NCBI GenBank assembly: GCA_016776605.1 | Contig: JADHTB010000001.1 | Location: forward strand, 1-64,000 | DNA: 64,000 nt | From: Alphaproteobacteria bacterium | GTDB lineage: Bacteria > Pseudomonadota > Alphaproteobacteria > GCA-2731375 | Direction: 5' to 3' | Shown here: positions 1 to 64,000 of the stretch, one piece after another | Position numbering within the stretch: position 1 is the first letter of the stretch | How the letters are laid out: each line of letters begins with the position of its first letter | The notes under the pieces: generated by a model | Seen by the model: only the letters and a program-made list of their open reading frames with translations | Database searches by the model: none | Told to the model about the DNA's origin: nothing | Program-made: the position numbers and the translations under genes

Positions 1-28
1 TTATCGAAAAATGGCATTCAGAACGCCG

Positions 29-577
29 CTAACGCGTCAAAATCGGAGGTGTCGAGCGATTGGAGGAAACAACTCTTTGAGAAATGGTGTTATTTTGTAT
101 ACTCATGCTGAGTTTGAAGATTACTTGGGAAATGTCGGTCAAGTGTAGGCATCTCAATTGCCCAAAGTGAGTTATTGACAATATCCAACTGAAGGCCTCA
201 TCGAATATTTCGATATCATCTGTGCCTGGATACCAAATTTCGTCGAAATGCTGTGCGAAATCGGCAAATTTCATTCGGTCTATTTCATCGAACCTATACC
301 AGCTGATATAAACGAACTCTGGCCAAACAATTTTTAAGGAATTGAAGGTCTTTCCCAGATCGAAGCCATCTACATCGCATTCGATACCTTCACAAACGGC
401 ACCGCTTTTGGCCACTTCGTTTGTCAGATTAATTTTATCAATTAAATCGTCTAACCCTAATTTTTTAGACAAGGCAGTTCGAATATTTGCACACTTTTCA
501 CGATCGAGAGTAACAAATTTTGGAAACGTGCTACCCGGATTTTCATGAAGATAATTTTCGATTTTAATTTGTTCCAT
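29..577 (-). CDS. Hypothetical protein in AT-rich patch
   Basis: A 182-residue acidic, soluble-looking protein with no signal peptide or membrane segment. I do not recognise the family. The middle holds a run of aromatic and acidic residues (EIWYPGTDDIEIFD near residues 113-126) followed by W-x-L-x-I-x-H-x-G. That spacing recalls small immunity-type proteins, but I cannot assign one. Its base composition is clearly more AT-rich than the genes after 1.2 kb, and it lies beside an Imm27-like gene on the same strand. Both facts fit an acquired accessory patch. The coding call rests on an uninterrupted frame with a plausible composition. Confidence 0.6.
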   Translation of the reverse strand: MEQIKIENYLHENPGSTFPKFVTLDREKCANIRTALSKKLGLDDLIDKINLTNEVAKSGAVCEGIECDVDGFDLGKTFNSLKIVWPEFVYISWYRFDEIDRMKFADFAQHFDEIWYPGTDDIEIFDEAFSWILSITHFGQLRCLHLTDISQVIFKLSMSIQNNTISQRVVSSNRSTPPILTR

Positions 578-699
578 AACGTTCTATTCGCCAATAGGGA
601 CAACGCCACTCCGTTCACCTTTACCTCGCTTACCATCTGGTTACGGTGACTGTGCATTTAACCCGACCCAGCCCTTGCTTCCAATGTCGTAACGGTCTT

Positions 700-996
700 T
701 CAGAATTCGTACATTTGGGCTGCCTGCTGGCAAGAGAGGTTTCTAAGTGTCGGTGCACCGCCCCCATGAGATTCGCTCTCCAAACGAACCAACTCCCAAT
801 ACCTCCCATCACCAGGGTCTATGTATAATATATTCCAACCATCTTTAGACGTGACGATCTCCGTCAATATTGATTGGGTTAGTTGTTCAATCCTATCGCA
901 CACATCATCAGCGACGACCTGACCGTGCTGAGTTTTCCACATACCAGACAAGCATGTTTCGCAAGCACTTAATAGTATCGGGGTCATGTCTTTCAT
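700..996 (-). CDS. Imm27-family immunity protein (orphan)
   Basis: A 98-residue protein whose central part carries the hallmarks I associate with the Imm27 family of polymorphic-toxin immunity proteins: G-x-VVADDVCDRIEQLT near residues 26-40, then DGWNILYIDPGDGRYWEL near 52-69, then a HGGGAP motif near 77-82. Imm27 proteins are normally encoded next to the secreted toxin they neutralise. No toxin gene is visible in this window, so either it lies left of base 1 or this is an orphan immunity gene. The N-terminal 15 residues are less typical, so the true start may be internal. The family assignment is from memory of the motif, not from a search. Confidence 0.7.
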   Translation of the reverse strand: MKDMTPILLSACETCLSGMWKTQHGQVVADDVCDRIEQLTQSILTEIVTSKDGWNILYIDPGDGRYWELVRLESESHGGGAPTLRNLSCQQAAQMYEF

Positions 997-1218
997 CTTG
1001 GTTTTCCGTCAAAACAAATTCATCAGAGAACGACAAGGTGCCTGAAACATCTATGATCCACACGTCCTAGTTGGCGCCATCGATCTATTGCCGCGACGGC
1101 CATGCTTTGCGCCAATCGCTGCTGCCATATCCTGTTGCTTTGGGGTAGGTTGGCGGCAAGCGCCCGGCCTGTCAAACACCGTCCCGGGCACCTCTGACGA
1201 TCAACATTGGATGACACA

Positions 1219-2430
1219 ATGCCCCGTGATGCTGAAATTCCCTATGGCGCCTATTGGTCCAGCCCGTTTGCCCGCTGGCAGGGCAGCCTGGCCCATTTGC
1301 ACAGCATGGAATTCGCCGCCCATGTAGCAGGGGAGGAGCTGGCGCGGCGGCATATTTCCCTGGAGCAGATCGATCACGGCATCCTGGGGCTAACCGTGCC
1401 GCAGAAACAGTCGTTCTATGGCCTGCCCTGGGTAACCGGCATGATGGGGGCCGAAAACGTTGCCGGGCCGACCATCAGTCAGGCGTGCGCCACCGGGGCC
1501 CGGACCCTGGCCGCGGCCTGCCAGGAAGTCCGCGGCGGCCTGTCGGACACCACCCTGATCCTGACCACCGACCGTACCTCGAACGGGCCGCACGTCTATT
1601 ACCCCGCCCCATCCGGGCCTGGCGGCACCGGCGCCCATGAAGACGTGGTGATGGATAATTTCAATCATGACCCCCACGCCAAGAACGCCATGCTGGATAC
1701 GGCGGAAAATGTCGCCGCAAAGTACCAGATAGGCACCGAGGAACAGCATGATGTGGTGCTGCGGCGCCACAGCCAGTACCTCGACGCCCTGGCCGATGAT
1801 CATGCCTTCCAAAAGCGCTATATGACCCTGCCCTTCGCCGTGCCCGATGCCCGCTATCGCAAGACGGTGGCCAGCCTGACCAGCGATGAAGGCGTGGTGG
1901 CGGTCACCGCCGAGGCTTTGGCGAAGTTGAAACCGGTAAAACCCGGCGGCGTTGTCACCTTTGGCGGCCAGACCCATCCCGCCGACGGCACGGTCGGCCT
2001 GCTGGTGACGACGGCGGACGGGGCGCGCAGGCACGCAAGCGATCCTTCGATCCAAATTCGTCTGCTGGGCTTTGGCCAGTCGCGGACCGAAAAGGGTTAT
2101 ATGCCCCAGGCCCCGGTCGAGGCGGCGCAACGGGCCTTGGACGATGCCGATCTAAAGATCAACGACATTGCCGCGGTGAAGTCGCACAATCCATTTGCCG
2201 TCAACGATATCGTATTCAGCCGCGAAACCGGCTTTGCTCTCGATGCCATGAACAATTACGGCTGCTCGCTGATCTGGGGCCACCCGCAAGGCCCCACCGG
2301 CCTGCGCACGATTATCGAGTTGATTGAAGAGCTGGCCCTGAAAGGCGGCGGGCGCGGCCTGTTTCAAGGCTGCGCCGCCGGCGACAGCGCCATGGCGGTG
2401 GTTTTGGAGGTTAGGGCGCGCCCTGATTAA
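1219..2430 (+). CDS. Thiolase-family acetyl-CoA acetyltransferase-like enzyme
   Basis: About 403 residues and a full-length thiolase fold. The nucleophilic cysteine sits in SQACATGART (about residue 90 from the chosen ATG). A C-terminal catalytic His lies in GHPQGPTGLR, and the second acid/base Cys in QGCAAGDSA, with a GDSA ending where classical thiolases have G-G-G-x-G. It should form or cleave a 3-ketoacyl-CoA in the cytoplasm; the substrate is unknown. The frame also opens at a TTG at 1207; the ATG at 1219 is preferred. It converges on the CoA-transferase gene, overlapping it by 4 bases at the stop codons. Confidence 0.85.
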   Translation: MPRDAEIPYGAYWSSPFARWQGSLAHLHSMEFAAHVAGEELARRHISLEQIDHGILGLTVPQKQSFYGLPWVTGMMGAENVAGPTISQACATGARTLAAACQEVRGGLSDTTLILTTDRTSNGPHVYYPAPSGPGGTGAHEDVVMDNFNHDPHAKNAMLDTAENVAAKYQIGTEEQHDVVLRRHSQYLDALADDHAFQKRYMTLPFAVPDARYRKTVASLTSDEGVVAVTAEALAKLKPVKPGGVVTFGGQTHPADGTVGLLVTTADGARRHASDPSIQIRLLGFGQSRTEKGYMPQAPVEAAQRALDDADLKINDIAAVKSHNPFAVNDIVFSRETGFALDAMNNYGCSLIWGHPQGPTGLRTIIELIEELALKGGGRGLFQGCAAGDSAMAVVLEVRARPD

Positions 2431-3665
2431 ATCGTCCCTTGTGCCTTCAGCTCGGCGATCTTTTCGGCGCTGAAGCCCAGCAAATCTTCCAGCACGGCCT
2501 CTGTATGCTCGCCTAATCTAGGTGCCGGCGCTGGTTTGGCGAAGGGCGTGCCGGTCATTTCAATGGGGTTGCCGATACTGCGGGCTGCGCCGGCGGTGGG
2601 GTGGTCCGTGGTCCATATCATGCCCCGTTGTTTCAGGGTCTCGCTTTCGCAGGCCTCCGCTACCGTCCGGATGGCGCCGCAGGGAACGCCGGCCGGGCTT
2701 AAAATGGCGATCCATTCATCGCGGGTTTTTCCCTGCAACACTTCCGTCAGGATTTCGATCAACTGGTCCCGGTTGTTGACCCGGTCGGGGATCGTGGCGA
2801 AAAGTTCATGGTCCTTTAGGTCCGCGCGGCCGATCGCCGGACAGAATTTCTCCCATTGGGCATCGTTGCCCACGGCGATATTCAGCCAGCCGTCCGATGC
2901 CTGAAAGGTTTGGTACGGCACGATGGAAGGATGCGCGTTGCCCCGGCGCTCGGACGAGACCCCCGTGGCATAGTAATTTCCCGCGTGATAGGTCAACAGC
3001 GAGGTCAGCGCCTCCAACATGGAAACCTTGACGTGCTGCCCCTTGCCGCTGTCACGGCGGGCATAAAGTGCGGCCAGAATGCCCTGTACCAGGTTCATAC
3101 CGGATACCAAATCGGCGATGGAGGTGCCCATTTTAAAGGGCGGCGTATCGGGCGCGCCGGTAATATTCATCATCGCGCTTTCACCCTGCACGATCAGGTC
3201 ATAACCGGGCCGCGTGGCCTCCGGCCCGGTATCGCCAAAGCCGGAAATCGTGGCGTAGATCATTCCCGGGCGCCGGGCGGCAACCGCCTCATAACCAAAG
3301 CCCAGGCGCTTGGCGGCACCGGGACGAAAATTCTCGACGATGATATCCGCCGTATCGATAAGCTGCCACAGCACCTCTTTCGCCGCATCATCCTTGAGGT
3401 TCAGGGTCACGCTTTTCTTGTTTCGGTTCACCGACAGGAAATAGGCCGATTGGTCGCCCTGGTATGGCGGCGCAAAAGACCGCGTATCGTCGCCCCCCGT
3501 GGGATGCTCGACCTTGATCACCTCCGCCCCCATGTCTCCCAGGGTCATGGTGCAAAACGGCCCTGAAAGAACCCGGGTCAGATCAATCACCCGCAGTCCC
3601 GCCAGGGGGCCAGCCTGAGGACCAGCGCCCCCAAAAGCATCGGGGTTGGCGTCAGCAGAGGACAT
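2427..3665 (-). CDS. CaiB/BaiF-family CoA-transferase
   Basis: A class III CoA-transferase that would move CoA between carboxylic acids. The protein is 412 residues from the ATG at 3665, which has a GGAG eight bases upstream and overlaps the preceding dehalogenase gene by 14 bases. Typical marks are LAGLRVIDLTRVLSGPF near residues 21-37, GADVxKVEHP-like GAEVIKVEHP near 47-56, and the catalytic Asp185 in ADLVSGM, which matches the formyl-CoA transferase Asp. It is the last gene of a minus-strand cluster with a HAD dehalogenase, a tartrate-dehydratase-like enzyme and a GGT-family protein, so its acid substrate is likely made or used there. Confidence 0.9.
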   Translation of the reverse strand: MSSADANPDAFGGAGPQAGPLAGLRVIDLTRVLSGPFCTMTLGDMGAEVIKVEHPTGGDDTRSFAPPYQGDQSAYFLSVNRNKKSVTLNLKDDAAKEVLWQLIDTADIIVENFRPGAAKRLGFGYEAVAARRPGMIYATISGFGDTGPEATRPGYDLIVQGESAMMNITGAPDTPPFKMGTSIADLVSGMNLVQGILAALYARRDSGKGQHVKVSMLEALTSLLTYHAGNYYATGVSSERRGNAHPSIVPYQTFQASDGWLNIAVGNDAQWEKFCPAIGRADLKDHELFATIPDRVNNRDQLIEILTEVLQGKTRDEWIAILSPAGVPCGAIRTVAEACESETLKQRGMIWTTDHPTAGAARSIGNPIEMTGTPFAKPAPAPRLGEHTEAVLEDLLGFSAEKIAELKAQGTI

Positions 3666-4356
3666 CGGCAAGCTCCTTAAAATCCGCAATTACTAGATTT
3701 GGTTGATGTGGCGTATGGCCAAAGGGCCGTTTGCGCCGGTCGATGAAGGCCGTACGTATGCCACAAGACTTCGCGCCGATGCAATCAAAGGCGTGGTTGG
3801 CGACGAACAGCATATTTTCGGGCGCCAGCCCGATGATCTCGCCGGCCTTGGTGTAGGTGCTTCGGTGCGGTTTGAAATTTCCCGCCGCCTGGACCGAGAT
3901 GACATGATCAAAGGGGAAACCGATGTGCGGTTTGGCGGCTTCCAGCATATCCACATCGCCGTTGGAAAGAATGGCCAGTTGATATTTCTCCGCCAAACGC
4001 CCCAACGCCGCAATAACTTCGGGAAAAGGTTTCAAGCGTTCAATCTCGCTGACCAGCCAGCGCGCCTCGTCGGCGGTATAGCTGAAACCGCAGCGGTCCA
4101 TGACATAGGAAACGGCCCGCTGGCCGATCTCGCGGTAGGGGGTGTGTTCGCCCTGGCACAGGGAGTCGATCATGGAATTTTCGAAATGGGTGCGCCGCCA
4201 CCAGGTTACAAAGCGGTGCGCCTCGCCATCCCAGCCCTTGTCTTTTAAAAAATCCGTGACGGCGGCGGTCAAGCCGCCCTGCATATCAACAATGGTGCCG
4301 TATTGATCAAACACCAGCGCCTTTGTCTCCGCCCTCAGGGTGTCGTGGCTCAACAT
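3652..4356 (-). CDS. Type II haloacid dehalogenase-like HAD hydrolase
   Basis: A 234-residue HAD-superfamily protein, the usual length for L-2-haloacid dehalogenases. Motif I is FDQYGT with nucleophile Asp17. Motif II is ILSNGD (Ser131-Asn132), the conserved Lys is Lys162, and motif III is FVANHAFDCIGAK with Asp191. The family hydrolyses C-halogen bonds of short 2-halo acids, but HAD context alone cannot exclude a phosphatase. It starts three bases after the tartrate dehydratase stop codon and overlaps the following CoA-transferase gene by 14 bases, so the three are co-translated. Confidence 0.85.
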   Translation of the reverse strand: MLSHDTLRAETKALVFDQYGTIVDMQGGLTAAVTDFLKDKGWDGEAHRFVTWWRRTHFENSMIDSLCQGEHTPYREIGQRAVSYVMDRCGFSYTADEARWLVSEIERLKPFPEVIAALGRLAEKYQLAILSNGDVDMLEAAKPHIGFPFDHVISVQAAGNFKPHRSTYTKAGEIIGLAPENMLFVANHAFDCIGAKSCGIRTAFIDRRKRPFGHTPHQPNLVIADFKELADVLC

Positions 4357-4359
4357 GGC

Positions 4360-5529
4360 TTAAACTCCCACCAGACTTTGGATCTCGGCGAACAACGTGG
4401 CCTTGGCCTCCATGCCAATACCAATATGTTCACCGGGCCGGGCCATGCCGTCCGCAATCTCGATATCGTCGGCGAAACCACCAAAGGGCTGGAAGACGCC
4501 GGGATAGGATTCCGAACCGCCCAATTGCAACCCGGCGGTCATGGCCAGACCCAATTGGTGGCCGCCATGGGGTACGATCCGCCGCCGGGACCAACCCATC
4601 CCCTCGACCATATCAATAACGTCGAGATATTCCGTCAGCCCATAGCACAGGGCCGGATCCAGTTGGATCCAGTCGCGGTCCGGACGCATGCCGCCATGAC
4701 GCATCAGATTGCGGGCATCCTGCAACGAGAATAAATTTTCGCCCGTCGCTATGGCGCCGGGATAATGCGCCGCCAGTTCCGCGTTCAGGGCAAAATCAAG
4801 GGGGTCGCCGGGCTCCTCGAACCAGAACAGATCGAACGGCTGCATGGCCTTGCCGTAGGCAAGGGCCGTTGCCAAATCGAACCGGCCATTGGCATCCACG
4901 GCCAGATCGCCGCCGTCGCCCGTGACATCCATCACGGCTTCAATACGGGCCAGATCTTCGGCCATGGTCGCGGCGCCGATCTTTATCTTAACGGCTTTGT
5001 AGCCCTGATCGAGATAGCCGCGCACTTCATCCTGCAAGTCCTTCAGGCCCTTGCCTGGATGATAGTAACCGCCGCCGGGATAGACCAGGACCCGTTCATC
5101 GTAACCGCCGCCGTTGTGGTTTTCCGACAAAAACCGCCACAGGGGCTGTTCCGCCAGCTTGGCCATCAGATCCCACACCGCCATATCCACGGCCGCGGCC
5201 GCCACCGCCCGATCGCCATGGCCACCGGGTTTTTCATTGGTCAGCATGATTGTGCGGATCTTGCGCGGATCAAAATTATCGCCGGCATCGTTCAACAATG
5301 CCTCCGGCGCGGCGGCGCGGAGGCGGGGCATCAAACGTTCCCGCAGTATGCCGCCCTGGGCGTAACGCCCGTTGGAGCAAAACCCATAGCCGGTGACGGG
5401 CCGGCCGTGGCGCACCACATCGCTTTCCACCGCAATGACCGAAACGGTCATCTGGGAAAAATCCACATAGGCGTTGCGGATATTGGAACTGATAGAGGCC
5501 GTGGCCTCGCGAATATCGGAAATACGCAT
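4360..5529 (-). CDS. tarD: D(-)-tartrate dehydratase-like enolase-superfamily enzyme
   Basis: The 389-residue frame (ATG at 5529, AAAGG upstream) has the same length as Bradyrhizobium TarD, as I remember it. The key residues fall where expected with a one-residue shift: KIK at 181-183 (general base Lys), metal ligands Asp212, Glu238 and Glu264, and His321 in PHGGHQ. The tail GGSESYPGVFQPFGGFADD is also very TarD-like. The reaction would be dehydration of D-tartrate to oxaloacetate. An earlier in-frame start at 5589 would overlap the GGT-family gene and is not preferred. Other enolase-superfamily sugar-acid dehydratases remain possible. Confidence 0.8.
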   Translation of the reverse strand: MRISDIREATASISSNIRNAYVDFSQMTVSVIAVESDVVRHGRPVTGYGFCSNGRYAQGGILRERLMPRLRAAAPEALLNDAGDNFDPRKIRTIMLTNEKPGGHGDRAVAAAAVDMAVWDLMAKLAEQPLWRFLSENHNGGGYDERVLVYPGGGYYHPGKGLKDLQDEVRGYLDQGYKAVKIKIGAATMAEDLARIEAVMDVTGDGGDLAVDANGRFDLATALAYGKAMQPFDLFWFEEPGDPLDFALNAELAAHYPGAIATGENLFSLQDARNLMRHGGMRPDRDWIQLDPALCYGLTEYLDVIDMVEGMGWSRRRIVPHGGHQLGLAMTAGLQLGGSESYPGVFQPFGGFADDIEIADGMARPGEHIGIGMEAKATLFAEIQSLVGV

Positions 5530-5548
5530 GAGAGGTGAAACCTTTAAA

Positions 5549-7261
5549 CTACCAACCCAGGGCGTAGCTGGCCCGGCGTGGATCGGCACCCGCCTCCAGC
5601 AGACCGGATTTTAGATCCCGACGAATGGCGCACATGGCCCCCGCCAGCCATTCCCATTCACCCCACCATTCGATTTTATGGCCCAGGGCAGCAAGGGCCG
5701 CGCCTACGTCTTTGTCTATGCGGCCTTCCAATTTCAACAAACCCGGATGATAGGCATGCGGCGCAAATGACTGCGGGAATGAATACGAGGCGAAACGCGG
5801 CGCCTCCACCGCCTGTTGCGGGTTCATGGCAAAGACATCGATGTTCAACAAGGTCTGGGCCATGGCCTGGCACTGCACATCGGCGCCGGGCGTGCCCAGC
5901 GGCAGGGCCCATTCACCGGGGCGAATGGCGATGGCGGGGTTCGGCGTCAGGCGCGGCCGTTTGCCCGGCAGGATCGAAGAGGGATGATCCGGATTGGGCC
6001 GGGATTGAGAGCCCCGCGACGATGGCACGAAGCCAAGGCCCGGTATTACCGGGGCGTCCGACGAGGTATCGGAGGGGGTGGCGGAAAAGATATTGCCCTT
6101 GGCATCGATAGCACAGGCATAGGAGGTATCCAGGGCATCAAGGGGCGTTGGCGAGGCAGTGGGCCGGGCCGCATCGGGATCGCCCGATGGCGGCATTTCC
6201 GGCCAAGCCTTGTTGGGATCGATCATGGCCCGGCGCTGGGCCGCGTAATCCGCTGAAAGCAGCCAGTCCATGGGCACATCGGTGAAACGGGGATCGCCAT
6301 ACCAGCGTTCCCGGTCCGCCACCGCCAATTTCACCGCCTCGGTTACCTGATGGATATAGGCGGTGGAATTGTGTCCCATGCCCTGCAGATTCTTGCGCTC
6401 CAACAATTGCATGATCTGCAACAACAACGGCCCCTGGCACCAGGGGCCGCAGCTATACACTCTGGTTCCCGCGACCTCGACGGACAGCGCATCCTCTACC
6501 TCAACCTCGAAAGCGGCCAGATCCTCCATACGCAACAGACCGCCGTTATCACTGTGATAGGCGTCAATTTGCCGGGCGATATCACCTTTATAAAAAGCAT
6601 CGCGGGCAGCCCGCAGGCCGGCGACCCGGTCGCCACCGGCAGCCGCCTCGCAATCAGCCATGTATTGCAAGCTGCGGCCCAGATCCTGCTGGCGGAAAAC
6701 CTCGCCAGCCGCCGGCGCCCGTCCGCCGGGCAGATAGATTTCCGCGTTGCCGGGCCAGCGGGCATATTTCCCAGCCTTGTCCGCCAACAATTCCGCCATC
6801 AACGCGTACATGGCAAAACCGTCCCGCGCCAGCCGGATGGAGGCCGCGGCCACTTCGCCGAACGTCATGCTGCCATAGCGTTCCAGGGCCATGATCCAGG
6901 CCGCCGGCGCGGCGGGCACGATGCAGCGCAAAATGCCCTCGGGTACGCTGTCGGGATATTCCCTGGCAAAAAATGCCGGATCCGTGGCCTTGGGCCAGGT
7001 GCCCAACCCGGAAATGGTGACGACGCGGTCTTCTTCCGCCAGATAGATGATGATCGGCGCCACACCGGCCACACCGACCAGATCGCTCTGTACCACGCCC
7101 AGGGCCATGCCGGCGGCGACCCCGCCATCAATGGCATTGCCGCCCGCCTCCATCACCTGAAAGCTGGCCTGGGCGGCCAGGTAATGACCGGCGGACGTCA
7201 TATGCCGGTGGCCGCGCAGGGACGGTCGGTAGGCATCCATAAAAGAAGCAGGTGTTTGCAT
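5549..7261 (-). CDS. Gamma-glutamyltranspeptidase-family hydrolase
   Basis: A 570-residue Ntn-hydrolase of the gamma-glutamyltransferase family. The N-terminal HYLAAQASFQVMEAGGNAIDGGVAA region and the autoprocessing site are clear. Thr379 in DTSYACAID aligns with the nucleophilic Thr of E. coli GGT, with Ser-Tyr replacing the usual Thr-His after it. No signal peptide is visible, so unlike typical GGT it probably works in the cytoplasm; the substrate is unknown and need not be glutathione. It lies 12 bases upstream-adjacent to the crotonase stop and just before the tartrate dehydratase gene in the same minus-strand operon. Confidence 0.85.
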   Translation of the reverse strand: MQTPASFMDAYRPSLRGHRHMTSAGHYLAAQASFQVMEAGGNAIDGGVAAGMALGVVQSDLVGVAGVAPIIIYLAEEDRVVTISGLGTWPKATDPAFFAREYPDSVPEGILRCIVPAAPAAWIMALERYGSMTFGEVAAASIRLARDGFAMYALMAELLADKAGKYARWPGNAEIYLPGGRAPAAGEVFRQQDLGRSLQYMADCEAAAGGDRVAGLRAARDAFYKGDIARQIDAYHSDNGGLLRMEDLAAFEVEVEDALSVEVAGTRVYSCGPWCQGPLLLQIMQLLERKNLQGMGHNSTAYIHQVTEAVKLAVADRERWYGDPRFTDVPMDWLLSADYAAQRRAMIDPNKAWPEMPPSGDPDAARPTASPTPLDALDTSYACAIDAKGNIFSATPSDTSSDAPVIPGLGFVPSSRGSQSRPNPDHPSSILPGKRPRLTPNPAIAIRPGEWALPLGTPGADVQCQAMAQTLLNIDVFAMNPQQAVEAPRFASYSFPQSFAPHAYHPGLLKLEGRIDKDVGAALAALGHKIEWWGEWEWLAGAMCAIRRDLKSGLLEAGADPRRASYALGW

Positions 7262-7272
7262 GTTGCGGTTTC

Positions 7273-8046
7273 CTAGCGGCCCTTAAAGACGGGGGCGCGC
7301 TTTTCGGAAAAAGCCAACATCGCCTCCTTGGAATCTTCATACGAAGACAATTCGTAGGTCATGTTCTGCTCGAAGCGGTAGCCGTCCCGCAGGCTCATTT
7401 CCTCAATCGTGTTCAGCGCGTGTTTGGCGATGCGCGAGGCAATCGGGCTTTTTGCCGCGATGGTCCGCGCCAGATCCATGGCCCAATCCATCAATTCTTC
7501 CGGCGGCACGCAGGCCTCGACGATGCCAAGACGGTATAATTCCGCTCCCGGCACCCGGTAACCGGTCAGCATCACCCGACGGACCAGGGAATGGGGGAAC
7601 AGGCGCATGGCGTGGCGCCCGCCGCCCATCAGGCCGACGTCAATTTCCGGCAGGCCCAGGCTGGCCTTTTCCGAAGCGACCAGAATATCGCAACTGGCCG
7701 CCACCGCCAGACCGGCGCCCAGGGCCGCGCCATTGATGGCGCCGATCACCGGCTTGCGGCATTCCATGATGGCATGAAAGCATTCCCGGGCCCGGCGATT
7801 ATGTTGCCAGGCATCCCCCGGCGCCCGCTCCTCGCCCGCCTTGTTCTTGATGTTGGCGCCGGCCGAAAATATTTTACCGGCCCCGGTCAGCACCGCGACC
7901 CGAACCTCGTCCATATCCGATATGGTATCGAAAACCAGCATCATCTCATCATGGAATTGCTGGTCCTGGGCATTCACCGGTGGATTGTCCATGGTTACCA
8001 GGGCAATGTGATCGTTGATTTCGCAACGAATAATCTCGGTCTTCAT
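7273..8046 (-). CDS. Enoyl-CoA hydratase/isomerase family protein
   Basis: A 257-residue crotonase with the oxyanion-hole segments FSAGANI (about 61-67) and NGAALGAGLAVAASCD (about 104-119). The usual first catalytic Glu in GGG-x-E is Ala here (GAGLAVA), while the second region SLGLPEIDVG keeps its Glu. Activity may therefore be isomerase- or hydrolase-like rather than simple hydration. An AGGAGG-like stretch (GAGAGGAGG) precedes the ATG. It sits in the minus-strand catabolic operon between DUF1445 and the GGT-family gene. Confidence 0.9.
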   Translation of the reverse strand: MKTEIIRCEINDHIALVTMDNPPVNAQDQQFHDEMMLVFDTISDMDEVRVAVLTGAGKIFSAGANIKNKAGEERAPGDAWQHNRRARECFHAIMECRKPVIGAINGAALGAGLAVAASCDILVASEKASLGLPEIDVGLMGGGRHAMRLFPHSLVRRVMLTGYRVPGAELYRLGIVEACVPPEELMDWAMDLARTIAAKSPIASRIAKHALNTIEEMSLRDGYRFEQNMTYELSSYEDSKEAMLAFSEKRAPVFKGR

Positions 8047-8086
8047 AATTGACCTCCTCTCGTTATTGCTCTTCTGCTTGGAAACA

Positions 8087-8917
8087 CTATGCCGGACGGC
8101 CGCTGGGCAGATCGGTAATCAGCATGGAGCCCGGCGTGTGGGTGATGCACAGGGGTGGCTTGGCGGCCTGGACGGCGGCCTGTGGGGTCACGCCACAGGC
8201 CCAGAAGACCGGGACCTCGCCGGCCCGGATTTCGGGCACATCGCCCCAGTCGGGTTGCAGAATATCGGCAATGCCGATCCCGGCGGGATCGCCAATATGC
8301 ACCGGGGTGCCGTGCATCATGGGAAAGCGGGCCGTAACCTCCACCGCGCGAATGGCCTCTGACATGGGCATGGGGCGCATGGAGACCACGATGGGTCCTG
8401 AAAACGGCCCCGCCGGCGTCGTTGCAATGTTGCTGCGGTACATGGGCACCAGATAACCGGCTTCCAAATGCCGCAGGGGCACGCCGTCGGCCAGCAACGC
8501 CTCCTCGAACGAGAACGAACAACCCAGCACGAAGGTGACCAGATCATCGCGCCACAAATCGGTGATATCACCGACCGTCTCCGCCAGCTCTCCATCGCGA
8601 TAGATATTGTAGCTGGATACATCGCTGCGGATGTCTATATCCTCGCCCAATGTGGGCAGCATGGGATCACCGGTTTCAGAGACGCCCACCAGGGGGCAGG
8701 GTTTCGGATTGCGCTGGCAATAGCGGGCGAAATCCAGGGCCAGGTCCGCCGGCAGGATGGCCAGGTTACCCTGCATCTGCCCCAAGGCCATGCCGCCGGT
8801 CTGGCCGGTAATTTCGCCGCGCCGGATCAAGCCACGGACATATGCCGCGCTGGCGCCCGCCAGATTACCGGCGGCGTTTTCCGGACGTCCCCGATCTTCA
8901 ATATCCTGCAATGCCAT
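8087..8917 (-). CDS. DUF1445 / YcsI-family putative hydro-lyase
   Basis: A 276-residue protein of the DUF1445 family. Recognisable parts are [25 protein letters not shown], the long [15 protein letters not shown] segment, and the C-terminal CGVTPQAA...[11 protein letters not shown]. The family is annotated as putative hydro-lyase and is related to mammalian D-glutamate cyclase; bacterial function is mostly unproven. It lies 40 bases upstream of the crotonase gene and 30 bases downstream of the acetolactate-synthase-like gene, same strand, suggesting a shared transcript and a role on a hydroxy or amino acid substrate. Confidence 0.85.
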
Positions 8918-8947
8918 GTCTCTTCTCCCTTACTCTCATTCCTCGGC

Positions 8948-10642
8948 CTAAATGGCCTCGACCAGATTACCCAGACGCTGGGTCAGCTTCATGTTCTCGC
9001 CATAATCCACCGGCACGGCAATCAGTGCCGGTCCAGGCTGCTGGAAAGCCTCTTCCAAGGCGCCGCGCAATTGCCCGGGCCCATCCAGGTGCCGCCCCCA
9101 CATGCCGAAGGACTTTGCCAACAGCTCAAAATCGGGATTGTTAAAGGCCAGATCTGAATGCTTGCCGTCAAACTGGTTCTGCTGCTTCCATTTGATCAGG
9201 CCGTATTCACCATCGACCAGGATTACACAGACAAAATTGATTTTCCGGCGCACGGCGGTTTCCAGATCCTGGACGTTCATCAGGAACCCGGCATCACCGC
9301 AAATAAACCCGACCTTGCAGTCCGGCAAGGCAATCTTGGCGCCAATAGCCCCTGGCAGGGCAAAGCCCATGGAACAGAAACCGTTGGAGATCAAACAGGT
9401 GTTGGGCTCGTAACATTGATAGTAACGCGAGACCCACATCTTGTGCGCCCCCACGTCCGAAAGCATGATGTCGCAGGGACCCAACGCACCACGAACGTCA
9501 TTGACGACAGTCTGTGGCTTCATGGGAAAGGCGGTATCCTCCGCCTCGCCGGTCAGATCGGCCGAGATGGTCGCGCGCAGCTCCGCCCGATCGGCGATAT
9601 CGAATAACGGCAGTTTGCCAACGAACCGTTTGTTCAGGGCTTCATTCATCTGCCATAGGGCATCGGCAATATCACCGACAACATCGACCGCCACGGGGAA
9701 GTCCGTATCAATCTCGGCCGGTTCAAAATCGATATGAATGATCGTCTTATCGCCCTTGGCATTCCAGAAACCAGGCCCGTATTCCACCAGGTCATAGCCG
9801 ACGGCGACCACCAGGTCGGCATCCTCGAACGCGGCGGTGATATGGTCCCGGCCCTGCAAGCCTATGGTGAACAGGCAATGGGGATCGTCCAGTGACACCG
9901 CGCCTTTGCCCATAAAGGTGTTGACGACGCCGATGCCGCTTTTTCCCGCCAACCGGCGCAGCTGGGCCGAGGCGCGCTTGCGCACGGTACCGTTGCCAGC
10001 CAGGATCAACGGCCGCTTGGCGGTGGCGATAAGGTCGATGGCACTTGCCACCGCCTTGTGATCGGCGGCCGGACGGCGGGTAACATCCACCGGCATGGGC
10101 GCGGCCGACAATTGCACCTTGGCCAGATCTTCCGGCAGTTCGATCACCGTAGCGCCGGGCTTTTCCGTGGTGGCGACCTTGAACGCCTTGCGGACGACTT
10201 CAGGAATGGTCTTGGCATTGCCGATCGAATGGGCCCACTTGGTGATGGGCCGGAACATGGCGATGGCATCCATGTTCTGATGGCTTTCCTTATGCAGCCG
10301 CGAGGTTGACGCCTGCCCAACGATGGCAACCAGGGGGGAGCGGTCCATGTTGGCATCGGCGACGCCGGTAACCAGGTTGGTGGCGCCCGGCCCCAACGTC
10401 GCCAGACAAACGCCGGGCCGACCGGTCAGGCGGCCATAGGTATCCGCCATGAAGGCGGCGGCCTGTTCATGACGGCAGAGCACAAAATCGATCGAACTAT
10501 CCATCAGGGAGATCATGACATCGGCGTTTTCCTCGCCCGGCACGCCAAAAATATGGGTGACACCCTCGGCCTCCAAACAACGGACAAAAAGATCCGAAGC
10601 CTTTGTCAGCGCGCTGCTGCCCTGTTCTTCAGTATTCGCCAT
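8948..10642 (-). CDS. Thiamine-diphosphate enzyme, acetolactate synthase large subunit-like
   Basis: About 564 residues with the three-domain layout of ThDP-dependent decarboxylases. The activating Glu is in CRHEQAAAFMADTYGR, and the ThDP/Mg motif is CGDAGFLMNVQDLETA. The segment GEYGLIKWKQ resembles catabolic acetolactate synthases (AlsS type). No regulatory small subunit gene is adjacent, consistent with a catabolic or specialised enzyme. The ATG at 10642 is preferred because GGGGGA lies five bases upstream; another ATG is at 10648. It is the first gene of the minus-strand operon that runs down to the CoA-transferase, transcribed from the divergent region before 10760. Confidence 0.85.
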   Translation of the reverse strand: MANTEEQGSSALTKASDLFVRCLEAEGVTHIFGVPGEENADVMISLMDSSIDFVLCRHEQAAAFMADTYGRLTGRPGVCLATLGPGATNLVTGVADANMDRSPLVAIVGQASTSRLHKESHQNMDAIAMFRPITKWAHSIGNAKTIPEVVRKAFKVATTEKPGATVIELPEDLAKVQLSAAPMPVDVTRRPAADHKAVASAIDLIATAKRPLILAGNGTVRKRASAQLRRLAGKSGIGVVNTFMGKGAVSLDDPHCLFTIGLQGRDHITAAFEDADLVVAVGYDLVEYGPGFWNAKGDKTIIHIDFEPAEIDTDFPVAVDVVGDIADALWQMNEALNKRFVGKLPLFDIADRAELRATISADLTGEAEDTAFPMKPQTVVNDVRGALGPCDIMLSDVGAHKMWVSRYYQCYEPNTCLISNGFCSMGFALPGAIGAKIALPDCKVGFICGDAGFLMNVQDLETAVRRKINFVCVILVDGEYGLIKWKQQNQFDGKHSDLAFNNPDFELLAKSFGMWGRHLDGPGQLRGALEEAFQQPGPALIAVPVDYGENMKLTQRLGNLVEAI

Positions 10643-10759
10643 AATCATCCCCCGTCCCTTGGTTTATTTGTCTCCACCCTACACCTTGGCTAGCCAATAG
10701 GGGTATTTTAGGGAAGGATGGCGTTGGATTGTAAAAAAACGTAGAGGGAGACACATATT

Positions 10760-11533
10760 ATGCCTGAATTTTGCATAGCCGAGCGGGACGGCCACGTCCT
10801 CACAGTGACCATGAACCGGCCCGAACGGATGAATGCCCTGCATTCACCATCGCATTTCGAGATGGACGAGATCTTCAACGATTTCGAGAAAGACCCCGAT
10901 TTATGGGTCGCCATCGTCACCGGTGCCGGTGATCGCGCATTTTCCGCCGGCAACGATTTGAAATGGCAGGCGGAAGGCAAAAAGACGGACCCCCCCGCCA
11001 GTGGGTTCGCCGGTCTGGCGCATCGCTTTAACATGAAGAAGCCGATCATCGCCGCCGTCAACGGCCTGGCCATGGGCGGCGGTTTTGAAGTAGCCCTGGC
11101 CTGCGACATTATTATCGCGGCAGAGAACGCCTTCTTTGCCTTGCCAGAGCCGCGCGTCGGTCTGGCCGCCCTGGCCGGCGGTCTGCACCGTCTGTCGCGG
11201 CAAATCCCCATGAAACAGGCCATGGGCATGATCCTGACCGGGCGGCGTGTGATGGCGGAGGAAGGCTATAAACTGGGTTTCGTCACGGAAGTGGTGCCCG
11301 AAGGCGGCGCCCTGGAAGGCGCGCGCCGCTGGGCCGAGCTGATTTCGGAATGCTCTCCGGTATCGATCCGTACGTCAAAGGATGTGGTATTACGGGGCCA
11401 GCAATATGCCTCCGCCGACGAGGCGATCCTGGCGGATTATCAATCGGTGACGGATATGCGCCACAGCCTGGACTTCATCGAGGGGCCACTGGCGTTTTCA
11501 GAAAAACGCCCACCAGACTGGAAAGGCCGGTAG
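10760..11533 (+). CDS. Enoyl-CoA hydratase/isomerase family protein (CaiD-like)
   Basis: A 257-residue crotonase. It has FSAGNDLKW for oxyanion binding, the first catalytic Glu in AMGGGFEVALACD and the second in FALPEPRVG, so both hydratase glutamates are present. GAGGGAG precedes the ATG. It heads a plus-strand operon with a CoA-transferase (18 bases downstream) and a CitE-like lyase. Together these could activate, hydrate and cleave a branched or unsaturated dicarboxylic acid. Carnitine-type chemistry (CaiD) is another possibility. Confidence 0.9.
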   Translation: MPEFCIAERDGHVLTVTMNRPERMNALHSPSHFEMDEIFNDFEKDPDLWVAIVTGAGDRAFSAGNDLKWQAEGKKTDPPASGFAGLAHRFNMKKPIIAAVNGLAMGGGFEVALACDIIIAAENAFFALPEPRVGLAALAGGLHRLSRQIPMKQAMGMILTGRRVMAEEGYKLGFVTEVVPEGGALEGARRWAELISECSPVSIRTSKDVVLRGQQYASADEAILADYQSVTDMRHSLDFIEGPLAFSEKRPPDWKGR

Positions 11534-11551
11534 ACGCGGCAAAGTACCTTC

Positions 11552-12772
11552 GTGGACAACCTGCACAAACGGGATTATCGCCCGGATGCACCCGCGCCCC
11601 TGGATGGGGTGCGGGTGTTGGATTTATCGCGTCTGGTCGCCGGTAACGCCCTGACCCACGTGCTGGCCGACTATGGCGCGGAAGTAATCAAGGTAGAGCG
11701 TCCGGGCCACGGCGATGATTTGCGCAACTGGCGGGTGGAAGGCATTTCGATCCATTGGAAAGTCTATGCCCGCAACAAAAAAAGCATCACTTTGAACCCG
11801 CGCAGCGCGGCCGGGCGGGAATTGCTGTTGCGATTGGTGGAAGGGGCGCAGGTGCTGGTGGAAAATTTCCTGCCCGGCACCCTGGAGAAATGGAATCTGG
11901 GCCCCGACGTTCTGGCCAGCCGCAATCCGGCCCTGATCATGGTCCGCATATCGGGCTGGGGGCAGGATGGGCCGGATCGTGACCAGCCCGGTTTCGGCAG
12001 CCTGGTGGAGGCGCGCACCGGTTTCGCCGCCATGAACGGCTTTCCCGACCGGCCGCCGGTACTGCCGCCCCTGGCCCTGGCCGACATGGTGACGGGAATG
12101 TATGGCGGCATGGCGACCCTGGTGGCGTTGCGGCAATGCGAAGTTAACGGCGGCAAGGGCCAGGTCATCGATTTGCCCCTGTTCGACCCCATGCTGGCGA
12201 TCCTGGGGCCCCAGGCCGCGGAATATCAACTTACCGGCCAATCGGCCAGCCGCTCGGGCAGCCGTTCAACCACCACGGCGCCGCGCAATACCTACCGCTG
12301 CAAGGATGGCCGCTATGTGGCACTTTCCGCCTCCATGCAATCCATGGCGGAGAGGCTGTTCAAGACCATGGGGCGGGAGGATTTGATCGACGATCCGCGC
12401 TTCAAAACCAACGCCGACCGGGTCCGCAACAATGATATCCTGGACCCGATTGTCGGCGAATTCATGGCCCGGCATGAGCAAGTTGATTTGCTGAATATAT
12501 TCCAGGCCGCGGGCGTCACGGTGGGGCCCGTGCATGACACGGCCGGAATGCTGGAGGATGAGATGGTCCGCGAACGCGAGGTCATGCTGCGCTTCCCCGA
12601 CGAGGAGATGGGCGAGCTGCCCATGCACAATGTCGCTGCCCACCTATCGGAAACGCCGGGCCAGATACGCCGCCCGGCACCGTCGTTGGGCCAGCACAAC
12701 GGCGAAATTTACGGCGCTTTGGGATTAAGCCCGGAAGACATCGCCGCATTAAAGAAAGAGGACGTGATTTGA
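11552..12772 (+). CDS. CaiB/BaiF-family CoA-transferase
   Basis: A 406-residue class III CoA-transferase starting with GTG. It has LDGVRVLDLSRLVAG near residues 17-31, GAEVIKVERPGHGDD, and the catalytic Asp178 in ADMVTGM. Its stop codon overlaps the ATG of the CitE-like gene by one base (TGATG), so the two are translationally coupled. The CoA-transferase plus crotonase plus lyase order resembles itaconate and citramalate degradation operons of Pseudomonas, but the substrate cannot be read from sequence. Confidence 0.9.
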   Translation: MDNLHKRDYRPDAPAPLDGVRVLDLSRLVAGNALTHVLADYGAEVIKVERPGHGDDLRNWRVEGISIHWKVYARNKKSITLNPRSAAGRELLLRLVEGAQVLVENFLPGTLEKWNLGPDVLASRNPALIMVRISGWGQDGPDRDQPGFGSLVEARTGFAAMNGFPDRPPVLPPLALADMVTGMYGGMATLVALRQCEVNGGKGQVIDLPLFDPMLAILGPQAAEYQLTGQSASRSGSRSTTTAPRNTYRCKDGRYVALSASMQSMAERLFKTMGREDLIDDPRFKTNADRVRNNDILDPIVGEFMARHEQVDLLNIFQAAGVTVGPVHDTAGMLEDEMVREREVMLRFPDEEMGELPMHNVAAHLSETPGQIRRPAPSLGQHNGEIYGALGLSPEDIAALKKEDVI

Positions 12773-13671
12773 TGGCTAGCGGTTCCAGACAACAATTACC
12801 ATTGTGGCGGTCCATGCTGTTCGTACCCACCAATGTGGAAAAATTCGTGGAAAGCGCACCCACGCGCGGCGCCGATGCTTATATTCTGGATTTGGAAGAC
12901 AGCATCCCGGCGGCGGCAAAAGCCAACGCCCGAACCCTGGTGCGCCAGGCCGCCGCCAAGGTGGGGCGTACAGGAGCGGACGTTCTGGTCCGCATCAACC
13001 GTCCCTGGCGGCTGTCGGTTCGCGATATAGAGGCATCGGTCGATGCCAATGTTTGCGCCCTGATGGTGCCAAAGGTAACCGATCCCGGCCATATTCTGGC
13101 CATCGCGGAAATTCTGGACGAGGTTGAAGCGGAACGGGGTTTGCCGAATGGCCATACCAAATTGTTCCCCATGATCGAAACCACGGACGCCTATTTCCAA
13201 GCCACCGAGATCGCCAAGGCCCATGACAGGGTGGTGGCGATGAATTTGGGTTCCGAGGATTTTGCCCTTTCAGCCGGCATGCTGCCTGAGGACGAGGGCC
13301 TGTTTCAACCCACCTTGCACGTCATGATGGCGGCGCGGGCCGCCGGGGTTCTGCCCCTGGGCTTTATCGGCAGCATCGCCGAATACCGCGACAGGGATAA
13401 ATTCCGCGCCCGGATAAAGCAGGCCGCGCGCCTGGGCTTTTTGGGTTCCGCTTGCATTCACCCGCTACAGGTTGACATCCTGAACGAGGAATTCACCCCC
13501 ACCGAAGAGGCCGTGGAACAATCCCGGGGTATCATCGCGGCCTATGACGAGGCCAAGGCAGCGGGGCGCGGTTCCATTGAATATGACGGCAAAATGATTG
13601 ACGAGCCGATTATTCAGCGTGCCGAACAGGTTCTGGCCCGCGCCGCGATGATCGAAGCGCGGAGTTCATAG
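12772..13671 (+). CDS. HpcH/HpaI aldolase, CitE-like acyl-CoA lyase
   Basis: A 299-residue CitE/malyl-CoA lyase-like TIM-barrel protein. Typical features are RSMLFVPTNVEKFVES, the acidic motif DAYILDLEDSIP, VRINRP, and the metal-site region MIETTDAYFQ and GSEDFALSAG. The family cleaves or forms malyl-, citramalyl- or citryl-CoA. The ATG at 12772 overlaps the CoA-transferase stop codon by one base; a TTG three bases earlier is in frame but less likely. A long inverted repeat begins 14 bases after the stop and may end the transcript. Confidence 0.87.
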   Translation: MASGSRQQLPLWRSMLFVPTNVEKFVESAPTRGADAYILDLEDSIPAAAKANARTLVRQAAAKVGRTGADVLVRINRPWRLSVRDIEASVDANVCALMVPKVTDPGHILAIAEILDEVEAERGLPNGHTKLFPMIETTDAYFQATEIAKAHDRVVAMNLGSEDFALSAGMLPEDEGLFQPTLHVMMAARAAGVLPLGFIGSIAEYRDRDKFRARIKQAARLGFLGSACIHPLQVDILNEEFTPTEEAVEQSRGIIAAYDEAKAAGRGSIEYDGKMIDEPIIQRAEQVLARAAMIEARSS

Positions 13672-13685
13672 ACTCCTAAAAATCG

Positions 13686-13734
13686 TGGTGCGCAAGACAC
13701 CAAACCGAAAGACTCTTCGATTTGGTTCGCACCA
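13686..13734. repeat. Long imperfect inverted repeat downstream of CitE-like gene
   Basis: Outer arms TGGTGCG (13686-13692) and CGCACCA (13728-13734) are exact complements. An inner stem ACCAAACCGAA pairs with TTCGATTTGGT with one mismatch. No T-tract follows, so it is not a standard intrinsic terminator. It is preceded by GACTCCTAAAAAT (13671-13683), a 13-base string that recurs at 36224-36236. The rest of the 278-base gap to 13949 shows no convincing gene; a short frame of about 69 codons there has no recognisable content. Confidence 0.6.
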
Positions 13735-13949
13735 CTAGCGGGCGATAGCTGGCGTTATAGCGAAATCATGACGGTGCGGCAAAATGTCCACATCAAACCG
13801 GCACATCACCTTAACCCACTGAACCAAAAGAAGTTTACAGAACAACACTTTGACTTTTACCGATCCAAGGGGGTTCAGACAGACCTCGTCTTAAGGGATT
13901 GGCAACCACAAACGCCTAATGTTCAAGGCACATTTTTTGTGGGTAAAAC

Positions 13950-15017
13950 ATGCAAAACGCCATCTATTCGTCGTTAAAAGCGATGCACTATCATGACCAT
14001 CTTGACGCCATGCAGGCCGGCGAGTTACCGGCGCCCGTGCATGTGCGCATCAAACCAACCAACATCTGCAATCACAATTGCTATTTCTGCGCCTATCGCA
14101 CGGACGATGTCTCCCTGGGCGAGGACATGGTGGTGCGGGACCGTATAGCAAAGGAGAAGATGGCTGAAATCGTCGAAGATTTGTTGGCCATGGGTGTCCG
14201 CGCGGTGACTTTTTCGGGCGGTGGCGAGCCGTTGCTTTATCCCTATTTTGTCGAAACCGTAAACCGCCTGGCCGAAGGCGGCATCAAAATCGCGTCATTG
14301 ACCAATGGCTCGCGCCTGAAGGGCAAGACCGCCGATGCCTTGGCCGCGCATGGCACCTGGCTGCGGGTCTCGATCGACGGTTGGGACGGCCCTTCCTATG
14401 GCGAATACCGCAGCGTACCGGAAACAGCCTTTGAAGAGGTGATGGATAATTTAACCGCCTTCGCCGCGCGCGGGTCTAAATGTGTGCTGGGCGCTTCCAT
14501 CATCGTTGATGAACGCAACGCCAGCCATATTGTTGCCCTATGCCGGCGCCTGAAAGCGGCGGGCGTATCCCACGCCAAGATCTCGCCCTGCATCATTGCC
14601 AACAGCGGGGCGGAGAACAATCTTTATCATGACGGTTTCAAGCATATTGTGCGGGCGCAAATTACCGAGGCCAAATCTCTGGACGACGAAAACTTCCAGG
14701 TGGTGGATCACTATCACAGCATGGAAATCGACTTTTCGAAGCCATACGAGCGTTGCGCATTCGCCCAGATGCTGACCGTGATTGGCGCCGACTGCAAAAT
14801 CTATACCTGCCAGGACAAGGCCTATACCGAAAGCGGCACTCTGGGCGATATATCGGGGCAAAGTTTTCGCGAATTCTGGTACTCGAAAGAAAATCGCATA
14901 CAGCTTGCAGCCATTGATCCACGCCAAAACTGCCAGCATCATTGCGTCGCCGATGCCAAGAACCGCTTGTTGAGCGACTACCTGTCCTTGGCGCCGGACC
15001 ACCTAATGTTTATTTAA
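13950..15017 (+). CDS. Radical SAM protein with SPASM-like C-terminal cysteines
   Basis: A 355-residue radical SAM enzyme. The [4Fe-4S]-binding CxxxCxxC is in NICNHNCYFCAYR (about residues 34-46), followed by the SAM-binding GGGEPLLYP segment near 90-98. The C-terminus has further cysteines (CQDKAYTESGTLGD and NCQHHC), suggesting a SPASM-like auxiliary cluster region. Homologues of this type are often uncharacterised or found near surface-sugar genes; here there is no such neighbour and I cannot name a substrate. Its last 15 bases overlap the convergent decaheme cytochrome gene. Confidence 0.87.
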   Translation: MQNAIYSSLKAMHYHDHLDAMQAGELPAPVHVRIKPTNICNHNCYFCAYRTDDVSLGEDMVVRDRIAKEKMAEIVEDLLAMGVRAVTFSGGGEPLLYPYFVETVNRLAEGGIKIASLTNGSRLKGKTADALAAHGTWLRVSIDGWDGPSYGEYRSVPETAFEEVMDNLTAFAARGSKCVLGASIIVDERNASHIVALCRRLKAAGVSHAKISPCIIANSGAENNLYHDGFKHIVRAQITEAKSLDDENFQVVDHYHSMEIDFSKPYERCAFAQMLTVIGADCKIYTCQDKAYTESGTLGDISGQSFREFWYSKENRIQLAAIDPRQNCQHHCVADAKNRLLSDYLSLAPDHLMFI

Positions 15018-17420
15018 GACCTCTTTGAACATGCCCTTGGCATGGGTATCCACCGGAAGGAAAACACCAAGGTGGTAGTTGTGGCAGGTCAGGCAGTCGT
15101 CCCCGGCCTTGGCCGCCGTATGGCATTCCGCGCAAACCGCCCGCGGCAAGGGCTTAAAGTTCGGGCTGAAGGTGGCGGGGTCGCGATCCTTGTAAGCGGA
15201 GGCATAGTCCGCCTTGTTGTCCCGGGCATGACAGGACAAACAGCCCCCTTTATCCAACAGGTTGAAATGGGCGGCATGGGAAAAGCGCACTGATTTCTTC
15301 AACCCGTCCGCCGGCCGATAGGCCATCCAATTCACCAACAGGCCGCCATCCGCCTGTTTGTCCACGGAATGGCATTCGCCACACAATCCCGGCGCCTTAT
15401 CGCCGATCATGCCTTCGAATACCTGACTGCTTTCCTTTAGCCGTTGACCCGATTTTCCGGTCAGATCCAACCAGGCGCGGATGAAACCATCCGCATGCCC
15501 GGTGGGGCGATAGCGCAGGACGAATTCGTCGCGATACCAGCCGCCGGAAACGTTCCAATCTTCCCCGTGGGTCATTGCAATGGCGGGGGTGCTGGTTATG
15601 TTTCCGCCGTCCGCGGATTTCCCGTCGCCGTCACTGTCCTTACCGGTGGCGATTTCTCCGTCGTCATCGTCTTTATCGGTATCGATTTCGTCGTCGTCAT
15701 CGTCCTTGCCGGTGGCAATTTCTCCGTCGTCATCGTCTTTATCAGTATCGATTTCGTCGTCATCATCGTCCTTGCCGGTGGCAATTTCGTCATCATCAGT
15801 TTCTTTGTCCGTGTCTATTTCGTCGTCTTTGTCCGTGGCAATTTCCTTGTCGCCACCGTCGTCCTTGTCTGCATTATTTTCTGCCGCATTTTCCGCCGCG
15901 GCCGCAGCGTGGGGCGGCGCCTTTTCCGAAGGTATCAACACCGCATCACCAGCACGCCAGCGATGAATTTCCGACACCAAGGCCGGGAACCATTCCTTTT
16001 GCGCCGCGGCGATGGTGTCCAGGGGTAGTAACGCCGTTAACGAAGCTTTTTCAGTCTCCAACAAAGGACGTCCCAGAACGCCATGCAAGCGCGCATGCAG
16101 GCTTGCCACGCCCTTGCTGCGAAGATCGAATAACAATGATTTCACGCTCCAGGCCAGGGTTTCAACCGCCGCCAATTGCTCGTCATCGGCGTCGAACAAA
16201 TCCATCGGGTCATCGATACTATCAAAAACAATTTTCGCCGCGCGGTACTCTGGATCCGCCGAAAGTAATAAATTCATAACCGGCGGCACCGTGCCATCGG
16301 CGAATTCCGGCCATTCGCCAATGGCCGCGCCCTTGTCGCGCAAGCCGGCGATATCCAGGCCCGGAACGGCAAGTATGGCCATGCCCTTGGCACTGGCGCG
16401 CCCGGCGCCGGCCACCTCTTCAGCATGGCAGGCGCCACAGCTTGCCTCAAACGACCTCACCTCCATAAGGCGGCCGTTGGCATCCGCCTTGTGGCAGTCA
16501 CTGCAGTCTCCCGGCGCCAATGCGACCAGCTTGGCATCACGGAAATGTTTATCGATATGGCTGGTATGATCAAATTGTATGTTTGTCCGCCGCTCGTAAG
16601 GGTAGCCCACAAAATCCGGATGGCCGGAAGCAAGACTGTGAAATTGCACCTGATGGCAGGTGTTGCAATGATCGGCGCTCATGTGCGCTAAATTACCTTC
16701 CGCGCCCAGATGTTCACGGTGGCAGGTCATACAGGGAATGGATTCATCGTTTTTTCCGGGTGCACCGAACGCCAAATTGGCCAATTGTACACCAATGCTG
16801 CGTCCGGTAACGGTCGCTGGCGCCACGTTCGCGCTCGAATCGTGAAGGGCTTCCGTTGGCAAATTGTGGGGCAGCAGGCCGCGATCGGTCATCTTGTGGC
16901 AGGCGATACAGGGCTCGCTGTCCGCCTTTGCATTATTAACGGACCAGGCGGCGCGCAGCCATCCGGTAACCCCTTCGTGGAAATTAACATGGCAGGAGCC
17001 ACAATCGGCCAAAGCCGAATGCTGAAACGACAGATCACCGGGATTAATAAAGTCCGTGCGGTAGCCACTGGCCAGCACCAGGAGCACCAGACCAATCAGC
17101 ACCGCCAACACCCAACGTGTAACGACCGCGCGCCGGGCACGCCAACTGCGAACCGGCCGGCATAGCGGTATCTGACGGCAACAGGTACCGTCCGCTAATG
17201 GCCCCTCCGCGCACGGACCGCCGGAAAATTGCGAGCGGGTACAATTCCAACGCTCACCGACCCGCGCGGGACTGCATTCATAGCCGCCGCGGCAATGACC
17301 GCTATTGTCCGGGCCTATCTGGCATGGGCATCCTTCTGACGCATGCCCACAGACCCAGTTCTGACCCGGGCGGAGATAGGGGCTGTCGCGATAGTTGAAC
17401 GATTGCAGAGGCTCGGACAT
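15003..17420 (-). CDS. Membrane-anchored decaheme c-type cytochrome with Cys-rich N-terminus and Asp-rich linker
   Basis: An 805-residue protein. Residues 1-100 form a Cys-rich region (C24, C31, C33, C43, C49, C60, C70, C80, C81, C87) with a duplicated W-x-C...C-x-x-GP-x-x-x-G-x-C pattern. A single membrane helix follows at about 103-119. The rest contains ten CXXCH heme sites: six after the helix (CGSCH, CIACH, CMTCH, CNTCH, CSDCH, CGACH) and four at the end (CGECH, CLSCH, CAECH, CLTCH), separated by an Asp/Glu/Lys/Thr-rich tandem-repeat linker. By charge and heme maturation, the hemes should be periplasmic and the Cys-rich part cytoplasmic. The ATG overlaps the stop codon of the cytochrome b gene by one base. 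I know no named family with this exact architecture. Confidence 0.88.
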   Translation of the reverse strand: MSEPLQSFNYRDSPYLRPGQNWVCGHASEGCPCQIGPDNSGHCRGGYECSPARVGERWNCTRSQFSGGPCAEGPLADGTCCRQIPLCRPVRSWRARRAVVTRWVLAVLIGLVLLVLASGYRTDFINPGDLSFQHSALADCGSCHVNFHEGVTGWLRAAWSVNNAKADSEPCIACHKMTDRGLLPHNLPTEALHDSSANVAPATVTGRSIGVQLANLAFGAPGKNDESIPCMTCHREHLGAEGNLAHMSADHCNTCHQVQFHSLASGHPDFVGYPYERRTNIQFDHTSHIDKHFRDAKLVALAPGDCSDCHKADANGRLMEVRSFEASCGACHAEEVAGAGRASAKGMAILAVPGLDIAGLRDKGAAIGEWPEFADGTVPPVMNLLLSADPEYRAAKIVFDSIDDPMDLFDADDEQLAAVETLAWSVKSLLFDLRSKGVASLHARLHGVLGRPLLETEKASLTALLPLDTIAAAQKEWFPALVSEIHRWRAGDAVLIPSEKAPPHAAAAAENAAENNADKDDGGDKEIATDKDDEIDTDKETDDDEIATGKDDDDDEIDTDKDDDDGEIATGKDDDDDEIDTDKDDDDGEIATGKDSDGDGKSADGGNITSTPAIAMTHGEDWNVSGGWYRDEFVLRYRPTGHADGFIRAWLDLTGKSGQRLKESSQVFEGMIGDKAPGLCGECHSVDKQADGGLLVNWMAYRPADGLKKSVRFSHAAHFNLLDKGGCLSCHARDNKADYASAYKDRDPATFSPNFKPLPRAVCAECHTAAKAGDDCLTCHNYHLGVFLPVDTHAKGMFKEVLNKH
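15639..15792 (-). repeat. 66-bp in-frame tandem repeat coding for Asp-rich linker
   Basis: Units begin at 15639, 15705 and 15771, each 66 bases, with the third incomplete. They code for 22-residue units alternating E-I-A-T-G-K and E-I-D-T-D-K segments separated by four or five Asp. The DNA copies differ at only a few third positions, so the expansion is recent. More diverged acidic repeats flank them up to about 15860. The length in codons keeps the frame open. Confidence 0.85.
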
Positions 17421-18253
17421 CAGCGCGGCCCGCTAAATGAATAAACCAGTACCAAATGTAGCAGCGCCAACAGAATCAAGCCGTAAGTGGCCGGCAAATG
17501 AACAAACAACCAGGCCTTTAGGGTACTTTGCAAGGCATGGGCATAGTCCAGCCGATCCTTGCGTTCAACCAACAACCGTAATTTTTCGAGGTAAACTGTT
17601 TCCTGATCGTTCAGATATCGCGCCATCGCGTCCATATCAGTCATCAGCGTGAACGATGCGCGGCGGGAACCCCGCAAATGTAATCGAAAATTCCTGGGCG
17701 CCGCGAAATAGGAAGAGAGCCGGCTGCCATAAAAATCAGCGATCGTGGATGATCCGGTCTCGGCGGCGGATTTCAGTACAAGATCTTCAGCCTGGGCGCG
17801 CAACTCGGCAATAAATTGCGGTATCCTTTCCAACACCACTTCCTCGGTGCGCCGGGTCAGCATGCGGGCATAACTACGGGATATATAAATCCCGGCCACG
17901 CCGCTGCCAGCCACCACAACGAAAAACAACGCCAGGATACGCTCCAAAATGCCGCTCGGCAGGGTCCAATCGATGTGCAGCGCGAATATGAAAACCGCCA
18001 GCAAACCCAGATAAATATGCAATTGCAACCAGGCCGCCGCCGACCCCATGGGCACCATCGACAATTTTTTCCGGCCATTGTAGAGCGTCAGCAGCAAAAC
18101 CACCGTCAGCAACAACCAACCGGTCAGAAACACCGGCTGGTAGAGGGCCACATTATGGGCCGTATGCCAGGCCAGCAATCCGGCGGCTGCCAGCAGTACG
18201 ATGAAGCCGCTTATCCAGCGGCGTATGGCGAATGTTATCACCGGTTCAGCCAC
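17420..18253 (-). CDS. Four-histidine diheme cytochrome b-type membrane subunit
   Basis: A 277-residue membrane protein with five likely helices, at about 11-28, 41-58, 74-94, 104-124 and 247-271. His79 and His93 lie 14 residues apart in helix 3, and His252 and His266 lie 14 apart in helix 5. This is the spacing that stacks two bis-His hemes across a membrane in cytochrome b subunits. A cytoplasmic loop of about 120 residues separates helices 4 and 5. It overlaps the upstream Fe-S gene by 16 bases and the decaheme gene by one, so it most likely carries electrons between those two. It is not clearly NarI, FdnI or b561; the diheme call is inferred from the histidine pattern. Confidence 0.75.
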   Translation of the reverse strand: MAEPVITFAIRRWISGFIVLLAAAGLLAWHTAHNVALYQPVFLTGWLLLTVVLLLTLYNGRKKLSMVPMGSAAAWLQLHIYLGLLAVFIFALHIDWTLPSGILERILALFFVVVAGSGVAGIYISRSYARMLTRRTEEVVLERIPQFIAELRAQAEDLVLKSAAETGSSTIADFYGSRLSSYFAAPRNFRLHLRGSRRASFTLMTDMDAMARYLNDQETVYLEKLRLLVERKDRLDYAHALQSTLKAWLFVHLPATYGLILLALLHLVLVYSFSGPR

Positions 18254-20007
18254 CTTCCCAGGTCGGTCAAATTTTGCATATCCACCCGTTTTAATGCGTC
18301 ATGCGGGCAGGCACGCTGACAGGCGGGTCCCCCGGGTTGATCAATGCATAGATCACATTTGGTCGCCTTGACGATCGGCGCACTGGTCACGCTATCGCGG
18401 ACGAAGGCGCCATTTCTGTCACGCACTTCCACCATGCGGATATTGTCGTAGGGGCAGGAGTTGGCACAGGTGGCACACCCGATACAGGTTGCATCGTTGA
18501 TCAAAACCTGACCGGCTGACGAAGATCTGTGAATGGCGCCGGTTGGACAACCAATCATGCAGACCGGATCCATACAATGCATGCAGGCATTGGCCACCAT
18601 GTAATGATCATGGCGCCGGCCATGGCGGTTAAAACGGGGATTACTGTCATGGGCACGGGCGCAGGCCACCACGCAATCGTCACAGCGCACGCAACGGTCC
18701 AGGTCCATCAACATGGTTGACGTACCGTTGATGTAACGATGTTCGACCAGAAATTCCAACATCCCCGGCTCGATCAACCGGTTGACGCCCGGGTCATTGT
18801 CACCGCCCGCGTCCGCTTTGTCTTGAGGCTCGTCCAACTGACCGTATTCGGCCAATTCTTCGCCGGACAGCGTCGGCAGCACCAATGCCTCGATCACCGC
18901 CGTTGGCACCCGCAAAATATCCACATACCCCAAAGCCCGCAGAGTGGCTTGCATGGTTGTCGTTCGGTCCTCACCATCACCGTCAGGGCCTGCTTTGCTG
19001 GCATGATCCGACCAATTATGGACAATCTCGGCCATGCCATGGACGGCGCCGCGTCCGATATAGCGGATCGTCCTGTCGCCATTATTGACAACTTGACTAA
19101 CCCGGGCGAAACCGGCCCGCACCAACAACAGGCCATCAGGGTAATGGCCTTCGGCCACGATAACCGGCTCCCCCGCCAGGCGGTGGTTAAAACTTTGACC
19201 CTGGTCGCGTTTGTATTGCGTATGCCAATCGAAATCGCCATAGGTTTCGAACAAAGTTCCCTCGGCGATCCGGTTAATTGCAGCTTCATCCAGATGTTGA
19301 AACATCGGGGTGGCGCGCAAATGCGAAACCAAACTGCGTTCGCGGTACAGCCGATCCACATGTTTTCGGAATTCATCGACCCGGCGCCGGATATCCCGCA
19401 AACCCTGCCAGCGAATTTCCAGCAATTCCGAAGGACCATCGGAAATCACCGAGGCCGTACGCTGGGTCCGCCCGAGAGCGGCAATTTCGCCGAACATATC
19501 GCCCGCGACCAAGGTGGCGGTCCGGTGCTCGTCAAGTACCCTGGGTACATCCTGGATAAAGACGCGGGCCTGTTGATCGACGCCCGCCCGGCTGGCGGTA
19601 CCCTCGCCTGCCCCGGCGGTATGGGAATCCCACACCTCCGGGTACGAAGCGTTGCGCCACAATTGCGCCACGGCCTGCATCAAACTCTTCTTTTGACTGT
19701 GCGCCCGGCCCAACATGGCCTCGGACAATCCCGGTTGCAATACGACCCGGACCTGCCCCGTGATTACCAGAAAGGCCGAATTACCGTAGTCGCCTTCGCG
19801 CACGACGATGTCACCGTCCTGGCAATAGACGATACGGGTATCGTTGCTGATGATGCCGGCCAGCGGCAAGCTGTCGGGAAAGCGGTCGCGGTCCATCTCG
19901 CGGAACGGATCCAATGCCAGGATACGCTCCACATCAATGCTGTCCATTTCGTCGGAAAACGGCGTATCCCAACGCCGGGGCCGCGGTATCGTGACCACCT
20001 CAGCCAC
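18238..20007 (-). CDS. Cyclic-nucleotide-binding / four-[4Fe-4S] ferredoxin fusion protein
   Basis: A 589-residue protein with no signal peptide, hence cytoplasmic. Residues about 45-215 form a cNMP-binding domain with an intact phosphate-binding cassette (FGEIAALGRTQRTASV, 172-187, including the key Arg). Residues about 235-380 form a second, degenerate one (GRGAVHGMAEI). Residues 430-575 hold sixteen cysteines in four [4Fe-4S] sets (C439/442/445/449, C475/478/483/487, C508/511/514/518, C551/554/563/567), arranged as in DmsB/NrfC-type electron-transfer subunits. It overlaps the cytochrome b gene. Likely role: pass electrons to that subunit under cyclic-nucleotide control. The control function is inferred. 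Confidence 0.88.
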   Translation of the reverse strand: MAEVVTIPRPRRWDTPFSDEMDSIDVERILALDPFREMDRDRFPDSLPLAGIISNDTRIVYCQDGDIVVREGDYGNSAFLVITGQVRVVLQPGLSEAMLGRAHSQKKSLMQAVAQLWRNASYPEVWDSHTAGAGEGTASRAGVDQQARVFIQDVPRVLDEHRTATLVAGDMFGEIAALGRTQRTASVISDGPSELLEIRWQGLRDIRRRVDEFRKHVDRLYRERSLVSHLRATPMFQHLDEAAINRIAEGTLFETYGDFDWHTQYKRDQGQSFNHRLAGEPVIVAEGHYPDGLLLVRAGFARVSQVVNNGDRTIRYIGRGAVHGMAEIVHNWSDHASKAGPDGDGEDRTTTMQATLRALGYVDILRVPTAVIEALVLPTLSGEELAEYGQLDEPQDKADAGGDNDPGVNRLIEPGMLEFLVEHRYINGTSTMLMDLDRCVRCDDCVVACARAHDSNPRFNRHGRRHDHYMVANACMHCMDPVCMIGCPTGAIHRSSSAGQVLINDATCIGCATCANSCPYDNIRMVEVRDRNGAFVRDSVTSAPIVKATKCDLCIDQPGGPACQRACPHDALKRVDMQNLTDLGRWLNR

Positions 20008-20063
20008 GGCGAACAGCCATCATCAACTCTCCGCCAACCCAATGCCCGCCATGTCCAGGCATC

Positions 20064-21062
20064 TTACTTGCCCTTGAATTTATCGGGTCCAGGCAATATT
20101 GAATCGAGGCCGCCAAATGTACTGCCATCATATTTGCTGGCCAGGATTTGGGCATGACGGGCAATAGCGTCCGCCGCCGCCGTCAATTTGGCTTCATTGT
20201 TCAATTTCAATTTTACCGACCTTGCGGCCTTATACATGGCCATCAATTCCGGCGCATCGACCAACTTAGCAATCGCCTTGATCCGCTTACGCGCCTTCTT
20301 TGCCCGTTTGGCCATTTTCACCGCGTAATCGGCTTTCTTGGTTGCCTTGGCGACGCCACGCAGGGCGAATTCCAGGTCAAGTGCCCGGCCCACCAGATAA
20401 ATCATCCGCAGGCGTTCGATCGGCGAAACCTTATTTTCCTTGCTGTACCAGACATTATGGCGGACCTCGCCCTGGCTCCAGGCAACCAGTTCAATTTTAC
20501 TGCCAGCAGCATGGCCGCCAACGTTGACCAGTTTTTCGTTTGGCACCGAATGGCAACCAAAACAATTCTTGGCCACTTGATAAATATTTCCGGGCCGGAT
20601 CATGCCTGCTTGTTTGGATTTTTTAAAGCGGTCCGCCTTGTGCGCCGCGGCTTCGTTCTCGGCCTTTACGCCTTTGCCGCCAAAATCACTGTGAACCTTG
20701 ATCCAGTCACGGCCAGCGCCATGACAGGATTCACAGGCAATGCCGGCGATCGGCTTTGCCTTGCCCTTCACCATGGCCGAGGTGAAATGGCATGACAGAC
20801 ATTCGCTACCTGCCTTGATGCGCTTCAAACCCATTTTATCGGCAATCGCACGCGCTTCCTTTTTTCGCGGCAGCGATTTGAAGGTGGAAAAATGATGACT
20901 ACCCTTCCATGCTTCGACAGAAGCTTTGTGGCATTCGCCACAGGCATCGGGGCCCATGACCTTGGCTGGATCCAGATGCAGCTCTTGCGCTTGAACCATA
21001 CCGGGAGCCAACAGCAGCGCACCGAAAAAAGCCAACCCAAGTAAAAATGTATGTGTTTTCAT
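20064..21062 (-). CDS. Tetraheme c-type cytochrome, cytochrome c554-like
   Basis: About 332 residues from the ATG at 21062, which is preceded by GGGGGA; an upstream in-frame start at 21095 would bury the signal peptide. The signal peptide is clear (hydrophobic core LLGLAFFGALLLAP, likely cut after VQAQ). Four CXXCH sites follow: CGECH, CLSCH, CESCH and CFGCH, with a distal-His-rich context typical of the c554 family. The C-terminal 150 residues are helical and very Lys/Ala-rich, giving a strongly basic tail. It would be a soluble periplasmic electron carrier. It lies 56 bases upstream of the cNMP/Fe-S gene in the same operon. Confidence 0.87.
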   Translation of the reverse strand: MKTHTFLLGLAFFGALLLAPGMVQAQELHLDPAKVMGPDACGECHKASVEAWKGSHHFSTFKSLPRKKEARAIADKMGLKRIKAGSECLSCHFTSAMVKGKAKPIAGIACESCHGAGRDWIKVHSDFGGKGVKAENEAAAHKADRFKKSKQAGMIRPGNIYQVAKNCFGCHSVPNEKLVNVGGHAAGSKIELVAWSQGEVRHNVWYSKENKVSPIERLRMIYLVGRALDLEFALRGVAKATKKADYAVKMAKRAKKARKRIKAIAKLVDAPELMAMYKAARSVKLKLNNEAKLTAAADAIARHAQILASKYDGSTFGGLDSILPGPDKFKGK

Positions 21063-21152
21063 GATCACAAAAATCCCCCGCATTTTATCAACCAAGCCAT
21101 ATATTTTCCGGCCGCACTGGACCGAGTCGAATTAAATTTCAGCCGCAAACCG

Positions 21153-22421
21153 TCAGGCATCCAGGGCCAAATTCGATTTGGGTACTGATATGCATGTTAG
21201 GCATGACCCGGACTCGGGCAATGAACCCGGCTCCTCGACATAACTTACCTCACCGCTCTTCACGGCGGTGATGCAGGTGCCGCAGCTGCCCGCCCGGCAC
21301 CCGAATTCCAATTCGACGCCATTGGCCTCCGCCAGTTCGAGGATCGAGCCTTGGCTGCCGTCCCAGGTTATCGTTTTGTTCGAACGCGTGAATGTTACCG
21401 CCTGCCCGGTGGCCGCGGTTGCATCCGGCGCGGGCGCGGTTTTCTTCACGCTGGCAGGGCCAAACGCCTCAAAAAAGATATCCGCATCCGGCACGCCCCA
21501 TGCCCGCAGGTCCGCCGCCAACGATTCCATCATCGGGGGCGGGCCACAGACATAGAATTCGTAATTACTCGACGGCAAGGTTTTTTTGAACAAGTCGACG
21601 CTGACCCTGCCACTGTGGTGAAAACCCTCACCCGCGACCTCGTCATCCTTGGGATCGCTGTAGCAGACCTGCAAATGGATGTTTTCATGCTCGGCCTCCA
21701 GGGCCTCCAGATGTTCGCGCATGATATGTTCATCGCCATTGCGGACACCGTAGAAAAACCAGGTCTCGCGCTGCGCGCCCGCATCACAAATCGCGTTCAA
21801 CATGGAGATCATCGGAGTCAAACCAACACCGCCGCCGATCAGAACGACGGGGCGATGCTTGGATAAATCCAGGAAAAAATTACCTGACGGCGCCTTAACA
21901 TCGACGATGTCGCCGGCCTGTAAACTATCGTGAAAAAAGCTCGACGACAATCCCGGCGGGGCATCGGGCACTTTTGGCGGCGGCCCCTGGCGTTTGATGC
22001 TGACCCGGTAATAATCAGTCTGCAACGGACTGTCGGAAAGGGAATAACAACGCACCAACGGTTTTTCCCGGTCAGGCAGGCGCAAATTAAACGTCAGATA
22101 CTGCCCCGGCTGGAAGGGCGGCAGCACTTTGCCATCATGGGGCACAAGGTAGAAAGAGGAAATGCCTCCACCTTCAATAATCTTGTCGCGAATCTGAAAT
22201 TTCCGCACCCCCGACCAAGTGGCGGTGGTCTTTTTCCGCTCCAGGTCGCGGCTCAAAGTTTCGGCATCAACCCGGCGGCGCAATAAATCGTTCGCCAATC
22301 CCTGTTGCACCCGCGCCAGATTAGCGCCGCGCCAAGTACCATATAACAAAACAGCGACCTGCATAAAGGCAGCGGCAATGATCAATCCGCCGATGACTTG
22401 AATTACCCCCGTCCCTATCAT
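21153..22421 (-). CDS. Membrane-anchored FAD/NAD(P)H oxidoreductase with 2Fe-2S domain
   Basis: A 422-residue protein, first gene of the redox operon. An N-terminal membrane helix (about 5-28) is followed by a basic stretch, placing the catalytic part in the cytoplasm. FAD-binding RCYSLS is at 124-129, the nucleotide-binding GGGVGLTP at 196-203 and CGPPPMM at 292-298. A plant-type [2Fe-2S] domain closes the protein (C375, C380, C383, C410). Architecture matches reductases such as Hcr, benzoate dioxygenase reductase and flavohemoglobin-type modules. It should take electrons from NAD(P)H and feed the cytochrome and Fe-S partners encoded downstream. GGGA precedes the ATG. Confidence 0.88.
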   Translation of the reverse strand: MIGTGVIQVIGGLIIAAAFMQVAVLLYGTWRGANLARVQQGLANDLLRRRVDAETLSRDLERKKTTATWSGVRKFQIRDKIIEGGGISSFYLVPHDGKVLPPFQPGQYLTFNLRLPDREKPLVRCYSLSDSPLQTDYYRVSIKRQGPPPKVPDAPPGLSSSFFHDSLQAGDIVDVKAPSGNFFLDLSKHRPVVLIGGGVGLTPMISMLNAICDAGAQRETWFFYGVRNGDEHIMREHLEALEAEHENIHLQVCYSDPKDDEVAGEGFHHSGRVSVDLFKKTLPSSNYEFYVCGPPPMMESLAADLRAWGVPDADIFFEAFGPASVKKTAPAPDATAATGQAVTFTRSNKTITWDGSQGSILELAEANGVELEFGCRAGSCGTCITAVKSGEVSYVEEPGSLPESGSCLTCISVPKSNLALDA

Positions 22422-22505
22422 CGTCCCGAGCCGCCCCCGAATTATTTAAACTTTAAAATTAGGTTCACGGTCAATATATCTAAAAATACTAACAAATTAC
22501 CAAAG
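22422..22505 (-). promoter_or_regulatory. AT-rich candidate promoter region of the redox operon
   Basis: The gap before the reductase gene is much more AT-rich than its surroundings. On the minus strand a TTGACC hexamer (near 22470) is followed after 18 bases by TTTAAA running into TAAATAAT. These are plausible -35 and -10 elements but only weak matches. No clear FNR or CRP dyad was found. Confidence 0.35.
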
Positions 22506-22510
22506 ATCTT

Positions 22511-23302
22511 TCAAAACATCAGGCTGGCGGCCAGCAAAGAGCCGAATTCCGCTGTCATCTGTACCGCGCCCAGGACGTCCCCGGTCTGACCGCCCAGGCG
22601 ATTCCGGGCCATCGCAGCCACCAACGCCGCCGCCGCCGCCGCGCCGCCCAGACTGGCCAGTGCGGGCAGAAATCCCACCACCACCACAGCGATTGCGGCA
22701 GCGATCAGAACCGTGACAATGACTATTTTTAAAACCGGCCGCCCCGCCCCCGCACCCAACCCGTCGCTGCGCGCGGCTGGGAGGACATGCATGACGACGA
22801 CCATGGCCGCCCGTGACACCGCCGCGGCGACCAGCAGCGCCGGCAGGACGCGTTCGGGCGTGCCCAGTGCCGAAATCGCGCCGATCCGCCCGGCGAACAA
22901 CAGCAACAACGCCACGACGGCGAAATTCCCTGCCTGGCTGTCTCGCATAATCGCCAAACGCCGATCACGATTGGTGCCGCCCAAGCCGTCAAAAAAATCT
23001 CCCAGGCCGTCCTCATGTATCCCGCCGCAAAGCAGCACCAGCAGCGCCACGCACAGCGTCGCGGCCAGCCAGGCGGTACAACCAAGCCAAATAGCCAGTC
23101 CATAAACCAGACCGCCGGCGACACCGACCAACAGGCCGATAATCGGGAAACACCAGGCCGCGGCGGCCAATTCGCCACGCCCATAGCTGTTTGGCGCCCC
23201 ACCGGTTGGGCGGCCCATGGGCAGGATGGTCAAAAAGGCGCCCACGGACCGCAGATCCGAGAACCAACGCGCTAAATCCTGGTTGCCTGTGCTATTACTC
23301 AT
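22511..23302 (-). CDS. cobS: Adenosylcobinamide-GDP ribazoletransferase
   Basis: A 263-residue polytopic membrane protein. The diagnostic segment GGIHEDGLGDFFDGLGG followed by RDRRLAIMRDSQAGNFAV (about residues 92-130) is the conserved core of CobS/CobV, which joins adenosylcobinamide-GDP and alpha-ribazole in the last steps of cobalamin nucleotide loop assembly. Several Ala/Val-rich helices fill the C-terminal half. No cobalamin riboswitch or cobT/cobU neighbour is visible; it sits alone downstream of an Ldh-family gene on the same strand. Confidence 0.93.
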   Translation of the reverse strand: MSNSTGNQDLARWFSDLRSVGAFLTILPMGRPTGGAPNSYGRGELAAAAWCFPIIGLLVGVAGGLVYGLAIWLGCTAWLAATLCVALLVLLCGGIHEDGLGDFFDGLGGTNRDRRLAIMRDSQAGNFAVVALLLLFAGRIGAISALGTPERVLPALLVAAAVSRAAMVVVMHVLPAARSDGLGAGAGRPVLKIVIVTVLIAAAIAVVVVGFLPALASLGGAAAAAALVAAMARNRLGGQTGDVLGAVQMTAEFGSLLAASLMF

Positions 23303-23362
23303 CGGCTAGCGCCCTGCCCGCACGTAGCGATGTATTTCCCTGCGCCAAGTGAGCCGCCGGGC

Positions 23363-24433
23363 TCAGTTGCCGACAATGCGCATGGCCTCGGCCCGGTCCA
23401 GGCCGACCGCCTCGCCGGCAGCCAATAATTCTTCAAAGGTTGTGTCGTCGATCGGTACGCCGTTGGCCAGCCGTTTCGCCTTTGACTTTCGCTCCGGGTC
23501 GCCCGGCACCATCACCTCGCCTACCCCGGGCGCGGGCGGCGAGGCTTTCACCCAGGCGGTGAACTTGTCGACTTCAGCGTCAAACGCCGCGCGGTGACCA
23601 AAGGCATCCGGGTCGATCAGAACGGTCAACATGTTGTTGATGATCCGCCCCGGCGCCACGTGCTCCAGGCCAAACACCCCGCCGCCCGTGAAGGCGCCGG
23701 CCAGGGCCTCGCAAATCACCGCCAGGCCATAGCCCTTATGCAGCCCCATGGAGCGCAGGGCGCCCTTGGGCTCCGAAAACATGACGCCGGGATCGTTGGT
23801 CGGATTACCCTGATGATCGATCAGGGCATCGGGCATCATCTCCACCCCCTGGTTATGGGCGACGCGGACCTTGCCCATGGCGACACGGCTGGTAGCCATG
23901 TCCAACACGATTGGATCGGCGCCGTTGCTGGCCGGCAGGGCGGTGCAATAGGGATTTGTGGTAAAACGGGAATCCGAACCGCCAAAAGGCGCCACCAGGG
24001 AATTGGGCGAAAAGGCGTTGACGTAATGGATCGAAATAAAGCCGGCCGCCGCGCACATCTCGCCCCAGGCGCCGACCCGGCCAATGTGATAGGAATTCTT
24101 CAAGCCAACCACCGCCACGCCCATTTCCTGTGCGCGGGCAATGGCCAATTCCATGGCCGCCTTCGCCACCACCTGGCCAAATCCGGCGTTGCCGTTCAGC
24201 AACAGGAAGGCGCCACGGTCCTGCTCAATGGAAAGTTCGTTGCCCGGTATCAACTCCCCCTGTTCCAGCCCCAGGACATAGGCCGGCACCATGCCAATGC
24301 CATGACTGTCATGCCCGAACAGATTAGCCTCGACCAACTTTTCCGCGACCTGGGCCGCCGCCCCTTCGTCCGCGCCCCCGCGCAGGAATATGGCCTCGCC
24401 AAGTTTGGTTAGTCGGTCAGCTGGTATCTGCAT
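23363..24433 (-). CDS. Ldh2-family (malate/L-lactate/ureidoglycolate-type) NAD(P)-dependent oxidoreductase
   Basis: A 356-residue enzyme of the Ldh2/MDG2 family, which reduces or oxidises 2-hydroxy acids and relatives with NAD(P) using a fold unlike classical LDH. Landmarks are GHDSHGIGMVPAYV near residues 39-52, the NSYHIGRVGAWGEMCA segment, and VLDMATSRVAMGKV. The ATG at 24433 has AAGG nine bases upstream; an upstream in-frame start at 24592 would run through the divergent TetR promoter and is rejected. The substrate is not predictable from sequence. Confidence 0.88.
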   Translation of the reverse strand: MQIPADRLTKLGEAIFLRGGADEGAAAQVAEKLVEANLFGHDSHGIGMVPAYVLGLEQGELIPGNELSIEQDRGAFLLLNGNAGFGQVVAKAAMELAIARAQEMGVAVVGLKNSYHIGRVGAWGEMCAAAGFISIHYVNAFSPNSLVAPFGGSDSRFTTNPYCTALPASNGADPIVLDMATSRVAMGKVRVAHNQGVEMMPDALIDHQGNPTNDPGVMFSEPKGALRSMGLHKGYGLAVICEALAGAFTGGGVFGLEHVAPGRIINNMLTVLIDPDAFGHRAAFDAEVDKFTAWVKASPPAPGVGEVMVPGDPERKSKAKRLANGVPIDDTTFEELLAAGEAVGLDRAEAMRIVGN

Positions 24434-24546
24434 GATGGGAACCTTACATGAAGCAATGAAAACAGGTCGGCAGCATAGTCCGGCGAGAGCCCGTCGGCGA
24501 TAGTCTTTTCGGCCCATCTTGCGGTCGTTCGCCCAAGGCCGGTACA

Positions 24547-25239
24547 ATGACGGGGCAAAGGGAAACTGAGATGGCAGACAAAAAATCAGCAAAAAAGGGC
24601 GGCAAAGCCAAGCAGGCGGCGGATAGCCCCGGCGTGAGGGCCGTTAAAGCGGCCATGGCTTTGGCGGCGGTGCAGGGCTGGCGGGATACCACCATGGCTG
24701 ATATCGCCGATGAAGCGGGCCTGAACCTGGCCGATTTACGCCAGCTCTATGGCTCCAAAACAGCTGTCCTGGCCGGCCTGATCCGGTTGACCGACGAACA
24801 GGTGTTGCGCGGCAGCGGTCCCGATATGGCGGCCGAGCCGGTGCGCGACCGCCTGTTCGATGTGATCATGCGCCGTCTGGACGCCCTGGCTCCCTATCGC
24901 GACGGCATTGCCGCCGTGGCCCGCGATTTGCGCCGCGATCCAGCGGCCCTGGCCTGTCTGGCCGCGGGGCCCGGACGCCGTTCCCTGCAATGGATGTTGG
25001 AGGCGGCCCGTATTCAGCCCTGGGGCCTGCTGGCGCCGTTACAATTAAAAGGCCTGGGACTGGTTTACCTCAGCGTACTACGGGTCTGGCTGCGGGATGA
25101 AGGCGAAGATTTGTCCCAGACCATGGCCGCGTTGGACAAGGCATTGGGCCGGGTCGAAAGTATTCTGGGAACCTTGCGGCGTGGTCCCGGCCGCTTTACC
25201 CAGCCTGAAGAAGAAACCGCGGACGCAAGTGAACAATGA
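24547..25239 (+). CDS. TetR/AcrR-family transcriptional regulator
   Basis: About 230 residues. A Lys/Ala-rich N-terminal extension is followed by a TetR-type helix-turn-helix (residues about 28-75, with TTMADIADEAGLNLADLRQLYGSKTAVL). The C-terminal ligand or dimerisation domain is Ala/Leu/Arg-rich and unassigned. Divergent from the Ldh-family gene and 11 bases upstream of csaA, it may regulate either. A second start at 24571 (MADKKS) is also reasonable, with GGGAAACTGAG before it. Confidence 0.82.
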   Translation: MTGQRETEMADKKSAKKGGKAKQAADSPGVRAVKAAMALAAVQGWRDTTMADIADEAGLNLADLRQLYGSKTAVLAGLIRLTDEQVLRGSGPDMAAEPVRDRLFDVIMRRLDALAPYRDGIAAVARDLRRDPAALACLAAGPGRRSLQWMLEAARIQPWGLLAPLQLKGLGLVYLSVLRVWLRDEGEDLSQTMAALDKALGRVESILGTLRRGPGRFTQPEEETADASEQ

Positions 25240-25250
25240 CCGAGTAAACC

Positions 25251-25589
25251 ATGACCGACATTAGCTTTGATGATTTCCTGAAAGTGGATATTCGGGTCGG
25301 CACGGTTGTCAGGGCCGAGTCATACCCGGAGGCGCGCAACCCCTCATACAAGCTATATGTGGATTTCGGCCCGGAGATCGGCGAGCGCAAAACCTCGGCC
25401 CAGGTGACCGTGCATTACACGGCCGAAGAGCTGATCGGCAAACAAGTCGCCGCCGTGATTAATTTCCCGAACAAACAAATCGGCAAATTCATGTCCGAAA
25501 TCCTGGTCCTGGGCTTCCCCGATGACCAGGGCGCCGTGGTTCTGATCGAACCCAACCGCCAGGTCGCCAACGGCGGCCGGCTGTTTTAA
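25251..25589 (+). CDS. csaA: tRNA-binding domain protein, CsaA-like
   Basis: A 112-residue single OB-fold protein of the CsaA/tRNA-binding (EMAP II/MetRS C-terminal) family. It shows FLKVDIRVGTVVRAESYPEARNP, then KTSAQVTVHY, the conserved VINFPNKQIGKFMSEILVLGF and the closing LIEPNRQVANGGRLF. CsaA dimers bind tRNA-like structures and have been described as secretion chaperones. It follows the TetR gene by 11 bases and probably shares its transcript. Confidence 0.92.
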   Translation: MTDISFDDFLKVDIRVGTVVRAESYPEARNPSYKLYVDFGPEIGERKTSAQVTVHYTAEELIGKQVAAVINFPNKQIGKFMSEILVLGFPDDQGAVVLIEPNRQVANGGRLF

Positions 25590-25593
25590 AAAA

Positions 25594-26037
25594 CTAATCC
25601 GCCCGCCGCCAATCGACCCAGATGCTGACATCCTCGCCATTGGGCCAACGGCGGGTGACGACAAGCCGCATGGTTCCATCCGGGCGTAATTCGACATCGC
25701 GGACCTGTTCGCCGCCAACCCAGCTTGGGTTCAGGGCGAATTCAACCTTGGTGATCAACCGCCCCTCCTCAATACGGAATCGGCCGGCATAGGAGACGAA
25801 ACTGTCAAAGGCGGCAAGCCGGGCGACATCGGGGGCATCCGCATGCCAGGCGGGATCGCCCGGCAGCCGTTCGCGGTCGCCACGGCCAAGGGCGGCGCAC
25901 AGCCAGCCCTCGGGCGAGAGGACGGCAACCCCCTCGGAATGTTCGCCATAGCGCTCCAGCAGAGCGGCCTGATGGCCCTCGCTCGCGCCCCGGCCAATCA
26001 AGAGCCAGGTGCCAATAACATCTTCTGCCGAGATCAT
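25594..26037 (-). CDS. Lipocalin-like domain protein
   Basis: A 147-residue protein resembling the lipocalin-like domain (PF13924 type). It has an N-terminal GTWLLIGR, an internal EGVAVLSPEGWLCAAL, FVSYAGRFRIEEGRLITKVEFALNPSWVGGEQ, and a strand-rich tail ending in WVDW. No signal peptide. Members often sit next to small-molecule oxidoreductases; here it is divergent from a TMADH-family flavoprotein. Ligand and function are unknown. Confidence 0.75.
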   Translation of the reverse strand: MISAEDVIGTWLLIGRGASEGHQAALLERYGEHSEGVAVLSPEGWLCAALGRGDRERLPGDPAWHADAPDVARLAAFDSFVSYAGRFRIEEGRLITKVEFALNPSWVGGEQVRDVELRPDGTMRLVVTRRWPNGEDVSIWVDWRRAD

Positions 26038-26177
26038 TTCTGCGTCTCCCCATTTATGTCACCGTGAACACTACCAGCCTGGACGAAATAGGTGCAACGG
26101 CATGGGAAAAAATGATCGACAGAGGGCACAGAGGTCTTATCGTAAAGGCGCAACGACCTGACCCTGAGGACAAGACG

Positions 26178-28241
26178 ATGGCGCGCGATCCCCGATACGA
26201 TATTCTGTTCGAGCCGGTAAAGATCGGGCCGGTGACGGCACGCAACCGGTTTTATCAGGCACCCCATTGCAACGGCATGGGACGCACCCATCCGACCGCC
26301 ATGGCGGTGATGCGGGGGGTCAAGGCCGAAGGCGGCTGGGCCGTGGTCTGCACCGAGCAATGTGACATTCACCCGACCTCGGAAACCACGCGGGAAATCC
26401 GCCTGTGGGACGACCGCGATATTCCGACCCTGGCGCGGATGACGGCCCAGGTGCACCAGCATGGCAGCCTGGCCGGTATCGAGCTGGCCCACATGGGCTA
26501 TCATGCCTACAACGCCACCTCGCGCGAGACCCAGATCGCGCCCAGCGCTACGCCGTTATTTGGCATCACGCCCGGGCATGCGCGCGAAATGGACAGCACC
26601 GACATCGCCGACTACCGGCGCTGGCACCGCGCCGCCGCGCGCCGTGCCAAACAGGCTGGTTTCGACATTATCGTCGTTTATGCCGGCCATGGCCTGTCCC
26701 TGGCCATGCATTTTCTCTCGCCCCTGACCAACCGGCGCACGGACGAATATGGCGGCAGCCCGGAGAACCGGACACGGCTTTTGCGCGAGCTGATCGAGGA
26801 TACCAAGGAAGAGGTTGGCGACAGCTGCGGCATCGCGGTGCGGATTGCGGTGGACGAGCTGTTAGGCAAAGCGGGGATCACCTCGGATCGGGAGGGCCGC
26901 CTGGTTCTTGACCTGCTGGGCGAATTGCCGGATCTGTGGGATGTCAATGTCTCCGAGTGGCACAACGACTCCCAGACCTCGCGGTTTTCCGAGGAGGGCT
27001 TTCAAGAGCCCTATATCTCCTTCGTCAAACAGCATACTTCAAAGCCCGTGGTGGGCGTGGGGCGCTACACCTCGCCCGACCGCATGGTCTCGCTGATCAA
27101 CAAGGGCGTGCTCGACATGATCGGCGCGGCGCGGCCATCAATCGCGGACCCGTTCCTGCCGAAAAAGATCGAGGAAGGCCGTGTTGACGATATCCGCGAA
27201 TGCATCGGTTGCAATATCTGTGTCGCGTCCGACATGCTGTCCGCGCCGGTCCGCTGTACCCAGAACCCAACCATGGGCGAGGAATGGCGGCGTGGCTGGC
27301 ATCCCGAAAGAATTCCGGCGAAAGACACGGACGATAGGGTGCTGGTGGTTGGCGCCGGCCCCGCGGGACTGGAAGCGGCGATGTCCCTGGGCCAGCGTGG
27401 CTATGATGTGATGCTGGCCGAGGCCGGCACCGAACTTGGCGGCCGGGTGGCGCGGGAATGCCGATTGCCCGGGCTTTCGGCCTGGGGCCGGGTCCGCGAC
27501 TATCGTATTGGCCAGCTCAACCAGCTTGCCAACGTCGGCATCTATCTCGACAGCGCCATGACGGCGGCAACCGTGCTGGAAACCCAGTGCACCCTGGTCG
27601 CGGTGGCAACGGGTGCCACCTGGCGCCGCGATGGCACCGGCCGCAGCCACGTAGCGCCTATTCCCGGCCTTGGTGAAGGCAATATCTTCACGCCGGACGA
27701 TGTGATGGCCGGAGCGCCGATCACCGGGCCCGTGGTGGTGTTCGATGACGATCATTGTTATATGGGCGGGGTGATCGCCGAAAAGCTGCGCGCCCAGGGC
27801 CACGCGGTCACCCTGGTCACGCCAATGGCGGAGGCCTCGGCCTGGACGGTCTACACCCTGGAACTGGGCCGCATACAAAAACGGCTGTTGGAAGCAGGCA
27901 TCGAAATTCTGGGTGCGCACATGCTGTCAGCCCTTGGCAGGGACGAGGCCGAAGTGACCTGCGTCCATACAGGGCGGAGCCACGGGTTGGCATGCGCGGC
28001 AACCGTTCTTGTAACCGGGCAGGATTCTGACTATGCCCTTCATCAGGCACTCACAAAGGACGGGGACGCAATGGCCACAGCGGGCATTAGACGTGTTATA
28101 CGAATAGGCGATGCACTGGCGCCAGGCACCATCGCGGCGGCGACATGGAGTGGGCATCGTTTTGCCCGCGAGCTTGGCCGAAGACTGCCTGACGAGCCGA
28201 CCTATCGCTATGAGTTGCCGGCACTGGCCGAACCTATATGA
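26178..28241 (+). CDS. TMADH-family iron-sulfur flavoprotein, histamine dehydrogenase-like
   Basis: A 687-residue amine dehydrogenase: an Old Yellow Enzyme-type barrel, a [4Fe-4S] site and a C-terminal ADP/NAD-like domain. The N-terminus MARDPRYDILFEPVKIG matches trimethylamine dehydrogenase almost residue by residue. Cys31 is the 6-S-cysteinyl-FMN Cys. Tyr168, His171 and Asp264 match the TMADH catalytic Tyr169, His172 and Asp267. Cluster ligands are C342, C345, C348 and C360. In the substrate bowl the TMADH Tyr60/Trp264/Trp355 are here Gln61/Trp261/Asp352, which is what I recall for histamine dehydrogenase (Gln/Trp/Asp). Start at 26178 (GAGG upstream) fits the family; an earlier in-frame start at 26064 is unlikely. 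Confidence 0.88.
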   Translation: MARDPRYDILFEPVKIGPVTARNRFYQAPHCNGMGRTHPTAMAVMRGVKAEGGWAVVCTEQCDIHPTSETTREIRLWDDRDIPTLARMTAQVHQHGSLAGIELAHMGYHAYNATSRETQIAPSATPLFGITPGHAREMDSTDIADYRRWHRAAARRAKQAGFDIIVVYAGHGLSLAMHFLSPLTNRRTDEYGGSPENRTRLLRELIEDTKEEVGDSCGIAVRIAVDELLGKAGITSDREGRLVLDLLGELPDLWDVNVSEWHNDSQTSRFSEEGFQEPYISFVKQHTSKPVVGVGRYTSPDRMVSLINKGVLDMIGAARPSIADPFLPKKIEEGRVDDIRECIGCNICVASDMLSAPVRCTQNPTMGEEWRRGWHPERIPAKDTDDRVLVVGAGPAGLEAAMSLGQRGYDVMLAEAGTELGGRVARECRLPGLSAWGRVRDYRIGQLNQLANVGIYLDSAMTAATVLETQCTLVAVATGATWRRDGTGRSHVAPIPGLGEGNIFTPDDVMAGAPITGPVVVFDDDHCYMGGVIAEKLRAQGHAVTLVTPMAEASAWTVYTLELGRIQKRLLEAGIEILGAHMLSALGRDEAEVTCVHTGRSHGLACAATVLVTGQDSDYALHQALTKDGDAMATAGIRRVIRIGDALAPGTIAAATWSGHRFARELGRRLPDEPTYRYELPALAEPI

Positions 28242-28269
28242 GAGACCAGTCAACTGACGGGACGTCGCC

Positions 28270-28908
28270 ATGACCGGAATAGAAAGCCTGCTGAACGGCT
28301 TCCGAAATTTTCGCGAAATGTATTTCGAAAAAGCTCCGGATCTTTACAAAGATCTGCTTAGACAGGGTCAGAACCCACGCTTCGCGGTCGTGGCGTGTTC
28401 GGATTCACGGGTTGATCCAGCCATCGTTCTACAGACCAAGCCAGGTGATATTTTTGCCGTGCGCAATGTTGCCGCCCTGGTGCCGCCCTATGAGGAGGAC
28501 GGCCAATACCACGGCACCAGTGCGGCGCTGGAATTCGCCGTTACGGAACTGTCCGTTGACCATATCATCGTCATTGGCCACGCCCATTGCGGCGGCATCG
28601 CGGCAATGGTCCGCAAGCAGGAAGGCGGCACGATCAACGGCAAGTTCATAGCCGCCTGGACCGACCTGCTGCGCGAGGCGCGGGAACGCGCCTTGGCGGC
28701 GGAACCTGGGCTTGCTGGCGACGCCTTACAGGCCGCCTCGGAACGGCAATCGGTGCGCCTGTCACTTGAGAACCTGACCACCTTTCCGTTTGTACGGGCG
28801 GCGGTGGCGGCCGGTGGTTTGAGTTTGCACGGCTGGTATCTCAATATCTTCGACGGTGTCCTGGAAAGTTGGAATCCCGACACCAGGACATTCGAGCAGG
28901 AAAGTTAG
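28270..28908 (+). CDS. Beta-class carbonic anhydrase
   Basis: A 212-residue carbonic anhydrase interconverting CO2 and bicarbonate. Zinc ligands are Cys43 in CSDSRVDP, His105 and Cys108 in GHAHCGG, and the Asp45/Arg47 dyad is intact. No signal peptide, so cytoplasmic. It starts 28 bases after the amine dehydrogenase and may be co-transcribed with it. After its stop a 168-base AT-richer gap carries a small dyad (CCGGA/TCCGG near 29030-29045) and then the ABC transporter operon. Confidence 0.93.
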   Translation: MTGIESLLNGFRNFREMYFEKAPDLYKDLLRQGQNPRFAVVACSDSRVDPAIVLQTKPGDIFAVRNVAALVPPYEEDGQYHGTSAALEFAVTELSVDHIIVIGHAHCGGIAAMVRKQEGGTINGKFIAAWTDLLREARERALAAEPGLAGDALQAASERQSVRLSLENLTTFPFVRAAVAAGGLSLHGWYLNIFDGVLESWNPDTRTFEQES

Positions 28909-29076
28909 AAAACAAACTGGAACAAAGAAGACCGGCGGGCATATTCAACCATCTTAGGTGTTTCTATTCATGAGCGTTTTAGATTAGAAGTGACGCAAGA
29001 CAACAAAGTAGATAACTGAACCTGGCTGAACCGGAATCAATCCGGCTTCCAACAATCAACCTAAGGGAGCAAGATA

Positions 29077-30258
29077 ATGAAAAAACTATTAGTGGCGACG
29101 GCAATAGCCGCGCTTATGAGTACGGCGGTCAACGCTGAAACCATCAAGCTGGGCGTCATTTTAGGTTATACCGGCCCCATCGAATCCCTGACCCCGGATA
29201 TGGCTGCGGGCGCCGAGTTGGCAATCAAGGAAGTCAGCGAAAGCGGTGCGCTGCTGGGCGGCGCTAAAGTCGTCTCGGTACGTGGTGATACCACTTGTAC
29301 GGATTCCGCCGCCGCCACGGCGGCCACGGAACGTCTGGTCACCGCCGACAAAATCAACGCCATCGTTGGCGGCGATTGTTCCGGCGTGACCACCGCGATG
29401 CTGCAAAACGTGGCCCTGGCCAACGGTATCGTAATGATCTCCCCATCGGCGACTTCGCCGGCCCTTTCCTCCATCAAGGACAACGGTCTGTTTTTCCGCA
29501 CCGCCCCGTCCGATGCACGGCAAGGCCAGGTCCTGACCGCTATTCTAAAGGACAAAGGCATCAAGTCCGCGGCGCTGACTTATACCAATAACGACTATGG
29601 CAAGGGTCTGGCCAACAGCATCAAAACCAACTTCGAAAAATCCGGCGGCAAGATCACGATTTCCGCCGCCCACGAAGATGGCAAGGCTGATTACACGGCG
29701 GAAGTTGGCGCGCTGGCCGCCGCCGGTGGTGACGTTTTAATCGTTGCCGGTTACCTGGACCAGGGTGGTAAAGGCATCATTCAAGCCGCCCTTGATACCG
29801 GTGCCTTCGACAGGTTCGTATTGCCCGACGGCATGATTGGCGACAGCCTGCCAATGGCCATCGGCAAGGACCTTAATGGTTCTTTCGGCACCGTTCCCGG
29901 CACCGACAGCCCCGGTGCGGCAAAGTTTGGTGAAATGGCCAAGGCCGCCGGCTTCAAGGCCGGTCCGTTCGCCTCCGAATCCTATGACGCAGCGGCCTTG
30001 ATCATGCTGGCCATGCAGGCCTCCGGCTCTTCTAAAAGCAAGATGCTCAAGGATAAAGTCCTCGACGTCGCCAACGCGCCGGGAACCAAGATCTATCCGG
30101 GCGAACTGGCCAAAGGCTTGAAGATCCTGGCGAAGGGCGGCCAGGTCGATTATGTCGGCGCTTCGGCGGTCGAATTGATCGGACCCGGTGAAAGCGCCGG
30201 CAATTACCGCGAAATCCTGGTGTCCGGTGGCAAGAACACCACCGCGCGGTTCCGCTAG
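29077..30258 (+). CDS. ABC transporter periplasmic substrate-binding protein (branched-chain amino acid type)
   Basis: A 393-residue type I periplasmic binding protein with a clear signal peptide (MKKLLVATAIAALMSTAVNA, cleavage likely after Ala20). The mature start TIKLGVILGYTGPIESLTPDMAAGAELA is typical of LivJ/K-like receptors. AAGGGAG precedes the ATG. Ligand cannot be fixed from sequence; amino acids, amides or other carboxylates are all possible. It heads a five-gene import operon with two ATPases and two permeases. Confidence 0.92.
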   Translation: MKKLLVATAIAALMSTAVNAETIKLGVILGYTGPIESLTPDMAAGAELAIKEVSESGALLGGAKVVSVRGDTTCTDSAAATAATERLVTADKINAIVGGDCSGVTTAMLQNVALANGIVMISPSATSPALSSIKDNGLFFRTAPSDARQGQVLTAILKDKGIKSAALTYTNNDYGKGLANSIKTNFEKSGGKITISAAHEDGKADYTAEVGALAAAGGDVLIVAGYLDQGGKGIIQAALDTGAFDRFVLPDGMIGDSLPMAIGKDLNGSFGTVPGTDSPGAAKFGEMAKAAGFKAGPFASESYDAAALIMLAMQASGSSKSKMLKDKVLDVANAPGTKIYPGELAKGLKILAKGGQVDYVGASAVELIGPGESAGNYREILVSGGKNTTARFR

Positions 30259-30287
30259 GTCAACATACATCTTCATGAATTGATTAT

Positions 30288-30324
30288 GGGAAACGGTCTG
30301 GGCAAAGAGCCCGGGCCGTTTCCC
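30288..30324 (+). terminator. Intercistronic hairpin after the binding-protein gene
   Basis: GGGAAACGG (30288-30296) pairs with CCGTTTCCC (30316-30324), and an inner GGGC (30300-30303) pairs with GCCC (30309-30312). The stem is followed by AGTCTTTCCT, a weak T-tract. It lies 16 bases before the first ATPase gene. Such a hairpin can act as a partial terminator or 3' stabiliser that leaves the binding protein more abundant than the membrane parts. Confidence 0.75.
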
Positions 30325-30340
30325 AGTCTTTCCTAATTTC

Positions 30341-31123
30341 ATGATCGAAGTTAAAAATCTACATATGCACTTCGGCGGTATTCACGCCGTAAATGGCGTG
30401 TCTCTGTCTATCCAGGAAGGCCGAATTACCGGCCTGATTGGTCCCAACGGCGCTGGCAAAACCACCCTTTTCAATGTCATTGCCGGGGTCTACAAGCCGA
30501 CCTCGGGCAAGGTCTATCTGGATGGCATGGATATTACCGGCCTGAAGCCCCACGAACTATGCGCCCGGGGCATGCTGCGTACCTTTCAAATTGCCCAGGA
30601 ATTCGGCACCCTGACGGTCCGTGAAAATCTGATGATGGTGCCTTCCGATCAATCCGGCGAAAGTCTGCTGGAGAACTGGTTGCGCCCCAGCCAAGTGCGT
30701 TCCGAGGAAGAGCGCGTTCGCGCCAAGGCCGACGAGGTCATCGCGTTTTTGGAAATTACCGAGGTCGCCGACGAACTGGCGGGAAATTTATCGGGCGGCC
30801 AGAAAAAACTTTTGGAACTTGGCCGCACCATGATGGTGGACGCCAAAATCGTTTTTCTGGATGAGGTTGGCGCGGGCGTCAACCGCACCCTGCTCAAAAC
30901 CCTGGGCGATGCGATCCTGCGCCTGAAGCAGGAACGGGGTTATACATTTTGCATGATCGAACATGACATGGATTTCATTTCGCGCCTTTGCGATCCGGTG
31001 ATCGTGATGGCGGAAGGCGCGGTCCTGGCGCAGGGCAGCGCCGAGGAAGTGAAGGCCAACGAGCATGTGATCGAAGCCTATCTGGGCACCGGCATGAAAA
31101 ACAGGCCGGTGCCGGTCCGGTGA
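30341..31123 (+). CDS. ABC transporter ATP-binding protein, LivG-like
   Basis: A 260-residue ATPase. Walker A is GPNGAGKTT (residues about 34-42), the signature LSGGQKKLLELGR, and Walker B IVFLDEV with a following GAGVN. A switch His lies in MIEHDMDFI. The long insert after the Q-loop and the C-terminal VIEAYLG tail are LivG features. Its stop codon overlaps the GTG of the next ATPase by four bases (GTGA). It would power uptake together with LivF on the two permeases. Confidence 0.93.
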   Translation: MIEVKNLHMHFGGIHAVNGVSLSIQEGRITGLIGPNGAGKTTLFNVIAGVYKPTSGKVYLDGMDITGLKPHELCARGMLRTFQIAQEFGTLTVRENLMMVPSDQSGESLLENWLRPSQVRSEEERVRAKADEVIAFLEITEVADELAGNLSGGQKKLLELGRTMMVDAKIVFLDEVGAGVNRTLLKTLGDAILRLKQERGYTFCMIEHDMDFISRLCDPVIVMAEGAVLAQGSAEEVKANEHVIEAYLGTGMKNRPVPVR

Positions 31124-31836
31124 ATACCGCGGAAAATTTTCTGATCGGCGAACATCTGACCGGCGGCTATGGCGGTGCGGACATCCTGCATGATTGCACC
31201 ATCGGCGTCGGGCGTGGCGAAATCGTGGTCATCGTCGGCCCGAATGGCGCCGGCAAATCCACCGCCATGAAGGCGGTCTTTGGCATGCTCAACCTACGCC
31301 AGGGATCGGTTCGCCTGAATGGCGAGGATATCACCGCCCTGGCACCACAGGCCCGCGTCGCCAAAGGCATGAGCTTTGTGCCGCAGAACCGCAATGTCTT
31401 TACCACCATGTCGGTGGAGGAAAATCTGGAGATGGGCGCCTTTACACGCCGGGACGTTTTTTCCGACACCATGGCGCAGGTGTTCGATCTTTTTCCGGTC
31501 CTGAAGGAGAAACGCCGTCAGCTGGCAGGCGAACTTTCCGGCGGCCAGCGCCAACAGGTCGCGGTGGGCCGGGCCCTTATGACTCAACCCAAAGTGTTGA
31601 TGCTGGACGAGCCCACCGCCGGGGTTTCGCCGATCGTGATGGATGAATTGTTCGACCGGATTATCGAAGTCGCGAAAAGCGGTATCGCCATTTTGATGGT
31701 GGAGCAGAATGCCCGCCAGGCCCTGAACATAGCGGACAAGGGCTATGTACTGGTGCAGGGGCGAAACCGCTATACCGATACCGGCGCCGCGCTGCTGGCC
31801 AATCCCGAAGTCCGCAAAGCCTTCCTGGGGGGCTAG
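31120..31836 (+). CDS. ABC transporter ATP-binding protein, LivF-like
   Basis: A 238-residue ATPase beginning at GTG 31120, which overlaps the LivG stop codon. Walker A GPNGAGKST, signature LSGGQRQQVAVGRAL, Walker B VLMLDEPTAGVSP, and a switch segment MVEQNARQALNIAD are all present. The end NPEVRKAFLGG is typical of LivF. Longer in-frame starts inside the LivG gene (for example 30988) give residues unlike any ATPase and are rejected. Confidence 0.93.
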   Translation: MNTAENFLIGEHLTGGYGGADILHDCTIGVGRGEIVVIVGPNGAGKSTAMKAVFGMLNLRQGSVRLNGEDITALAPQARVAKGMSFVPQNRNVFTTMSVEENLEMGAFTRRDVFSDTMAQVFDLFPVLKEKRRQLAGELSGGQRQQVAVGRALMTQPKVLMLDEPTAGVSPIVMDELFDRIIEVAKSGIAILMVEQNARQALNIADKGYVLVQGRNRYTDTGAALLANPEVRKAFLGG

Positions 31837-31840
31837 AACA

Positions 31841-32854
31841 ATGGACGGCATCCTGAACGCACTCATCCTATTCTCTAATTTCGTGCTGGTTCCCGGCATG
31901 GCATATGGCAGCCAGTTGGCCATTGGCGCCCTGGGCGTCACCCTGATCTATGGCATTTTACGCTTTTCAAATTTCGCCCATGGCGACACCATGGCCTTCG
32001 GCACCATGGCCACTGTCTTGGTTACCTGGGCCTTGCAATCCTGGGGCGTTTCAATCGCGCCGCTGCCAACCGCGCTTCTGGCTTTGCCATTTGGCATCGT
32101 CTGCACGATCCTGCTTTGCCTTGCCACCGACCGCTGGGTGTATCGTTTCTATCGCCGGGAGAAAGCGGCGCCCGTGGTCTTCCTGATTGCCTCCGTCGGC
32201 GTGATGTTCGTGCTCAACGGCCTGGTGCGTTTTATAATTGGCCCGGACGATCAGCGTTTTGCCGACGGCGAACGCTTTATCATCAGGGCGCGTGAATTTA
32301 AGCGCCTGACCCATTTCGACGAAGGCATCGCCTTCAAAACCTCGCAAGGCCTGACCATATTGACGGCGGTGATCGTGGTGATGGCGTTGTTCTGGTTTCT
32401 GAACCGCACCCGCGCCGGCAAGTCCATGCGCGCTTTTTCCGATAACGAGGATCTAGCCCTGCTCTCCGGGATCAATCCCGAACGGGTGGTGATGATCACC
32501 TGGACCATCGCCGCCGCACTGGCCACCATTGCAGGCGTCCTTTACGGCCTGGACAAAAGTTTCAAGCCGTTCACCTATTTCCAGCTTTTATTGCCGATCT
32601 TCGCCGCCGCCATTGTTGGCGGATTGGGCAACCCGCTGGGCGCTATCGCCGGCGGTTTCATCATCGCCTTTTCAGAGGTCACGGTTACTTACGCCTACAA
32701 AAAAGTTCTTGCCTATATTCTGCCTGACAATTGGGCCCCCGATAGCTTGGTGCAATTATTGTCCACGGACTACAAATTTGCGGTCTCGTTCGTCATTTTA
32801 GTCTTGGTGTTGCTGTTGCGACCGACGGGCATATTTGGGGGCAAGACCGCATGA
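31841..32854 (+). CDS. Branched-chain amino acid-type ABC permease, LivH-like
   Basis: A 337-residue polytopic inner-membrane protein with the LivH signature GALGVTLIYGILRFSNFAHGDTMAFG near the N-terminus and the EAA-like loop segment MRAFSDNEDLALLSGINPERVV in the second half. The ATG at 31841 lies four bases after the LivF stop codon. It forms the channel with LivM. Its end overlaps the LivM ATG by four bases (ATGA). Confidence 0.92.
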   Translation: MDGILNALILFSNFVLVPGMAYGSQLAIGALGVTLIYGILRFSNFAHGDTMAFGTMATVLVTWALQSWGVSIAPLPTALLALPFGIVCTILLCLATDRWVYRFYRREKAAPVVFLIASVGVMFVLNGLVRFIIGPDDQRFADGERFIIRAREFKRLTHFDEGIAFKTSQGLTILTAVIVVMALFWFLNRTRAGKSMRAFSDNEDLALLSGINPERVVMITWTIAAALATIAGVLYGLDKSFKPFTYFQLLLPIFAAAIVGGLGNPLGAIAGGFIIAFSEVTVTYAYKKVLAYILPDNWAPDSLVQLLSTDYKFAVSFVILVLVLLLRPTGIFGGKTA

Positions 32855-34155
32855 AGGGAAACCTGCGCGCTATTTTGATGTTCGTGGCGATGTTCGCGGC
32901 TTTGGCCGCGGTCGGATTGATCCAAAGCTGGTCCCTGGCGCTGGCGATCTTGAACCTTTGCCTGATCTCGGCGGTAATGTCTCTTGGCGTCAACATCCAG
33001 TGGGGTTATGCCGGGCTGTTCAATGTCGGGATAATGGGTTTCGCGGCATTGGGTGGTGTCACCGGGGTTTTAATTTCCGCCGCGCCGGTCACGGCGGCCT
33101 GGCAGGCGGGCGGCAGCGGCATCGTTATCGCCCTGGCGGTTTCCCTGGCGACCATTCTGGCGGCGGTTTTCGCCAGCAGGCGCATGGCCGCCGGGCTGCT
33201 TCGAAAACTGATCCTCACTCTGATCATCGTCGCCGGTTACTTTCTGGCCCGGAACTTTTTTGATCCCGCCACTACGGTCATCGAAGCGGTGGAACCGGCC
33301 AAAACAGGATACCTGGGCGGCCTGGGCCTGCCGATCCTGTTTTCCTGGATCGCCGGCGGACTGCTGGCCGCCGCCGTTGCCTGGCTTGTCGGCAAGATCG
33401 CCCTGGGCCTCAGGTCCGATTACCTGGCGATCGCCACCCTGGGCATATCCGAGATTATAATCGCGGTCCTGAAGAACGAGGATTGGCTGACCCGCGGTGT
33501 GAAGAATGTCAGTGGATTACCCCGCCCCGTACCCTACGAGGTCGATCTGCAACAAACCCTGTGGTTCCAGGACTGGGCCGCCCGCCTGGGCGCTACGCCG
33601 GTGGAATTCTCCTCTATTTTTGTCAAATTGAGCTACGCCGGCTTGTTCGCCATGGTCCTCCTGGTACTGCTCTGGCTGGCTCAGCGGGCGTTGCACTCGC
33701 CCTGGGGCCGGATGATGCGGGCCATCCGCGATAACGAGCTGGCAGCCGCCGCCATGGGCAAAAACGTCACGGGACGTCATCTGCAGGTCTTCGTCATCGG
33801 CTCGGCGGTGGTCGGTATCGCGGGCGCCATGCTCACCACCCTGGATGGGCAGTTTACCCCTGCCTCCTATCAGCCCCTGCGCTTTACCTTCGTCATCTGG
33901 GTGATGGTCATTGTCGGCGGATCGGGCAATAACTGGGGCGCGGTCCTGGGCGGGTTCGTCATCTGGTTCTTCTGGATCGAGGCAGAGCCCATAGGCCTGT
34001 GGCTGATGGATCTGCTGACCGCCGGTCTGGCGGAAGATAGCGGCCTGCGCCGGCATCTGTTGGATAGCGCCGCCCATATGCGCCTGATGACCATGGGGCT
34101 GATCCTGCTGCTGGTGCTTCGCTTTAGCCCGCGTGGCCTTATTCCGGAAAAATAG
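32851..34155 (+). CDS. Branched-chain amino acid-type ABC permease, LivM-like
   Basis: A 434-residue polytopic permease. Core features are SLGVNIQWGYAGLFNVGIMGFAALGG, RSDYLAIATLGISEIIIAVLKNEDWLTRG and MRAIRDNELAAAAMGKNV (EAA-like). It is longer than many LivM proteins because extra hydrophobic segments and loops lie between residues about 80 and 190. Second permease subunit and last gene of the transporter operon. Its stop is 22 bases from the convergent histidine kinase stop. Confidence 0.92.
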   Translation: MKGNLRAILMFVAMFAALAAVGLIQSWSLALAILNLCLISAVMSLGVNIQWGYAGLFNVGIMGFAALGGVTGVLISAAPVTAAWQAGGSGIVIALAVSLATILAAVFASRRMAAGLLRKLILTLIIVAGYFLARNFFDPATTVIEAVEPAKTGYLGGLGLPILFSWIAGGLLAAAVAWLVGKIALGLRSDYLAIATLGISEIIIAVLKNEDWLTRGVKNVSGLPRPVPYEVDLQQTLWFQDWAARLGATPVEFSSIFVKLSYAGLFAMVLLVLLWLAQRALHSPWGRMMRAIRDNELAAAAMGKNVTGRHLQVFVIGSAVVGIAGAMLTTLDGQFTPASYQPLRFTFVIWVMVIVGGSGNNWGAVLGGFVIWFFWIEAEPIGLWLMDLLTAGLAEDSGLRRHLLDSAAHMRLMTMGLILLLVLRFSPRGLIPEK

Positions 34156-34177
34156 ACGCCAAATACCCGCCGCCCAT

Positions 34178-35485
34178 TCAGGCCGGCAATCGGATAATGG
34201 CGCGCAGGCCGCCCTGGGGTGCCGTATCCAACACCACCTCGCCGCCCTGATTGCGCACGGTATCCTGGGTAATCGCCAATCCCAGGCCCACACCGCCGGT
34301 ACCCTGATTGCGGGAATTTTCCAGACGATAGAAGGGCCTGAAAGCTGCCTCACGCTCCGCTTCGGGAATGCCGGGTCCATCGTCGTCGACGATGATTTCG
34401 ATCATCTCGCCCTCCCGCCGGGCCGTCAGCGTACTATGTTCAGCATAGCGTTGGGCATTGCCCAGCAGATTATCCAGACAGCGCCGTAAACTCATTGGCC
34501 GTAAGTGACCCCGCAAGTCTCCGTTGGCAGTGAATTCCACCACACCGCCGTGGCGCCGGGCATCCCCCACCGCCTCATCCAAAAGGGCATTCACATCCGT
34601 ATCCACCGCCGGTTCGCCGACCGCCCCACGGGCAAAGGCCAGATAGCCTTCGATCATGCCTTCCATCTCATCAACATCGCTTTGCATTGCGGTTGCCGCC
34701 GGAACATCGTGCAGCATGGCCAATTCCAGCTTTAAGCGGGTCAGGGGCGTGCGCAGATCGTGACTGACGCCCGCCAGCATCTCGGTCCGTTGGCGGATAT
34801 GGCGATCAATCCGGTCACGCATGCGCAGAAAGGCATCGCCGGCGCGCCGCACCTCCACTGCGCCCGACGGGCTGAAATCCTCCACGTCCCGGCCCTGGCC
34901 GAAACGGTCTGCGGCATCCGCCAGACGCAAGATAGGACGCACCTGATTGCGCAGAAACATGATGGCGATAGCCAGCAGCAAAAAAGAGGAACCGACGATC
35001 CACAAAATCAATGCGGCCAACGCACCGGAGGTAATTCGATTGTGCGGCGCCAGCACCCGCAAAACGCCATCCTCGAAGGCGACGTCGATCAAATAGTATT
35101 TTTGCCGCACCCGGTTTTCAATGCTGAAAGGTAATTCCAACCATTCATCAATGGTATGGATCAATACCGCCTCCAAGGGTGAATAGGGCCGGGGCAAAGG
35201 GCCTACCGTCAGTTTCTGTCCGGGGATCAGGGAAAAGCTTAAATTAAGGCGCGAATTGGCCGATTGCAGAATATGCACGCGCGCCAAGTCATCCTTGTTG
35301 CGGGTCAACGCAGCGGCGACAAAACCGATATCCCCCGCCACGCTGCGGGCCAGACGCCGGGTGACTGTGTCTAGATGGCGGTTATAAATCACCACGGCAG
35401 AGACAAGCTGCAACAACACCACCGGCGCCACAACGATGATGATGGCGCGTCCAAACAGACTTTTTGGCAAGAAACGTTTCAACAT
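34178..35485 (-). CDS. Sensor histidine kinase, EnvZ/OmpR class
   Basis: A 435-residue membrane sensor. Two helices (about 13-34 and 153-178) bracket a periplasmic region, followed by a HAMP domain (about 180-233). The H-box is LAGVSHDLRTPLTR with His242, then N, G1 (DDGPGIP), F and G2 (GVGLGLAI) boxes of the ATPase domain. It would phosphorylate the response regulator encoded 18 bases upstream. Its organisation is close to EnvZ; the stimulus is not readable. Confidence 0.93.
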   Translation of the reverse strand: MLKRFLPKSLFGRAIIIVVAPVVLLQLVSAVVIYNRHLDTVTRRLARSVAGDIGFVAAALTRNKDDLARVHILQSANSRLNLSFSLIPGQKLTVGPLPRPYSPLEAVLIHTIDEWLELPFSIENRVRQKYYLIDVAFEDGVLRVLAPHNRITSGALAALILWIVGSSFLLLAIAIMFLRNQVRPILRLADAADRFGQGRDVEDFSPSGAVEVRRAGDAFLRMRDRIDRHIRQRTEMLAGVSHDLRTPLTRLKLELAMLHDVPAATAMQSDVDEMEGMIEGYLAFARGAVGEPAVDTDVNALLDEAVGDARRHGGVVEFTANGDLRGHLRPMSLRRCLDNLLGNAQRYAEHSTLTARREGEMIEIIVDDDGPGIPEAEREAAFRPFYRLENSRNQGTGGVGLGLAITQDTVRNQGGEVVLDTAPQGGLRAIIRLPA

Positions 35486-35503
35486 ATCTCTATCGTGGCA
35501 TGC

Positions 35504-36184
35504 TCAATCCAACCAGAATACATAGCCTTGCCCCCAAACCGTGCACAAATGACGCGGTTCCTTCGGGTCATCCTCAATCTTGCGGCGCAGGCGGGTAATC
35601 TGCACATCAACGGCGCGTATGTTTTCCGCATCCGCTTGCGCCAACAGCGCGGCCCTGCCAATGGTGAGGCCAGGGCTACGGGTAAACAGGCGCAGCATTT
35701 CGGTTTCGCCCGATGTCAGCCGAACCAAGGCACCGTCGTGCAATAATTCGCCCCGCTCTATATTAAAGCGGCAGGCACCAAACGAAACCTCCGCCAGTTC
35801 CTCCGCTTTGGGACCGCCCCGGCGCAGGATCGCCTCTATGCGCAAAACCAATTCCCGGGGTTCAAACGGTTTTGCCAGATAGTCATCGGCACCGACCTCG
35901 AGGCCGGCGATACGATCCTCCGCCTCGCTCATGGCGGTCAACAACAGAATGGGCAAGTTGTTGGTACGGCGGATATCCTGGGCAAGCTCCAACCCACTTT
36001 CCCCCGGCATCATCCGATCCAGCACCAGCAGGTCAAAGCGCAGACCCGACAAGGCGACCCTGGCTTCCGCCGCGCTGTTCGCCGTGGAAACGCGAAAGCC
36101 ATATTCGCCGAGATAGCGCTGCAACAGATCCCGCAGCCGATCATCATCATCGACAACCAAGATATGGACGGCCTCATCGCTCAT
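35504..36184 (-). CDS. OmpR/PhoB-family response regulator
   Basis: A 226-residue regulator. The receiver domain has the acidic pair in VVDDDDRL (Asp12/13), the phospho-acceptor Asp56 in VLDRMMPGESG, and Lys in YLAKPFEPREL. The C-terminal winged helix ends with VDVQITRLRRKIEDDP...TVWGQGYVFW. It is the first gene of the pair with the kinase. The 36185-36236 upstream stretch contains no clear promoter but does include the string GACTCCTAAAAAT shared with 13671. Confidence 0.94.
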   Translation of the reverse strand: MSDEAVHILVVDDDDRLRDLLQRYLGEYGFRVSTANSAAEARVALSGLRFDLLVLDRMMPGESGLELAQDIRRTNNLPILLLTAMSEAEDRIAGLEVGADDYLAKPFEPRELVLRIEAILRRGGPKAEELAEVSFGACRFNIERGELLHDGALVRLTSGETEMLRLFTRSPGLTIGRAALLAQADAENIRAVDVQITRLRRKIEDDPKEPRHLCTVWGQGYVFWLD

Positions 36185-36236
36185 CCGAATTCCCCCGGAG
36201 CGCCTGCGAATAAAATGCGCTCAGACTCCTAAAAAT

Positions 36237-36297
36237 AGAGCAATTGAGCCAATCGCTTAAGTCACGAATGCGACTCCAATTAATAGAAAATTGCTCT
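36237..36297. repeat. Palindromic small dispersed repeat, copy C
   Basis: Ends AGAGCAATT (36237-36245) and AATTGCTCT (36289-36297) are exact complements. Read on the minus strand, the interior (attaattggagtcgc...gattgg) aligns with the interiors of the repeats at 37966 and 61093, with many differences. It is thus an inverted, diverged relative, and the second hairpin of those copies is missing or unrecognisable here. It lies between the response regulator start and the MarR gene end. Confidence 0.65.
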
Positions 36298-36342
36298 AGG
36301 AACGTACCACATTAGGAACGTTCCACATTAGGAACGTTCCAC
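36298..36342. repeat. 16-bp tandem repeat (2.8 copies)
   Basis: Unit AGGAACGTTCCACATT: copies at 36298-36313 (one mismatch), 36314-36329 and 36330-36342 (partial). Each carries the palindrome GGAACGTTCC. The array straddles the stop codon (36328-36330) of the MarR gene, so copy 3 codes for its last residues VERS. Confidence 0.85.
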
Positions 36343-36894
36343 TGCCTTCAAGACCGCCGCCCGTTCCGCCGCGTTCAACAGACCCGTCAACACCTTGCGA
36401 TAGCCAGCCACGGCCTCCGCGCCCGCTTCACGATAGGCCTTCGCCACACGGGCTTTTTGCGGTCCGGACAGCTCGCTAAACAGGGTTTCACCCTTTTCCG
36501 TCAGATACAGCAAGCGCTGGCGTCGATCCCGGTCGCCGGTTTCCTGGCGCACGAATTGTTCCGAGATTAATTGGCTCAAAACCCGGCTGAGGCTCTGTTT
36601 GGTTACCTTCAGAATAGCCAGCAGCTCTGCCACGGTCATGCCCGGATTGCGGCCGACAAAATGCACCACGCGGTGATGGGCGCGGCCAAATCCATGGATT
36701 TTAAGAATTTCATCCGGGTCGGAGGTGAAATCGCGATAGGCATAAAACAGCATTTCAATACCCTGGATCAGTTCCTCGTCGTTGAGAAATGATAAGGCGG
36801 TATCGCTGCTGGCGGTATTATCGCTGTCCAGGTTGAATTCGACGCTACTGTCCGATTTGGCGTCGGCTCTCGGATTGGTGGAAGCATCAGACAT
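36328..36894 (-). CDS. MarR-family transcriptional regulator
   Basis: About 188 residues from the ATG at 36894. A Ser/Asp-rich N-terminal tail (to about 40) precedes a winged-helix MarR domain: HHRVVHFVGRNPGMTVAELLAILKVTKQSLSRVLSQLISEQFVRQETGDRDRRQRLLYLTEKG. Longer in-frame starts up to 37074 would run through the shared promoter and a candidate operator, so they are rejected. It is divergent from ilvE and probably controls it and itself. Confidence 0.87.
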   Translation of the reverse strand: MSDASTNPRADAKSDSSVEFNLDSDNTASSDTALSFLNDEELIQGIEMLFYAYRDFTSDPDEILKIHGFGRAHHRVVHFVGRNPGMTVAELLAILKVTKQSLSRVLSQLISEQFVRQETGDRDRRQRLLYLTEKGETLFSELSGPQKARVAKAYREAGAEAVAGYRKVLTGLLNAAERAAVLKAVERS

Positions 36895-36919
36895 GCCCTG
36901 ATGGTACACCAATTGCGTC

Positions 36920-36952
36920 AATGATGCTGACATTATTTTGGTCAGCACTATT
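36920..36952. promoter_or_regulatory. Candidate MarR operator between marR-like gene and ilvE
   Basis: TGCTGAC (36925-36931) and GTCAGCA (36941-36947) form a perfect dyad around a 9-base AT-rich spacer. It extends to 12-base arms (36920-36931 and 36941-36952) with two mismatches. The dyad lies about 26 bases upstream of the MarR start and about 70 bases upstream of ilvE, beside AT-rich TTGACATATAAT. The symmetry and position suit a MarR dimer site; binding is inferred. Confidence 0.55.
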
Positions 36953-37021
36953 GACATATAATTATTAGATGTTACGTTTGCACCATTAAACGCGCAACAT
37001 ATTGTCTCGGAGGCCCCAATC

Positions 37022-37906
37022 ATGGCAACAATCTCATACGATAAATTAGAAGGCACCATCTGGTACAACGGCAAATTGATGCCATGGGAAGATGCCCAGG
37101 TCCATGTATTGACCCATGGTTTGCATTACGCCTCGGCCGTGTTCGAGGGTGAGCGGGTCTATGGTGGGGAAATTTTCAAGCTGGGGGAGCATACGGACCG
37201 TTTGCTGAATTCCGCCCGTCTGCTGGATTTTGAAATTCCGTATACCGCCGATCAGATTAATGCCGCCTGCCGGGAAACCGTGCTGATAAATAATATCATC
37301 GATGGCTATGTCCGCCCCGTCGCCTGGCGTGGCTCCGAGATGATGGGTGTTTCGGCCCAAACCAACCGCATCAATCTGGCCGTCGCGGTGTGGCAATGGC
37401 CTTCCTATTTCGATGCGGAGGCCCGCGCCGTAGGCATCAAGTTAAAGACTACAAAATGGCGGAGACCCGATCCCCGCACCGCGCCCGTGCATTCCAAGGC
37501 CGCCGGTCTTTACATGATCTGCACCTTGTCCAAGCATGCGGCGGAAGCGGAGGGCTATGACGACGCCTTGATGCTGGATTGGCGCGGCCAGATCGCGGAA
37601 AGCACCGGCGCGAATATCTTCTTTGTCATCGACGGCAAACTGCATACGCCGACTCCGGATTGCTTCCTGGACGGCATCACCCGGCGCACGGTGATCGATC
37701 TGGCCAAGGCGCGCGGTATCGAGGTGATTGAACGGGTGATCATGCCGGAGGAAATGGCCCAGGCCACGGAATGCCTGTTGACCGGCACCGCGGCAGAGGT
37801 CACCCCCGTTGGGGTGATCGACGACTACCGCTTCAAGCCCGGTGCCATTACCGCGCAACTGATCGAGGATTTTGAAAATCTGGTGCACCGCCGGGCGGCC
37901 GCCTGA
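37022..37906 (+). CDS. ilvE: Branched-chain amino acid aminotransferase
   Basis: A 294-residue fold-type IV PLP enzyme interconverting Leu/Ile/Val and their 2-oxo acids. It has THGLHYASAVFEGERVY near 31-47, PLP Lys159 in APVHSKAAGLY, and Glu193 in AESTGANIF. CGGAGG lies nine bases before the ATG. Divergent from a MarR gene; followed by a strong terminator hairpin. Length and motifs fit IlvE better than DAAT or ADC lyase. Confidence 0.92.
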   Translation: MATISYDKLEGTIWYNGKLMPWEDAQVHVLTHGLHYASAVFEGERVYGGEIFKLGEHTDRLLNSARLLDFEIPYTADQINAACRETVLINNIIDGYVRPVAWRGSEMMGVSAQTNRINLAVAVWQWPSYFDAEARAVGIKLKTTKWRRPDPRTAPVHSKAAGLYMICTLSKHAAEAEGYDDALMLDWRGQIAESTGANIFFVIDGKLHTPTPDCFLDGITRRTVIDLAKARGIEVIERVIMPEEMAQATECLLTGTAAEVTPVGVIDDYRFKPGAITAQLIEDFENLVHRRAAA

Positions 37907-37932
37907 CCAAAAACTCATCCCGACTAAGGATT

Positions 37933-37956
37933 AACGGCGGCCTTCGGGCCGCCGTT
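37933..37956 (+). terminator. Intrinsic terminator after ilvE
   Basis: A perfect 10-bp stem, AACGGCGGCC (37933-37942) with GGCCGCCGTT (37947-37956), closed by a TTCG tetraloop and followed by CTTCATTCT. It lies 27 bases after the ilvE stop. The T-tract is interrupted. Confidence 0.85.
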
Positions 37957-37965
37957 CTTCATTCT

Positions 37966-38066
37966 AGAGCTATTCCGAACCAATGGGAATCGCGAAGCTA
38001 ATCTAAGTGATTGGAAAAATTGCTCTAATTCTAAAGATCAGAGCATTTTCAGAGTGAAAACGCTCT
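37966..38066. repeat. Palindromic small dispersed repeat, copy A
   Basis: About 101 bases nearly the same as the element at 61093-61193. It has a first long dyad (AGAGC at 37966, ending TTGCTCT at 38026) and a second hairpin, AGAGCATTTTCA ... TGAAAACGCTCT, ending at 38066. It sits between the convergent ilvE and S49 protease genes and could help terminate both. Confidence 0.8.
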
Positions 38067-38072
38067 GGCCGG

Positions 38073-38930
38073 CTACAGACCGTACCGCGCCCAGTGCGCC
38101 CGCACTTCGGCTGTCGCCAGCAGATCGCCGGGCAGGTTGATGGATGAAAACTGGGCGGCCAGCCCCAGGCGCCGTTGCAACCAGCTTTTTCCAGCACCGA
38201 CCACCGGCAGGCGGACCTTGTCGCCGAATTTTTGCCGCATTACGGCCATCAGATCGCCGACACCATCGGTTAGCCCCAACTCCTGCGCTTTGGCCCCGGT
38301 CCAGAATTCACCCGAAAACAACTTTCGTTCGCCGCCTTTCAAGAGTCCCTCGCGGCGGGTTCGCACGTGCTTTTTAAAGGCGTCGTGGATTTCCTTTTGC
38401 AGGGCGGTCAGGCGCTTCAGGTCATCCGCTGACACCGGCGAAAAAGGATCAAGCAGGCTTTTCTTGTCACCGGCCGTATACAGGCGCCGCTCCACCCCCA
38501 ATTTTTCCATCGCACCTTCGAAACCAAAGGTCGCGGCGATGACCCCGATGGAGCCGATAATGGAGGTTTCGGCGGTATATATTTCGTCCCCCGCGCAGGC
38601 GATCCAATAACCGCCCGATGCCGCCACATCCTCGCAGAAAACATATACGGGCAGTTTCTTCTCGTCCGCCAACAGGCGAATACGGTCATGCACCAGGGCC
38701 GATTGCACGGGCGAGCCGCCCGGCGAATTAATCGCCAGAGCCACCGCCCTGGCCCCCTTCATGGCAAATGCCCGTTCCAACGGTTCCGCCAATGTCGACA
38801 GATTGATCGCCGGCCGCAGGGGCGAGCCCTGAGCCGCGATAACGCCGTACAACCGCACCACCGGCACCAAAGGTATCCGGTTACGCAGTGCCTTGATGGG
38901 CAGGCGGCTGAGAATTTTATCTATGTTCAT
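38073..38930 (-). CDS. S49-family serine peptidase (SppA/SohB-like)
   Basis: About 285 residues from the ATG at 38930. Catalytic Ser105 lies in EDVAASGGYWIACA and the Lys dyad partner is Lys156 or 157 in AGDKKS. ALAINSPGGSPVQS is the substrate-binding strand. A membrane anchor is not obvious; the N-terminal LVPVVRLYGVIAA may be the start of the core. The family degrades signal peptides or membrane protein fragments. An in-frame GTG at 38990 is a less likely start. Confidence 0.88.
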   Translation of the reverse strand: MNIDKILSRLPIKALRNRIPLVPVVRLYGVIAAQGSPLRPAINLSTLAEPLERAFAMKGARAVALAINSPGGSPVQSALVHDRIRLLADEKKLPVYVFCEDVAASGGYWIACAGDEIYTAETSIIGSIGVIAATFGFEGAMEKLGVERRLYTAGDKKSLLDPFSPVSADDLKRLTALQKEIHDAFKKHVRTRREGLLKGGERKLFSGEFWTGAKAQELGLTDGVGDLMAVMRQKFGDKVRLPVVGAGKSWLQRRLGLAAQFSSINLPGDLLATAEVRAHWARYGL

Positions 38931-39065
38931 AAGCGCAAGATGGGCTGTCGGCGGGCCCGGCGCAAGGGCCGGTTGCAAGTTAAATGCCACGAACTTGTTG
39001 CCCCGCCTCTACTGGCCTAGATTGTCGAGCTCAGCCATGTGCCTCATCACGGTCGAAATGAAAAA

Positions 39066-40244
39066 ATGAAAAAAATCCTTATTGTTGGCGGCGGCATTGG
39101 CGGCATGACTGCCGCGGCCTGTCTGTTAAAGGCCGGCTTCCATGTGCAGGTCTTTGAACAGGCGCCAAATCTTGGCGAAGTTGGCGCCGGCATCCAGTTG
39201 AGCGCCAATCCCATGCGGGTGTTGCGTCACCTCGGCTTGGTAGAGCAATTGGAACAAGCCGGTGTGCGCCCGACCAGCTATCAATTCAAGATGTTTGATA
39301 CGGCGGAAGTATTGCAGGAAATTCCTCTGGGCGATGGATATGTGGACCGGCACGGCGTGCCGTATTTATCGGTTCACCGCGCCGACCTGCTGGATGCCCT
39401 GATTGGCGCCGTGCGGGCCTTGAAATCGGACGCGGTGACATTGAACGCCAACGCCACGGATTTTTCCGAGGACGAAAACGGCATCACCCTGCATTTCCAG
39501 GATGGCGGCGAGGCGCGCGGTGATGTCCTGATCGGCGCCGATGGCATCAAATCCATGGTGCGGGCTAAAACCCTCGGTCCCACGCCGGTGCATTATACCG
39601 GCGATCAGTCCTGGCGCATCCTGGTGCCGGCGGCGCGGCTGGATCCAGGCATGCGCCCCGATACCGTGAACATTTGTGTCGGCCCCGGCAAGCACGGCGT
39701 GGTTTATCCCATTCGCCGCGACGGCCTGGTTAACATGGTGGGCTGCGTGGAGTACGAGACCTGGGACGACGAAAGCTGGACCGCGCGGCGGCCCTGGGCC
39801 GAGATGAAGGCGGACTTCGCCGGCTGGCATGAGAATATTCAGGCCATCATCGACAATGCGGACAAGGATGAATGTTACCGCTGGGCCATGAACAACCGCC
39901 CGCCCGTGGAAAATTGGAGCACGGCGCGCACCACCCTGATGGGCGATGCGGCCCACCCCACCCTGCCCTACATGGCCCAGGGCGGCGGCATGGCCATTGA
40001 AGACGGCGCTGTTATCGCCAGGGCATTGCAGCAAGAGGACCACGTCGGCGAGGCTCTGGACCTATATCAACGCAACCGGTTGGAGCGCACGGCCCGGATC
40101 GTCAATGAATCCTCGGCCAACCGCAATATGTTCCACCTGCCATCCGAGGCCGCCCTGCGCGAAGCCTTTGCCCAACGGGACATGAACGCCGAACGCACCG
40201 CCTGGCTATTCTCCTACGACCCCATGACCGTCGAATTGCGTTGA
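39066..40244 (+). CDS. FAD-dependent aromatic-ring monooxygenase (salicylate hydroxylase-like)
   Basis: A 392-residue class A flavoprotein monooxygenase. It has the Rossmann fingerprint ILIVGGGIGGMTAAACLLKAG at the N-terminus, then GAGIQLSANPMRVLRHLG, the DG motif DVLIGADGIKSMVR, and the second FAD motif LMGDAAHPTLPYMAQGGGMAIED. These suit 3-hydroxybenzoate 6-hydroxylase or salicylate 1-hydroxylase relatives. It uses NAD(P)H and O2 in the cytoplasm. The next gene, a crotonase, begins 37 bases later on the same strand, hinting at a shared catabolic route. Confidence 0.88.
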   Translation: MKKILIVGGGIGGMTAAACLLKAGFHVQVFEQAPNLGEVGAGIQLSANPMRVLRHLGLVEQLEQAGVRPTSYQFKMFDTAEVLQEIPLGDGYVDRHGVPYLSVHRADLLDALIGAVRALKSDAVTLNANATDFSEDENGITLHFQDGGEARGDVLIGADGIKSMVRAKTLGPTPVHYTGDQSWRILVPAARLDPGMRPDTVNICVGPGKHGVVYPIRRDGLVNMVGCVEYETWDDESWTARRPWAEMKADFAGWHENIQAIIDNADKDECYRWAMNNRPPVENWSTARTTLMGDAAHPTLPYMAQGGGMAIEDGAVIARALQQEDHVGEALDLYQRNRLERTARIVNESSANRNMFHLPSEAALREAFAQRDMNAERTAWLFSYDPMTVELR

Positions 40245-40281
40245 CGCCGGACAGCAACCTTTTTTTAGGGTGGAGTGACTA

Positions 40282-41052
40282 ATGACCTTGATCATCGAGC
40301 GTGATGGCCCCATCACCACTGTAACCCTGAACCGCCCGCAAGCCCGCAATGCGGTGGACCCGGATACGGCGCTGGAACTGCGCGCCGCTTTCAAGGATTT
40401 CGACGCCGATGGCAGCCAGTCCGTCGCCATCCTGACCGGCGCCAACGGCGCCTTTTGCGCCGGCTACGATTTGAAGGTCGCGGCGCAGGGGGGCAAGCGC
40501 ACCGAATGGAAACCGGGCGACGAAGGCCCCATGGGTCCGACCCGGATGCTGCTGTCGAAACCGGTTATCGCGGCGGTCGAGGGCCATGCGGTCGCGGGCG
40601 GCTTGGAATTGGCCCTGTGGTGTGATTTGCGGGTGGCCTCGGCTACCGCCGTGTTTGGCGTCTATTGCCGGCGCTGGGGTGTGCCCCTGATCGACGGCGG
40701 CACCGTCCGCCTGCCCCGCCTGATCGGCCACAGCCGGGCCCTGGATATGATCCTGACCGGCAGAGGCGTAGAGGCGGTGGAGGCCCATGACATCGGCCTG
40801 GCCAACCGTCTGGTTGCCGCCGGCCAGGCGCTGGCGGCGGCCCGGGAACTAGCCCGCGAGATCGCCAGGTTCCCGCAAAGCTGCATGCAGGTCGACCGCC
40901 GCTCGTCCTATCTGCAATGGAGTATGGATATCCCCGATGCGCTGATCAATGAAGGCAGCGGCCGCCAGGATCTTGACGATGAGGAAATCAAGGCGGGCGC
41001 CGCCCGCTTCGCCGCCGGCAAAGGCCGGGGCGGCAATTTCGACAGTATTTAA
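40282..41052 (+). CDS. Enoyl-CoA hydratase/isomerase family protein
   Basis: A 256-residue crotonase. It has FCAGYDLK (about 53-60) and AVAGGLELALWCD with the first Glu. The region normally holding the second catalytic Glu reads VFGVYCRRWGVPLIDGG, without an acidic residue there. Its reaction may not be classic hydration. GGTGGAG precedes the ATG. It follows the flavin monooxygenase, with which it may be co-transcribed. Confidence 0.9.
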   Translation: MTLIIERDGPITTVTLNRPQARNAVDPDTALELRAAFKDFDADGSQSVAILTGANGAFCAGYDLKVAAQGGKRTEWKPGDEGPMGPTRMLLSKPVIAAVEGHAVAGGLELALWCDLRVASATAVFGVYCRRWGVPLIDGGTVRLPRLIGHSRALDMILTGRGVEAVEAHDIGLANRLVAAGQALAAARELAREIARFPQSCMQVDRRSSYLQWSMDIPDALINEGSGRQDLDDEEIKAGAARFAAGKGRGGNFDSI

Positions 41053-41116
41053 CAAGCCATCTTGAATCTGAAACCAGGCCCCGTATCCCACTTCTGTCCC
41101 GAAATACCAGAGGCGT

Positions 41117-42187
41117 TTAACCTCCCAGGCCGGGCAAGCGCTTGGGCAGCGGGCGCTTGGTCTCGCGGGCGGCAAAGAAAAATGTGAGAGCCACGAACCG
41201 CGTGCCACGGGTAACCGGCATGGCCTCGTGCAGCAGTGAGCATGAAAAAATCACCCCTCCACCCATGGGCGGCCGATGCAATTCGTTGCCGAACTCTGGA
41301 AACCGCACGGCGCCGCCCTCGTAGTCATCGTTCAGGTTGATCGACATGGCGAAGCGCCGGTCTTCCGTCGTCGCCGTGTCGTTGTCGCGATGGGGCTGGA
41401 AAAAATCCCCCCGCTCGGCGTCATACGCCACTATGCGGTAATGCTGCATCGAGCCGAGCTGGAACTGAAATACCTTGTTCAGCATCGGCACGACGCGGCG
41501 CCCGACGATGCCGCTTAACCCGGCGTTGGCGTCATTGCCGAGGCGGTGGTCCCGGCGCTTTTTTACCGACGAAGCCAATACCAGGTCATCAGCATCGTCA
41601 CGATAGCCCGTGCCGATAGTGATCACGCCCTCGAAATGTTCGCGCTCCCATTCCGCGATCAGTTGCCGGCACAGATCCGGGCTAAGGACATCGGGCAGCA
41701 CCAGTATCGGCGCATGCCGCAAACCCCTCCCCGGTTCCCAGCGGGCCTGCAAATCCTCCAGGCAGTTCAGGGTTCGGCCCATATGATCCGCGCCGCCATG
41801 AAACGCGGCCGCGATCCGTTGGTTGGAATCAACGACAAATGTGGCAGAACCGTTGGCGGCGCGTTGACCGCAATAGCCGGCGGTGATGGCCCCGGTCGGA
41901 TCCGAAAGAAGATCCAGATCCAGCCCCAAGTCACGGATAAACCGCGCGTTGGCCTCGTGGTCGTCCCGGGTGACGACAACGACGCGGCCATCTGCAGCAG
42001 CGAATTGATCCCGCCGCTCGGCCAAGCCGCGCAATTCAGCCACCACCTCGGCACTGCCGATAGAGCCGTAAAAACAAAGCACCACCGCGTTGCCGGTAAA
42101 GCGGTCGTAAAACCGGGCCAGGTTGCCTTCGCAATTGGGCAGCAAGAAATTGGGCGCCAGATCACCGCGTTCCAGGGGTGCTGTCAT
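41117..42187 (-). CDS. Redoxin-like / 2OG-Fe(II) oxygenase fusion protein
   Basis: A 356-residue two-domain protein. Residues 1-150 form an AhpC/TSA-like thioredoxin fold (GDLAPNFLLPNCEG, AVVLCFYGS, FVVDSNQRIAAAF), but the peroxidatic TxxC position after FY is GSIGSAEV, with no cysteine. Residues about 160-345 form a prolyl-4-hydroxylase-type dioxygenase with His266-x-Asp268 (QPHRDND), His320 (LLHEAMPV) and 2OG-binding Arg330. The second half should hydroxylate a protein or small molecule with O2 and 2-oxoglutarate; the first half may act as a binding domain. No partner gene is adjacent. Confidence 0.83.
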   Translation of the reverse strand: MTAPLERGDLAPNFLLPNCEGNLARFYDRFTGNAVVLCFYGSIGSAEVVAELRGLAERRDQFAAADGRVVVVTRDDHEANARFIRDLGLDLDLLSDPTGAITAGYCGQRAANGSATFVVDSNQRIAAAFHGGADHMGRTLNCLEDLQARWEPGRGLRHAPILVLPDVLSPDLCRQLIAEWEREHFEGVITIGTGYRDDADDLVLASSVKKRRDHRLGNDANAGLSGIVGRRVVPMLNKVFQFQLGSMQHYRIVAYDAERGDFFQPHRDNDTATTEDRRFAMSINLNDDYEGGAVRFPEFGNELHRPPMGGGVIFSCSLLHEAMPVTRGTRFVALTFFFAARETKRPLPKRLPGLGG

Positions 42188-42290
42188 GGTCCCTATGTAC
42201 CTCGGAAACGTTTACAGAAATCGACTACCGCCATCTTAACATGACCACACCGGCAAATATATATGGTGCCTCCATCGATCCGGCCTTACC

Positions 42291-43019
42291 TCAAACCAAA
42301 TCAGGCGCTGGGAGCGGAACCCGGCGCTGGCGATAGTTCTCGTGGCCATTGCGGCGCAACTCACACGCGGGGCAGGTACCGCAGCCATAGCCCCAGGAAT
42401 GCCTGTTGGTACGATCCGCCACATAGCAGGTATGGGTATCTTCGATGATGATCTCCACCAGCGCATCATCACCAAGGTCTGACGCCAACTGCCATGTGTC
42501 GCTTTTATCGATCCACATCAGAGGGGTGTGGAGCACGAACCGGCTGTCCATGCCCAGATTGAGCGCCACTTGCATCGCCTTCACGGTGTCGTCCCGGCAA
42601 TCCGGATAGCCCGAAAAGTCCGTCTCGCACATGCCGCCGATGATGTGTTTGATCCCACGGCGATAGGCGATCGCGGCGGCGAAGGTCAGAAACAGCAAGT
42701 TGCGCCCCGGCACAAACGTCGTCGGCAGGCCGTTTTCGCCCATCTCGATCTCGATTTCCTTAGTCAGGGCGGTATCGCTAATCTGCCCCATAACCTTCAG
42801 ATCAATCAGATGATCTTCGCCAAGGGCCGGCGCCCAAGCGGGAAATTCAGCCTCGATTTTAGCGCGGATGTTCGGGCGGCAGTCCAGTTCGACCACGTGG
42901 CGTTGGCCATAATCAAAGCCGACGGTCTCCACATGCTCGAACAGATCCAGGGCCCAGGCAAGACAGGTGGTGCTATCCTGACCACCCGAAAACAACACCA
43001 ATGCCCGGTCGTCGTTCAA
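42291..43019 (-). CDS. queC: 7-cyano-7-deazaguanine synthase
   Basis: A 242-residue QueC, making preQ0 from 7-carboxy-7-deazaguanine with ATP and ammonia. The PP-loop is SGGQDS (11-16), GFDYGQRH follows, and the zinc site is C198, C213, C216 and C219 ([12 protein letters not shown]). The start is a TTG at 43019 that overlaps the aminotransferase stop as TTGA. An earlier in-frame start at 43154 would lie deep inside the aminotransferase gene and gives non-QueC residues. No queD, queE or folE is adjacent. Confidence 0.92.
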
Positions 43020-43942
43020 GGCAGATGGCTCAAATATTGCGCCACATAGTCGGTTTTGACCTCCGCGGCATAGGCGGCGATCAATTTTGCCGTAACCGGG
43101 CCCGGCACCGTACCATCGCCGATCGCCGTGCCGTTGAAGCTGCGCATGGGGCACAGGCAGAGGGAGGTGGAGGTAATGAAGGCTTCATCCGCCGTGGTCG
43201 CGTCAAAGGGCGATAGATCGTCCTCTTGGATATCCAGGCCTAAATCCCGGCACAGATCCATGCTGATGGCCCGGCTGACCCCGGGCAGGACATATTGCGC
43301 CTTTGGTGTGCGCACCTTGTCATTCTGCACCAAAAAGATATTGCTGCCGCTGCCCTCGGTCAGAAAACCACGGGTATCGAGCAGCACCGGCCAGGCATCC
43401 GGGGCGGATTTCTGGGTTTCCAGGCCGGCCACGATCAGGTTCAGGTAATTGTGGGTCTTGGCGGCGGGGTTCAACGCCTCGGGCGGTGTGCGCCGGGTGG
43501 CGGGCACGACCACATCGATACCGTCGCGAAACAGCGGGGCGCGTTTCGCGAACGGCAACGGCACGCAAGTGACGATTACCGTCGGTCCCGCATCACCCCC
43601 CGGCCCGTCCGGATAGTTGGGGCCACGGGTGACCCGCAAATAAACCCAATAGTCTTCGTTCGGGTCCAGCAGGTGCAGGTTCCGCTCGATCACATCCTCG
43701 GCGATGGCGCAGAATTCCGCCGCGCTCAAACCCGGATCGATCTGCACATAGCGCAGAGAGCGCATCAGTCTGTCAACATGCTCCTCCAGCCGATAACACT
43801 TGCCGCCGAAGGTGCGCGCCGTGTCAAAAACCGCATCGCCATAGATGAAACCACGGTCCGAGATGGATATCTGCGCCCTGGATTCGGGGACATATTCCCC
43901 ATTCAGATAGACCACCCGCTCGTTCGATAAACCGTCACTCAT
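43016..43942 (-). CDS. Class IV PLP-dependent aminotransferase (D-amino acid / branched-chain type)
   Basis: A 308-residue fold-type IV transaminase. It has [21 protein letters not shown] near 27-47, PLP Lys162 in [10 protein letters not shown], and [12 protein letters not shown] near 205-216. These are closer to D-alanine aminotransferase and related enzymes than to the IlvE at 37022. The ATG overlaps the upstream Fe-S gene by four bases, and its stop overlaps the queC TTG by four. Substrate unknown. Confidence 0.88.
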
Positions 43943-45279
43943 CCCACTACTCCTGTATTTTTCCGAATGCTCGCGAAGGCTTCCAAACCGCCCTTGAATT
44001 CGGTTTGCGCGAAGATTTCCGGCAGCAGGTTTTTCAACCAGTCCCGGTCCATATCAATGCCATTGGCCTTCAGGTAAATCTCGCCCTCGTCCAGCACCAT
44101 GTCCCAATCATCCTGCATGCGATAGCGTTTGGAAATATCGTCGTGGGGCTGTTGTCCCAGGGCCTGGACCAGCAGATCGGTCCAATTCAAAACTTGAAAA
44201 TTGCCCTTCGCCTCCAAACCGGACAATTGTCCGTGGCAGCCGTGGTAGAGCGAGACCAGCACATCCACGTCATCGGCTTCGGCCCGCGCCAAAGTCTTTA
44301 CACGCGCGGCCTGCTTCAAAGCCGGCGACCGGTCCGCGCCGGAACCACCACAGGTATAACCCGGTTCCGACACCGTATCGACCAGGGTCAGTCCCGGAAT
44401 GGACGACAGCATGGCGGCGACGTTGCGGCCGACCTTGTCCATGCCGTCATGGGTATGCAGCAGCACGCGCTTGTTCACCGGTTGGACGAACCTATCGGCC
44501 AGCCCCTGGGCGCGGGCCACCAGATAGTTGGTCACGTGATCAAATTCAAAACTGGCCTGGCGGAAGCCTGATAAAGTCTCGCCCAGATGCAAAACGCAGG
44601 ATGGGCACCAACTCAATACTTCCTTGGGCTGGAAACCGGCGAACCGGCTGATGGTGCCGTCCACCACCCGCTCGGCGGAGGCCTGATCGCCTTCCCACTT
44701 CGATTGGATAATGCCGCAACAGGCGCCAGGCCCGCCGACCACTTCATAGTCAACTTCCAGGGCATCCAGGATCGCCATGGCGTTGAACAACAGATGCGGC
44801 GTGCGGATCGGGTTGCAGCCTGTGTAAAACACCACGTCGGCCGGGTGGGCGCGGGGATTACGCAACAGCTTGTCGAATTCCGGCGGGGCCAGTTGCATGG
44901 CCGCCATGATGCGAATGGCGCGGGACATCTTTCTGAACAATTGCGGCGTGGGGCTGTCCTGTTCCGCCTCCACCGTATTGACCAACATCAACATTCGCCG
45001 GGGATTGATCGCTTCCGGGCAAACGGGAATACACAGCCCGCAGCCGTTGCACTGACTGCTCCATTCCCGGGCTGCACCCTGCAAGGGGGTGCCGTCCCGC
45101 AACAGTCCCAGAACACCTGCCATGACGCCCGGCGCATCGCCTGACTGGATGGCGGTAAAGGGCGTGACGGGACAAACCTCGACACATTTGCCGCAGGCGG
45201 TGCAATCCGAGACCAGGGCGGCGCGCTCCCGTGCCAGAAAGTCGTCCAATGATTGTTTTTCTGTTGCCATGGGCGCCAT
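43939..45279 (-). CDS. HdrD/GlpC-like iron-sulfur protein with two CCG domains
   Basis: About 446 residues from the ATG at 45279 (AGGA four bases upstream); a second ATG is at 45270. Two ferredoxin-type [4Fe-4S] motifs come first (CTACGKCVEVCPV and CNGCGLCIPVCPEA). Two CCG-type cysteine-rich domains follow (GACCGIIQSKWEGD and TCGGSGADRS), as in heterodisulfide reductase HdrD, GlpC and LutA-type proteins. It likely transfers electrons between a cytoplasmic donor and a membrane pool or a disulfide. No flavin partner is encoded beside it. Confidence 0.85.
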   Translation of the reverse strand: MAPMATEKQSLDDFLARERAALVSDCTACGKCVEVCPVTPFTAIQSGDAPGVMAGVLGLLRDGTPLQGAAREWSSQCNGCGLCIPVCPEAINPRRMLMLVNTVEAEQDSPTPQLFRKMSRAIRIMAAMQLAPPEFDKLLRNPRAHPADVVFYTGCNPIRTPHLLFNAMAILDALEVDYEVVGGPGACCGIIQSKWEGDQASAERVVDGTISRFAGFQPKEVLSWCPSCVLHLGETLSGFRQASFEFDHVTNYLVARAQGLADRFVQPVNKRVLLHTHDGMDKVGRNVAAMLSSIPGLTLVDTVSEPGYTCGGSGADRSPALKQAARVKTLARAEADDVDVLVSLYHGCHGQLSGLEAKGNFQVLNWTDLLVQALGQQPHDDISKRYRMQDDWDMVLDEGEIYLKANGIDMDRDWLKNLLPEIFAQTEFKGGLEAFASIRKNTGVVG

Positions 45280-45319
45280 AGTTTCCTGCAAGTCACGACG
45301 GGTCAAGGGGCCACTATGC

Positions 45320-45679
45320 CTAGCGGAATTTCTTCCCACCTTTTGCGGCATCGGCCCGCAGTGCGGCATCCGCCGCGCCGCGCGCCCAAACCAGGAATTC
45401 ATCCTCGTTATCCAGCACATCCACAGGCACCGTCCAATAGCTGTTCAGACCCCGTTTTTTACCGTTGCGCAGATAGCTGAAAACTTCCATGCCGGCGGCT
45501 TCATAGGCGGGTAGGTTCACTTCATCGACCTTGAAATGCAGCACGTCCCTGGCGACCAGGGCAAACATCAGGCCGCGATAGAATATCCCAAGGCCACCGA
45601 ACATGCGCCGGGTGCTGACATGTCCCAGTGGCGCGACAAGCTCTTCAATATAGGCGCGGTATTCCGGCGTGACGGCCAT
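45320..45679 (-). CDS. TfoX/Sxy N-terminal domain protein
   Basis: A 119-residue protein with the TfoX N-terminal fold: YIEELVAPLGHVSTRRMFGGLGIFYRGLMFALVARDVLHFKVD. TfoX/Sxy in gamma-proteobacteria helps turn on competence genes, but isolated N-terminal-domain proteins are common in alphaproteobacteria and their role is unclear. The start codon lies just after the nitrilase-family stop, indicating one operon. Lys-rich tail at the C-terminus. Confidence 0.88.
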   Translation of the reverse strand: MAVTPEYRAYIEELVAPLGHVSTRRMFGGLGIFYRGLMFALVARDVLHFKVDEVNLPAYEAAGMEVFSYLRNGKKRGLNSYWTVPVDVLDNEDEFLVWARGAADAALRADAAKGGKKFR

Positions 45680-45681
45680 GA

Positions 45682-46554
45682 TTACTTATACAATGGCACC
45701 TGGTTTTTGGGCTTGCCGATATTGCTGTACAGATCGGGGCGCCGTTGATCCATCAGGGGATAGCGGCGTTTGACCTCATCGGCGAAGTTCAAGTCGATCT
45801 CGGTGGTAATCACGCCTTCCTCGTCCGAGGCCGTGGCCACCACCGTGCCCCAGGGATCGATCACCATGGAGCGGCCGACAAAGGCGATGCCTGATTTCGG
45901 CTCCACGCCATATTGGCCGGAGGCGACGACCCAGCATTGATTTTCCGTGGCCCGGGCGCGCAGGAAAAACTCCCAATGGTCAAAACGCGGACTGAGGAAG
46001 GCCGAGGCGCAGACGATCACTTCGGCGCCCTTCAAGGCCAGTTCGCGGTAGACCTCGGGGAAACGCAGATCGGAACAGACCGAGACGCCGATCTTGGCCG
46101 GCAGCGTCTGAAAAACCGGCAATTCCGTGCCCGCCAGCACATGGTCGGATTCCCGAATACCGCTTTTGATGTCCGGGCGGTCGGGGGCATCGAACAAATG
46201 GGTCTTCCAGTATTTGCCCAGAATTTCACCCTCCGGCGAAATCAGGGGCGAGGAATTGTAGTGTTGATTGCCGTGCCGTTCGTACATGGAACCGACAATA
46301 TACATGCCGTACTGGCGCGCCTTTTCCGCCAGCAGGTCGGTGGTCGGACCGGGGATCGGTTCGGCAATTTCCAGGTAGGCCTCCTCGGTGGAAAAGCCCA
46401 GGCCGGTCCAGACCTCGGGCAGGACAACCAGTTCGGAACCGCGCCGCCCGGCCACGTCCAGGAAGCCCAGCATCTTTTCCACCGTGGCATCTTTTTCACC
46501 ATCCTCCGCCGTGATCTGGATGGCGGAGACGGTCATGGGCCGGGCAGTCGTCAT
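45682..46554 (-). CDS. Carbon-nitrogen hydrolase (nitrilase superfamily amidase)
   Basis: A 290-residue nitrilase-superfamily protein with the Glu-Lys-Cys triad: Glu in VVLPEVW (about 47), Lys in LGKYWKTHLF, and Cys in GVSVCSDLRFPE. It should hydrolyse an amide, carbamoyl or nitrile group on a small molecule in the cytoplasm. It follows the ThDP enzyme by 29 bases and precedes TfoX by two. The related amidases act on N-carbamoyl or omega-amide compounds; the substrate here is not known. Confidence 0.9.
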   Translation of the reverse strand: MTTARPMTVSAIQITAEDGEKDATVEKMLGFLDVAGRRGSELVVLPEVWTGLGFSTEEAYLEIAEPIPGPTTDLLAEKARQYGMYIVGSMYERHGNQHYNSSPLISPEGEILGKYWKTHLFDAPDRPDIKSGIRESDHVLAGTELPVFQTLPAKIGVSVCSDLRFPEVYRELALKGAEVIVCASAFLSPRFDHWEFFLRARATENQCWVVASGQYGVEPKSGIAFVGRSMVIDPWGTVVATASDEEGVITTEIDLNFADEVKRRYPLMDQRRPDLYSNIGKPKNQVPLYK

Positions 46555-46583
46555 GGCTACAATCCTCTAATCTAATAGCTGAT

Positions 46584-48212
46584 TTAATATTTTGAAATTT
46601 CGACTTCCTGGCTGGTGATGAATTCCAGCAGGGCCGGCACGCCGGCTTCGGTCTGGGCGATACCACGCATGATGGCTGGAATGATCTCCGCCGGGTCCGT
46701 CACCCGCTCACCATAGCCGCCAAAAGCTTTGGCCATGTCGGCATAATTGCCGGAAATATCGGTGGCGCGGTATTTTTCCGTCGAGACTTCCATGATCTTC
46801 AACTCGATAGCCATGGAGAAATTGTTCATCAGGATCGAAAGGATAGGAATGCGTTCGCGCACCGCCGTTTCGAAATCCATGCCCGTGAAGCCAATGGCCG
46901 CATCGCCCCAGACATTGATGCACAGCGCTTCGGGCCGGGCCAGCTTGGCGCCCATGGCCAAGCCCAGGCCATAACCCAACTGAGTGGTCTTGCCCCAGCC
47001 GATATAGCTGAGCGGCTTGGTCGAGCGCCAGAAGGGGGAAAGCTGATCCCGGGGCGAGCCGGCATCATGGGTGATGATGGTGTTGTCCTTGTCCACCGTA
47101 TTCTGTAGATCCCACAGCACCCGGTAGGGCGTCATGGGGTTCTGATCAGAGGTCAATTTTGGCATCCATTGCGCCAGCCATTCTTTGTGCACGGCGGCGA
47201 TTTCCGCCGCCACGGGCGCGTTGTCCCGCGGACCGTCGATCAAAGCTTCCACGGCTTCAAGCAGCGCATCCAGGGTCAGGGACGCATCGCCCAAAAGGCC
47301 CACCTCAACCTCCACATCCTTGTTCAGATCCACCGGATCCAGGGTGGCATGAATGAAACGTTTGCCCTTGGGCATGGCGATGCCAAAGCTGGTTTCGGTG
47401 AAAGAGCAACCGACGCCGAAAATCAGATCGGCGGCGTGCAGGAATTGATGCACCGCCTTTGGATGCGCCAGTCCACCGGCACCGAGAGACAGCGGATGAT
47501 CTTCAGGAAAGGAGCTTTTCCCGCCCAGGGAGGTGCAAACGGGAATAGCCAGCAGTTCAGCCAATTGTTTCAGTTGCGGCCAAGCCTCGGCATAATGGAT
47601 GCCGCCGCCGGCATAGATGACAGGCCGCTCCGCCGCCACAAGCATCGCCGCGGCCTTGGCCACGTCCGTGGGATCCGGGCCATAGCGGGTGGCCAAAACC
47701 GGGGTGTAATTCAGCTCCCCCGTCAGCTCCTCGTTAAAGACATCCGTGGGGATTTCCACCACACAGGGGCCGCCCCGGCCGTTCCGCAGTTGGGTAAAGG
47801 CCCGGCGCATAATATTGGGCACCTCGTCGGCGGAGGTCACCGGTTCGGTTGACTTGGCCACATGGGCCATGGCCTCGCTGGAATTGAAGTTCGGGCGAAT
47901 ATGGGCGATCCGCCGGGCATAACCCATGGGCAGCACCAGGATCGGCACCCCCTCGCCAAAGGCCTGCGCTACGCCGCCATAGGCATTTTCCGCGCCCGGC
48001 CCATGCTGCATGGCAAAGACGCCGATATTCTTGCCGGACGACAGCCGCGACATGGCATCCGCCATATGCAGGCCGATGCGTTCCTGGCGCACGATAATCG
48101 GCCGAATATCCCAGCGCGCGGCATATTCCAGGACGTGATTGACGGGATAGCCGATCAGACATTCGACCCCTTCCCGCTTGAGAATTTCGACGATGGCTTC
48201 AACCGCTTTCAT
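46584..48212 (-). CDS. Thiamine-diphosphate-requiring enzyme of acetolactate synthase family
   Basis: A 542-residue ThDP enzyme. The activating Glu44 is in VRQERIGLHMADAMSR, and the ThDP/Mg motif is WGDAAIGFTGMDFETAVRER. It is clearly different from the 8948-10642 enzyme (QHGPGAENAYGG in place of TLGPGATN). No small subunit lies nearby, so 2-oxo acid decarboxylase, carboligase or oxalyl-CoA-type activity is possible. First gene of the minus-strand operon ending in queC. Confidence 0.87.
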   Translation of the reverse strand: MKAVEAIVEILKREGVECLIGYPVNHVLEYAARWDIRPIIVRQERIGLHMADAMSRLSSGKNIGVFAMQHGPGAENAYGGVAQAFGEGVPILVLPMGYARRIAHIRPNFNSSEAMAHVAKSTEPVTSADEVPNIMRRAFTQLRNGRGGPCVVEIPTDVFNEELTGELNYTPVLATRYGPDPTDVAKAAAMLVAAERPVIYAGGGIHYAEAWPQLKQLAELLAIPVCTSLGGKSSFPEDHPLSLGAGGLAHPKAVHQFLHAADLIFGVGCSFTETSFGIAMPKGKRFIHATLDPVDLNKDVEVEVGLLGDASLTLDALLEAVEALIDGPRDNAPVAAEIAAVHKEWLAQWMPKLTSDQNPMTPYRVLWDLQNTVDKDNTIITHDAGSPRDQLSPFWRSTKPLSYIGWGKTTQLGYGLGLAMGAKLARPEALCINVWGDAAIGFTGMDFETAVRERIPILSILMNNFSMAIELKIMEVSTEKYRATDISGNYADMAKAFGGYGERVTDPAEIIPAIMRGIAQTEAGVPALLEFITSQEVEISKY

Positions 48213-48449
48213 TATGCGCGCTCCTGTGCTGGGCGGTTATTGCGCCCGCCCCAATTGGTTCTGCCCTAATGATGCCACGCCACCGCCCCGCCGCCAATCG
48301 CCTATTCCGGCATTGCGGTTCCATTTTGAATTCTTCGGCGGGCCTGCAATTCCACCGCAAAAAACTCAACCGCAAGAAACGGGGCGCATGCCAACAGGAT
48401 ATATGGTCTCTCCACACTGAAAACTTTCCCGGTTATGCGAGGCTGTCCA

Positions 48450-49388
48450 ATGTCCACCGCCAGACAAATCAACAAGCCCATGTCGCCGCTTGAATGGGGC
48501 CTGCTTGTGACCTTGTCCGTGCTTTGGGGCGGTTCCTTTTTCTTCAATGGCATAGCGGTCAGGGAACTGCCGACATTTACCGTCGTGGTCGTCCGCGTGG
48601 CGCTGGCGGCACTAATATTGCTGGTGGTGATGGGGATTACCGGGCAAAAATTACCCTGGAATTACCGGCTCTGGGTAGCGTTCCTTGTCATGGGATTGTT
48701 GAATAACGTCGTGCCGTTTTCGCTGATCGTATGGGGGCAGTCACACATTGCGTCGGGCGTTGCATCGATCCTCAATGCGACCACGCCTCTATTCACCGTC
48801 GTTGTCGCCCATGTTTTTACCAGCGACGAGAAAATGACCGGCGGCCGTCTTCTTGGCGTGCTGGTTGGTCTGGCGGGAGTCGCAATGATGATCGGTGGCG
48901 ACGCCCTGGGAACATTCGGGCTGGATATTTTGGCGCAGCTAGCCTGCCTGGCAGCCGGGATTTCGTATGCCATCGCGGGGGTTTTCGGGTGCCAGTTTCA
49001 GGCCATGGCTATCACGCCACTGGCCACCGCGACGGGTCAGATCACGGCCTCAAGCATTATATTGCTGCCGATCATGCTGGTCGCCGACAAACCGTGGACG
49101 CTTGCCATGCCCGGCATCGAAACCCTGGGCGCGCTTGTCGGCGTCGCCGCTTTATCCACGGCGCTGGCATACATCCTCTATTTCCGAATTCTTGCCACGG
49201 CGGGTGCGACAAACCTGCTGCTGGTAACCTTCCTCATCCCAGTCAGCGCGATCCTCCTGGGCGTCCTTGTCTTGCACGAAGTCCTGCTGGCAAAACATTT
49301 CCTGGGCATGGCGATGATCGGCCTTGGGCTCGCCGCGATTGATGGGCGGCCCTGGAGGTTGGCCAAGCAGGCCATAAAGACTGGTTAG
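48450..49388 (+). CDS. EamA/DMT-family transporter
   Basis: About 312 residues with ten hydrophobic segments in two five-helix halves (EamA repeats). The N-terminal WGLLVTLSVLWGGSFFFNGIAVREL and the second-half SYAIAGVFGCQF are typical. Members export amino acids, nucleobases or other metabolites; direction and cargo are unknown. GAGG lies seven bases before the ATG at 48450. It is divergent from the ThDP enzyme; the intervening 48213-48449 stretch holds no recognised gene. Confidence 0.9.
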   Translation: MSTARQINKPMSPLEWGLLVTLSVLWGGSFFFNGIAVRELPTFTVVVVRVALAALILLVVMGITGQKLPWNYRLWVAFLVMGLLNNVVPFSLIVWGQSHIASGVASILNATTPLFTVVVAHVFTSDEKMTGGRLLGVLVGLAGVAMMIGGDALGTFGLDILAQLACLAAGISYAIAGVFGCQFQAMAITPLATATGQITASSIILLPIMLVADKPWTLAMPGIETLGALVGVAALSTALAYILYFRILATAGATNLLLVTFLIPVSAILLGVLVLHEVLLAKHFLGMAMIGLGLAAIDGRPWRLAKQAIKTG

Positions 49389-49499
49389 CCGCCAACCCGC
49401 CTGGCCACTTTTTAGAACCGGCCCGCCGGGTTATCATGATCCAACCACGGGACATTGCAGCTACCTATTGGAAAAACCTGGGTTTGGAGGATACGGCGA

Positions 49500-49853
49500 A
49501 TGCCAATGAAAACGCGATACTTCTTCGTCGTCAGTATGGACGTGCCGGCGGACAGGGAGGATTTTTTCAATCAGGTCTACGAGACGGAGTATGTGCCCTA
49601 TCTGACCGCCGTGCCGGGGGTCCTGGCGGCAACACGCTCGGTGCGGGAACCCTTGCGGATGATGCTTGCCGGCGAAGAGCGGGTGATGGAGCCGGGCGAC
49701 GAGCCGCGCTACAGCGTGATCTACGAGATCGAAAGCCCGGCGGTATTGCTGAGCCCTGAATGGGCAGAGGCCGGCGAGCGCGGCCGTTGGCCGACCGAGG
49801 TCCGCCCCCTTACCACCAACCGCCGTCATATTTTGCGCAAGGTGATCGGATAG
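49500..49853 (+). CDS. EthD/DUF4286-like dimeric alpha-beta barrel protein
   Basis: About 117 residues from ATG 49500, with GGAGG nine bases upstream. The pattern FFVVSMDVPADREDFFNQVYETEYVPYL then AVPGVLAATRS corresponds to the EthD-like fold: one beta strand, a helix with [WY]-x-x-E-x-[VI]-P, then V-P-G. Such small dimers act as decarboxylases, monooxygenases or chaperones in catabolic clusters. The following gene holds two copies of the same unit. Confidence 0.7.
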   Translation: MPMKTRYFFVVSMDVPADREDFFNQVYETEYVPYLTAVPGVLAATRSVREPLRMMLAGEERVMEPGDEPRYSVIYEIESPAVLLSPEWAEAGERGRWPTEVRPLTTNRRHILRKVIG

Positions 49854-49921
49854 GCTTGCCGTAACGCCATGCGCTTAAAATGCCACTCTCAGCCTGTGAT
49901 GATAGCGTCGAACCATCTAAC

Positions 49922-49967
49922 CCAATAGCCCGTTAAGCCAATAGCCCGTTAAGCCAATAGCCCGTTA
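49922..49967. repeat. 16-bp tandem repeat (2.9 copies)
   Basis: Unit CCAATAGCCCGTTAAG at 49922-49937 and 49938-49953, and CCAATAGCCCGTTA at 49954-49967. The copies are identical over their shared length. The array ends ten bases before the start codon of the next gene and so occupies its leader, where copy number could change translation or promoter spacing. Confidence 0.88.
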
Positions 49968-49977
49968 GGAAGTTGCC

Positions 49978-50619
49978 ATGCCCAAAGGTCTGCTCGTCGC
50001 CGCGTTTGATTTTTCGACCGCGCATACCGACGAATTTCATGACTGGTATGACTTGGAGCATATCCCGGAGCGCCAGGCGGTGCCGGGGTTTGGCGCCTGC
50101 GAGCGTTGGCTCAGCGACGAGGAACCGAGCTTTGCAGTCGCCACCTATGATCTTGATAGCCTGGACGTACTACGCAGCGAAGCCTACGAATCCATCGCCT
50201 ACGACAACCTGTCAGTCTGGTCCAAGCGCGTGACGGCGATGGCCGGGCGCCTGCTGCGCTTCGAGGGGACGCAGATTTCTCCCGGCGAGGCGTCGGCACC
50301 CAAGGGTGCGGGCGGCCTGCTGCTGAATGCAATGAACGTCACGCCCGAGGCCGAGGACGATTTCAACGCCTGGTACAACGAGGAGCACCTTCCCGCCCTC
50401 GCCGCCGTGCCCGGCACCTTGGCGGCCCGGCGCTACATCTCCGGCGCGGATGCCGAGGGCACCCATCGCTATGCCGCGATTTACCACCTGACATCGCCCG
50501 ACGTCACGCGCAGCGCGGCCTGGAAGGCCGCCGTGGAAACCCCCTGGACCGCACGGGTGCGCCCGCATTTCCGTGATCAGGTCCGCATCATCAGCCAACG
50601 CTATGTGCGGGGTGCCTGA
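49978..50619 (+). CDS. Protein with two tandem EthD-like alpha-beta barrel domains
   Basis: A 213-residue protein. Residues 1-100 (HDWYDLEHIPERQAVPGFGACERW) and about 115-210 (NAWYNEEHLPALAAVPGTLAARRY) are two copies of the EthD-like unit seen singly in the gene upstream. W-Y-x-x-E-H-x-P and A-V-P-G-x-x-A-x-R recur. An internal duplication would let one chain form the pseudodimer barrel. Expression may depend on the tandem-repeat leader. Function unknown. Confidence 0.75.
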   Translation: MPKGLLVAAFDFSTAHTDEFHDWYDLEHIPERQAVPGFGACERWLSDEEPSFAVATYDLDSLDVLRSEAYESIAYDNLSVWSKRVTAMAGRLLRFEGTQISPGEASAPKGAGGLLLNAMNVTPEAEDDFNAWYNEEHLPALAAVPGTLAARRYISGADAEGTHRYAAIYHLTSPDVTRSAAWKAAVETPWTARVRPHFRDQVRIISQRYVRGA

Positions 50620-50688
50620 GCCGGCGTAACAGCGCCCGGGCGTTTCAGGCCACGATCCGAACCGGCAGGGACCGGATGCCGCGATGGG

Positions 50689-53154
50689 TCAAGCCCGAAT
50701 GCGAAGATTTTCAGGGTCATACAGGGGACGCAGCGATGCGGTCGCGGCAACCTGTTGGCATGCCACTTCGATGGCGTATGTCCCGTCCTTGATAAATCCG
50801 GCATCGACCACGCCGCCCGCCGGATCGCGGACATAACCCAGGCCAATAGCCGCGCCCAGGGTATGGCCATAACTGCCCGAACGCAGATGACCGACGATTA
50901 CGCCGTCACGCCAGATTGGTTCGTTGTGATAGAGCAGCTTTTCCGGATCGGACAATTTGAACTGAACCAGCCTTTGGCGGGGGCCCGCCTCTCGCTGGCG
51001 CAACAATGCCGCGCGTCCGATGAAACCACCCGGCTTGTCCCAGGCCACGGCAAAGCCAAGACCGGCCTCGATGGGGGTGTCTTCATCCGCGATATCATGG
51101 CCCCAATGCCGATAGGCCTTTTCCATGCGCAGGGAGTCCAGGGCGTGATAGCCGGCGTGGCGCAGGCCGAATTCAGCCCCCGCCGCCAAGATCGTGTCGT
51201 AGACACCTTGTGCGAATTCCACCGGAATATACAACTCCCACCCCAGCTCCCCCACATAGGTCAGCCGTGTCGCCCGCACCGTGGCGTAGCCAATGGCAAT
51301 CTCGCGCGAGGCGCCAAAGGGAAAGGCCGCGTTACCGACAGCCGCATCCGTGACCGATGCCAGCAGGTCCCGTGCCCTTGGCCCCATGATCGACAACACC
51401 GCGAAGGCGGATGTCAAATCGACCAGATGGGCGTGGGCATCGCCGGGAATATGTTTTTTCAGCCAATGAAAATCCCGCACCTGGCTGGTGGCCGAGGTGA
51501 CGACCAGAAATTCATCCGCCGCCGTGCGGGTCACCGTCAGATCCGCTTCGATCCCGCCCCGTTCGTTCAACCATTGGGTATAAACCGTCCGGCCCGGCGC
51601 CACGTCGATCTGGTTGGCGCAAACCTGGTTCAGCACCGCCAGGGCATCGCGGCCGGCCAGTTGGAATTTGGCGAACGAGGTCTGTTCGAACAAGGCTACC
51701 GCCTGGCGGGCCGCGAGATGTTCCGCCGCCGAAAGATCGAACCAGTTTTGCCGCCCGAAACTATAGTCATAACGGGGCGCCACTTCGCCAGGGCTGTACC
51801 AATTGGCCCGCTCCCAGCCGGCGGCCTCGCCAAAGGCGGCGCCCGCCTGGACCAGACGGTCATGCAAGGGTGATTTCCGTACACCGCGCGCCGTGCGGTA
51901 TTGATAGAATGGCCAATGCACGGCGTACAGCAGCCCCAGACATTCGCTGACCCGTTCGCGCAGATAGCGGCTGTTGCTTTGATGGGGCATGTTGCGGCGA
52001 ATATCGACATCCCACAGATCCAGGGACGGGTGACCATCGCGGATCCATTCCGCCATCACCTTGCCCACGCCGCCCGCCGATTGGATGCCGATGGAATTAA
52101 AGCCGCAGGCCACGAATAGACCGGCCGTCTCGGGCACCTCGCCCAGGTGATAGCGGTTGTCGGGCGTGAAGCTTTCCGGGCCGCAAAACCAGCTGCGGAT
52201 GCCCACGTCCGCCAGCGCCGGCATACGCGTCAGCGCGCGTTCCAGCACCGGCATGAAATGCTCCATATCGCTGGGCAATTCGTCGAAGCAGAAATCTTCC
52301 GGAATGCCATCCATGCCCCAGGGCTTGGCCTCCGGCTCGAAGGCGCCCAGCAGGATCTTGCCCGCGTCTTCCTTGAAATAGGCATAGTTGTCGGGATCGC
52401 GCAGCACGGGCAGGTCCGGGGTGGCACCGACCATGGGCTCGGTCACCACATAGAAATGTTCGCAAGCGTGCAGAGGGACCAATGCGCCACTCAAGGCGCC
52501 TACCTCCCGGCCCCACATGCCCGTGCAATTGACCACGATATCGGCGCTGATCTGGCCGCCTTCGATGGCAACCCCGGTGACCCTGCCCTGGGCCGTCAGG
52601 ATATCCGTGACCTTGGTATTCTCTAAAATTCTGGCCCCGCCTGCCCGCGCACCCTTGGCCAGGGCCTGGGTCAGATCGGATGGATTGATCTGGCCGTCTT
52701 TCGGCAGAAAGACCCCACCTACCACATCCTCCACCGAAAGCAGGGGATGCATGCGGCGAATATCATCCCGGCCGATCTCTTCCACCGCCAGGCCAAAGAC
52801 CCGCGCCATGGATGCGGCCCGGCGTAATTCCTCCAACCTTTCCCCATTGGTTGCGAGCGAGATGGAACCGTTCTGTTTGAAGCCCGTGGCCTGCCCGGTC
52901 TCCGCCTCCAAACCGGCATAAAGCTCGGTCGAATATTTCGCCAACTGGGTCAAATTCTGCGTCGCCCGCAATTGTCCGACCAGGCCGGCGGCATGCCAGG
53001 TGGTGCCGCTGGATAGCTGTTTACGCTCCAACAACAGCACATCCGTGATACCCAGCTTGACCAGATGATAGGCGATGGAACAACCCACGACGCCGCCGCC
53101 GACGATGACGATGGCCGCATGACTTGGGATGGGGGTGGGAGTGGTAACCGGCAT
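50689..53154 (-). CDS. FAD-dependent dimethylglycine/sarcosine dehydrogenase-like protein with GcvT domain
   Basis: An 821-residue bifunctional enzyme. It begins with an FAD Rossmann motif (IVIVGGGVVGCSIAYHLVKLG) and the covalent-FAD region SSGTTWHAAGL with its His. Residues about 400-820 are a GcvT-like folate-binding aminomethyltransferase domain (ADLTVTRTAADEFLVVT, SIMGPRARDLLA, YVGELGWELYIP). The family demethylates N-methyl amino acids such as dimethylglycine or sarcosine and passes one-carbon units to tetrahydrofolate. Start at 53154 is chosen for GGAG six bases upstream; 53166 is also possible. Confidence 0.9.
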   Translation of the reverse strand: MPVTTPTPIPSHAAIVIVGGGVVGCSIAYHLVKLGITDVLLLERKQLSSGTTWHAAGLVGQLRATQNLTQLAKYSTELYAGLEAETGQATGFKQNGSISLATNGERLEELRRAASMARVFGLAVEEIGRDDIRRMHPLLSVEDVVGGVFLPKDGQINPSDLTQALAKGARAGGARILENTKVTDILTAQGRVTGVAIEGGQISADIVVNCTGMWGREVGALSGALVPLHACEHFYVVTEPMVGATPDLPVLRDPDNYAYFKEDAGKILLGAFEPEAKPWGMDGIPEDFCFDELPSDMEHFMPVLERALTRMPALADVGIRSWFCGPESFTPDNRYHLGEVPETAGLFVACGFNSIGIQSAGGVGKVMAEWIRDGHPSLDLWDVDIRRNMPHQSNSRYLRERVSECLGLLYAVHWPFYQYRTARGVRKSPLHDRLVQAGAAFGEAAGWERANWYSPGEVAPRYDYSFGRQNWFDLSAAEHLAARQAVALFEQTSFAKFQLAGRDALAVLNQVCANQIDVAPGRTVYTQWLNERGGIEADLTVTRTAADEFLVVTSATSQVRDFHWLKKHIPGDAHAHLVDLTSAFAVLSIMGPRARDLLASVTDAAVGNAAFPFGASREIAIGYATVRATRLTYVGELGWELYIPVEFAQGVYDTILAAGAEFGLRHAGYHALDSLRMEKAYRHWGHDIADEDTPIEAGLGFAVAWDKPGGFIGRAALLRQREAGPRQRLVQFKLSDPEKLLYHNEPIWRDGVIVGHLRSGSYGHTLGAAIGLGYVRDPAGGVVDAGFIKDGTYAIEVACQQVAATASLRPLYDPENLRIRA

Positions 53155-53177
53155 CAAAAACTCCATACAGGCAAGCG

Positions 53178-53390
53178 TTGCGGATGATTTACCGCGACAG
53201 CCTACCGGATTGCCCGGGCATGGGCCATAATGGCGCGGAAAATTCACGGGCATACGATCTGGTAGTGCGAAACGGTACGATCATCAATGGCTCTGGGATG
53301 CCCCGTTACCGCGCCGATGCGGGGGTAAAGGAGGGTCGCCTGCCGGAAGTCATATCGGCCTGCCGGCGGGGCCCATTGGCCCGGCACTAG
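53178..53390 (+). pseudogene. N-terminal remnant of an N-acyl-D-amino-acid deacylase-type amidohydrolase
   Basis: The translation from about 53250 to 53335 reads AYDLVVRNGTIINGSGMPRY and continues RADAGVKEGRL. This is the usual N-terminal strand region of D-aminoacylase-type amidohydrolases. After that the similarity stops and the frame ends within 16 codons; none of the metal-binding HxH or the barrel is present. About 450 residues are missing, so this is a truncated relic. It sits divergently between the dehydrogenase and a small membrane protein gene. Confidence 0.7.
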
Positions 53391-53391
53391 A

Positions 53392-53574
53392 TTACTTCAG
53401 GTATGGCAACAAGGTAATGCCCAGGGCCGCCCCAATGATGATGGCGGCAAAGATGATCTGGCCCCGTTTCGTGGTCCAGCTTTTTGGCACGCCAAACAGC
53501 CGCGCAACCCTGACCGCACCCAACCACCAAACCACGCCGCCGACCACGATCAACAGTAAGAGCAGGAATTTCAT
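53392..53574 (-). CDS. Small two-helix membrane protein
   Basis: A 60-residue protein with helices at about 2-20 and 40-57 joined by a basic loop (RVARLFGVPKSWTTKRGQ). No known family recognised. It follows the alpha/beta hydrolase gene on the same strand with a 39-base gap. The hydrophobic pattern and basic loop make a random frame unlikely, but no homologue was checked. Confidence 0.6.
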   Translation of the reverse strand: MKFLLLLLIVVGGVVWWLGAVRVARLFGVPKSWTTKRGQIIFAAIIIGAALGITLLPYLK

Positions 53575-53613
53575 GGTTGGCGCGGCGATCGAACCACGGC
53601 CGTTTATAAGCGG

Positions 53614-54264
53614 CTAGGCCGCGTCTTCCTTCAAGTTGGCATCCAGATAACTGGCGACCTCTTTGTTCACCCGGTCCATCTTGCCCTGAAAGAAATGGGT
53701 TGCGCCGGGGATTTTGCGGTAATCGATGGCAATTCCCCGCTGGGCCTGCAGCCGTTCGGCCAGGGCCGCCGCGGCCGCCTCGGGCACGGTTTCATCGCGG
53801 CTGCCGTGAATGATCAAGCCGGATGCGGGACAAGGTGCGAGAAAGGTGAAATCAAAATTGTTGGCGGGTGGGGCGATGGAGATAAAGCCCGAAATCTCCG
53901 GCCGGCGCATCAGCAGTTGCATGGAAATCCAGGCGCCAAAGGAGTAGCCGCCGATCCAGCAAACCGTGGCGTTGGGGTGAATGCTCTGCAGCCAGTCGAG
54001 GGCCGAAGCGGCATCGGATAATTCGCCGATACCATTGTCATAGACGCCTTGGCTGCGCCCAACCCCGCGAAAATTGAAACGCAGAACGGAAAATTCCCGC
54101 TCCACAAATGACTGATACAGGTTGTAAACAAGCTTGTTGTTCATGGTGCCGCCAAAACGGGGATGGGGATGCAACACCATGGCAATCGGCGCATTCGACA
54201 GCTTGCTTTCGTAAAAACGTCCTTCCAGCCGACCGGCGGGTCCGTTAAAGATAACTTCGGGCAT
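53614..54264 (-). CDS. Alpha/beta hydrolase (dienelactone hydrolase/YpfH-like)
   Basis: About 216 residues from ATG 54264 (AGGAG upstream). It has VLHPHPRFGGTMNNKLVYNL near residues 29-48, FNFRGVGRSQG, and the nucleophile elbow GGYSFGAWIS with Ser. The acid (HGSRDETVP) and His (GATHFFQGK) are in order. This matches the conserved family of small cytoplasmic hydrolases often annotated as COG2945-like. Substrate unknown. A longer in-frame start at 54390 is less likely. Confidence 0.88.
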   Translation of the reverse strand: MPEVIFNGPAGRLEGRFYESKLSNAPIAMVLHPHPRFGGTMNNKLVYNLYQSFVEREFSVLRFNFRGVGRSQGVYDNGIGELSDAASALDWLQSIHPNATVCWIGGYSFGAWISMQLLMRRPEISGFISIAPPANNFDFTFLAPCPASGLIIHGSRDETVPEAAAAALAERLQAQRGIAIDYRKIPGATHFFQGKMDRVNKEVASYLDANLKEDAA

Positions 54265-54575
54265 TTCGTGGGTACTCCTTAATATCGATGCTGCGACCTG
54301 TGCGCCCCAGGGAGCTATCGACGCCGTCCATAGTGGCCATATAGTGCACTGGGGGCCATATCCGCAAGCCTTTGCAGTCTTATTTTGCATAATTCACGGA
54401 AATATCGCATCGATACGGCGCATCTTGAACATTTGCGCCAGTCTAACTAGGTTAGACTCCAGCCGAGGTCCGCCAGGCTGTGAAAACGCAGCAGGTTTGG
54501 CGGGCGATCCCTGGGCATGGTAAATGCCGTTGCCGCACGGAATTGTGGCGGCGCGATACAGTGCGGAGATGCATC
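54265..54575. other. 311-base divergent intergenic region upstream of cysE
   Basis: No gene is supported here. The right half carries the palindrome at 54440-54458. A frame opening at 54480 is continuous with cysE, but the ATG at 54576 is preferred as its start. The left part should hold the promoter for the hydrolase gene; no clear -10/-35 pair could be fixed. Confidence 0.6.
54440..54458. promoter_or_regulatory. Perfect palindrome upstream of cysE-iscS-fdx, candidate operator
   Basis: AGTCTAAC TAG GTTAGACT: eight-base arms with a three-base centre, all exact, about 118 bases before the cysE ATG. Its place in front of sulfur and Fe-S genes suggests an Rrf2-type (IscR/RirA/CymR-like) or iron/sulfur-responsive repressor site; this identity is inferred. 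No such regulator gene lies in the window. Confidence 0.5.
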
Positions 54576-55358
54576 ATGTTCAAGACATTAGGCGAGGACA
54601 TCGCGGCCTGCATGGCGCGCGACCCGGCGGCCCGTTCCAAGTTAGAAGTCATTCTGGCCTATCCAGGCTTTCACGCGGTGGTATTTTACCGCCTTGCAAA
54701 ATGGTTCTGGCAGCGGAAGTTCTTTCTGCTGGGCCGGGTGATTTCCCATATCGGACGCATGCTGACGGGGATTGAAATCCATCCCGGCGCGATCATCGGC
54801 AAGGGCTTTTTTATTGATCACGGATTAGGTGTCGTGATCGGTGAAACGGCGGAAATCGGCAACAATGTCACCTTGTATCATGACGTTACCCTGGGCGGGA
54901 TCGCACCATCCGTGGACTCCCATGCCCAGCGTCAGCAGAAACGCCACCCTACCTTGTGCGACGATGTCATTGTCGGTTCCGGGGCCCAGATCCTCGGCCC
55001 GATCACCATTGGCGCCGGCGCCAGGGTCGGGGCGAATTCGGTCGCCTTGCGCGATGTACCTCCAGGTGCCACGGTTGTCGGCATTCCGGCCAAGATCGCC
55101 CGTGGCCGCGCGCCCGATGGCGAGACCGCCGATGTTCGCTTCGCCGCCTATGGCACCGAGGCGGATATTCCCGATCCGGTGCAACGGGTAATCGATGCGC
55201 TTTTGGACAAGGTCCAGGGCCTGTCCATGCAGGTCGAGGAGTTAGAGCGCCGATTGAATGACCCTAAATGGGCATCGACGGATATACCCGGCCCCTATGA
55301 CGATACCAACAGCGATGATGACGCCGACGGTAGCGGCTGCACGGAAAGAAATAACTAG
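54576..55358 (+). CDS. cysE: Serine O-acetyltransferase
   Basis: A 260-residue left-handed beta-helix acetyltransferase making O-acetylserine for cysteine synthesis. It has [44 protein letters not shown] with the catalytic His/Asp pair, then hexapeptide turns ending GVPAKIA-like [14 protein letters not shown] lies seven bases before the ATG at 54576. The acidic tail ends in TERNN, not the C-terminal Ile that docks into CysK in classical CysE. First gene of the cysE-iscS-fdx operon. Confidence 0.92.
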
Positions 55359-55367
55359 GACGATGCA

Positions 55368-56504
55368 ATGACGGCAGCCGACCCGATCTACCTGGACTAT
55401 AACGCCACCGCCCCGACCCGACCCGAAGTGATCGCTCTGGTTGGCGAAATTCTGGCCACGGTGGGCAACGCATCTTCCGTGCATCAGGCCGGCCGCAAGG
55501 CCCGCGCCCGGATCGATACGGCGCGCCAACAGGTCGCCGACCTGGTCGGGGCGCAAGCCGGAAATGTCATCTTTACCGGTGGCGGCACGGAGGCGGATAA
55601 TCTGGCGCTGCGCGGCTTTGGCCCCCGCCGTTTGATTGTCTCCGGCATCGAACATGGCGCCATACTGGCGCCCGCCCTGCTGCTTGACCCGGGCGCGGTG
55701 GTCGTAGGTGTGGATAATCAAGGCCGCCTGGATTTGGCCGCCCTGGAGGCGGCCCTGGCGGAAAGCGACCGCCCTGCCCTGGTCTCGCTAATGCTGGCCA
55801 ACAACGAAACCGGCGTCATTCAACCGGTGGCGGAGGCCGCAAAAATCGCCCATGCGCACGACGCCCTGATGCATTGCGATGCCATCCAGGGGGCGGGCAA
55901 GATCCCTATCGATATGGAGGCTTTAGGGGTTGATCTACTGTCCCTCTCGGCCCACAAAATTGGCGGCTTGCAAGGGGTTGGCGCCCTGATTCTGCGCGAG
56001 GACCGCATGGTTTTGGCGCAAATGGTCGGTGGCGGACAGGAAATGGGCCGCCGTTCCGGCACCGAAAATGTCGCCGGCATTGCAGCTTTTGGCGAGGCAG
56101 CCCGCTTGGCGGCCAACGAATTGAAGCAGTTTGCCGAACTGGCCAAACTACGCGACAACATGGAAGCTCGTCTGGCCGAAATTGCCCCGGCCCGCAAGGT
56201 AATCGGCGGCGGTGCCGCGCGCGTGCCCAACACGTCCTGCGTGACCATGCCCGGTGTCCGCTCCGACACCCAGGTCATGGCCCTGGATCTGTCCGGTATC
56301 GCGGTCAGCGCCGGCTCCGCCTGTTCCTCGGGCAAGGTTGCCGCCAGCCATGTGCTGGACGCCATGGGTATGGAACTGGACGAAGCCATGACTGCGATCC
56401 GGATCAGCCTGGGCCGCGACACCACGCCGGCGGAAATTGAGCGTTTTTTGACCGCATGGGCCGAAATATACCGCCGCAACAGTGCGCACGCCAATGCGGC
56501 CTGA
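55368..56504 (+). CDS. iscS: Cysteine desulfurase (IscS/NifS family)
   Basis: A 378-residue PLP enzyme that removes sulfur from cysteine for Fe-S clusters and thiolation. It has IYLDYNATAPTRPEV at the start, the PLP Lys in LLSLSAHKIGG, and the persulfide Cys in SAGSACSSGKVAASHVL. It follows cysE by nine bases and precedes the ferredoxin by six. The cysteine supply, desulfurase and ferredoxin are thus made together. IscU is not in the cluster. Confidence 0.93.
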   Translation: MTAADPIYLDYNATAPTRPEVIALVGEILATVGNASSVHQAGRKARARIDTARQQVADLVGAQAGNVIFTGGGTEADNLALRGFGPRRLIVSGIEHGAILAPALLLDPGAVVVGVDNQGRLDLAALEAALAESDRPALVSLMLANNETGVIQPVAEAAKIAHAHDALMHCDAIQGAGKIPIDMEALGVDLLSLSAHKIGGLQGVGALILREDRMVLAQMVGGGQEMGRRSGTENVAGIAAFGEAARLAANELKQFAELAKLRDNMEARLAEIAPARKVIGGGAARVPNTSCVTMPGVRSDTQVMALDLSGIAVSAGSACSSGKVAASHVLDAMGMELDEAMTAIRISLGRDTTPAEIERFLTAWAEIYRRNSAHANAA

Positions 56505-56510
56505 ACGCCG

Positions 56511-56855
56511 ATGAGCGCGGCGTCGCCGCATATTATTTTCGTCAGCCCCGATGGCTCCCAGCGATGGGAGGTCGAGGCGCCGCTTGGCGTCTCGGTGATG
56601 GAGATCGCCATCAGCAATAACATCGACATGGAAGGCGCCTGCGAAGGCAACATGGCGTGCTCTACCTGCCATGTCATCGTTGATCCGGATTGGAGCGGCA
56701 AACTCCCCCTCCCGCAAGAGGAAGAGGAAGACATGCTGGATCTGGTCTACGACCTGAAACGCACCTCGCGCCTGGGCTGCCAGATCATCATGACGGCCGC
56801 GCTGGATGGCCTGATCGTGCACCTGCCGACGCAAAGCCGTAATCTATTGGCTTAA
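56511..56855 (+). CDS. fdx: Adrenodoxin-type [2Fe-2S] ferredoxin
   Basis: A 114-residue ferredoxin with cluster ligands Cys44, Cys50, Cys53 and Cys90 (CEGNMACSTC ... LGCQ). The GxDMEGACEG run is typical of Isc ferredoxins, which reduce the scaffold or desulfurase during Fe-S assembly. The LPLPQEEEEDMLDL loop supplies the acidic partner surface. Last gene of the operon. Confidence 0.92.
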   Translation: MSAASPHIIFVSPDGSQRWEVEAPLGVSVMEIAISNNIDMEGACEGNMACSTCHVIVDPDWSGKLPLPQEEEEDMLDLVYDLKRTSRLGCQIIMTAALDGLIVHLPTQSRNLLA

Positions 56856-56879
56856 TTCGGACTGATTATACAGGGCGAA

Positions 56880-57284
56880 TTAAACGGGGCGAAATTTCGG
56901 CAAGGTCACGGTCTCTGTTACCGGATCGAAGGTAACTTGCACCGCCATATCGGCCGCCACCGCATCCGGATCGCAATCGATGATGTTGGAGGCGATGCGG
57001 ACCCCCTCCGCCAAATCGATCAAAGCCACCACATAGGGTACATCGCCGCCGTAGACATCGCCCGGCACCGGATGGCGCACCACGATCCAGCTATAGACCG
57101 TGCCGCGGCCACTAACCGCCTGCCAGCTGCTGTCCACACTGTGGCAATGGGGGCAAAAGCGTTCCGGGGGGAGGCGCTTGGCCTCGCAGGCCGTGCAACA
57201 TTGCACCAGCAGGCGGCCCTCGCGGCAGCCAGTCCAGAACGGCTCCGTATCGGCATCGGGTACAGGCAGGGGTTTGTTATACAT
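56880..57284 (-). CDS. DUF35 Zn-ribbon/OB-fold acyl-CoA-associated protein
   Basis: A 134-residue DUF35 protein. The N-terminal rubredoxin-like zinc ribbon is VQCCTACEAKRLPPERFCPHC (two CxxC pairs). The OB-fold follows with GRGTVYSWIVVRHP and PYVVALIDLAEGVRI. DUF35 proteins pair with a thiolase-like partner to make a hetero-oligomer, as in the Ltp2/ChsH2 aldolase of steroid side-chain breakdown. The partner gene lies directly upstream. Confidence 0.92.
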   Translation of the reverse strand: MYNKPLPVPDADTEPFWTGCREGRLLVQCCTACEAKRLPPERFCPHCHSVDSSWQAVSGRGTVYSWIVVRHPVPGDVYGGDVPYVVALIDLAEGVRIASNIIDCDPDAVAADMAVQVTFDPVTETVTLPKFRPV

Positions 57285-57298
57285 CTCGTCCCTCCGCC

Positions 57299-58456
57299 TC
57301 AGCGCCGCAGAACCAGGGCCGAGCCACAGGTCATGGCGCCGGCGGTGGTGAGGGCGATTTCGGCATCCGGGATCTGCCGTGGCCCGGCATCGCCGCGCAA
57401 CTGATCCACCGCTTCCACTACATGGTTGAGGCCATGGATATAGGCCTCGGACAACAGACCGCCATGGGTGTTCAGGGGTAATGCGCCATCACGGGCGATG
57501 CGTCCGCCTTGGACGAAATCCGGCCCTTCGCCAGGTTGGCAAAACCCCAGGCCTTCCAATTGCGCCACCACGCTATAGGTGAAGCAGTCGTAAATTTCCG
57601 CCACATCCACATCCTCGGGCCCCACCCCGGCGCCGGCCCACAGGTCAGCGGCGATATAGGCGGCATAATTTTCCGAATGATCGGCCCAGCGTAGACAATC
57701 GAACAGATCGTCGCCCTGATTGGCGCCGCCGCCATAGGCCCCGCCCATGACATAGACCGGTTTGTGGCGCAGATCCTTGGCCCGTTCGGCGGAGGTCACC
57801 AGTACCGCACAGGCGCCATCGCTTTCCAGGCAGATATCCAGCATGCGGAAGGGATCGACGATGGGCCGCGCGGCGCGGTAGTCGTCCAGGGTAATGGGTT
57901 CACGCTGCATGGCCCGGGGGTTCAGGGCGGCGTTATCGCGAAAGGTCACGGCGATGGTGCCCAGTTGGTCCGTCGTGGTGCCGTATTTGATCATATGACG
58001 GCGGCACCACATGGCCATGGCCTGGGGATAGGTGATCCAGCCGAATGGTGCGGTGAATTGCGTGATGCCATGGGCCTGCATCTCGCGACCGCCGCCCAGG
58101 CGAAAGCCAGAGCGCCCATTCATGGCGCGATAACATAGGACATTCTTTGCCAGGCCGGCCTCGATCGCGGCGATGGCGGACAAAATGACCAGATTGGCGG
58201 CATTTCCGCCCCCCGCGATATCGACCGCGTATCGCACCGCCGGAACGCCCATGGCGGCGGCGACGGACGTGGCGGGGACGGAATCGTTGAGTTGAAAGCT
58301 GACCAGGCCGTCGATCTCTTCCGGCGCCAGGCCGGCATCATTGGCGGCGTTCAGGCAGGCCTCGGTCGCCAGGTTCAACACGGTGGTGCCGGAGTTCTTG
58401 GAATAATCCGTATAGCCGGTGCCGACGATGGCGTATTTATCTTTTAGTGCCCACAT
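57299..58456 (-). CDS. Thiolase-like lipid-transfer-protein-family enzyme (aldolase-type)
   Basis: A 385-residue thiolase-fold protein. Where true thiolases have the nucleophilic Cys, this reads DIAGGGNAANL, with Asn. The C-terminal GLLSEAYIHGLNHVVEA and GLGFCQPGEG segments fit the Ltp/SCP2-like group. Loss of the Cys together with a DUF35 partner 14 bases downstream suggests an acyl-CoA retro-aldolase or a non-thiolytic acyltransferase. Substrate unknown. Contrast the 1219 thiolase, which keeps its Cys. Confidence 0.87.
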   Translation of the reverse strand: MWALKDKYAIVGTGYTDYSKNSGTTVLNLATEACLNAANDAGLAPEEIDGLVSFQLNDSVPATSVAAAMGVPAVRYAVDIAGGGNAANLVILSAIAAIEAGLAKNVLCYRAMNGRSGFRLGGGREMQAHGITQFTAPFGWITYPQAMAMWCRRHMIKYGTTTDQLGTIAVTFRDNAALNPRAMQREPITLDDYRAARPIVDPFRMLDICLESDGACAVLVTSAERAKDLRHKPVYVMGGAYGGGANQGDDLFDCLRWADHSENYAAYIAADLWAGAGVGPEDVDVAEIYDCFTYSVVAQLEGLGFCQPGEGPDFVQGGRIARDGALPLNTHGGLLSEAYIHGLNHVVEAVDQLRGDAGPRQIPDAEIALTTAGAMTCGSALVLRR

Positions 58457-58477
58457 TTATTCCACGCTCCAAAATAT

Positions 58478-59293
58478 CTATTCGCCATAGACCGGCGGCC
58501 GTTTTTCCTTAAACGCCATCAGCCCTTCCCTGGCGTCGGGCTCTGTCGTGGCATAATTGTGCACGAATTCAAGCTCCAGCCGCAGGCCCGTCTGCAGATC
58601 CTCACGCAGCCCTTCGTTGACCAGATATTTCGCGCCTTTCAACCCGGCCGGGCTGTGGCGGGCCATGGCCTCACACAAGGTCATGGATTGCACGGCCAAT
58701 TCAGCATCGGCAAAGACACGATTGATCAAACCAAGGCGTTCGGCCGCCGCCGCATCCAACAACTCGCCGCTGAGCATGAGAAATTTCGCCCCCATGGCAC
58801 CAATCGCACGTGGCAGACGCTGCGAGCCGCCCGCGCCCGGCAACTGGCCAAAATTCAGATGCCCATCGCCAATTCGGGCACTGTCCCCCGCCACGGCCAC
58901 ATCGCAGGCCAACAACAGCTCCAACCCGCCCGCCACGCAGGCGCCATTCACAACCGCCATATAGATTTTGGCCGAGCGCTCCATCCGGTTCAGCAGATCA
59001 TGGAAGGCCTCCAGAAAATCCCTGAACGCCGCTGGTGATTGGTAAAGCGAGATATAGCCCGCGAGGTCACCGCCGGCGGAAAAGGCTTTTCCGGCCCCGG
59101 TCAGCCTAACAACACGTATTTCCGGGCGCGCCTCCACATCGCTGACCAGTTCCCGTAGATATGTGATCGTGGCGCTATCCAGGGGGTTCAACTTGTCCGG
59201 CCGGTTCAGGGTCATGGTCGCCACCGCCCCGGCGCAATCCAGGCGGACCAACGCGCCCTGATTAGTCTGGTCTTGTTGTTCCTGAGGCATCAT
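58478..59293 (-). CDS. Enoyl-CoA hydratase/isomerase family protein
   Basis: A 271-residue crotonase. FSAGGDLAGY for oxyanion binding and ACVAGGLELLLACD with the first Glu are present. The second catalytic position reads RIGDGHLNFGQLPG, without the usual Glu. It is upstream of the thiolase/DUF35 pair by 21 bases on the same strand, so likely part of one acyl-CoA pathway. Start is ATG at 59293 or the next codon. Confidence 0.9.
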   Translation of the reverse strand: MMPQEQQDQTNQGALVRLDCAGAVATMTLNRPDKLNPLDSATITYLRELVSDVEARPEIRVVRLTGAGKAFSAGGDLAGYISLYQSPAAFRDFLEAFHDLLNRMERSAKIYMAVVNGACVAGGLELLLACDVAVAGDSARIGDGHLNFGQLPGAGGSQRLPRAIGAMGAKFLMLSGELLDAAAAERLGLINRVFADAELAVQSMTLCEAMARHSPAGLKGAKYLVNEGLREDLQTGLRLELEFVHNYATTEPDAREGLMAFKEKRPPVYGE

Positions 59294-59431
59294 CGAACCT
59301 TACCTGAAATGTTGCCGCGAAGAAATCAGACCGCCGCAAAAAACCCGTGTGCGGCAGTTGCTTTTCACGATATCCTACGGCCTTCATGGCGCTATGAAAA
59401 AACAGCAATCCAGCAGCAGGGTAGAACTATC

Positions 59432-61063
59432 ATGACGGACAAACCATGGATCAAGCATTACGGACCTGGCGTGCCGCACGAGATCGACGCCGATGCTTAC
59501 ACGTCAACCTGGGCCATGTCACAGGAAGCTATTGCCAAATACGGCAACGCAACGGCATTCAGCAATTTTGGCGCTGATTTAAGTTTTAACGACATCGACC
59601 AGTTGTCGGAAAACCTGGCGGCCTATCTGCAAGGCGGCCTGGGCCTGAAAAAAGGCGACCGGGTAGCCATCATGTCGCCCAACATCATGGCCTTTCCCGT
59701 GACCATGTTCGCCAACATGCGGGCCGGTCTGGTGCAGGTCAACGTCAACCCCCTGTATACCCCGCGCGAATTAGAGCATCAGCTTAACGACGCGGACACG
59801 GATACCATTGTCATCTTCTCGGGCTCGACGCCCGTGCTGGCGGAAATTATCGCCAACACCAGGATCAAGAATGTCATCGTCGCCAATCTGGGCGATTGTG
59901 GCAACGGCGCACTGCCCAGCCCACCCACGGATGAACGCCTGTCCGGCGTCGTGAGCTTTATCGATGCCCTGGCGGCGGGCGAAAAACTTTCCTTCACCCC
60001 GGTCGATATTTCGGGCGAGGACCTGTTGTTCCTGCAATACACCGGCGGCACCACCGGTTTGTCCAAAGGCGCGGCGCTGACCCACCGCAATCTGGTGGCC
60101 AATATTCTGCAATTCACCCTGTCCCTGGGCGATGCCATTCGCGAACGCGAGGAAGTGGTGATCACCGCGCTGCCGCTGTATCACATCTTTGCCCTGATGG
60201 TGAATTGCCTATCCTATTTCACCAAGGGCGGGCGCAATGTTCTGATTACCAACCCCCGCGACATGCCGGGCTTCGTCAAGGAACTGTCCAATTGGAAGTT
60301 CTCGGTCATCACCGGGGTCAATACGCTGTTCAACGGTCTGCTGCATACGCCGGGATTTTCCGAACTTGATTTCTCCGCGCAGCATCTGGTGGGCGGCGGC
60401 GGCACCGCTATCCAGGAAGCAATCTCCAATAAATGGCGCGAGGTTACGGGCCTGCACATCACCGAGGGTTATGGTCTGTCGGAAACATCGCCCGTGGTGA
60501 CGTTTAATGTGGCGGGACAGGATGAATTTACCGCGACCATCGGCATCCCCCTACCCTCGACGGATGTGACCCTGCGGGGCGAAGATGGCGGCGAAGTGGC
60601 CACGGGCGAGCCCGGTGAACTGTGCGTCAAAGGCCCCCAGGTCATGCAGGGTTATTGGCGCAAACCGGAAGAGACCGCGGCCGTAACCACGGCGGATGGT
60701 TATTTTTGCACCGGCGACATCGCCATCCTGACCGAGGAAGGCCGTTTCAAAATTGTCGACCGCAAGAAGGACATGATCCTGGTATCGGGCTTCAACGTCT
60801 ATCCCAACGAAGTGGAGGCGGTGGTGGCCAATATGGACGGGGTGTTGGAAGCCGCCTGTATCGGCGTACCCGACGAGCGTACGGACGAAGCGGTAAAATT
60901 GTTCGTCGTGAAAATGCCCGATGCAAATGTTACCGCCGAGGAAATCATCGCCTATTGCCGGGAAAACCTGGCCGCCTACAAAGTACCCCGGCAGATCAAC
61001 TTTATCGACGAACTGCCAAAGTCTCCGGTTGGTAAGATATTGCGCCGCGAATTGCGTGACTGA
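59432..61063 (+). CDS. fadD: Long-chain fatty acid-CoA ligase
   Basis: A 543-residue ANL-superfamily enzyme activating fatty acids to acyl-CoA through an acyl-AMP. P-loop-like YTGGTTGLSKGAALTH near 205-220, A5 motif ITEGYGLSETSPVV, A7 YFCTGDIA, A8 VDRKKDMILVSGFNVYPNEVE, and A10 Lys in SPVGKILRREL are all present. Start at 59432 (MTDKPW) suits FadD; longer starts would run into the divergent promoter. Supplies substrate for the crotonase and thiolase-like genes opposite. Confidence 0.93.
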   Translation: MTDKPWIKHYGPGVPHEIDADAYTSTWAMSQEAIAKYGNATAFSNFGADLSFNDIDQLSENLAAYLQGGLGLKKGDRVAIMSPNIMAFPVTMFANMRAGLVQVNVNPLYTPRELEHQLNDADTDTIVIFSGSTPVLAEIIANTRIKNVIVANLGDCGNGALPSPPTDERLSGVVSFIDALAAGEKLSFTPVDISGEDLLFLQYTGGTTGLSKGAALTHRNLVANILQFTLSLGDAIREREEVVITALPLYHIFALMVNCLSYFTKGGRNVLITNPRDMPGFVKELSNWKFSVITGVNTLFNGLLHTPGFSELDFSAQHLVGGGGTAIQEAISNKWREVTGLHITEGYGLSETSPVVTFNVAGQDEFTATIGIPLPSTDVTLRGEDGGEVATGEPGELCVKGPQVMQGYWRKPEETAAVTTADGYFCTGDIAILTEEGRFKIVDRKKDMILVSGFNVYPNEVEAVVANMDGVLEAACIGVPDERTDEAVKLFVVKMPDANVTAEEIIAYCRENLAAYKVPRQINFIDELPKSPVGKILRRELRD

Positions 61064-61092
61064 TACGCCGAAACGCGCCAGGCCGCTGCGCT

Positions 61093-61193
61093 AGAGCAAT
61101 TCCGAATTAATGAGAATCGCGAAGCGATTCTAAGTGATTGGAAAAATTGCTCTCATTCTAAAGATCAGAGCATTTTCAGAATGAAAATGCTCT
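61093..61193. repeat. Palindromic small dispersed repeat, copy B
   Basis: First dyad: AGAGCAATT (61093-61101) with AATTGCTCT (61145-61153), with GAATCGC/GCGATTC inside. Second, perfect hairpin: AGAGCATTTTCA (61167-61178) with TGAAAATGCTCT (61182-61193). Almost the same as 37966-38066. It fills the gap between convergent fadD and the pentapeptide gene and could act as a two-way terminator. Confidence 0.85.
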
Positions 61194-61198
61194 GGCGT

Positions 61199-61927
61199 TT
61201 ATCGAGGGTCCGTCTCTGTATCGCCGGCTATCGTCGCGGCGGTGCCAAAAAGGCGGCTCAGAAACGCGGCGACATCTAGACCGGGGCCACTCTTCCCCGC
61301 CGGTGTTGCCATGGCCGAAGGCGGAGACGCCGCAGGCTTAGGTGGCGGGGCTATGGCTGCCGCCGCCGTCTTTTTGCTGCCGCCGCTTTGGTCCTCAATC
61401 TTCCACCACTGACAATCGGGATTTTCAACCACCCCAGAGGGCATGGTTGTCCGGCACAGAATAGCGCCGCGCAAATTCGTATCCTGCATCGAGGCGTTGG
61501 TGAGATCGGCCCGGCTTAAATTTGCGCCGCGCAAATCGGCGCCCGCCAAATTGGCGCCGCGCAAAACCGCCCAGGCCAAGCTGGCGCCGCGCAAATCGGC
61601 CTGCTGCAAATTCGCGCCGCGCAGCAGCGCACCTTTCAGTTTCGCCCCGGCCAGATTGACCTTCTGCAAATTCACCTCGCGCATATCGGCGCGGCGCAAA
61701 TCAGCCGCCCGCATATCCAATTTGCGCAAATCCGCGCCCCTTAAATTGGCGCCGATCATTTTCACCACGCCGCCCGCCGCCGCTTGCAAAAGATGGCAGC
61801 CGGAGCATGACTTCATGGCTTTGAAGCGCTTTTGATCGGTCTGATCAATCTCGTCAAACGCCGCCCCGGCCGTGGAGATCAACACAACAAATACAACGGC
61901 AGCCATGGCGGAGAGAATACGATTCAT
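61199..61927 (-). CDS. Secreted pentapeptide-repeat protein with a CXXCH heme motif
   Basis: About 242 residues from ATG 61927. A signal peptide (about 1-23) leads to the mature start FDEIDQTDQKRF. A CSGCH motif follows at about residues 41-45. Then about 20 A(D/N)LRG-type pentapeptides form a right-handed quadrilateral beta-helix, capped by CRTTMPSGVVENPDC. The tail is Pro/Ala-rich. The CXXCH with a signal peptide points to covalent c-heme in the periplasm. Function unknown. Confidence 0.82.
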   Translation of the reverse strand: MNRILSAMAAVVFVVLISTAGAAFDEIDQTDQKRFKAMKSCSGCHLLQAAAGGVVKMIGANLRGADLRKLDMRAADLRRADMREVNLQKVNLAGAKLKGALLRGANLQQADLRGASLAWAVLRGANLAGADLRGANLSRADLTNASMQDTNLRGAILCRTTMPSGVVENPDCQWWKIEDQSGGSKKTAAAAIAPPPKPAASPPSAMATPAGKSGPGLDVAAFLSRLFGTAATIAGDTETDPR

Positions 61928-62064
61928 GGCACGCAATGTAGCACGGCAAAGCCCGGCATCACGCGGCTGGATATATTTGCCGCATCAGGGCGCGCCGTGC
62001 CTGGAAATATATCTGCCCATGGATTAGCGCATATGGCATTCTTATCCATGGAGAATATTCGCGC

Positions 62065-62628
62065 ATGAGCAAGGCGTTCACAAAAGAGACCGATGGCGCA
62101 GAGGACGAGGACCTGCCGGAGCTGGCGGCCCCGCTGCCCCCTGGCGCCAAAAATTATCTGACGCCGGAGGGGCATGCCCGCCTGACGGAAGAGTTGCGCC
62201 AATTGCGCCGGGAGGAACGGCCAAAGGTCGTCAACGTTGTTTCCTGGGCCGCCGGCAACGGTGATCGTTCGGAAAACGGCGATTACCTGTATGGCAAAAA
62301 AAGGTTGCGGGAGATCGACCGGCGGGTCCGCTATTTGATGAAGCGGATCGAAATTGCCGAAGTGGTGGATCAAAGCCGGCAAAAAAACCGCGATCAGGTC
62401 TTCTTTGGCGCCACCGTGACCTACCTGGATGGTAACGAGGTGGAACGCACCGTGCGCATCGTTGGCGCCGACGAGGCCCGCCACGATCATGGCGAGGTCA
62501 GTTGGGTCGCTCCCATCGCGCGCGCCCTGCACAAAGCCAGCGAGGGCGACATCGTCAAACTGCGCACCCCCTCGGGCGTCGAGGAGATCGAAGTGTTGGA
62601 GATTACCTACGCCGCACCATCGTCATAG
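62065..62628 (+). CDS. greB: Transcription elongation factor GreB
   Basis: A 187-residue Gre factor that restarts backtracked RNA polymerase. It has an N-terminal coiled-coil start NYLTPEGHARLTEELRQLRREERP, the acidic tip region GDRSENGDYLYGKKRLREIDRRVRYL typical of GreB, and the FKBP-like C-terminal domain. An acidic 28-residue N-terminal extension precedes the coiled coil. Confidence 0.93.
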   Translation: MSKAFTKETDGAEDEDLPELAAPLPPGAKNYLTPEGHARLTEELRQLRREERPKVVNVVSWAAGNGDRSENGDYLYGKKRLREIDRRVRYLMKRIEIAEVVDQSRQKNRDQVFFGATVTYLDGNEVERTVRIVGADEARHDHGEVSWVAPIARALHKASEGDIVKLRTPSGVEEIEVLEITYAAPSS

Positions 62629-62685
62629 TGCGCAATCCCAGCCGCTCAAATCAGGGCCAAGTGCTGTAACCCAGGAGTAAAGATC

Positions 62686-63807
62686 ATGAACCAGCCCCTT
62701 CCCATCCAGCTACCATTGGCCGGTATCCGTGTCCTTGAGTTGGGCAGCAATGTTTCCGGCCCCTATGGCACCTGGATATTGGCGGCCTTGGGCGCCGATG
62801 TGGTGAAAGTGGAACGGCCGGGGGGCGGCGATGACGCGCGCGGCTGGGGCCCGCCGTTCTGGCGCGGGGCGGCGACGGTTTTTCAAACCATTAATCGGGA
62901 CAAATCCTCGATCACCGTCGATTTCAAGGACGCGGACGCCCTGGCGGAACTGCGCCAGCGAATTGCCACCGACACGGACGTGGTATTGCAAAACCTTCGC
63001 CCCGGCGTGGCCGACAAACTGGGTCTGGGCGCCGCGGCCATGACAGCGGCAAGTCCCCGCCTGATTTACTGTAATCTTTGGGCCTTTGGCGCCAAGGGGC
63101 CGCTGGCGGACCGGCCCGGTTTCGATGCCCTGATGCAGGCCTTTGGCGGCATTATGGCAGTCACCGGCGAGGAAGGCCGGCCACCGGTCCGGGCCGGTGT
63201 TTCGATCGTCGATATGGGCACGGGCATGTGGAGCGCCATCGGCATTCTGGCGGCCCTGAACCGGCGTCACGAAAGCGGCCGGGGCGGCGTCATCGATACG
63301 TCGCTATACGAAACCGCCCTGGGCTGGACGGCCTATTACAGCGCGGATGTGCAGGTAAACGGTCAAATTCCGCAACGCCACGGTTCTGGCGTACGCGGTA
63401 TCATGCCCTATCAGGCCTATGATTGCGCCGACGGCTATCTGGTGGTGGCCGCTTCCAACGACCGGCTATTCCATAATCTAGCCGCTGAATTGGGCCATGG
63501 CGAATGGCTGGATGATCCGCGCTTTGTCGATAATCCCGCCCGCTCCAGCCACCGCGAGGAACTGAACGCCCTGCTGATACCGATCTTCAAGGCGGAGACA
63601 AGGGCCCATTGGCAGGAGCGTCTGGACGTGGCTGGCGTTCCCAACGCACCGATCCAGCATGCCGGCGAGGTTGTCGCCCATCCACAGACCCAGGCCCTGG
63701 ATATCTTGCAAGACACCGGCCACGGCGTCTCCCTGGTCGGTTTGCCGCTGTCATTCGACGGCGAACGGCCACCACTGCGCAACATCGCGCCGGAACTAAA
63801 AGAATAG
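62686..63807 (+). CDS. CaiB/BaiF-family CoA-transferase
   Basis: A 373-residue class III CoA-transferase. N-terminal LAGIRVLELGSNVSGPYGTW, then GADVVKVERPGGGDDARGWGPP, and the catalytic Asp176 in IVDMGTGMW. It follows greB by 57 bases. Third CoA-transferase in this window and distinct in sequence from those at 2427 and 11552. Its acid substrate is unknown. A short string AAATGCTCT after the stop resembles the end of the small repeat. Confidence 0.9.
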   Translation: MNQPLPIQLPLAGIRVLELGSNVSGPYGTWILAALGADVVKVERPGGGDDARGWGPPFWRGAATVFQTINRDKSSITVDFKDADALAELRQRIATDTDVVLQNLRPGVADKLGLGAAAMTAASPRLIYCNLWAFGAKGPLADRPGFDALMQAFGGIMAVTGEEGRPPVRAGVSIVDMGTGMWSAIGILAALNRRHESGRGGVIDTSLYETALGWTAYYSADVQVNGQIPQRHGSGVRGIMPYQAYDCADGYLVVAASNDRLFHNLAAELGHGEWLDDPRFVDNPARSSHREELNALLIPIFKAETRAHWQERLDVAGVPNAPIQHAGEVVAHPQTQALDILQDTGHGVSLVGLPLSFDGERPPLRNIAPELKE

Positions 63808-63819
63808 CCCGGAAATGCT

Positions 63820-64000
63820 CTAATCACCGCTTCCCGCCGTGACGATCAAGGTTGGCCGTTCGTTGGGCAAGGCGGCGGCAGCCAGAAAGCTCAAACCAGC
63901 GGCCACTCCCAGCAGTATAAACAGACCATCCAGACTGCCCGTTGCAGCATGGATCAACGGCACCAGCGATAGACCGATAGAGGAGACCCCCAGGGTCAAC
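63820..64000 (-). CDS. C-terminal end of a membrane transporter, probably MFS (partial)
   Basis: The minus-strand frame from the window edge to the TAG at 63820-63822 codes for about 59 residues: LTLGVSSIGLSLVPLIHA, then a second hydrophobic stretch (GLFILLGVAAGLSFLAAAALP) and a short polar tail. Two final transmembrane helices of this type are usual in major-facilitator proteins. The rest of the gene lies beyond base 64000. Confidence 0.6.
   Translation of the reverse strand, partial: LTLGVSSIGLSLVPLIHAATGSLDGLFILLGVAAGLSFLAAAALPNERPTLIVTAGSGD

Follow-up and report, generated by a model that had tools for sequence, protein, structure and literature searches.

By sequence, the five co-directional genes on the reverse strand at 15003-22421 of the window (the whole 64,000-nucleotide stretch of a marine bacterium analyzed here) match the inner-membrane half of the published, predicted PCC4 cluster. 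With moderate confidence, we read this operon as the inner half of a PCC4-type trans-envelope electron conduit that would be fed by NADH, and whose outer pair, a β-barrel porin and a 5-heme cytochrome, is encoded elsewhere in the genome. An earlier note on this DNA had described the five genes, and their place, domains, hemes and overlaps were all confirmed by ORFs and Pfam (Table 1). Gene content and conservation lend good support, as a predicted function, to its idea of a conduit between cytoplasmic reductant and periplasmic c-type hemes, running either way, while its statement that no named complex has this composition gives way to the PCC4 match.

Table 1. Features of the operon, in window coordinates.
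Feature	Coordinates	Strand	Basis
Membrane-anchored NADH:FAD:[2Fe-2S] reductase, FNR-like	21153..22421	-	FAD_binding_6, NAD_binding_1, Fer2
Reductase [2Fe-2S] domain, Cys 375/380/383/410	about 21177-21386	-	
Tetraheme c554-like periplasmic cytochrome	20064..21095	-	four CXXCH; Cytochrome_C554 PF13435 E 2.4e-15
Cytosolic protein with two cNMP-type domains and four [4Fe-4S] (HycB/HydN-like)	18238..20007	-	cNMP_binding E 3.1e-21
Four [4Fe-4S] sites of the cNMP/Fe-S protein, residues 439-567	18307..18693	-	16 Cys
Five-helix diheme b protein (PCC4 "IMP")	17420..18253	-	motifs; AlphaFold2 mean pLDDT 90.8
Membrane-anchored decaheme c cytochrome	15003..17420	-	ten CXXCH
8-Cys domain of the decaheme protein, residues 24-87, two 4-Cys repeats	17160..17351	-	

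Gene content and conservation of the operon

The reductase begins, by our own reading, with a hydrophobic segment, and its residues R124, Y126, G198, T202, P203, C292, C375, C380, C383, and C410 are present in 72/72 aligned members and S127 in 71/72 (window included). Its nearest solved relatives are flavohemoproteins and NqrF; 11 among 24 listed solved relatives carry "NADH" in their names, and the top four are flavohemoproteins, which are NADH enzymes. The tetraheme protein scored 41.5 bits against NCBIfam Cyt554_Nsmonas, under the cut-off of 400, and by our reading its translation more probably starts from the ATG at 21062 (signal peptide ending MVQA, followed by QE) than from the TTG at 21095. 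In the cNMP/Fe-S protein PF13247 scores 38.2 bits (cut-off 26.2), each Fe-S cysteine is found in at least 94 of 97 standalone members, and the pocket residues G173, E174, and R183 are found in 97, 96, and 96 of them, respectively (window included). Literature searches with "cyclic nucleotide-binding" returned no paper with all terms, and in one with "cNMP-binding" that term was in none among the matches listed.

The last three genes overlap, by 16 nt (18238-18253) between the cNMP/Fe-S and b genes and by 1 nt (17420) between the b and decaheme genes. The b protein carries W75-H79-H93 on TM3, S117-G118-x-x-G121 on TM4, and W248-H252-H266 on TM5; its four histidines, the only invariant ones in 33 aligned sequences (window included), are present in 75/75 members. 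It reaches the cut-off of no Pfam family (DUF3732, 18.0 of 25 bits), and its profile gave 14 chance-like hits in the PDB (best E 0.49). Foldseek returned 187 matches to its AlphaFold2 model, none at E 0.001 or better, so that the fold speaks neither for nor against a quinone link. Six pattern matches in viral contigs included no relative. The decaheme protein has its hemes in blocks of six and four with an acidic linker between them, and by our reading a membrane segment near residues 102-120. Before this segment lies a cysteine-rich domain that the earlier note had missed, with each of its eight conserved cysteines found in 88 or 89 of 90 standalone-type members and no Pfam match over its length; since it is N-terminal to the membrane segment, it is predicted to be cytosolic.

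Before the tally we left out L048-L073 (short copies), L114-L120 and L136 (same contigs as L034-L041), and L121, L154, L158, L166, and L191 (identical protein tail), so that 121 loci remain. L161 and L162, long ORFs with no TrxB-like domain, counted as fused by length in the locus tally and were excluded from the conservation and fused-domain counts; fragments under set lengths were dropped before conservation and correlation counts. Among the 62 well-flanked loci (standalone type, at least 4 kb on both sides), the b and decaheme genes adjoined the cNMP/Fe-S gene in every case, contrary to the lack of a conserved neighborhood that the earlier note had named as fatal to its reading. Within 4 kb the counts were 62 for b, 62 for decaheme, 44 for reductase, 54 for c554, and 37 for all four together; anywhere in the fetched locus, on either strand, they were 62, 62, 59, 58, and 55. 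With the reductase gene not within 4 kb in 18/62 loci, its tie to the complex is not always positional. Another genus of the family (L042) retains the full set of five at 41-57% identity, and there six flanking genes used as queries had no match at E 1e-8; the set is therefore not a chance assembly, and conservation across loci likewise ruled out chance clustering. Promoter (5, against a mean of 4.7 and sd of 1.7 in shuffles) and terminator (14, against 10.0 and 3.2) scans were not clearly above shuffled sequence.

Co-conservation, which the earlier note had proposed to check, was assessed in 385 genomes of the class: the cNMP/Fe-S protein is present in 61 and the b protein in 61, with 60 shared. 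The 5-heme protein is present in 31, each of which also has the cNMP/Fe-S protein. Typed by hand on alignment extent and ORF length, the 61 genomes with the cNMP/Fe-S protein comprise 26 standalone and 35 fused forms. A fused TrxB/YpdA-like flavoprotein domain is present on the cNMP/Fe-S protein in 19/19 fused loci, and the FNR-like reductase gene in 0/16 well-flanked fused loci. Two unrelated flavoprotein modules serve the same cNMP/Fe-S protein: the standalone form has an FNR-like gene nearby, and the other form carries the TrxB/YpdA-like domain fused to it. By uncorrected identity correlations, the co-varying proteins split partly, in a soft pattern, into inner and outer blocks.

Correspondence to PCC4 and other systems

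PCC4 was predicted by He, Barco, Emerson, and Roden, who reported it from Proteobacteria and Planctomycetes (He et al., 2017; PMC5566968). It combines a porin with cytochromes of 4, 5, and 10 hemes, an Fe-S gene, and a protein of five helices that bears SGXXG and two copies of WX3HX13H. Compared with that description, our genes share with Subgroup II the heme numbers (4 and 10 in the window, 5 on contig C8), a porin, five helices with WX3HX13H on TM3 and TM5 and SGXXG on TM4, a pfam13247 Fe-S gene upstream of the five-helix protein (overlapping the b gene by 16 nt), and a redox gene, here the reductase, upstream of the tetraheme cytochrome. Whereas PCC4 has its porin in the same cluster, in the window's genome the genes for the porin (525 aa; C8:20980-22350) and the 5-heme cytochrome (691 aa) adjoin on another contig, apart from the operon; in a relative (G006, L034) they lie beside it. 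The window's genome has a truncated globin gene upstream of this pair. Barrel and 5-heme genes were both nearby in only 20/43 standalone loci with at least 6.5 kb on both sides, and unlinked copies were sought in the class sample and the window's genome. The earlier remark that a recognized terminal reductase is missing stands in that the window holds no outer part, but the porin and 5-heme cytochrome are encoded elsewhere in the genome; the idea that the five genes form a complete system with no outer part is rejected, at least in the class.

The sole clear solved relative of the 5-heme protein is the penta-heme cytochrome c552 (5ze8; Foldseek E 1.2e-13, profile E 1.4e-14); a search for T. 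tepidum c552 found none. The protein has a heme-motif region in common with 5ze8 and with the multiheme (seleno)protein ExtKL, and a GHxxPTG-type C-terminal domain in common with 5ze8, while the 5-heme proteins here are longer than both and score 27.1-35.0 of 250 bits against ExtKL. An acidic N-terminal stretch is present in 27/41 of them. The barrels are mostly 460-540 aa, and their profile had two PDB hits, with E 0.5 and 0.85.

NOX and ferric reductases are diheme b proteins with an FNR-like partner, and the present set resembles them in that an FNR-like flavoprotein would feed two b hemes on HX13H pairs of two helices. Unlike them, it splits flavoprotein, Fe-S carrier, and b protein into individual proteins, and its predicted acceptor is a decaheme c cytochrome. 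The b protein had no sequence match to NOX/FRE, its STEAP1 fold hit was insignificant (Foldseek E 1.0), and a ferric-reductase transmembrane domain was not found in it by Pfam, PDB profile (best E 0.49), or fold. The HX13H likeness was noted by He et al. (PMC5566968). Other porin-cytochrome conduits, compared by description and family score, likewise use a porin and multiheme cytochromes to cross the outer membrane; they differ in heme numbers (the 5-heme protein scores 28.2 of 192.2 bits against the DmsE family) and in inner donors described as quinone-linked. The likeness to Hmc, DsrMKJOP, and Qrc that the earlier note drew holds in logic (multiheme c and HycB-like Fe-S proteins that would move electrons across the membrane) and not in membership: none of the five genes is an NrfD or molybdopterin gene, and scores were far below cut-offs for QrcA (25.5 of 180 bits), DsrO (42.2 of 200), HmcB (38.1 of 420), and QrcC (28.8 of 400).

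Proposed electron path and competing explanations

In the conduit that we favor, NADH, rather than NADPH, would be oxidized at the FAD/[2Fe-2S] reductase, and the cNMP protein's four [4Fe-4S] clusters would relay the electrons to a b heme on the cytoplasmic side (H79/H252). They would then cross the membrane to an outer b heme (H93/H266) and reach the decaheme cytochrome tethered there. Over the periplasm, the tetraheme c554, a proposed shuttle to the outer module, would ferry them to the outer-membrane β-barrel and 5-heme cytochrome; the cNMP domain probably tunes this flow in response to a cyclic nucleotide. On balance electrons probably run outward, with NADH driving the reduction of an acceptor located at the outer membrane or past it. 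The cytoplasmic end is probably NADH, and not quinone as in the published account (PMC5566968).

That account, in which an extracellular donor such as Fe(II) would pass electrons through porin and cytochromes to the b protein and the quinone pool, seems to us rather unlikely. It draws on the occurrence of PCC4 in marine Zetaproteobacteria iron oxidizers and Hyphomicrobium, and its authors liken the b protein to cytochromes b that act on quinones (He et al., 2017; PMC5566968); a Mariprofundus-titled MAG (L146) in our set also holds the cluster. However, it leaves no evident role for the reductase, present in 59/62 well-flanked standalone loci (44 within 4 kb), or for the fused flavoprotein, present in 19/19 fused loci, and on a reading of 80 record titles no known iron oxidizer is named except the Mariprofundus MAG. 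Moreover, NAD+ cannot take electrons from Fe(II) without energy input.

We are similarly doubtful that the inner complex supplies a periplasmic enzyme in place of an outer conduit, the 5-heme protein being a small-molecule reductase with the barrel as its substrate channel. Such an enzyme would suit the relationship to penta-heme c552 (5ze8), weak, below-cut-off matches to NrfH, NapC, and octaheme tetrathionate reductase, the truncated globin gene upstream of the outer pair, and a barrel of what we take to be ordinary porin size, which may be too narrow to hold the cytochrome. Yet all five hemes are plain CXXCH, and the co-variation of barrel and 5-heme protein (0.94, an uncorrected identity correlation) suits a physical complex at least equally; neither point is decisive. 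Reverse use of the conduit, with electrons from the periplasm or outside reducing NAD+ at the expense of the membrane potential, we regard as improbable: electron carriers are reversible, and charge movement across the diheme b could couple to the potential, but nothing in the present analysis favors NAD+ reduction.

Distribution and meaning

Record titles place the hosts in nine phyla, with many Verrucomicrobiota-titled genomes, against the Proteobacteria and Planctomycetes of the published account (PMC5566968); three records, Hwanghaeella grinnelliae, Ferruginivarius sediminum, and Planctomycetales bacterium ZRK34, are not titled as MAGs. For porin-cytochrome clusters of another group, a 2026 paper reported ferredoxin-NADP reductase genes near 7/11 and suggested electron export by heterotrophs (PMC13264449). 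A possible, if speculative, reading of PCC4 is that it exports electrons from NADH, bypassing quinone and gated by a cyclic nucleotide, and that a four-protein inner NADH:decaheme cytochrome oxidoreductase has been joined in evolution to exchangeable outer modules with c554 as coupler. Two parallel forms would exist: a split one, in which the flavoprotein is FNR-like and the decaheme protein bears an 8-Cys metal domain, and a fused one, in which the flavoprotein is TrxB-like and an FHA-like domain takes the place of the 8-Cys one. Together they would span about nine phyla, few of which have bacteria known for metal respiration.

New here are the nine host phyla by title, the probable NADH end, the fused-flavoprotein version, the conserved 8-Cys domain on the decaheme protein, and the partial split into inner and outer co-varying blocks. 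The predicted PCC4 surface pathway reaches well past its reported hosts, Proteobacteria and Planctomycetes. Should its inner end prove to be NADH, it would give respiration an outlet that bypasses the quinone pool, opposite to what the published model proposes.

A conserved five-gene unit

The five-gene operon is a real, conserved unit. Its genes were all found on the minus strand where an earlier note had placed them, the last three overlapping (16 nt between the cNMP/Fe-S and b genes, 1 nt between the b and decaheme genes) and the others separated by 57 nt (reductase/c554) and 56 nt (c554/cNMP/Fe-S).

Coordinates of the operon genes and of other features discussed
Feature	Sequence	Positions	Strand
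Reductase gene	window	21153-22421	-
Tetraheme c554-like gene	window	20064-21095	-
cNMP/Fe-S gene	window	18238-20007	-
b protein gene	window	17420-18253	-
Decaheme gene	window	15003-17420	-
Acidic stretch	window	about 15600-15880	
Radical SAM gene	window	13950-15017	+
Split cNMP/Fe-S gene	L043 (genome G008)	12258-14086	
Truncated globin gene	L196 (own genome, contig C8)	12728-13150	
Octaheme cytochrome-like ORF	L199 (own genome, contig C37)	7582-8763	

A cNMP/Fe-S protein profile, searched against one genome per species, gave 547 related stretches, of which the best 80 were examined. Among all loci assembled, 121 were left once duplicates had been taken out. A partner counted as present if phmmer matched it (E 1e-5 or better), whatever the strand, at any point of the fetched locus; the loci had been picked by the cNMP/Fe-S protein alone and are not mutually independent. 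Of the loci with a standalone-type cNMP/Fe-S protein (without a flavoprotein domain), 62 extended 4 kb or more in both directions; all of these had the b and decaheme genes, 59 the reductase, 58 c554 and 55 the full set of four. When only genes within 4 kb of the cNMP/Fe-S gene were counted, the numbers were 62 (b), 62 (decaheme), 44 (reductase), 54 (c554) and 37 (all four); when they also had to share its strand, 62 (b), 62 (decaheme), 43 (reductase) and 41 (c554). In one group of alphaproteobacterial loci the reductase gene is some 7.5 kb downstream. Co-conservation across alphaproteobacterial genomes had been proposed earlier as a check; in a sample of 385 genomes of the class, 61 carried the cNMP/Fe-S protein and 61 the b protein, with 60 in common.

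By our reading of the record titles, the best 80 of the 547 stretches span nine phyla (Pseudomonadota, Planctomycetota, Verrucomicrobiota, Nitrospinota, Nitrospirota [Nitrospirales], SAR324, Zixibacteriota, Poribacteria and Latescibacterota), all but three being titled as MAGs and some titles plainly wrong; the three are Planctomycetales bacterium ZRK34, Hwanghaeella grinnelliae Gri0909 and Ferruginivarius sediminum WD2A32. L171 is titled Klebsiella pneumoniae, plainly in error, and one and the same protein tail appears under two titles, Kiritimatiellae (L147) and Gammaproteobacteria (L154). MAG mislabelling is probable for L171, L152, L176 and L147/L154, Klebsiella and Akkermansia being among these titles. 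Several same-genus relatives retain cobS, a malate/lactate dehydrogenase-like gene and a radical SAM gene beside the operon where contigs extend. In another genus of the same family (L042) all five genes recur at 41-57% identity, and six flanking genes used as queries against L042 found no match.

The four b-protein histidines singled out in the earlier note are alone in being invariant across an alignment of 33 sequences, the window's among them, and occur in 75/75 of a wider standalone set. Each of the 16 Fe-S cysteines of the cNMP/Fe-S protein is present in at least 94/97 sequences. Its first cNMP domain retains G173 (97/97), E174 (96/97) and R183 (96/97), which we take to be the residues expected of a nucleotide pocket, making gating by cAMP or cGMP plausible.

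Separately, the radical SAM gene is convergent with the decaheme gene (3′ ends overlapping by 15 nt) and adjoins the operon in five relatives' stretches (L034, L035, L036, L039, L044). The cNMP/Fe-S gene of L043 is split over two reading frames, through either disruption of the gene or misassembly. Genome G004 has the usual five genes on contig C11 and, on C24 (L040), the inner genes once more, adjoined by a divergent set of 5-heme, barrel and distant c554 genes.

Relation to PCC4 and the outer pair

The earlier note knew no named complex with this composition, a view that does not hold: composition and motifs match PCC4, a putative porin-cytochrome cluster described in 2017 (He et al., 2017; PMC5566968). 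The accessible sections of that paper describe a porin with 4-, 5- and 10-heme cytochromes, an inner membrane protein of five helices (WX3HX13H on helices 3 and 5, SGXXG on helix 4), a pfam13247 Fe-S gene upstream of it in Subgroup II, and a model in which the b protein exchanges electrons with quinone. The window b protein shares these motifs (W75-H79-H93, S117-G118-x-x-G121, W248-H252-H266), its structure model (mean pLDDT 90.8) predicts a helical layout compatible with five membrane helices, and a pfam13247 gene lies upstream, as in Subgroup II. Among the matches listed, the name PCC4 for this cluster occurred in that paper and in a 2026 paper whose accessible sections mention it in passing (PMC13264449); a literature search joining pentaheme, porin, tetraheme, decaheme and Planctomycetes returned He et al. 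only. A porin-cytochrome type of freshwater Verrucomicrobia is set apart by its 8-heme cytochromes, as described in the accessible text (PMC5615132).

Two further genes are common near the operon: one for a beta-barrel (about 500 aa, 46 loci), the other for a 5-heme cytochrome (about 660 aa, 44 loci). Of the standalone loci, 43 extended 6.5 kb or more in both directions; 23 of them had the barrel, 21 the 5-heme gene and 20 the two together. The genome of the window has the barrel (525 aa) and 5-heme (691 aa) genes as a pair on contig C8; in relative G006 they adjoin the operon (L034). In Alphaproteobacteria the outer pair goes with the inner operon even when unlinked, since all 31 of the 385 class genomes with the 5-heme protein fall among the 61 with the cNMP/Fe-S protein (Fisher p 5e-29, relatedness ignored). 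These 61 comprise 26 standalone-type genomes (23 with the 5-heme protein) and 35 with a fused form (8).

Pairwise identities were correlated, ignoring shared ancestry, for 24 loci with all seven proteins. The inner proteins (reductase, cNMP/Fe-S, b, decaheme) correlated at 0.62-0.89 among themselves and the outer ones (c554, 5-heme, barrel) at 0.73-0.94, with 0.16-0.50 between blocks; in 200 subsamples of 70% of loci (5th-95th percentile) c554/5-heme gave 0.72-0.89 and c554/cNMP/Fe-S 0.11-0.59. Two of the 24 loci (L040, L091) have c554 among the outer genes; leaving these loci out gave 0.55-0.87 for the inner block and 0.86-0.94 for the outer, and raised the values between blocks to 0.28-0.66, so the split is only partial, the b and decaheme proteins lying nearer to the outer ones. 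c554 still correlated at 0.86-0.89 with the outer pair vs 0.36-0.66 with inner proteins, a preference not found in larger, unequal sets (inner 0.51-0.75, 63-83 loci; outer 0.52-0.61, 37-41 loci). The firmest result is the barrel/5-heme correlation, 0.94-0.95 in all three analyses. Two-block evolution is suggested, and we place moderate trust in c554 as a coupler between the halves.

On a rival reading the outer pair may instead be a reductase (the 5-heme protein) with a substrate channel (the barrel). A model of the L135 5-heme protein (mean pLDDT 73.9; residues 1-93 below 50) gave 740 matches, of which just one reached E 0.001 or better: Thermochromatium tepidum penta-heme cytochrome c552 (5ze8, E 1.2e-13), also matched by sequence. 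A literature search on this cytochrome found no paper, and a catalytic role may therefore still be entertained.

Upstream of and co-directional with the pair on C8 is a truncated globin gene (PF01152, E 1.9e-13), which could point to NO or O2 chemistry, and contig C37 carries an octaheme cytochrome-like ORF (393 aa, 8 CXXCH). Acidic stretches (at least 14 D/E per 40 residues) occur in the window's decaheme gene and in N-terminal parts of 5-heme proteins, and some members have them as repeats containing LL or IL; they were counted in 42/96 decaheme and 27/41 5-heme proteins vs 1/83 reductases.

Cytoplasmic partner, fused class and 8-Cys domain

The cytoplasmic partner is probably NADH, not quinone as published. 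The reductase is nearly always present in well-flanked standalone loci, with FAD, NAD and [2Fe-2S] residues each retained in at least 71/72 members; its closest solved relatives are flavohemoproteins and NqrF, NADH being named in 11 of the 24 solved chains among the reductase matches listed. Moreover, the fused class (L047, L096-L113), in which a cNMP/Fe-S protein of about 800 aa precedes the b and decaheme proteins, has no FNR-like reductase gene in any of 16 well-flanked loci; its cNMP/Fe-S protein itself carries a flavoprotein domain of the unrelated TrxB/YpdA-like kind (19/19; family matches scanned for one member). That one electron path is served by two unrelated NAD(P)H modules would argue that NAD(P)H is what the path is for, and given the potential of NADH, electron flow is probably outward. 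Fused loci with 6.5 kb downstream (n = 18) hold another barrel in 8, another multiheme protein in 9 and what we take to be a GlcG-like protein in 10.

The decaheme protein opens with a domain absent from the earlier description (residues 24-87, ahead of the membrane segment), comprising eight cysteines as two 4-Cys repeats, each Cys in 88 or 89 of 90 sequences. It should be cytosolic, judging by the Arg-rich flank before the membrane segment and the periplasmic attachment of c-hemes, and metal binding would therefore be likelier than disulfides. In two fused-class members scanned, an FHA-like domain stands in its place (Yop-YscD_cpl, E 3.3e-4 and 4.7e-5, both under the curated cut-off; FHA in one, 18.5 of 20.7 bits).

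For porin-cytochrome clusters, the ideas of an NAD(P)H link and of outward flow have precedent, as the accessible sections of PMC13264449 suggest both for another group: a ferredoxin-NADP reductase gene lies near 7/11 large-decaheme/porin clusters, functional coupling is suggested, and most hosts are proposed as heterotrophs that may export electrons. That paper alone was returned by a search combining ferredoxin-NADP reductase with porin-cytochrome and multiheme, and application of either idea to PCC4 was not found in the literature searched. The operon is one half, the inner one, of a previously predicted system whose two halves lie apart in this genome; the present analysis adds its breadth, the probable NADH reading for PCC4, the association with the outer pair across whole genomes, a parallel form that is fused, and the 8-Cys domain.
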